From a virus, in the IMG/VR virus record IMGVR_UViG_3300030099_006375, positions 1-27,551 of that record: 27,551 bases of DNA; one strand, written 5' to 3'. Below the pieces are notes generated by a model, which saw nothing but the letters and a program-made list of their open reading frames with translations, did not search any database and was not told where the DNA came from. Positions 1-27,551 of the stretch are shown here, piece by piece; the first letter of the stretch is position 1; every line of letters starts with the position of its first letter. A program made the position numbers and the translations under genes.

Positions 1-3000
1 TCCTTTAGTACGCTCAAGCATTTCGTTAAACTCAGTAGACATAGTTTTGCTAAAGTTGATTCTAGCTTGTACAGACTTGCCTTTAACATCTAATTGATCA
101 AACACGTGTTTCACAGCCTCGACGTTCGGCAAAGCATCATCCACAAAGTACATGTCGTTGTAACCCTCGGCATACTTTTGTAAGAACCAAGCGGCCTTAG
201 CGTCGCCCGTGCTGTTACCTAAGCCAGTTATATTTTCAAGTGGTATATTAATACCTTTGGTTTTTAACCACTCGTGTATTGCTGTAGCAGATTCTTGTGG
301 TCTAGCTGTTAGTACAAATACATTTTTAGTACCATACTTTTTAATTTGATTTTTCATTTTCTGAAGTAGTGGTCCGTCAACACCACCTCTTACGTTTACA
401 AAATCTGTAAAATCAAAGTCGTATCCTAGCTTTTGGTATCTAGGTCCTTGTATAGGCCATTGACCTGAGCTTATTCTAACTTGCTCTTTTGTTTCAGGAT
501 TTGTAGCTATAATAAAGTTTTCACCATCAATTATTAAAGTTTCGTCAAAATCAAACGTTGACATACCCCTAGACTTAGCAGATCTGCTTTGATAAAGATA
601 AGCATTGCTAGCGTCTTTTAAAGTTTTACTTCTTTTTGTTTCTGGTCTTACAATATAACTGTCTAAGTACTTTTGCATTTTTCCTTTAGCATCAGCAGTA
701 GTCATTTCGTTTGTAAACACTTGAAATAACAACTCTTGCTGCATTGAAATAATATCTTGCGTCATGTGTAGTGATTTATCTACGCCAACGTTAAATGTTT
801 CTGCTAAAGTTCTACCATCTGGTAATGTTATTACGTTTGGATTAATACCGTAATAAGTTTTACCATTTAGCTTATATTCTTTTTTATTTACTACTGGATT
901 TATATATCTAACCCAATAAGGCATTATACCAAATAAGACGTCGTGATAATATTCTTGAGGTATTTTATCAACATATTCACCTAGTAAATCGTCAAATATT
1001 TTTGGTAAAGCTCCTTGAACAAAGTTTTCGTTCATTTGTTGTAGCATACCAGCGTCTAGAACACCCATGTTAGCTAAATCCCAAAGCATTTGAGCATGCT
1101 CAGTAGCTGGTTGCGCGTGTTCTTCTCTATTAACTAAGCCTAGCGTGTTGTGAAAACCATACTTAGAATTTATTCTTACAAAGTTTTTTTGATTAACAGG
1201 TGTTGACTCTAAAGCTGCAGCCCAAAACTTCCTGTTATTTTTGTCTTTAACACTTTCTTGTATAACTAACCATGTTTGAGAAAAACCTATTTCAGAGTTA
1301 TTTAAAAAATCTTGGTTCTTTTGTTTTTTCCAAAAGTCTTGAGCCCAGTCATTATTTTGTTTACCATATTCTTTTCTTGAGCTAATAGCTTTTAAAACAT
1401 CAGTTTCTTCTGCAAACTCTACATTTTTAAACTGCTCGTTAAACTGGCCTTTGTTTGCAAATAAATGTTTGCTGCTAGCAGGAAGATGTTTTGATCTAGA
1501 CTCTTCAAAATTAGGATCACTTTTTAATATTGTTGTACCATCGTTTAAATAGTATTTTTTATCAATTTTTTTACCATTTGCATCTTTAACTGGATCAAAC
1601 TTTCCACCCGAGCCAGTTAACTGCATTAGCCAGAAACTTTTAGGCATTTGCTTAGAACCATTTTGAGTAATCCATTTGATCATCTCGTTTCTGTCAGTAT
1701 CTTTAGTAAGATCTAATCTATTATACTCGTGAGTCTCTGCTAATCTATTCCATGTTTTTGAAAATAAAACTGGAGACATACCATCTGATATTGTAGCAAG
1801 TTGTGGATTTTGTTTTCTAAGTTCTTGATTAGTTATTATCTTGCCAAGAAGATCAGCTAAGGCTATTATTCTAGCAGACGTGTTTCTATCACGTGTAGGA
1901 ACACCATCTACTATACCTACTAAAGCTAATAATTCAGAGTCTAATATATTAGTTCTTTTAACTTGAGTTTTTAAACCAGCTTTTGTTTTAGCTCGTGAAG
2001 ATCTTTTATTGTAAAAAGCATCTAATATTGTTTTAGGTACACCTGTTGCTTTACCTTCTGAATTAAATCCTTGCGGTAAAATCTGTATCATCAAAGCTGC
2101 GTTCTTGTTGAACCAGCGTTGAGCTGAAGCAACTTCCGCGGCTGTAAGGTTTGCTTTGCTTTTTATTTTTTTAGGAGATATACCTAGTAACCCACCAACA
2201 AGCTCCGCTACAGCATTAGGAACATCTTTAAAACTAGTTAGTGTTATAGGATCGATGTTGGCATTGGTAACTGCTTCAGCAGCTTCGTTAGATACATTTA
2301 AGTTATTAGCAACATCAATTAACCTTGTTTTTCTTTCAGGTTCAGCGATAGCGTCTTCAGCTGTTTCTTCAGCAGCAACGCCTCTAGCCTCTGTTATGTC
2401 GGCTTCAAAGTTTTCTTTTAATACTTTTTTAGCAGCTTCAATAGCCCTAGCTGGTAAGAACTTATTTATATAAGCGGCTAAAGGAACGCCAGACTGTGGA
2501 TCGTAGTCATTAACTAAACCATACAAACCTCTTTGACTAAGCTCTATCTCAGTCATAAGTAGCTCTTCGTCATAACCAGGTACCTCGCTATATTTTCTAG
2601 CTAGTCTGTTTGTTATAGGTTTAAACGCTTCTATAATATCGAATATACCTTCTGATCCTCTTTCGCTATATATTTGTTGAACAGCCGCAGAGGCTTCAGA
2701 TCTAGACTGTTGTTGACCAGCCGTAGATTCTGTTTTTATTTCGTTTTCAACTTGCGTAAGAGCTCCTTCAATCTTTTTATTATTAAGTAGTTGTTGCTGG
2801 GCTCTTGTTAGTTTACCTTTTTTTATGCTAGTGTTATAGTCTCTAATGAAATTAAACACATCTTCTGAAGTGTTAAATTTTATCTCACTACCTTTTATGT
2901 TTTGACCAATTCTTCTAAGAAAATCTTTTATCTTAGTCATTGGTGTTGTCTCTACAGTTATATCACCAGAAGCTAAAGCGTCTGACGCTAGTGTTAATGC

Positions 3001-6000
3001 TTCCACCGCTTGTTGAGAAGGGTCTTCTTGATATAATCTTAACTTATTTACAAACGTGCTATTCTTAAACTGCTCTACATCAAGATCTATTAAAAATTCA
3101 GTAAGGGCTCCACCAACTTGCGCGGCTACTTGAGGATCGTTGTTTACTGTTTCTGCTATTAGTTTGTGTAAAAACTCATGAGCAGCTACGTTTGTATTAC
3201 CTCCGCTAAGAGCCACTGCTTTGTTAATGAACATCTCACCTGTGCTAGAATCAAAAAATCCTTCTTGCCTAGAGTTGTAGTCAGCTACTTCTTCGCTAAT
3301 ACCGTTTTCAATTAAGTGGTTTTTTAATTGCTCTGAGTTTTCAAAAGACTGTATTAAATTACCAGATACTTTGTTTACGTTATTTATTGTTTTATTTAGT
3401 ATCTCTTCTCTTCTTCGTATTACATCTGTATTCTGTATAGCTTCGTCTAAGCCTTTTATTTTATTATCTATTTCACTATGAAAAGCTTTATCTATATTTT
3501 GTTTTTTATTTACTAATCTTTGTTTTTCAATTAATAAATCTAACTGCTCTGTAGTAACAGTTTCTGGAGCAGATTTTATAGCGTTTCTAATCTCGTAAGC
3601 ATGCGCTTTAGTGTCCATCACTTGCTCGTAATTAGCTCTAGCTACATCTTTAGATTTTTGGTTATATCTTCTATCGTTTATTACTTTTCTGGCATGATTC
3701 TCTGCCATTTCTTCATCAAGCTCTATAGTTTTTATTATTTCATCAGCATTGTTTCTATACTGATCATAAATAATTTGTTTAGACTTTTTATAATTTTTCG
3801 GAGCAGCAACAGTTCCAAGAGAACCAGATAAAAGCAAAGTACCAACTATGACGTTTCTTTGGGCTTCAGCGTCTAAAAACTCAGAGTGAAAGTTTTCTAG
3901 AGTAGCTAGCTTTGCTACATCTTGCATTGCCATCTCTACTTGTTCTTCCCCAAGCTCTTTTGCTATGTTTGCTGTAAACTGTTTAAAAACTTTTTTCCTA
4001 GCTTCTACAGTAGCTGCTTTCTTTAAATTACCAACAAAGTTGTTTAATATACCTTGACCTGCTGGTGTTTTAAAAAAGTTTCTATCAGGCATTATCATCT
4101 GAGACAAGCCCGTAGCAAATGACATAGCGTTAGCGTAAGCAAAAGCTTGCTCGTTATCTAAACCTTGATTAATACCGTCAGTGTAATTATCTGTTATAGT
4201 CATTCTATAGGTTGCATCAAGCATCCTAACACCTTGCTTTATCTTTTCTGAATTTTTAGCTATTGGAGCAAAACTCTTTAAAAAATTAGCTCCTTTAGTA
4301 TACATAGTAGTTCCTTGCGCAACACCTTGAGCACCACCAGAATACATTATACCAAGTGTAAAAGGTAACATTTTAGCTACCATTTTAGTAGCATTTCTAA
4401 AGTTAACGTTATAAGCGTCTGTATCTATAATTTGCTCAAACGTGCTTTTATTTCCTGGATCGTAAAGTTTATTAGATATATCTGCGCCTATGTCAGACTC
4501 AGCGAAAAGTTCAACATTACCTGGTGTCATAAAAGATTCTAATAAATAATCATTATAATCAAAATACTCTGTATCGTCTCTATATAACCTGGTTATTTGA
4601 TAACCTAAAAAACCACCTAAACCTACAGAAGATTTATATATCATTGTAGAACCTTCGTTTGCAAAAGTAGCTAAAGCGTCCCAACTTTCATAACCTTTTT
4701 TCTTCCACCAAGAATCTGTTTCTAAGCTTTTCTTTATAAATCTGTTCTTATATTCTTGTATTTTATCTGTTACTGCAAAATTACTATTAAAAGCTTGTTT
4801 TGTTGCATCATAACCTAGCTCAGTATAAACTTTACCTAAATAATCGTTAGCTTTGTCGTACTCTTTTAAAATTACTTGCTCTCTATTTTTTAGCTGCTCG
4901 TAACTTTTCATTAGCTGATTATTTTGAGTAACTAAATTGTTATAAGCAATTATATCTTCTTGACTAGAGTTTTCATTTACGTCACCTAATAAGTCTAGTT
5001 GTCTTTTTAATTCTTTTTGCTGCGTATCAAATACTAAAAAATCTTTTTGTAGTGTTTCTGCTTTAGACTGTAAGGTGTTTGTCAAACCTTCATATACAGT
5101 GTATTTTCTCTCTAAAACTTTTGCTTTAGCCGATGTTATGATATTTTCTTTTTCAGGTAAAGATAATATCATACTTTCAAATATTTTTCCATCAACATCT
5201 TGCGCAGCTCTATCAAAACCTTCAAGACCAATATCTAAGTAAATTTCTTTAACTATTTCATCACTTATCTCTATAGTCTCTTCATCACCAGGCTCCCAAG
5301 ACATTGAAGTTAGATCATCACTTTGAAGAGCGGTTGTAAGATTATCTCTACCTTTGTTAATTACTTCTTCTTGATCGTATCTATGCTTTTTTAATATGCC
5401 AGCTTCTAAAGACTTAGCGTTTTGTCTTTTTTCGTTAGCCATTTCTATAGCTTGAACTTCACTAAATCCCTGATCTAAATAAAACTCGTAATACCTTTTA
5501 AAAACTTTATCTAGCTTTTTATCACCTTCTTTAATGTCTCTATTGCGAGCATCATATTCTATTTCTCTTTCTAATCGAACTGGATCTTTTTTAGCTTGCT
5601 CTAGTGTAGTGTTTTCATAGTTTTGCATTGCTTTCAACGCATCAGCAGCCGCTTGAGACATGTAACCGTAATCAGCTACAGCTTGATCGTATGTTTTTTT
5701 AAGATCTTGATAATAATTATCTACAGATAAATTTAGTTTGTTTAGTGTTTGCGGAAGTTGTTCTTGACGATCAAACTCTTCTTTAGTTAGTAGCTTGTCA
5801 CCTTTAACATACATAGTTTCTCCAGTCATCGCTTGTTGAAAAAGCTCGTCTTGCGTAGGAGGTTCGCCTTCATCAGTAGCTAATCTATATTGAAACTCCG
5901 GTTGTGATTCCGAAGAAGTAGTTTCCGAGCTGGATGCCATATCGTTTCCCGACGCTACAGGGGCATCCTGCGTCGCAACGTCGCTTGTCTTTTCCACAAG

Positions 6001-6108
6001 ACCTTTCGTTTTCATTTTCTCTAAATATGAATCAAAGTCCATATTGTATTTTTGAGCAGCACCCTGTAGTTGTTCTAAAGAGTATTCTGTGCCATTTAAT
6101 TCGTACAT
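1..6108 (-). CDS. Giant multidomain virion-associated protein (3' end outside window)
   Basis: An uninterrupted frame runs from ATG at 6108 (MYELNGTEYSLEQLQGAAQK) to the left edge: 2036 codons with no stop. Residues 30-70 are a Ser/Thr/Gln linker; 75-480 are charged helical coils. Hydrophobic stretches lie at about 487-505, 580-600 and 752-769. A zincin motif HEFLH is at 977-981, preceded by GGNTNVAA, with E1004 a possible third ligand. Residues 1190-1228 (GLYGLVNDYDPQSGVPLAAY, then INKFLPARAIEAAKK) resemble sigma-70 region 2. A HAD-type domain begins at 1849: FDFDET (D1853, D1855), LTARP (1933-1937) and VDDALPN (D1990, D1991). I see no transglycosylase motif. Size, order after two probable ejection proteins, and membrane segments suggest a capsid-carried, ejected protein that acts early in infection. 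It also fits the 'polyvalent protein' pattern. Function is inferred. Confidence 0.78.
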   Translation of the reverse strand, partial: MYELNGTEYSLEQLQGAAQKYNMDFDSYLEKMKTKGLVEKTSDVATQDAPVASGNDMASSSETTSSESQPEFQYRLATDEGEPPTQDELFQQAMTGETMYVKGDKLLTKEEFDRQEQLPQTLNKLNLSVDNYYQDLKKTYDQAVADYGYMSQAAADALKAMQNYENTTLEQAKKDPVRLEREIEYDARNRDIKEGDKKLDKVFKRYYEFYLDQGFSEVQAIEMANEKRQNAKSLEAGILKKHRYDQEEVINKGRDNLTTALQSDDLTSMSWEPGDEETIEISDEIVKEIYLDIGLEGFDRAAQDVDGKIFESMILSLPEKENIITSAKAKVLERKYTVYEGLTNTLQSKAETLQKDFLVFDTQQKELKRQLDLLGDVNENSSQEDIIAYNNLVTQNNQLMKSYEQLKNREQVILKEYDKANDYLGKVYTELGYDATKQAFNSNFAVTDKIQEYKNRFIKKSLETDSWWKKKGYESWDALATFANEGSTMIYKSSVGLGGFLGYQITRLYRDDTEYFDYNDYLLESFMTPGNVELFAESDIGADISNKLYDPGNKSTFEQIIDTDAYNVNFRNATKMVAKMLPFTLGIMYSGGAQGVAQGTTMYTKGANFLKSFAPIAKNSEKIKQGVRMLDATYRMTITDNYTDGINQGLDNEQAFAYANAMSFATGLSQMIMPDRNFFKTPAGQGILNNFVGNLKKAATVEARKKVFKQFTANIAKELGEEQVEMAMQDVAKLATLENFHSEFLDAEAQRNVIVGTLLLSGSLGTVAAPKNYKKSKQIIYDQYRNNADEIIKTIELDEEMAENHARKVINDRRYNQKSKDVARANYEQVMDTKAHAYEIRNAIKSAPETVTTEQLDLLIEKQRLVNKKQNIDKAFHSEIDNKIKGLDEAIQNTDVIRRREEILNKTINNVNKVSGNLIQSFENSEQLKNHLIENGISEEVADYNSRQEGFFDSSTGEMFINKAVALSGGNTNVAAHEFLHKLIAETVNNDPQVAAQVGGALTEFLIDLDVEQFKNSTFVNKLRLYQEDPSQQAVEALTLASDALASGDITVETTPMTKIKDFLRRIGQNIKGSEIKFNTSEDVFNFIRDYNTSIKKGKLTRAQQQLLNNKKIEGALTQVENEIKTESTAGQQQSRSEASAAVQQIYSERGSEGIFDIIEAFKPITNRLARKYSEVPGYDEELLMTEIELSQRGLYGLVNDYDPQSGVPLAAYINKFLPARAIEAAKKVLKENFEADITEARGVAAEETAEDAIAEPERKTRLIDVANNLNVSNEAAEAVTNANIDPITLTSFKDVPNAVAELVGGLLGISPKKIKSKANLTAAEVASAQRWFNKNAALMIQILPQGFNSEGKATGVPKTILDAFYNKRSSRAKTKAGLKTQVKRTNILDSELLALVGIVDGVPTRDRNTSARIIALADLLGKIITNQELRKQNPQLATISDGMSPVLFSKTWNRLAETHEYNRLDLTKDTDRNEMIKWITQNGSKQMPKSFWLMQLTGSGGKFDPVKDANGKKIDKKYYLNDGTTILKSDPNFEESRSKHLPASSKHLFANKGQFNEQFKNVEFAEETDVLKAISSRKEYGKQNNDWAQDFWKKQKNQDFLNNSEIGFSQTWLVIQESVKDKNNRKFWAAALESTPVNQKNFVRINSKYGFHNTLGLVNREEHAQPATEHAQMLWDLANMGVLDAGMLQQMNENFVQGALPKIFDDLLGEYVDKIPQEYYHDVLFGIMPYWVRYINPVVNKKEYKLNGKTYYGINPNVITLPDGRTLAETFNVGVDKSLHMTQDIISMQQELLFQVFTNEMTTADAKGKMQKYLDSYIVRPETKRSKTLKDASNAYLYQSRSAKSRGMSTFDFDETLIIDGENFIIATNPETKEQVRISSGQWPIQGPRYQKLGYDFDFTDFVNVRGGVDGPLLQKMKNQIKKYGTKNVFVLTARPQESATAIHEWLKTKGINIPLENITGLGNSTGDAKAAWFLQKYAEGYNDMYFVDDALPNVEAVKHVFDQLDVKGKSVQARINFSKTMSTEFNEMLERTKG

Positions 6109-6113
6109 AGTAT

Positions 6114-7907
6114 TTAATTATTTGGATTTAACGGATCGTAATCAGCTGTGTAAGTGTCTTTACCACTGCCTCTAATCTCAGCGTTTACGTTTTTATCGTG
6201 ACGCGCTCTTAGTCTTTTTAAATAATAAGCTTTTAGTTCGTCTCTAATATGTTCACCTATAGTACGTTCATTGTTACTAGCCCCTGAGAAACGCATTTCA
6301 AAGTCAGATACTTGACCCCAGTCTGCAGTATTATCAGGATCAAAATACTTATAAGCTTTGTCGTATTCAAGCATTATCATGTCGTCAGTAATACCTGTTT
6401 CACCTGTAAACTCAAAACTAGATTTTTGTAAAGCTTGAGCCTCTTCTAATGAAACACCGTCTTTCATTATTTCGTTATAGTTAGGTATTTTATCTTTGTA
6501 TTGCTCTAAAGTTTTTGTAGCCCAAGCTATTTTAGCACCAGGTAGCTTATCTTCTTTATAGTGCTGTATGAAAGTTTTACCGTCACCACCAAGCTCTGGA
6601 AAATCATGTATCCAAGACATAACGTTTTTCTTGTTAACGTCTTTGTTATAGCCAAATATTTTACCAAGACCAGCGTTGACAGCACCTTCATCAAACTGCA
6701 TGTTAGCTTTGTGATTTTTATCTACTGCATCTTGCATAGTGTTGTAATACTGCAAACCATTGTCATCTCTCTCGTATATACCTTGTTGCATTTGCTCTAA
6801 GGTCATCATTTGCATACCTTGACCGTTAGGCATAGCTACTTCAAATTGAATCATACCTCCTTTGTCTATAACCATAGGAGCGGTTTTATTCATAACTTGC
6901 TGCATGTAAAAATAAGAGTCAGACTGTCTTGTAGCTTCTGAATATCTAAATCTACCATCTTTATCTTGATCGCCCATACCGTGCTTGTCTGCAAAGTCAG
7001 CTTTCTCAAGCTGCAACTTTTGCATACTACCATTAAGTTGTTTTACTCTATTGTCAACAGCTTTCATTTCAGACTTAAGCTTAGCAAACATAGGGCTATT
7101 AGGATTTAACTTTCTAGCTCTAGCTTTCAAGCTCGCTAACTCTTTTTTCTGCGCAGATAAATACTCGCCACAAGCAAACGTGCCGTTGTTGAACGAATCA
7201 AAGCCAGACTGTACTTCATCTATGTTAAAGTTAGAAAGCTCAGCTTCTGTTCTTTTTCTTTGCTGATCTCTCATTAAAGAAAACACATTATACATGTTAT
7301 TAAGTCCAGAACTGACAGCTTGTATGCTTTTGACATTAGAAGTTCCCATCATACCTCTACGCAGAGCAGCAACGTTAAACTTGTATTTAGCAGGAGAAGC
7401 TACCATAGGCGTCGCGCTTACTTGATTTTCTTCAGCTTGATCATATTCTTCCTCCTCCATTTCTTCAAACCTCTTATCATCAAACTCTTGCTGTCTTCTT
7501 TCTTTTTCAGCCTTACCAGCTTCTGTTAGGTTACCATCTTTATCAGCGTAACCTTTTTTAATCATTTCTTTTAAAGTATTTTTCTCTCTTTTCTCTATGT
7601 CCTTCTTCTCTTTCTTCTCAGCTCTTTCTTGTTGTTTTTTATCTTTATGGCTTTCAAATCCTTCACTTATAGCCATTTCATTTTTTTCAGCTCTATTTTG
7701 TAACTCTTTTTCTTTGAGCATAGAGAGCGTATTATATAGATCTGTAAGAGAGTTGTTAAGACCTGTTATACCCATAGTCTCACCCTCAAAACCTTCACGC
7801 TGTGGAAACATACCATACAAATCTGCTTGAAAGCCCTGTGCTTGTTTTAACCTTTCTTCAGAGGCTCTTAGAGCATCGTCTTTAATATCGTCGTTATTTC
7901 GAGCCAT
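6114..7907 (-). CDS. Probable internal virion protein with an EF-hand loop
   Basis: This 597-residue, highly charged, mainly helical protein has no clear membrane segment. Residues 85-160 are a Lys/Glu coiled coil ending in an acidic run (EEMEEEEYDQAEEN). Residues 250-305 hold a second coil. D313 to E324 reads DQDKDGRFRYSE, a textbook 12-residue EF-hand loop (Asp at 1, 3 and 5, Gly at 6, hydrophobic at 8, Glu at 12). The C-terminal half is globular with many aromatic residues. I do not recognise a named family. Its place between a gp14-like protein and a giant protein fits a middle ejection protein of the T7 gp15 kind. It ends five bases before the next ATG. The calcium site, if real, could couple assembly or ejection to ion concentration. 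Confidence 0.58.
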   Translation of the reverse strand: MARNNDDIKDDALRASEERLKQAQGFQADLYGMFPQREGFEGETMGITGLNNSLTDLYNTLSMLKEKELQNRAEKNEMAISEGFESHKDKKQQERAEKKEKKDIEKREKNTLKEMIKKGYADKDGNLTEAGKAEKERRQQEFDDKRFEEMEEEEYDQAEENQVSATPMVASPAKYKFNVAALRRGMMGTSNVKSIQAVSSGLNNMYNVFSLMRDQQRKRTEAELSNFNIDEVQSGFDSFNNGTFACGEYLSAQKKELASLKARARKLNPNSPMFAKLKSEMKAVDNRVKQLNGSMQKLQLEKADFADKHGMGDQDKDGRFRYSEATRQSDSYFYMQQVMNKTAPMVIDKGGMIQFEVAMPNGQGMQMMTLEQMQQGIYERDDNGLQYYNTMQDAVDKNHKANMQFDEGAVNAGLGKIFGYNKDVNKKNVMSWIHDFPELGGDGKTFIQHYKEDKLPGAKIAWATKTLEQYKDKIPNYNEIMKDGVSLEEAQALQKSSFEFTGETGITDDMIMLEYDKAYKYFDPDNTADWGQVSDFEMRFSGASNNERTIGEHIRDELKAYYLKRLRARHDKNVNAEIRGSGKDTYTADYDPLNPNN

Positions 7908-7908
7908 A

Positions 7909-8613
7909 TTACTTTTTCTTTTTGGTAGTTTTTCTTTTCTTTCTCTTACTTAAAGCGGCTTTAGCTTTAGGATCTTTCATTGTAAAAGCACCTATAGCCA
8001 TGCTAGCACCATCAAATATTGCCTGTTGACCCGCAGCTTTGTCTGCTCTAGCCGCCGCTAGTTGACCTTGAGTAAGACCCATTAATGCCTCTTGTTTAGC
8101 CATCTCCATTTGTTGAGAGTGCATCGCGCCTTGACCTTTAAGTTGTTGAACCTCCATTGCTCCACGTCTTTCCATTTCTTGATTAGAGGCAGCTTGTTGT
8201 CGTTCAGCCATTTTGTTTTGAGCTTCTTGTTGACCTATACTAGCAGAAGCCTGTCTCGCGGCTTGGGCACCACCAGCTACTAACGCTTGTATATTACCAG
8301 CATCAAAGCCACCAGTCTCTTGCATAGAGCTCATAACATTAGCTTGAGACTGCGCTGCAGCATCTCTTTCAAACTCAGCTTGTTGCGTGTTAACCTCTAG
8401 ATCTTCCATGGTGTTTTCCATATTCTCATACTGATTCTTTGCATCAGCATAAGGATTAGATGTATCTAGACCTTCCATAGCTTCCATACGTTTAGCAAGC
8501 TTGTCTTTCAGATCTTTCTCTTCTTTCTTAGCTTTTCTACTTGCTATAAAGCCTGATATACCTTTAGCAATACCAACACCGGCCATTGCTATACCTGCTA
8601 TTGCTAAACTCAT
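7909..8613 (-). CDS. Probable internal virion (ejection) protein, gp14-like
   Basis: This 234-residue protein starts with a Gly/Ala-rich hydrophobic segment (residues 3-24, AIAGIAMAGVGIAKGISGFIA) typical of a membrane-inserting helix, followed by a Lys/Glu-rich coil and a long Gln-Ala-Met-rich helical middle (about 85-195). The last 20 residues are almost all basic (SKRKKRKTTKKKK), suggesting contact with packaged DNA. This layout (hydrophobic N-terminus, Ala/Gln-rich coil, small size) is like the T7 gp14 or P22 gp7 type of ejection protein; the similarity is of architecture only. It is the first of three consecutive genes of increasing size, the usual order of ejection proteins. Its stop is one base from the next start. 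Confidence 0.6.
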   Translation of the reverse strand: MSLAIAGIAMAGVGIAKGISGFIASRKAKKEEKDLKDKLAKRMEAMEGLDTSNPYADAKNQYENMENTMEDLEVNTQQAEFERDAAAQSQANVMSSMQETGGFDAGNIQALVAGGAQAARQASASIGQQEAQNKMAERQQAASNQEMERRGAMEVQQLKGQGAMHSQQMEMAKQEALMGLTQGQLAAARADKAAGQQAIFDGASMAIGAFTMKDPKAKAALSKRKKRKTTKKKK

Positions 8614-8616
8614 GAC

Positions 8617-9078
8617 TTATTTATTTTTAATGTATTGTTCATAATCTTCGTGTGTTAAAGAAACTAACTGTTTCTCTAGTTCTTCTATATCTGTGATGTT
8701 TTCTGGATTTGCGTGTATGTTAACAAACAAAGAATCCTCCGCAGCATATATTACTCTTTTAGACCCTGGTTTAGCTACAACATAGCAAGGAGCGATATAC
8801 TCTTCTTGAAAGTCTTCTGTAGCTATAAACAGACGACCGTATAATAAAAACCAGACGTGCAAGTGCTTATGTATGGCTCCGACTACGGCTGAATCTTTTT
8901 TAAATTTCATTTCCCTTACATAAACACCATCAACAAACGTGTGCTTAAGTGGAAAGTTTTCGCTATGCAAAACTTCTTTTCCTGTGCCTTCAATGTTTTT
9001 ACCGTCAGCGTTAGCAATAAGAAAATCTTGCAGTTTTATTATTTTTTCTCTAGCAGCTAGAGTTATTTCTTTTTTCAT
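8617..9078 (-). CDS. Cupin-fold protein
   Basis: This 153-residue protein has the two short motifs of a small cupin beta-barrel. The first is GAIHKHLHVWFLLYGRL, with H70, H72 and H74 and the closing glycine. The second is AKPGSKRVIYAAEDSLFVNI, with P104-G105 and a final H122 as a possible metal ligand. The glutamate common in cupin motif 1 is absent, so metal binding could use only histidines or be lost. Small cupins occur in structural operons of several phages, probably as virion proteins or sugar/receptor-contacting parts, but the role is not settled. It lies 40 bases after the 122-residue gene and three bases before the start of the next gene. Confidence 0.72.
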   Translation of the reverse strand: MKKEITLAAREKIIKLQDFLIANADGKNIEGTGKEVLHSENFPLKHTFVDGVYVREMKFKKDSAVVGAIHKHLHVWFLLYGRLFIATEDFQEEYIAPCYVVAKPGSKRVIYAAEDSLFVNIHANPENITDIEELEKQLVSLTHEDYEQYIKNK

Positions 9079-9118
9079 TTAATTAAATTTACTTGTATAA
9101 TATCACACTTATAGTGCT

Positions 9119-9487
9119 CTATTTACTGCTTTCAAACATATCAGTACCTATTTGAAACAACTCTATTTTACTGTTAGATTTGTTTACAAATTTTACTTCA
9201 GCATAATATCCTAATATAGAAGACATGTTTGCCATGTTGTCTTTGCTAAAGAATATAAAGTCACTTGTAGTAGGTACTTGTTGATTAGCGTCTAAGTCTA
9301 CAACTATATTTCCACCGCTTGATGTTCTTGTTATAGAAACTATAGGACCCATCTTAGTCATACCAGAATAATCAGAGCTAGCTTGCATTGTTCCACCTTG
9401 AAACGTAGTAGGAGTGTAATATACAATATCTCCTACTTGCGCGGATCTGTTTATATTGTTAGTAAATGTTAATGTTACGTTTGCCAT
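9119..9487 (-). CDS. Small conserved virion-type protein, unknown function
   Basis: This is a 122-residue, mostly beta-strand protein with no signal peptide or membrane segment. The C-terminal third (NMANMSSILGYYAEVKFVN, then KIELFQIGTDMFESSK) is a strongly patterned ending that I have seen in small genes placed after the tail stabilisation gene of other marine and Bacteroidota phages, though I cannot name a function. The N-terminal part has VGDIVYYTPTTFQGG and a Gly-rich turn. Its location nine bases after the giant tail gene and before the cupin gene suggests a tail-tip or tail-tube plug component. The start ATG has a weak AAGG seven bases upstream, the only near Shine-Dalgarno match in the window. 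Confidence 0.6.
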   Translation of the reverse strand: MANVTLTFTNNINRSAQVGDIVYYTPTTFQGGTMQASSDYSGMTKMGPIVSITRTSSGGNIVVDLDANQQVPTTSDFIFFSKDNMANMSSILGYYAEVKFVNKSNSKIELFQIGTDMFESSK

Positions 9488-9496
9488 GCCTTAATA

Positions 9497-12400
9497 TTAT
9501 GTAAACTCTGGTGAATCGTGATTTCCTACCCTTAGTCCAGTTTTTGAAAAAACTTGTAAAAAGCCTGTTTCCACTACCCCACCACCTTCGAATTTTACAG
9601 TTATCACAAGCTGTTGTTGTACATTAGCGGCGCCATGATTTGTTACGGTACAAGCCACGTCTATTTCATAACTTGCTGCACTGTTAGAGCTTGAGTTTAG
9701 TTCAAATTGATGGTTTACAACGCCTGGACCGGCAAACATGTTGTTATTAAAATATTGTTCAATATTTGCGGCAGCTTCAGTATTGTTACCAGCAGTGTTA
9801 CCTGTGTAAAATGCACCAGCTACATCTATAAATTTATTTCCTTGAATAGGATCATTTACGACAAATCTGTGTCCAGAAGTAGTTTGCACCGTTATTGTTT
9901 TTACCGTTCTTTGTACTCCAGCACTACTTGTTCCCTCTACAATACTCTTGTGTTTTTCATGTGAACCGAGTGATGTAATATTACTGCTCGAAGTTACACT
10001 GTATTGGCTAGCTGGTGCTGCTATAGTAGCTAAATCACCGCTAGATCCATTACCAAATATTTGTTGAGTAGCAGGACTGTCACCCATATCTTTAGTAATA
10101 TTGCAAGTAGTGTCAACTCTATGCTTTATTTCCGCCCCACCTAAAGTTACTGGTGATCCTTGAATTATTAAAGTAATATCTACAGCTGAAGTTACTACAA
10201 GACTTTCAAACTCAAAGTCAATTTGAACACCTTGATTAGGTGATCCACCTAAGTTGGTGGTTGTAACTTTATGTATATTTGCAGCCGCTCCGCTAAATGT
10301 ATCACCACTAACTCCTTCTTGGTAAACAGATGGTCCAGCGCTAGGCGCGTTAGCAGCATTACCACCAACAGTTGTTATATTAGCGTTTTCAAAAGTAAAA
10401 CCAAATTGTGGTGTTATAATACATTGAGCAACTACTTGGTCAAGATTAGAGTTTCCTTGAACGCTAGTAGCAAAGCTTTGAACAGTAACGCCAGCACTAG
10501 TTGCACCACCAGTGTTTTGATGAACAACATTAACAGTGATAGGAAATTCTTTAGTACTAATAGGATCTTCAAATTCATCTTCTGGTGTGAAAGATTCACC
10601 ACCGGGATCTACAGGTATTACAGGCTCGTCACCGCCACCTATGTCTTGAACTGGTTGCCAAATAAGTGACATATCACCTATTATTGCAGGATCAAATGAC
10701 GGAGGATCACAAGGATTACCGTCAACTATACCAGTTCCCCATTGTATATTATTCATATATGGAACAGTACCACCACCACTTGATGTCGGATTAGCACTGA
10801 ATGGGAAAAATCCATCTGACATTGATGGACTAGAAGATCCAGCAAGTCCATCAAAATCTAAAGTATAGGTAACGGTTAGCTGCGTGGCTAATCCATTATT
10901 ATCAAACTCTGTAAAATCCCAGTTTATTTTCAAGAAACCACTATAAGCAAACGCAGCCGATACTGTTTGTAAAAATCCAAAGCTTCCTGAGTTTTGATTA
11001 TAAAAATCAGATTGCGAAGGAGAAAAAGCAGGTGCAAAGATAGCACCGGTATCCCAGCCAAGAGCTTGTGGAAATATAAAAGAAGTTAAAACATCTTGTG
11101 CTGTTTGATTACCAACTGGGCTTACGAAATGATTTCCAACAGAAGCGTTGTAGACTACAGAAAAGCTATTGCTACTTGTTGTGTAATCCCAAGAACCATT
11201 TAACACACACGAAAGATCAGCACCTGAGCTAGGCGCAAGTGGGTCAGGAAAAAGGAGTGCAAACTCCGCGTTGTTCATAGCTTGACCAAACTGTAATACG
11301 CTAGTTGATAAGTTTGGATCAATAGCCGTTGGTTGAGCTAAAGACCACTCAGAAGAAGCGCCTTCTTCCCAAATTAAGTCAATATCAAAAGGTATATAGT
11401 ATTGATATATTTGTAGCGCAGTACCATCAGTATCAGCTGCTAAATTAACACTTAACGTTTGACTAGCGTTAGGCGTGTAACCACTTGCCCACTGAATCTG
11501 TACAATAATACAGTCGCTAAGACTGCCTGTTGGTAAAGTAATTGTAGCTGTAACAACATCTGTTATAGTTTGACTAGTGCTACTACTTGTATTTTGTGTT
11601 GTAGTTCCGTTTAACGTTAAACTATCTATAACAACAGTAGGCGCTGTAAAGCTTCCGTTAAAAGGAGCGGTTAAACCACTGTTAGGATCTATAAAGCTAT
11701 AGCCTTCTGGTGGACACACTGTAACTTGCTGCTTACCTGTTCCAGCATCAAAACTTGAATACGTACTAAAGTCTGTATCAAATGGTATTAAAGTTTCTGT
11801 GTTGCTAGTTACAGTTACCGTTTGCTGACAAGTAACACTTAGCGCTGCGGTAACTTCTGAAGAGTAAAATAAACCACTGTTGGTGCCACCACTTATAGCG
11901 CTAGCCCTACCTATACCCTGCACAGAAAACTCTTGAGAGTCTATATTACCAGTACCGCCTCCACCACCAACGTCGTTTGTAAATGTTGTGGCTACACCAG
12001 ATATACTATTAAACCACTTACCTTCTTTTTCTTTAAACTCTAAAACTTGACCTTCTTGTTTGTCTGTAGTTATAGACTCAACAAACCAACCTGTATATGC
12101 ATCGTCATTATAATATTCAGCGTCTGAAAAAACAACTGTTTTAAGACCAGCTATACTTACAGCAGTGCTTAAGGTTAGTTGATTACTGCCCGTGTTTATA
12201 GCTGTAATAGTGACAGGTGTTAACTGAAGACTTTCTGGTAGAGTAAAATCATCACCAGTTACAACTTGACCTACTGTTAAGCCCGTGGGTATCGATGTTA
12301 AAGTTAAAGTAGTTGTTGCGTTGTGAGCTCCGTTAGTTGTTCCAGTTCTACTGTTAGCTATAACTTGAGCTTGTGTACCTTCGTAGTTTATAGTTTGAAA

Positions 12401-15400
12401 ACTTTTAACAGAGCCTGGCGCGTCGTTAAATATAGGTGTTATACTTGAAAAATATTGTGTACCATAAAAGTTATTTCTACCACCAACAGCATCATCGCTA
12501 TGTAGAAAAACTCTACCTTTTTTAAGAGTGTAATATTCGTTGTTAATAGATAAACCTTGCTCTATAATGTAAGACTTAAAGCTAACCCAAGAGTTTGTTT
12601 TTTCATTAAAAGATATTGTTTGAACTCTTTTTGTTACGTCAACAGTAGTATCACTATCTGTATCATCTACACCTAAGTTGTTGTGTATAGTTAGATCGTA
12701 CTCACCTTTTTTATCATTAAAAGCACCAACGCAAGCCACGGCACTCTTAAGCTCGTCTGCAAAATAATCAGACATACCTATTTCAGATATAGGTGTTATT
12801 CCGTCCATAGATAATCTACAAACAGCACCTCTGTCTCTATCTGTAAAATAGCATCTAAACTCATTTTCAGCAAAAGACTCTGGGTTTCTTGATATACCAT
12901 GGTCTCCACTAAAAGGAACTGCTGTACCTAACACGGCTTTATTAGACGTTACGTTTGTGTTACCGTCAGCGTTAAACAACGCGTCTTTGTTAGATAATAT
13001 TTTTAAAACTTTGTTTTCACAAAAAGCTAATACATTTGTATTTCTAGTAAATAGCTTTTGTATACTACCATATTCTGGATTTAAGTCTTTTGTTATACCT
13101 TCTGCTTTAATAAACTGATTTAAGTTATTAACGTCAGTTTTAGAATTATAAATACCGGAAAATATTAAACCGTGCTTATATGTTTTTTGTCCGTAAGTTT
13201 CTGCTGTAGAAGAAGCTTTAACACCATTATCTAATCTAGGCGCGTTAAAATCATCTCTAATTCTATCAGACTCAACACCGTTACCAAAATGCCAACAGTT
13301 GTGGAAAGGCAAAGTATTTTCAGAAGTAAACACTAAAGAGTTTAAGTGCACGCTTTCTGTTGCTGTATAGCTTTGAATGTTGTCAAAGAACGTTGTGTTT
13401 GGAGAGCTTTGATAACCTAAGCCTAGTTGTCCAGAACCCGGTAAGCCATCTTTGAAGTTATTAATAGTTAAAGTAGATTTAGTACCATCTAGTCTATACA
13501 CGTGAAAACTTCCAAATCTATCAAAAGAACTAACAGACGTATGCTCTCCAGCTACACCAGGGTTTCCAACATAAACGCCCGCGTTTGCACCAAGCGAGAA
13601 ACTGAAAGAATTACCGTCTGCAATTAAGCCTGGATCGATACCGTCATGAGTTCCTGCTAAATAATGAGTTGCTCCAGACGTTAAAATAGGTACACCAAAG
13701 TTTCTTATAGCATCTAAACCTATTTTCTGAATACCATCTTCTATTTGAGAACCTCTAACGTGTAGTATCTTTGTAGTTAGATCTTCTAAGGCGTCTTTAG
13801 TTTTGTTATCAAACAAATGGAATAATTCATTTGGTTTTTTACCGGTACCGTGAGGATCATTATGGCTAAAAGGAACTGAGTCAACAGCTGTAAACGTCGG
13901 TGCTGAGTTATCAGTACCATCAGAGTCATAACCAGTTCTATAACAACTTACAAAATCTCCAAAGTTTATAAAGTCTTCAATATTTTTTTCTGTAAGTTTT
14001 ATAGGATAAGTTCTAGGTATTTCAAAAAAGATATTTAAGCCAATATCTGGATCTGGTAAAATTTCAAATATAGCCGGCGTATTGTAGTCGCCTAGTACAG
14101 TTCCTAAAAAGTTAGTGGTAAGATAACTTGCTTCTCCAGCTCCTTTTAATCCAACAACTAAATTTTTAGAAGCTTTTACTTTTACATAAAACTTACCTTT
14201 TCTCTGCTTAGGCGGTATAACAACTTCTACTTCATTTTGCGAAGGATCATTTGAATCAAACTTTGGCGCTTCATTAGATATAGCTAAAACTCTAATAGTC
14301 TCATCAGCATATCTATAAGCACCACCTTCTCCAGCTCTACTTTTTAATCTTAATAAAGAGTCTTCTTGTATTTTGTTTCTATCAGCAGAGTGAAAAGCAA
14401 GCCAGTAGCTTTTAGTAGCGTTTTGAGAGCTAGTACCATCTCCTTCAGCTGGATAAGCTTTAAATAAAGCTATGTTGTAATATTCGTTAGATGTTTCTTT
14501 TACATAATATCTATAGTGTGTAGCCCAAGAAGGTATACCTCCTTCTAAGGTAAGCTTAGCTCTTAGTCTACTAGTAGAAAAAGCACTATTAACAGGAGCT
14601 GTATAAGAGCTCTCTGGACCAGTTATTACAGGAGACTGCCTGCCAAATCTATCTAAAAAAGATATTCCTAAAGTGTAAGTTCTATCAGATTTTATTGATT
14701 TGTGAGGAGAGCCATAATGCCTATGATTAAATTGATTAGTGTAAGCGGTTTCTCTAAAAGAGCCTCTTAAAGCATCTTGCGGATCTCGCCACTCGTAATA
14801 TAGTCTTGGTACTACATCTTTACCATCGCTTGTTTTTAAATCATAGTCTAACGTGTAGTTACCGTATATAAGTCTATTAGCTGAAACGCATTGAGCTTTT
14901 GCTTTTATTGGAACAGCGTCAAAAGGCCTTAATATTTGATTAGAAGGTATTACACCACCAAGCTTTTCAGACTTAACAACAAAAACACCTCTAGTATTTG
15001 AATAAGAAAAGTTAGGAAATTTATTTGCCTCGTTTGAAAGACTTTGATTAAAGTTTATTGCAGCTGCTATAGTCGGATCTGCCGCTGTGCTGTTGCTGAC
15101 TAATTGATTAGGTCCTAGTACAGTTTTAGCAAAGTTTCTATTATCATCGTTCCACTCTCTACTGCCTTTATTTATAGATTCTAACTTATATATATTGTTT
15201 TCTCCATCAAACTTAACTAGAATATCTATTTGTTTTACATCTACGGGCGTGCTTGGCGTTATAAAATCTCTAAGCTTGATCATTCTAACATCGTTTTCCA
15301 TAGCAGAGTTTTGTCCTTCTTCTTTATTCCAAGAATACTTATTCTTTGGTAAAAAGCAAGGCTCTGTAAAAGGGCTTATAGCTGAAAACTGATTGTCGTC

Positions 15401-17656
15401 ATATTTGTATCTAATAGCAAATCTAGGAAATTTATCTTTAAATATAACAGGATCGTTTGGATCTTCTAGACTTGCCTCCCAATACTGCATACCACTAGTA
15501 GTAGCTTGCGATAACGGCGTTTTGTTTAATTCTTCGTTTTTATCTACTACTATACCTTTTATAGTAAGTATATCGTTATATTTTGTATACGTGGGTGGAG
15601 TTGCGTTAGTACCACTAGTACCACCACTACCAAAGTCATAAAATCCATCTTCACTATCTCTTTCTATGTTAACCACTTTAGCCCCGTTAGTATCGTGATA
15701 ATCGTTAGTTGGAGCTGACGCTCCTGGCTGACTAAAAGTTCCATTACTAGCAATTTCTGTTATTTGTATTTTTAACGACCTTGTGCCGGAGTCTGAATCT
15801 GTAGCAACTGTTCCACCAGATCCATCAAAAACAAGAGCAGGCGTATAGTAACTTATTGAGTTTAAAACTAAAATATCATTTACTCGCCAAGAGTGATTTT
15901 TTGTATTATTGTCAGTATCAACAGTGCCAGTAAAAAAAGAAGGAAAAGCATAATCTCTAGCTTGATTTTTTGTTACAGTAAAAGTTATTTCTGTTGAAGA
16001 GTCTATAGGCGTAGCGCTGTTTATAGCTGAAGCAGATTTTAAACCTATATTATGCGTTAAACCTATTCTTTTAGTTCTTAAAAGATCTACTTTTGGTGGG
16101 TTTAGTGGATGCCTTCTTATTACTGTTATATCTTCTAACTCGTAGTTTTTAATTTTATCATTGTTTAAACCAAGGCCATAATTAGTACTTGAGCTAGCTG
16201 GTAGATGACCAAACTTATTACTAATTGGGTTTTTATATAGCAGCTGAGTAGTCTCAAAAAGCATAGGTTTAAGAGCGGGTTCTGCTCCTTGGTTAATAAC
16301 TGCATTACCATTAGTAACATAGTTAGAGCCAGCTATACCTTTTTCAATATCTATTCTTTTTGGCTCTGTCTTGCCGTCTGTGAAATATATAGTACCTTCA
16401 ACAATATCAATACCAGTTATCTTGTTGTTTATAGGCGTTGGATGATCTTTTATTAATTTTGTTCCACTAGAATTAGTCTCTGTATAATCTAATTTATTAC
16501 CTGTTTGAAAATTTAAAAGTCTTTCATTAGAAAACTTATAGTGAATACCACTGGCTATATTAGCTGCTGTCACTAAGTTTGCAGGTATTGCTTTGTTTAA
16601 AGTTATTTGAATTTGTCTTGGGGCAGGATTACCACCACCCATCTTTCTTTCAACCTTTAAAACTTTAACACTACCTAAAGCATTGAGTGTAACAGGATTT
16701 ATAAGGTCAGGAGTTAATATGTTTTGTCCACTTGAATCTATTATTTGAAAGTCAGCACCGGGATAAATACCATTAGCGTAATTCATGTTTCCAGAGCTAC
16801 TAACTGAAGGATTAGACCCAGATTCTGACATAAAAAGAATAGTAATATCTTCGTTTCTAGGACCAGTTTTGTTATTTACGTCAGTGCTATTAGAAACATC
16901 CCATTGATCTATAATATGAGTGGGTGTTCTATAAACATTGTACACATCTACAAAAACTGCTTTAAGTTTATCGTTCTGTGTAGTAGCTTGATACTGAGCT
17001 GTTCTAGTTTCTAATATACAGTCTACATCATAACCATCTTTTGTTGCTACTGAAAATGTTAAGGTAGTGCCACTAGCAATACTATTTAATTTACTTAAAG
17101 TAATAGTAGTACCGCTTATAGCTGTTACTGTAGTTGAGTGAACAACATCTGTACCAGTAACTAATTGACCAACGACTACACCTGTAGCACTGTTTAACTC
17201 TACTGTATCAGAGTCTGTAGTTGTGCCTGAAGATGTTTGGACTTGTGTAGTAAGCGTTAAAGAAGGTGTGTCTGAATATCTGTTTCCTGCCGCAACAATC
17301 TCAGGCTCAATAGCGCTAGATAAAAAACTGTATATTTTATCTGTAGCTTCATCTGTAACAACGCCAACTGTTTCAGCTGAGTCAGAAAAATCATTTCCAA
17401 AGCTAGGCGTATAATATACGAAAGGAGCATTTTCGTCAAGACTTGCTATTCCAAAAGTATTGTGAAATCTATCGTCTATTCTTAGACTACCAAGCAGTTG
17501 ATTACCAGGAACATTGCGAGCTGTACCAACAGATGACTCTTCAGCTGTTGAAACTTCTATATTCAACGCATCTCTATATTCACCGTCTGGTATAATTCTT
17601 TCGTCAAGGTCTTTGTTCATTCGACCTTGCATAAAATTTCTTTTCAACTCAGGCAT
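9497..17656 (-). CDS. Giant tail stabilisation/adhesin-like protein
   Basis: This 2719-residue protein is the largest complete gene here. Its N-terminus (KRNFMQGRMNKDLDERIIPD, then GEYRDALNIEVSTAEES) matches the start I know from stabilisation or 'muzzle' proteins of crAss-like and other podoviruses, which form the tail tube below the neck and are often beta-propeller based. A second conserved block at about 1530-1630 (YGSIQKLFTRNTNVLAF, CYFTDRDRGAVCRLSMDGI, PISEIGMSDYF) belongs to the same family. Beyond about 1650 the chain becomes Ser/Thr/Asn-rich and beta-rich, like an Ig-like adhesin, which could contact the host. A duplicated insert domain occurs at about 140-205 and 1765-1845, and three degenerate beta modules with a G-aromatic-x-F core lie at about 1975, 2410 and 2585. 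Family members are usually much shorter, so this looks like a fusion of tail tube with receptor-binding modules. There is no sign of a frameshift. Confidence 0.75.
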   Translation of the reverse strand: MPELKRNFMQGRMNKDLDERIIPDGEYRDALNIEVSTAEESSVGTARNVPGNQLLGSLRIDDRFHNTFGIASLDENAPFVYYTPSFGNDFSDSAETVGVVTDEATDKIYSFLSSAIEPEIVAAGNRYSDTPSLTLTTQVQTSSGTTTDSDTVELNSATGVVVGQLVTGTDVVHSTTVTAISGTTITLSKLNSIASGTTLTFSVATKDGYDVDCILETRTAQYQATTQNDKLKAVFVDVYNVYRTPTHIIDQWDVSNSTDVNNKTGPRNEDITILFMSESGSNPSVSSSGNMNYANGIYPGADFQIIDSSGQNILTPDLINPVTLNALGSVKVLKVERKMGGGNPAPRQIQITLNKAIPANLVTAANIASGIHYKFSNERLLNFQTGNKLDYTETNSSGTKLIKDHPTPINNKITGIDIVEGTIYFTDGKTEPKRIDIEKGIAGSNYVTNGNAVINQGAEPALKPMLFETTQLLYKNPISNKFGHLPASSSTNYGLGLNNDKIKNYELEDITVIRRHPLNPPKVDLLRTKRIGLTHNIGLKSASAINSATPIDSSTEITFTVTKNQARDYAFPSFFTGTVDTDNNTKNHSWRVNDILVLNSISYYTPALVFDGSGGTVATDSDSGTRSLKIQITEIASNGTFSQPGASAPTNDYHDTNGAKVVNIERDSEDGFYDFGSGGTSGTNATPPTYTKYNDILTIKGIVVDKNEELNKTPLSQATTSGMQYWEASLEDPNDPVIFKDKFPRFAIRYKYDDNQFSAISPFTEPCFLPKNKYSWNKEEGQNSAMENDVRMIKLRDFITPSTPVDVKQIDILVKFDGENNIYKLESINKGSREWNDDNRNFAKTVLGPNQLVSNSTAADPTIAAAINFNQSLSNEANKFPNFSYSNTRGVFVVKSEKLGGVIPSNQILRPFDAVPIKAKAQCVSANRLIYGNYTLDYDLKTSDGKDVVPRLYYEWRDPQDALRGSFRETAYTNQFNHRHYGSPHKSIKSDRTYTLGISFLDRFGRQSPVITGPESSYTAPVNSAFSTSRLRAKLTLEGGIPSWATHYRYYVKETSNEYYNIALFKAYPAEGDGTSSQNATKSYWLAFHSADRNKIQEDSLLRLKSRAGEGGAYRYADETIRVLAISNEAPKFDSNDPSQNEVEVVIPPKQRKGKFYVKVKASKNLVVGLKGAGEASYLTTNFLGTVLGDYNTPAIFEILPDPDIGLNIFFEIPRTYPIKLTEKNIEDFINFGDFVSCYRTGYDSDGTDNSAPTFTAVDSVPFSHNDPHGTGKKPNELFHLFDNKTKDALEDLTTKILHVRGSQIEDGIQKIGLDAIRNFGVPILTSGATHYLAGTHDGIDPGLIADGNSFSFSLGANAGVYVGNPGVAGEHTSVSSFDRFGSFHVYRLDGTKSTLTINNFKDGLPGSGQLGLGYQSSPNTTFFDNIQSYTATESVHLNSLVFTSENTLPFHNCWHFGNGVESDRIRDDFNAPRLDNGVKASSTAETYGQKTYKHGLIFSGIYNSKTDVNNLNQFIKAEGITKDLNPEYGSIQKLFTRNTNVLAFCENKVLKILSNKDALFNADGNTNVTSNKAVLGTAVPFSGDHGISRNPESFAENEFRCYFTDRDRGAVCRLSMDGITPISEIGMSDYFADELKSAVACVGAFNDKKGEYDLTIHNNLGVDDTDSDTTVDVTKRVQTISFNEKTNSWVSFKSYIIEQGLSINNEYYTLKKGRVFLHSDDAVGGRNNFYGTQYFSSITPIFNDAPGSVKSFQTINYEGTQAQVIANSRTGTTNGAHNATTTLTLTSIPTGLTVGQVVTGDDFTLPESLQLTPVTITAINTGSNQLTLSTAVSIAGLKTVVFSDAEYYNDDAYTGWFVESITTDKQEGQVLEFKEKEGKWFNSISGVATTFTNDVGGGGGTGNIDSQEFSVQGIGRASAISGGTNSGLFYSSEVTAALSVTCQQTVTVTSNTETLIPFDTDFSTYSSFDAGTGKQQVTVCPPEGYSFIDPNSGLTAPFNGSFTAPTVVIDSLTLNGTTTQNTSSSTSQTITDVVTATITLPTGSLSDCIIVQIQWASGYTPNASQTLSVNLAADTDGTALQIYQYYIPFDIDLIWEEGASSEWSLAQPTAIDPNLSTSVLQFGQAMNNAEFALLFPDPLAPSSGADLSCVLNGSWDYTTSSNSFSVVYNASVGNHFVSPVGNQTAQDVLTSFIFPQALGWDTGAIFAPAFSPSQSDFYNQNSGSFGFLQTVSAAFAYSGFLKINWDFTEFDNNGLATQLTVTYTLDFDGLAGSSSPSMSDGFFPFSANPTSSGGGTVPYMNNIQWGTGIVDGNPCDPPSFDPAIIGDMSLIWQPVQDIGGGDEPVIPVDPGGESFTPEDEFEDPISTKEFPITVNVVHQNTGGATSAGVTVQSFATSVQGNSNLDQVVAQCIITPQFGFTFENANITTVGGNAANAPSAGPSVYQEGVSGDTFSGAAANIHKVTTTNLGGSPNQGVQIDFEFESLVVTSAVDITLIIQGSPVTLGGAEIKHRVDTTCNITKDMGDSPATQQIFGNGSSGDLATIAAPASQYSVTSSSNITSLGSHEKHKSIVEGTSSAGVQRTVKTITVQTTSGHRFVVNDPIQGNKFIDVAGAFYTGNTAGNNTEAAANIEQYFNNNMFAGPGVVNHQFELNSSSNSAASYEIDVACTVTNHGAANVQQQLVITVKFEGGGVVETGFLQVFSKTGLRVGNHDSPEFT

Positions 17657-17659
17657 TGA

Positions 17660-18556
17660 CTAGTGTTTTATGTGTTTAGACTTACCTCTAAGTATTTGAG
17701 TTATCTCTTCAAGCTTTATATTAGATAATCTAAGCTTAGCTTGTCTCTTAGAAGCGTAAGCCTCTTTCTTAAATCTTGCTACTAGATATTCAGGAACATC
17801 TGCTTTTGTTGCTAAAATAGCGTGTGCTATATATTTATACATAGCTTCTTCAGCAAACTTGTGTACTTGCATTTCAGCGTCTGTTCCTAAGCTATCACTT
17901 ATGTATTGTAGTATCACAGTTTTTCCACTAAGATTAGAGCTAAAGTGTATCCTACCTTTTAAATCGTTTATAAAGAAAGAGCCGTTGCTTTGAGCAAACT
18001 CTGGCTCTATACCATATCTTTGACCAACTAAATCTTCATACAAGCTAGAGTCATGTCCTTCTTCAGGACTTGTTTGAACAGTGGCAGAAGTGTAAGCTTT
18101 AGATGTATTAGATGTAAGTTGTAAATCAATGTTACCATCAGCATCGCCATCAATAAAATCTTCGTTACCAATAGCTCCAGTTTGTTTCGGTGCTGTTGGA
18201 TCACTAGTGTATTTTGTAGGATATAAAACTTGATGTATACCGTTGCTATCGATCTTAACTAGCTTCACATAGTTGACATAATCTTGCGGTAAAGTCATAG
18301 TTAAAGTAGTTGGTATTTCTATCTCATGAGACTTTGTACATTTAAACGTATCAAAGCTTAGTTCTTGTAAAGCTCTCTGCGCGTGAAAAGCAACGTCAGC
18401 TCTTCTAACTTTATTTATTATTTTTTCTTCACCAACGTATGCTAATATAAATTGATTTATAATATGCTCAAGTGAAGTAAACTGATAGTTACCATAGTTA
18501 GCACTATTACCACTGCCGTAGTATGTAGCTTGTGTTGTTCCGTCTAGTAATCCCAT
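17660..18556 (-). CDS. Putative second connector/adaptor protein
   Basis: This 298-residue protein carries a helical N-terminal region (SLEHIINQFILAYVGEEKII, then RRADVAFHAQRALQELSFDTF), a beta-rich middle and a helical, basic C-terminus (RFKKEAYASKRQAKLRLSNIK). The AQRALQEL pattern followed by a stretch ending in LPQDYVNYVKLVKID is common to tail-tubular/adaptor proteins that build the neck of short-tailed phages, though I infer this from pattern and position rather than from a named match. Residues 136-147 contain DGDADGNID, an Asp-rich loop resembling an EF-hand or dockerin calcium site but with Leu at position 12 where an acidic residue is usual. Its stop and the next start are three bases apart. 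Confidence 0.55.
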   Translation of the reverse strand: MGLLDGTTQATYYGSGNSANYGNYQFTSLEHIINQFILAYVGEEKIINKVRRADVAFHAQRALQELSFDTFKCTKSHEIEIPTTLTMTLPQDYVNYVKLVKIDSNGIHQVLYPTKYTSDPTAPKQTGAIGNEDFIDGDADGNIDLQLTSNTSKAYTSATVQTSPEEGHDSSLYEDLVGQRYGIEPEFAQSNGSFFINDLKGRIHFSSNLSGKTVILQYISDSLGTDAEMQVHKFAEEAMYKYIAHAILATKADVPEYLVARFKKEAYASKRQAKLRLSNIKLEEITQILRGKSKHIKH

Positions 18557-18559
18557 TTA

Positions 18560-19303
18560 TTATACTTTTTCTTCTTGAGTTATTTGTTGATCTTCTCCAG
18601 CTGCTATTTGTATAAGCCCAGGTTTGTTTAATACAACGCCGGCTAGCTCTAATATTTTGTATACTAAAGTATTTTCTTCTGATTGATGTAATTCAAAATC
18701 TACAGAGTTAGCAGCGTCATATAGTGGATATTCATTACCACCTTGTGATTGAGGTATTAACACATATCCAAAGTAAACCTCTGCAGGTTTTTTAATATAG
18801 TTACAAGTAACATTACTTGCGTCGTAAGCCGGTGTGTTTGTGGCTGGAAACAGCTTTAATTTTGTGTCTGACTTTCTTACATAGACAGGCCTTGTTTTTG
18901 GTGGATTAAACAGAGCTGTTCTCTCCATGTATAAAAAATCGTTCTTCTCTACTCTTTCCACCTCCACGTCATAAGCACCACCAACAGCGTAGAACACTGT
19001 ACCCAGCCTATAAACGTCTGTAGGTAAAGTAACTTCATTACCAGCAACAGAGCTAGTAGATTGTTTAAATTGTTCAAATGGAGATATTTTCTCTGCTAAC
19101 ACATCTAGCATGTCAGAGTATTCAGTAGCGTTACCGTCTTTCTGATCGTTCCATTGCTTGATGTCGTAGAAGTACTGCTCAAATATAGCGTCTTGAGCTT
19201 GATTAGCAAGCAAGTTAAATTCAAGCGGCGTTATATAGCCCCTTTGTTCTTTGTTGGCAATAGCCAATACTTTTTGATATACTGAATCTACGTTTACTGC
19301 CAT
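18560..19303 (-). CDS. Putative head-tail connector (neck/ring) protein
   Basis: This 247-residue protein begins with VDSVYQKVLAIANKEQRGYI followed by TPLEFNLLANQAQDAIFEQYFYDIKQW. From memory this N-terminal pattern recurs in small neck or ring proteins placed just before the tail genes of marine and crAss-like phages, but I cannot name a solved homologue. The rest mixes strands and loops, with an E-P-hydrophobic pattern (LPTDVYRLGTVFY) typical of adaptor folds. The position between the head genes and a stabilisation protein fits a ring that sits below the portal. It is followed after only three bases by the next gene, so the two are probably translated as a pair and act together in the neck. 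Confidence 0.58.
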   Translation of the reverse strand: MAVNVDSVYQKVLAIANKEQRGYITPLEFNLLANQAQDAIFEQYFYDIKQWNDQKDGNATEYSDMLDVLAEKISPFEQFKQSTSSVAGNEVTLPTDVYRLGTVFYAVGGAYDVEVERVEKNDFLYMERTALFNPPKTRPVYVRKSDTKLKLFPATNTPAYDASNVTCNYIKKPAEVYFGYVLIPQSQGGNEYPLYDAANSVDFELHQSEENTLVYKILELAGVVLNKPGLIQIAAGEDQQITQEEKV

Positions 19304-19322
19304 TATGTTTTATTTTATAGTT

Positions 19323-19350
19323 AAGCAACCACCCCGAAGAGTGGCTGCTC
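19323..19350 (-). other. UUCG-capped RNA hairpin between genes
   Basis: In the 60-base gap after the 280-residue gene, the minus-strand RNA can form an 11-12 bp stem (AGCAGCCACUC with GGGUGGUUGCU) closed by a UUCG tetraloop. It includes G-U pairs that would be A-C mismatches in the plus-strand RNA, so the structure is specific to the transcribed strand. No U tract follows (UAACUAUAAAAUAAAA), so it is not a standard intrinsic terminator. It may be a transcript-end protector, processing signal or weak terminator. Confidence 0.75.
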
Positions 19351-19363
19351 TTCTATATAGTGA

Positions 19364-20206
19364 TTACGCGTTTAATCGCTTTTCAATGTTAGAGTAAATC
19401 TCCATACCTTCATCTGTCTTAAACCAAGCGGCTAAAGCAGAATATGGGTGTTCGTCAAACGGTACCGTCATAATTTTTCTATCATTTGAAGCCCACTTAA
19501 AGTAACGCTGATCATTTGATAGTGTAATTATTTTTGCTTCAGTAGCTTTGATACCAAAGTTTCTAAGTTGTACATTATCATCTGTCGTTAGTTCTAAGAA
19601 CATTTTAGGATTTCTCTTAGCAAATAGTAGTAAATCTCTTCTAAGTTCTTTAGAACTTAAGCTACTCACCTTAGATCCTATCTCTACTCTCATTATAGCT
19701 TCAGCCATATCAATATCCATTGATCTTGCTATAGTTAAAGCCTCTACTTCAAATTCAAGCCAGTCTAATTGATTCTCGGCAATTTTCTTTGGCTTATATT
19801 CATAGAACATAACGTCTCTATTAGGATGATATAAGCTTAATAGTTTTTGTAAAACCGTTTGTTGTTTAGGAACGTGCAAAGCTCCGTTTCTAAATATGAT
19901 ATGAGAAAGTCTTTGATCGCCTTTCATCTCATCAACAAAACAAGTTTGCTGGTTTTGACAATACTTCAACTCTCTTTCAAATCCTTTTTCTTCATCAAAC
20001 CAGTATATGTTAGCAGATCTAATAGCTCTAGAAACTGGTTTTTGAGCTCCTTTAAGATAATAGATTCTGTCTTTTATTTCCCAATCTGGTTTTTTAGGTT
20101 CAGGCTTTGCTTCTACCTTAATATCAACCATCTCGTTAGTAGCTTTTACTTCAGGTGCTACTTCAACCTTTGGTGCAGTCTTTACTGCGGCTTGTTTCTT
20201 TGCCAT
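19364..20206 (-). CDS. Conserved-type virion protein of unknown function
   Basis: I do not recognise this 280-residue protein. The first 42 residues are low complexity, rich in Lys, Ala, Pro, Val and Glu, and probably disordered. A compact globular part follows, with many aromatic and basic residues (IYYLKGAQKPVSRAIRSANIYWFDEEKG), two nearby cysteines in KYCQNQQTCF, and a helical C-terminal half containing MAEAIMRVEIGSKVSSLSSKEL and RRDLLLFAKRNPKMFLEL. Its place between the capsid and connector genes suggests a head-completion, decoration or packaged cargo protein, but nothing in the sequence decides this. It is bracketed by a terminator upstream and a UUCG hairpin downstream, so it is the one gene here with RNA structures on both sides, and its dosage may differ from its neighbours. 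Confidence 0.6.
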   Translation of the reverse strand: MAKKQAAVKTAPKVEVAPEVKATNEMVDIKVEAKPEPKKPDWEIKDRIYYLKGAQKPVSRAIRSANIYWFDEEKGFERELKYCQNQQTCFVDEMKGDQRLSHIIFRNGALHVPKQQTVLQKLLSLYHPNRDVMFYEYKPKKIAENQLDWLEFEVEALTIARSMDIDMAEAIMRVEIGSKVSSLSSKELRRDLLLFAKRNPKMFLELTTDDNVQLRNFGIKATEAKIITLSNDQRYFKWASNDRKIMTVPFDEHPYSALAAWFKTDEGMEIYSNIEKRLNA

Positions 20207-20226
20207 AATAATATAAAATAAAAATT

Positions 20227-20257
20227 AAAAAAAAAGATCGGGGCCGAAGCCCCGACC
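20227..20257 (-). terminator. Intrinsic terminator after the capsid gene
   Basis: Ten bases after the capsid stop codon, the minus-strand RNA forms a 7-bp, mostly G-C stem (UCGGGGC with GCCCCGA) capped by a UUCG tetraloop, then UC and nine consecutive U. This is a textbook rho-independent terminator. Only about 20 AT-rich bases follow before the next ATG and I see no promoter there, so the downstream tail genes probably depend on partial read-through. Confidence 0.93.
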
Positions 20258-20266
20258 TAATAAATA

Positions 20267-21820
20267 TTACTTCATTAACATAAAGTTGTTAGCACCTTGA
20301 GTGATCAAACATCTTTCAGTTAAGAAATGAACTTGCATTGCATCTAAAGCAGATGTAGTAGCTCCAACTGAACCAGTAGTCCAAGTCTTCATTCTACGAT
20401 CATCAGCTTGAGAAGCTCTGTATCGAACGTGTAAGAAAGGACGCTTAAGATTCTTTCCTAATTGCTGATCGTATACAGTTGATGTACCTGCAGGAATAAT
20501 AACTCCACGGATAGCGCTAGCACCAGCAGCAGCGTTAATACCACCACGAGTAGCTAAATCGTTTAAGTAACGGAAGTCAGACTTATAGAAGTCGTAAGAT
20601 CCACGACGGAATCCAGAGAATCCTAAGTTTAATGCCATGTCTTCATCGTTTTCAAATACTCCATAAGAAGTACCACCAGCACCATAAGAGTTCATAGAAG
20701 CCAACATATCATCAAATGCTAAAGATGTAGCACGGTTAACGAATAACATGTTTTCTTCAATAGCACCTTGCTTATCAAACTCTGCTAAAATAGAATCGAA
20801 CTCAGCTAAGTCAGTAGCAGCGTTAACACCAGTAACACCAGAAGTAACATTACCACGAGTCTCTATAGCATCAAATAAACCTTGAGTACCTGTTACATCA
20901 CCTGTGTTAGATCCGTAAATATGGTCGTCAGTTAAATCCGCGTTAGCATTTATACCACCATACAAACTAGCAGTAGCAGTAGCAAATGCAGGACCTCCAA
21001 GCTTAGCTTCAAGCATAGCCATCTCTAAGTAATCGTTAAAACGAGCACGAGTATCAGCTTCAGCTTTCAAGTACCATAAGTATCCTGATTGACCTTCTTC
21101 GCCTGTAATCTCTACCCAACCAACTCTAGAAGCGTCTGATCCAGATACTTCGTAGTAATCTTTCATGATAATTGGCTTGTTAGAGAAAGACTTGAACTGA
21201 GGCTCGTTAGCACCTCTAGAATCACCACCATCGTAGTTGTCACCTTTCTTAAACTCAGAACCATATACTAATATAGTTAAGTCTCCACTGTTTTGACCAG
21301 CAGCATCATCAAATATAGAAGCAGCGTTTAAGTTAGCAAACCCATAAGGAGCTACAGTAATTCTATCGTGAGTAGTTGCAGTAGTACCTCTTGGAGCCGC
21401 CACAACAATAGCTTTACATACCGCTCCGTTAGCAGAGTTAGCAATAAGAATAGTATCGTTTTTTCTAATAGCATGATTAGTTCCTACGTCGTTACCATCA
21501 ATATCTTTTTCAATTTCAATAATACCACCATTAGCATCATCATCGTCGTGACAGAAACCTGTGTAAGATAAGTGTAAACGACCCTGCTCAGACCAAACAA
21601 CTTGATCTGCAGTCATTGCTTCTTCAGCACCAATTTTAGATAAGAAACCAGATATAGTTCTAGGACCATAAATCTCAGCCTCTTTTTCCATTAAGTCAGG
21701 CAGATATTGTTGTGCCCAACCTTGACCAGCTTGTGAAGCTAGGTCTAAGTAATTTGTTGAAAGAGCTTGCTGCCCAGGAGCAGGTTGCACGTTCAACAAC
21801 GTTCCATTTGTAATTGCCAT
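20267..21820 (-). CDS. Major capsid protein
   Basis: This 517-residue protein is the expected main shell protein, probably of HK97 fold. The N-terminus contains ALSTNYLDLASQAGQGWAQQ and YLPDLMEKEAEIYGPRTISGFL, a pattern I associate with capsid proteins of crAss-like and marine Bacteroidota phages. Position (terminase, portal, scaffold, then this gene) and length (about 490-520 in that group, from memory) agree. An acidic patch CHDDDDANGG near residue 90 may be a surface loop. The C-terminal part (YDFYKSDFRYLNDLATRGG, then PAGTSTVYDQQLGKNLKRPFL) looks like the P- and A-domain core. The ATG at 21820 follows an A-rich leader. Codon use looks more regular and GC-richer than in neighbouring genes, which fits high expression. 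The gene is followed at once by a strong intrinsic terminator. Confidence 0.92.
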   Translation of the reverse strand: MAITNGTLLNVQPAPGQQALSTNYLDLASQAGQGWAQQYLPDLMEKEAEIYGPRTISGFLSKIGAEEAMTADQVVWSEQGRLHLSYTGFCHDDDDANGGIIEIEKDIDGNDVGTNHAIRKNDTILIANSANGAVCKAIVVAAPRGTTATTHDRITVAPYGFANLNAASIFDDAAGQNSGDLTILVYGSEFKKGDNYDGGDSRGANEPQFKSFSNKPIIMKDYYEVSGSDASRVGWVEITGEEGQSGYLWYLKAEADTRARFNDYLEMAMLEAKLGGPAFATATASLYGGINANADLTDDHIYGSNTGDVTGTQGLFDAIETRGNVTSGVTGVNAATDLAEFDSILAEFDKQGAIEENMLFVNRATSLAFDDMLASMNSYGAGGTSYGVFENDEDMALNLGFSGFRRGSYDFYKSDFRYLNDLATRGGINAAAGASAIRGVIIPAGTSTVYDQQLGKNLKRPFLHVRYRASQADDRRMKTWTTGSVGATTSALDAMQVHFLTERCLITQGANNFMLMK

Positions 21821-21849
21821 TTTTAATTATTTTTAAATGGGTTAATAAA

Positions 21850-23001
21850 TTATTTTCTTCTTTTAAATTTAAACGAAGGAGTTGTATCTAAATCAAGAGC
21901 TTTAACTCTAACACCTCCGACCTCTACCTCTCCGTGAGCAGATCTAGGCGCCATGTCGATGTTTTTGCTTTGAGCTACAGAATTTTTTAAAGCATCGGCT
22001 TGGCCTTGCTCATAAAAATGTCTCGCTATAACATCAGGGTTCATCGCTGTGTAAATCGACTTGTGATAGTCTGACGCGTTTTTAATCTTACCAGTTTCAT
22101 CTAAGTGAGCCTCAATAAAATTATTTAAGTCAGACTGCGCATCTTTTACTTTTGCAGCATCTCGAACGTTTACTCTAAATGTTTGATCACCGACTTGATA
22201 TTCGAAACCTTCGAAATTATCGTTAAAAACTTCATTAGTTCTATCTTCAAAATACTTAGAGCGTTCTTCAGTTACACGCTGATTTTGTTCAGCCTCTTCG
22301 TTATATCGATTAAAGAAATCCATTGCTTTTTGATATTCATCATTAACAACTGGAGTTGCTTTAATCTCATCATAATACTTAGACTTTTGCCCGTCTAAAT
22401 AGGCCTTGGCTTCTGCAACCTGCTCTTTTAAAGCCAACTTTTTTCTTTTAATATCTTTTTCATCATCTACCTCTTCGTCGTAAGAAAATTGATCTTCCAT
22501 TAAGAAGTCAACTTCTTCTCGAGATAAATGAGGTTTAGTTCTTTCATAATACTCTTGCAGCGCTGTTTGATTATCCATTTCTTCGTAATTACGATTTAAT
22601 CTTACGTAATCTTCAACGCTACCGCCAGTGTCGTTTACAAAGTCAACTAGCTTTTGAATATTTTCAGGCAATGCCTGTCCTGTTTGCTCAACCTTGTTTA
22701 AAGCCTCGTTAGCTGCTTCAACAGTGTTGCTTACTTCTTCTTGGATACTTTGTTCGGCAACTTCTTCATTTGTTGCTTCGACGTTTTCTTGGCGTACTTC
22801 TTCGCTAGCTCTGGATTCGTCGCGAACAGGTACCTCATCTGTGTTTTGCTCCTGAACGGCATTTTCTATCTCATTTAATTTGTTCATGTCTAAAACAATA
22901 GTTCCATCATCTTTGTAAGATACCGGAGACTCTTGTTCGACTACTTGTTCTTCTGTTGATTCGGTGTTTTGCACCTCTTCTAAGTTTTCATTTTCTTCCA
23001 T
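21850..23001 (-). CDS. Probable capsid scaffolding protein
   Basis: This 383-residue protein sits between portal and major capsid genes, the usual place of a scaffold. The first 100 residues are very acidic and low in complexity, rich in Glu, Gln, Asn and Val. The middle (about 130-270) is predicted to be helical and coiled-coil-like with many charged residues, and the C-terminus is basic (FKFKRRK). An acidic, helical body ending in a short basic segment is typical of scaffolds, whose positive tail binds the acidic surface of the capsid protein. I see no protease motif, so it does not look like a protease-scaffold fusion. Function is inferred from position and composition, since I do not recognise the sequence itself. 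Gaps of 24 and 29 bases separate it from its neighbours. Confidence 0.65.
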   Translation of the reverse strand: MEENENLEEVQNTESTEEQVVEQESPVSYKDDGTIVLDMNKLNEIENAVQEQNTDEVPVRDESRASEEVRQENVEATNEEVAEQSIQEEVSNTVEAANEALNKVEQTGQALPENIQKLVDFVNDTGGSVEDYVRLNRNYEEMDNQTALQEYYERTKPHLSREEVDFLMEDQFSYDEEVDDEKDIKRKKLALKEQVAEAKAYLDGQKSKYYDEIKATPVVNDEYQKAMDFFNRYNEEAEQNQRVTEERSKYFEDRTNEVFNDNFEGFEYQVGDQTFRVNVRDAAKVKDAQSDLNNFIEAHLDETGKIKNASDYHKSIYTAMNPDVIARHFYEQGQADALKNSVAQSKNIDMAPRSAHGEVEVGGVRVKALDLDTTPSFKFKRRK

Positions 23002-23025
23002 AATATAAAATATAAATTAGTTAGT

Positions 23026-25452
23026 TTACCTCGGATTAAATGTTTCCATACCGAATCCACCTCCGAGTATATCATTACCGGCAGACTCAAACTTTTTAGG
23101 TGGTCCACCTGCTTTTCTTTGTTCTATAAGCTCACTTTGCTGTGAAGCTTGTATTCTTGTTCTCTCGTCTTTACGATCTTCTTTTTCTTTTTCGTTGCTC
23201 TTTTTACCTTCAACGTCCATCTGCTTTAATCGCATGTTTATTTGGAACTCATGGTCCATAAGCTGTTTTTTAACATTAGCTTCGTGAACCATTGTTTCTC
23301 GTTTAAAGTTTTCTTTAGCTTCTTCTACGGCTATTTGAGCTTGAGTTATAGCTTGATTCTTTTGAACTTCAGCTTGAGCCGCCGCTCGTTGCGCTTGCGC
23401 TTGCGCTTGTGCTTGAGCAGCAGCGTTTTCTTGTTGTATCTTTTGATCTTGTTTTACTTTTCTTTCTCTTCTAATCTTTAATAGTTGATTAGCTAGTTTT
23501 ATATTTTTAATTTCTCTAAGATCAATAGCATCTGACAACTCTATTAGTTGTTGTTGTAAAGCTTGCTGTATGTTGTTTTCAAGAAGTTGTTTTTCTTCTT
23601 CATCTGGCGAAAGCTCTAAGAATATACCGAAGTCGTATAGATACATATTGGATATATCTTCTAACGTTCCAACGTTGTGTGCGCCTATCGATTGTATAAA
23701 AGCGTTTTTAGTTGGTGAATACTCTAGTATATCTGATATTCTAAGAGATAAAGCGCTTGCTACTTCAGATGTTAAAAACAAACCAGCTTGCAATATATGT
23801 CTAGTTGCAGTATTACTATTTGCAGCAGCCATCTTCTGTATGCCAACTAAAGATCTTTCAGCCGGCATGCTACCATCACGAGCTTCGTTAAGTCCGGTTA
23901 CATCACGTATCATTTGTAAATAGTAGTTATACGTTTGTATAAGACTTTGCATTTTTTGTCCACCAGATCCTGATTGTATTTCTTGTATAGGATTTTTACC
24001 AGGATTAAACTCACCGTTTTCATTCATTGATCTACCAATAACACTACCTGTTTGGAAGAACATGTTTAAAGCTTCTTGTGGATTATAGTTTGTTCCGTTA
24101 CCTAAGTCTATTTCAGCTAGACCATCAGCATCTAAATAAACTCCGTCTGGCACAAGTCTTGACATAACTTGCTGTAACTTCAAATGTGTAATTTGAATCA
24201 TATCAGCAAAACCAGTTATACGCTTAACAAGTGAGTCAATGCTACCATTATACATGCGAGGCGCTACAATATGATAGTTCATTTTAACTTTATTATAATC
24301 GCTCTTTGGCCTTGTCATATTCTTAGCCATGCCCCACTTTAGCATTTTGTTTGATCCTAATATTAAAGCACCTTCATACAGCACTTCAACTTGCTTTTGT
24401 AGTCTAGTAAAGTTTGTTTGTTTGTCTTGAGGTGGATTAAAAGCGTCTGTTTTCTCTATGGCTCTTTCGCCTCCAGTTCCAGTTTCTTTAACTTTATAAA
24501 CATTGTTCATATATGTTTTATAGTTAAAATATAATACTTGAACTTTATTGTTATCTGTTCTTTTACCAGTACTATAACCATACTTAGATGTGCCAGCATA
24601 GCTATTATATTCTTTTACTATTTCTTCAAGCTCGCTTTGTGTTAAGCTTGGAAACTCTCTAACAAGTTCGTTAACCGGTATATTTTTTACCTCGCCTACA
24701 TAGTATATGTCTTCAAAATAAGGGTCGTCTGTATAAGAATAAACTAAATTTGAAGGATCAACGTAATCTATAGTAACACCTTCAGATGTGTTAAATCCTG
24801 TTTTAACAGCACCCATACCTATAACTGTTAAGTCGTAGAAAAATCTTTTCTTAATTAACTCGTATCTGTTGCCTTCCATCAAAACATCCAAAGCTTGCTC
24901 TTGAGATATTTCAACAGCCTGCTTGTATGTAAGCTGCATGTGCAACTGAAGCTCTTCTATAGTGTTTGGTAGTTGTTCCGGCGGATTATCAAAGACATTA
25001 ACTTTAAACGTAGCGTTAGCGTATTGAGCTAGATCTCTCGTGTCCATATCAGCTAATATGCTTTCCATGTAAGCTGTTCTTTTGTCCATACCGTACGGAT
25101 CTTGAGAATAAGCTTTTATCTCGTAAGCTCTATTTGACATACCGTTAACAACAATATCTACAAACTTAGATATAATAGGTACCGGCTTCCAGTCAAGGTT
25201 TAAATAGCTTAAGTCACCATTTATTGATAACTCGTCTTTATATTTTTGTATTGGCTGTTCACCTCTAGCATAAAGTCTCAACTTATGAAACTCAACTCTG
25301 TTGTTGAGGTATCTGTTACTGTGTGAAAATCTGTCTTCGAACCATTCGTACTCTATAGCTTTAGCTACTTTCATACCATACTCTATTGACATTTTCTCAA
25401 GATCACTGACTACTTGAGAAGGAAAATAATTTTTTACAACTGACCCAGCCAT
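23026..25452 (-). CDS. Portal protein
   Basis: This 808-residue protein is the probable dodecameric portal at the unique capsid vertex, the channel for DNA entry and exit and the docking site for terminase and neck. The call rests on its place directly after the terminase, its length (typical of large portals in Bacteroidota podoviruses), and the sequence: an N-terminal helical part, a central alpha/beta region (about 200-340) with DYVDPSNLVYSYTDDPYFED, and a helical region with GLNEARDGSMPAERSLVG (about 515-535), as expected of portal stems. The last 130 residues are very different. They start with an alternating Gln-Ala tract (about 675-690), continue as a long charged coiled coil, and end in a Gly-rich tail. 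Such a tail may form the barrel inside the capsid. The ATG follows an AT-rich leader with no Shine-Dalgarno motif. Confidence 0.88.
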   Translation of the reverse strand: MAGSVVKNYFPSQVVSDLEKMSIEYGMKVAKAIEYEWFEDRFSHSNRYLNNRVEFHKLRLYARGEQPIQKYKDELSINGDLSYLNLDWKPVPIISKFVDIVVNGMSNRAYEIKAYSQDPYGMDKRTAYMESILADMDTRDLAQYANATFKVNVFDNPPEQLPNTIEELQLHMQLTYKQAVEISQEQALDVLMEGNRYELIKKRFFYDLTVIGMGAVKTGFNTSEGVTIDYVDPSNLVYSYTDDPYFEDIYYVGEVKNIPVNELVREFPSLTQSELEEIVKEYNSYAGTSKYGYSTGKRTDNNKVQVLYFNYKTYMNNVYKVKETGTGGERAIEKTDAFNPPQDKQTNFTRLQKQVEVLYEGALILGSNKMLKWGMAKNMTRPKSDYNKVKMNYHIVAPRMYNGSIDSLVKRITGFADMIQITHLKLQQVMSRLVPDGVYLDADGLAEIDLGNGTNYNPQEALNMFFQTGSVIGRSMNENGEFNPGKNPIQEIQSGSGGQKMQSLIQTYNYYLQMIRDVTGLNEARDGSMPAERSLVGIQKMAAANSNTATRHILQAGLFLTSEVASALSLRISDILEYSPTKNAFIQSIGAHNVGTLEDISNMYLYDFGIFLELSPDEEEKQLLENNIQQALQQQLIELSDAIDLREIKNIKLANQLLKIRRERKVKQDQKIQQENAAAQAQAQAQAQRAAAQAEVQKNQAITQAQIAVEEAKENFKRETMVHEANVKKQLMDHEFQINMRLKQMDVEGKKSNEKEKEDRKDERTRIQASQQSELIEQRKAGGPPKKFESAGNDILGGGFGMETFNPR
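23380..23420 (-). repeat. Hexanucleotide microsatellite in portal gene (Gln-Ala repeat)
   Basis: A short tandem run of a GCTTGC-type hexamer (plus-strand orientation) encodes the alternating Gln-Ala tract of the portal C-terminal region. Copies differ by single bases (GCTTGC, GCTTGT, GCTTGA). It is a coding microsatellite that could change copy number by slippage without breaking the frame. Confidence 0.7.
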
Positions 25453-25454
25453 AT

Positions 25455-27551
25455 TTAATTTTTAATTATTGTCGATGAATAGCCTTTGTTGTCATACTTG
25501 GCTACGCTTATATTTAACTTCTGTCTTTCTATTTTGGCGTTAGGCCTATATAAATGCCTGTTGCAAGCCATAACAGCTAGACCAGAACTTATAGAGGCAT
25601 CGAACTTAGTTCTTTTGTTTATATCAAACTTAGCCCAATCATTTAAGGTTTCGTTGAAGTATATGTTTCCATACACGCCATCTCCTAAATGGCCAACGTG
25701 GTTTTGGATATACATTTCAATAGCGGCAGCGTGAGCTTGTTTAATGTCTTCACTAGAGTTAGGTATACCACCTATTTCTTTTTCAGCTACCGAAAGTTTA
25801 TTCCAGGTTTTGTCAGGTCTATTCATAGAGTATCCCCTATATCCTCTTCTTCTTAAGTAATATAGAAGTCTAGGTTTATTGTTTTCTGCTAAAATTGGCA
25901 TGCCATAAAACACACAAGCCATTAATACATCTTCAAAAAACATCTCTGCGGTTTGTGGTCTAGCTATATATTCTAAGAAAAAATGGTTAGCAGGAGCATC
26001 TTCCATACTAAACTTTGTTAATCCATGTAGCGCGCCATTCGAACCACGTCCATCAACAGTCCCGCTAATATCGTAACTGTCACAGCCAAAAGCTCCCATG
26101 TGTTCGTTTCCAGGATAACGTATTCCATTTTTTACTATTATTCTATTTTGTAAGTTAGCAGGTGGTACCCAGCTTACTTTAAATCTACCTTTTGGATCTG
26201 GATAAAATATTACTTGCGTATCTTTTATACCGTTAACCCACTGAAAGCTTCCAACACTTACCGTAGCATCTGTCTTAACACCTTCGTTGTAATCTATTTG
26301 TTCGTATATCTTAACTAAGTTAAATATACTATTTTTTGTTTCATCTCTAAACGCGTGTTCTTCAGTTCTTGGAAACTGTCGATAAAATTCGTTTAGCGCA
26401 TCTTGATCATCTCTTAATCCATCAGCTTCGTTTTCCCAGTGATCAACAACACCTATGTCTATTAGTTCACCGTCGGGTCCATAACACTCTCGTGTTGGGG
26501 TATCGAATACTGGTCGTCCATGCTCATCAATAAATCCCTCATAGTTCCATTCCATTGGGATAAACAAAGAATATAAACCAGAGCGTGTTTGACCATTTCT
26601 ATTTCTTTTAGTTACATCACTATCGTAGTATAACTTTTTAAAGTTATCACCACCTTTATCTAAAGCGTTTGATGTTGAACCCATCATACACTTACCTATA
26701 ATTCTACTACCAAGACGTAAACAAGTTTTTGTTACACGCCAGTTGTTTAAAATATTATCAGGTCTCTCCCACTTACCACTTTCATCATGAACTAGTAAGT
26801 TAAGCTTTTCACCGTCGTAGCTGTTGTCACCAGTATTTTTCCAATCAATAGTAGTGTCAAGTCCAACCAGCTCTTCCTGCTTTTCGTTGGCAGTAATTTT
26901 TTTACGCGTAAACTTACTTGCAGGAACCCTATAAGCAAGCTCAGACTTAGGTCTGTCCATACCATCTTGTATCGGTTTAAAGAAAAACGGATAGTTGATA
27001 GATATTGGAACAACTTTATCGGTAAACATTTTCTTAGCATCTGCACCACTTTTAGACAATATTCCATATCTAGCATCACTCGATATTGTAGCCAAGTTAA
27101 CAGTTTCAGCACTACTCATAAATGAAAAACCACTACGTCTGTTTTTTAAATAACACATACCGTAGCATCTTTTATCTGCTTTACACGCTTCCCAAAATAT
27201 AAAGAACAGTCTATTGGCTTCTCTAAAATCTGGAGCACCAACGTCTATTTTACTCCATTGTAAATACATATAATGGCTACCTGTTATATATGTAGGCTCG
27301 CCATCGTTCATAAACCAAAAGCCTTCATCTCTACGTTTAAACTCTTCGTCTATAAAATCGTACCACTTGTCCTTGCTTTCTTCTGGATAATTTCTCCAGT
27401 CAAATATGTTCTTAAGTTTACTTAACTCTTTAGGGTAATCTATTTTTTGCCATTTGTTTAATTTGGTTTTGCGCAACTGCAGTGGCAGCAGTGGCAAAGC
27501 AATGCGCAAACCTTGGATCTCAAGTATGTTACCAATTTTTCCAGTTTTGCT
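25455..27551 (-). CDS. terL: Terminase large subunit (5' end outside window)
   Basis: This is the ATPase/nuclease motor that packages phage DNA into the prohead through the portal. Residues are numbered from a TTG codon at 27509. A Walker A-like loop KNRRSGFS lies at about 122-129, and a Walker B strand LNLLVHDE at 236-243. The C-terminal RNase H-type nuclease has candidate acids D477 (in GCDSYD), E526/D527 (in FFEDV) and D637 (in KFDASISSG). The frame stays open for 42 bases upstream of that TTG, encoding SKTGKIGNILEIQG, and no ATG occurs there. The true start is therefore probably beyond the right edge, so I annotate the gene as partial. It ends two bases before the portal start, so the two genes are almost certainly co-transcribed. 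The Walker A lacks the usual GK[S/T] lysine; other terminases show similar variants. Confidence 0.94.
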   Translation of the reverse strand, partial: SKTGKIGNILEIQGLRIALPLLPLQLRKTKLNKWQKIDYPKELSKLKNIFDWRNYPEESKDKWYDFIDEEFKRRDEGFWFMNDGEPTYITGSHYMYLQWSKIDVGAPDFREANRLFFIFWEACKADKRCYGMCYLKNRRSGFSFMSSAETVNLATISSDARYGILSKSGADAKKMFTDKVVPISINYPFFFKPIQDGMDRPKSELAYRVPASKFTRKKITANEKQEELVGLDTTIDWKNTGDNSYDGEKLNLLVHDESGKWERPDNILNNWRVTKTCLRLGSRIIGKCMMGSTSNALDKGGDNFKKLYYDSDVTKRNRNGQTRSGLYSLFIPMEWNYEGFIDEHGRPVFDTPTRECYGPDGELIDIGVVDHWENEADGLRDDQDALNEFYRQFPRTEEHAFRDETKNSIFNLVKIYEQIDYNEGVKTDATVSVGSFQWVNGIKDTQVIFYPDPKGRFKVSWVPPANLQNRIIVKNGIRYPGNEHMGAFGCDSYDISGTVDGRGSNGALHGLTKFSMEDAPANHFFLEYIARPQTAEMFFEDVLMACVFYGMPILAENNKPRLLYYLRRRGYRGYSMNRPDKTWNKLSVAEKEIGGIPNSSEDIKQAHAAAIEMYIQNHVGHLGDGVYGNIYFNETLNDWAKFDINKRTKFDASISSGLAVMACNRHLYRPNAKIERQKLNISVAKYDNKGYSSTIIKN
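27465..27512 (-). repeat. Nested inverted repeat with tandem 9-mer in the terminase 5' region
   Basis: On the plus strand GGTTTTGCGCA (27465-27475) faces TGCGCAAACC (27503-27512), a 10-bp inverted repeat with a one-base bulge. Between them is an ACTGC/GCAGT inner pair and a direct repeat GCAGTGGCA twice. It lies within coding sequence (GLRIALPLLPLQLRK), so part of the symmetry may follow from the peptide. Confidence 0.5.

Follow-up and report, generated by a model that had tools for sequence, protein, structure and literature searches.

The giant reading frame and its place in the virion module

The window analysed here is a virus record of 27,551 bases, the minus strand of which carries a crAss-type module comprising the terminase large subunit, the portal, a major-capsid-type protein and two further structural proteins, as well as a 2719-residue protein scoring above the cut-off for the C-terminal domain of the crAss muzzle (crAss_MUZ_C). 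This virion module marks the virus as a Crassvirales-related podovirus. The terminase, portal and capsid proteins match those of Pervagoviridae, Elemovirus and Pachyviridae phages, with the closest cultured phages being the Flavobacterium elemo phages, Maribacter phage Panino and Tenacibaculum Gundel, together with Cellulophaga phi38:1/phi40:1/Calle and phi13:2, and an uncultured genome, Manatee Spring MW202828, is more closely related than all of these. These sequence comparisons place the virus near the Pervagoviridae/Elemovirus group of crAss-related Flavobacteriia phages.

The 2719-residue protein is followed by small proteins, a 234-residue protein (positions 7909..8613), a 597-residue protein (6114..7907) and the giant protein studied here (1..6108); these and all features described below are on the minus strand. 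The giant occupies a frame without stop codon from position 6108 to 1, and the initial annotation of a continuous frame of at least 2036 residues therefore stands, with residues 1-2036 inside the window and the C-terminus past the contig edge. Its placement after two probable ejection proteins also holds: the 234-residue protein, with relatives in 114 loci, is homologous to phi38:1 gp99 (E 3e-12, small set), and the 597-residue protein lies directly upstream of the giant in the same position as phi40:1 gp100, to which homology was not detected, this slot being filled by a protein of approximately 200-750 residues in the relatives. In phi40:1, gp97, gp98, gp99, gp100 and gp101 have all been recorded as structural by experimental MS/MS, and the gene of gp101 has the same position as that of the giant. 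The giant is the last gene of the virion module, a position conserved in its relatives by synteny.

Searches of IMG/VR identified relatives of the giant in 38 loci at first and subsequently in 122 stretches, and removal of duplicates left a family of 63 proteins including that of the window. The 47 complete relatives range from 1634 to 3936 residues; the shortest (L037) is apparently split by a frameshift. One relative (L001) is 89% identical to the giant over all 2036 residues and extends for 685 residues more, and complete relatives generally run approximately 650-780 residues (once 1025) past the point where the giant is cut, from which we estimate a full length of approximately 2700 residues. 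These 650-780 C-terminal residues past the open contig end, conserved in the relatives, had been missed in the initial annotation. Relatives were also present in Bacteroidota genome bins, and for a few others from bins of Aliivibrio, Maricaulis and an archaeon it is likely that viral contigs were binned in error. With the single full-length giant sequence there was no match in Pfam, PHROG or PDB, and no relative was found among 50,697 phage records in a search of cultured phages. Weak Pfam matches (DUF885, PH_4, zf-primase and similar) were judged to be due to chance, as were matches to ResA, which covered a 40-residue helix only.

Zincin, HAD and C-terminal domains

The zincin metallopeptidase (MPTase) domain lies at 2812..3237, with HEFLH as residues 977-981 (3166-3180). 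An HExxH motif is present in the same slot in all 59 relatives whose N-terminal end is included in the sequence, located 886-1308 residues ahead of the QKMKNQ motif of the HAD domain, and 58 of these have exactly one HExxH in that stretch. As the expectation for a shuffled stretch is 0.4% per protein, this motif is not a chance occurrence. Residues H977, E978 and H981 are invariant in the alignments of relatives, and the invariant positions of 36 aligned zincin domains with identities down to 16% are H, E, H and one Glu only; this Glu corresponds to E1036 of the window (3001-3003), a third ligand which is invariant or nearly so across the alignments. The AlphaFold2 model has three strands followed by the HExxH helix, with E1036 in a later helix. 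The survey of phage polyvalent proteins by Iyer et al. 2017 (PMC5512222) describes their metallopeptidase as having HExxH in one helix, a Glu ligand in a later helix and a three-strand sheet, and both alignment and model agree with this definition. A profile of the domain also picks out the zincin in gp18 of elemo, a Flavobacterium phage available as an isolate (HH 95%; hmmsearch E 3e-12, small set). Slot conservation, third ligand and MPTase layout together confirm the original reading of HEFLH as a zincin motif.

The second domain, a HAD-fold phosphatase-type domain found in all relatives (residues 1846-2015, 64..573), has the motifs FDFDETL (1852-1858), LTAR (1933-1936) and FVDDA (1988-1992). 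Residues D1853, D1855, T1934, R1936, D1990 and D1991 are invariant, and across the family there is no or almost no variation in the motifs FDFDET, LTAR and VDD and in a conserved K. Strands and helices alternate in the models, and the combination of DxDx[T/V], T/S, K and DD motifs with a Rossmann-type fold assigns the domain to the HAD superfamily. The match of the window domain to DUF2608 is marginally over the Pfam cut-off, and the Foldseek PDB neighbours of the HAD model include HAD structures with weak E-values (above 0.2). Invariant motifs, folded model and DUF2608 match thus agree with the phosphatase-type domain annotated initially. The possibility that the motifs lie in unrelated folds or disordered segments is countered by the AlphaFold models, where both regions, zincin as well as HAD, are folded domains; since the mean pLDDT is only 69.5-74.7, the packing of the domains is uncertain.

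Three relatives contain a P-loop kinase (AAA_33/Zeta_toxin), which in L006 and L034 interrupts the HAD domain right behind its motif I, and in L026 is located downstream of that domain; the kinase passes the cut-off in L006. PHROG polynucleotide-kinase families match the kinase of the relatives with E-values down to 6e-10 and the window HAD domain weakly (E 0.006), which makes nucleic acid ends a reasonable guess for the HAD substrate, and the domain may thus act in end-healing. The polynucleotide kinase-phosphatases of PHROG 415/505 resemble the giants in the HAD domain (weakly) and, in three giants, in the P-loop kinase, but in the giant family these domains are contained within a giant chain and the kinase of L006 and L034 is inserted in the HAD domain.

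The C-terminal domain lies beyond the end of the window, is highly conserved in the relatives, and is nearly all helical in the model. A model of HAD plus C-terminal domain matched many phage proteins among predicted viral structures with E-values below 1e-3, including proteins annotated as PolyVal ADP-ribosyltransferase or large polyvalent protein-associated (E 1e-8 to 1e-4, prob 1.00). The top four matches are closer relatives (31-50% identity) annotated as uncharacterised or as UDP-N-acetylglucosamine kinase. Since the alignment spans both the HAD domain and the helices, the former could account for some of the score, while the usual matched length of 700-1000 columns indicates that the helices contribute. 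HMM and hhalign comparison of the C-terminal domain with known phage giants gave no signal, the LPD38 Pfam model found nothing in the giant family apart from a weak match in Panino, and LPD14 was below cut-off in L006 and L034.

Envelope-proximal and sigma-like regions

At the N-terminus, a module of residues 1-67 (5908..6108) is kept in 10 giants, among which the next several hundred residues are mostly dissimilar, and it is possible that this module is a packaging or targeting tag. Residues 110-420 (4849..5781) are charged, E/K/Q/L-rich and contain 1% proline, which makes them coiled-coil-like by composition only. The region of residues 420-850 (3559..4851) is in a membrane-proximal position. 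The initial annotation of three hydrophobic stretches as membrane segments is weakened by a hydropathy analysis with 19-residue windows over the giant, as none reached the usual transmembrane threshold of 1.6 and the best (752-770) gave 1.40 at residue 752. The pre-zincin region of 28/60 relatives (six that went into the profile itself and 22 that it matched with more than 80% probability) is homologous to the corresponding region of phi38:1 gp101, phi13:2 gp127 and elemo gp18; the membrane-proximal region of the window giant itself has no detectable homology to this phi38:1-type domain (HH 0.2%). In one relative (L021) a glucosaminidase domain was identified close to the N-terminus, above cut-off, which fits a chain crossing peptidoglycan. 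Between zincin and HAD domains there are further blocks conserved in 23/63 giants (1756..2199), 10/63 giants (1129..1665) and, preceding the HAD domain, 34/63 giants (670..1131).

The stretch annotated as resembling sigma region 2 comprises residues 1157-1218 (2455..2640), and the block around it is present in 14/63 giants, with the sigma-like form in eight of these 14. A profile combining primary sigma factors of Bacteroidota with the stand-alone sigma factors of these phages aligned with these residues in the right register and scored them as the best tile among those of residues 850-2036, albeit sub-threshold (HH 9%; E 0.0038 for one comparison). Foldseek comparison of a 1187-residue model with the PDB returned sigma70 as top match, again sub-threshold (E 0.41, prob 0.35, aligned region not reported), and four mycobacterial sigma chains were among the first 50 matches, all with E above 0.4. 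A PDB profile search found no sigma factor, and the window giant was not among the matches of a PF04542 search. The two independent weak matches, of the profile and of the model, are suggestive of a sigma-region-2-like stretch; as both are sub-threshold, the resemblance is weaker than was claimed in the initial annotation.

Comparison with known systems and alternative explanations

Zincin layout, C-terminal fold and gene position provide good support for counting the giant among the phage polyvalent proteins, a class described before. Like the proteins surveyed in PMC5512222, it combines unrelated domains (zincin and HAD) in one long chain, is encoded among late virion genes, and has the three-strand zincin with HExxH and Glu and the C-terminal fold common to annotated PolyVal proteins, while kinase and muralytic domains and, below cut-off, LPD14 occur sporadically in the family. 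It differs from them in the HAD domain, which is present in every relative and always just ahead of the C-terminal domain, and possibly in the sigma-like stretch. The terms sigma, haloacid, phosphatase and polynucleotide kinase do not occur in the main text of PMC5512222, and thus the set of domains looks new in a protein of known kind; we found no description of this combination.

The giants of Pervagoviridae, Elemovirus and Pachyviridae phages (phi40:1 gp101, elemo gp18 and phi13:2 gp127) are encoded at the same place, behind the genes of the muzzle and of small cargo proteins, share the membrane-proximal domain with the 28 relatives mentioned above and, for elemo gp18, the same zincin, but the HAD domain and the family C-terminal domain were not detected in them with HMM and hhalign searches. 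Homology and gene position make it probable that the virus particle contains the giant and delivers it into the bacterial cell. The earlier proposal of a multi-enzyme package injected with the DNA is thus strengthened by the zincin, the C-terminal fold, the position in the virion module and the MS/MS-detected counterpart in phi40:1, whereas injection itself is something that we infer. Taking together the position of the family, the identities of zincin, HAD and polyvalent-type C-terminus, and ejection, we put the probability of this reading at roughly 0.75.

The alternative which survives best, albeit as an unlikely one, is that the giant is a structural, non-enzymatic internal virion protein serving as conduit or scaffold, with a HAD domain that is a structural relic and a zincin that matures either the giant or the head. 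The location of the gene in the virion module fits this, phi40:1 gp101 is recorded simply as structural, and DdrB of phage P1 is reported to be processed before packaging (PMC5512222). However, all HAD and zinc-ligand residues are invariant across relatives that are 16-50% identical, which makes relic status unlikely, and enzymes have been added in several relatives, i.e. the kinase in L006, L026 and L034 and the glucosaminidase in L021. A cytoplasmic multi-enzyme protein which merely adjoins the virion genes is very unlikely: no motif of the giant requires ejection, but its place as last gene of the virion block is conserved, the homologue at the same position in phi40:1 has an MS/MS record, the C-terminus is of the polyvalent type, and the N-terminus of L021 carries a cell-wall hydrolase.

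Most improbable is a virion RNA polymerase of the crAss-like or N4 type, since even though giant RNA polymerases that are ejected occur in crAss-like phages (PMC7886860, PMC10136315), encoded near late genes, and those of the N4 type are polyvalent with a zincin (PMC5512222), the window giant lacks the DxDxD motif, no polymerase motif or fold was found in Pfam, PHROG, PDB or Foldseek searches, and a sigma factor of its own is encoded in each of six related records, an indication that the host RNA polymerase is used. A DxDGD sequence in 11 giants was considered as an RNA polymerase motif and is read instead as an acidic linker before a C-terminal Cys-rich tail.

Proposed function during infection

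For the polyvalent ejection protein, we envisage a chain of approximately 2700 residues with unrelated domains that would be made late, be loaded into the capsid of this marine, crAss-related podovirus, and leave it by ejection into the Bacteroidota host together with, or shortly before, the DNA. By homology, it belongs to a family that is encoded last in the virion module, right behind two smaller candidate ejection proteins, with which its helical, membrane-proximal N-terminal half may cross or dock in the envelope. The zincin might then cleave the chain, either at packaging or after entry, and so release enzymatic modules, for which we consider the chances to be nearly even. More tentatively, and with the balance against it, the freed HAD domain, paired with a kinase in three relatives, could dephosphorylate a nucleic-acid end or nucleotide, and in this way protect or prepare host RNA or the viral genome while infection is in its first minutes. 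The helical C-terminal domain, which is conserved, may be a docking or packaging unit common to such proteins, and the domains of the giant could act in combination.

The sigma-region-2-like module may touch the host RNA polymerase, as is suggested by the weak matches described above. It is a doubtful extension of this, and an improbable one, that a working module of the ejected giant captures the RNA polymerase of the host on the incoming DNA alongside an end-healing HAD domain (plus kinase in some giants), all freed by the zincin; if true, a single chain would provide a self-processing pre-early transcription and repair kit in the absence of a phage RNA polymerase.

The family, found in more than 100 stretches of marine viral contigs and all but unnamed by Pfam and PHROGs when its members are used as single sequences, is an addition to the polyvalent proteins. 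It also links giants from the environment with cultured phages of Cellulophaga and Flavobacterium, where ejection and self-cleavage are testable. The invariant HAD domain, at times joined with a kinase, suggests that these phages may generally need end-healing or dephosphorylation of nucleotides on entering the cell.

Domain variation in the giant proteins and their gene neighbourhood

The giant proteins of the related viral loci L006 and L034 both contain a P-loop kinase (Zeta_toxin/AAA_33-like) within the HAD domain, at about residues 2060–2330 and 2430–2700, respectively, in each case inserted directly after HAD motif I, whereas in the L026 giant the HAD domain comes first and a similar kinase follows it. 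A glucosaminidase (peptidoglycan hydrolase) domain was found in the giant in only 1/40 records searched, where it lies at the N-terminus of the 3548-residue protein of L021 (L021:7025–7522). At the other end, the giants of L004, L006, L008, L010, L012, L013, L016, L017, L026, L027, L034 and L036 terminate in a Cys/His-rich tail (CxxxxxxGxRC...CxxH), present in one or two copies per protein and matching DUF5763 in some of them, while other giants lack this tail. The giant of L037 (L037:8408–13616) is seemingly broken by a frameshift within the HAD domain, with 1634 residues followed by a new frame; the L013 giant is intact, with lengths and motif positions equal to those of L037 up to that point, and the frameshift is likely to be an assembly error.

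A PF04542 search identified a separate sigma-70-like factor of ~250 residues in 6/36 related viral records (L143–L148), with five of the six exceeding the cut-off; these factors are encoded apart from the giant.

Upstream of the cargo genes, the window encodes a crAss-muzzle-like protein of 2719 residues (9497–17656, minus strand; crAss_MUZ_C at residues 1727–1769) that has a long extension, about 950 residues, at its C-terminus. A short tail fibre/adhesin-like protein (8617–9078, minus strand; phrog_12032, E = 7e-25) is encoded between this muzzle gene and the cargo genes; it may be exchanged frequently, since its relatives were found in only 18 loci, versus 114 for the adjoining 234-residue protein.
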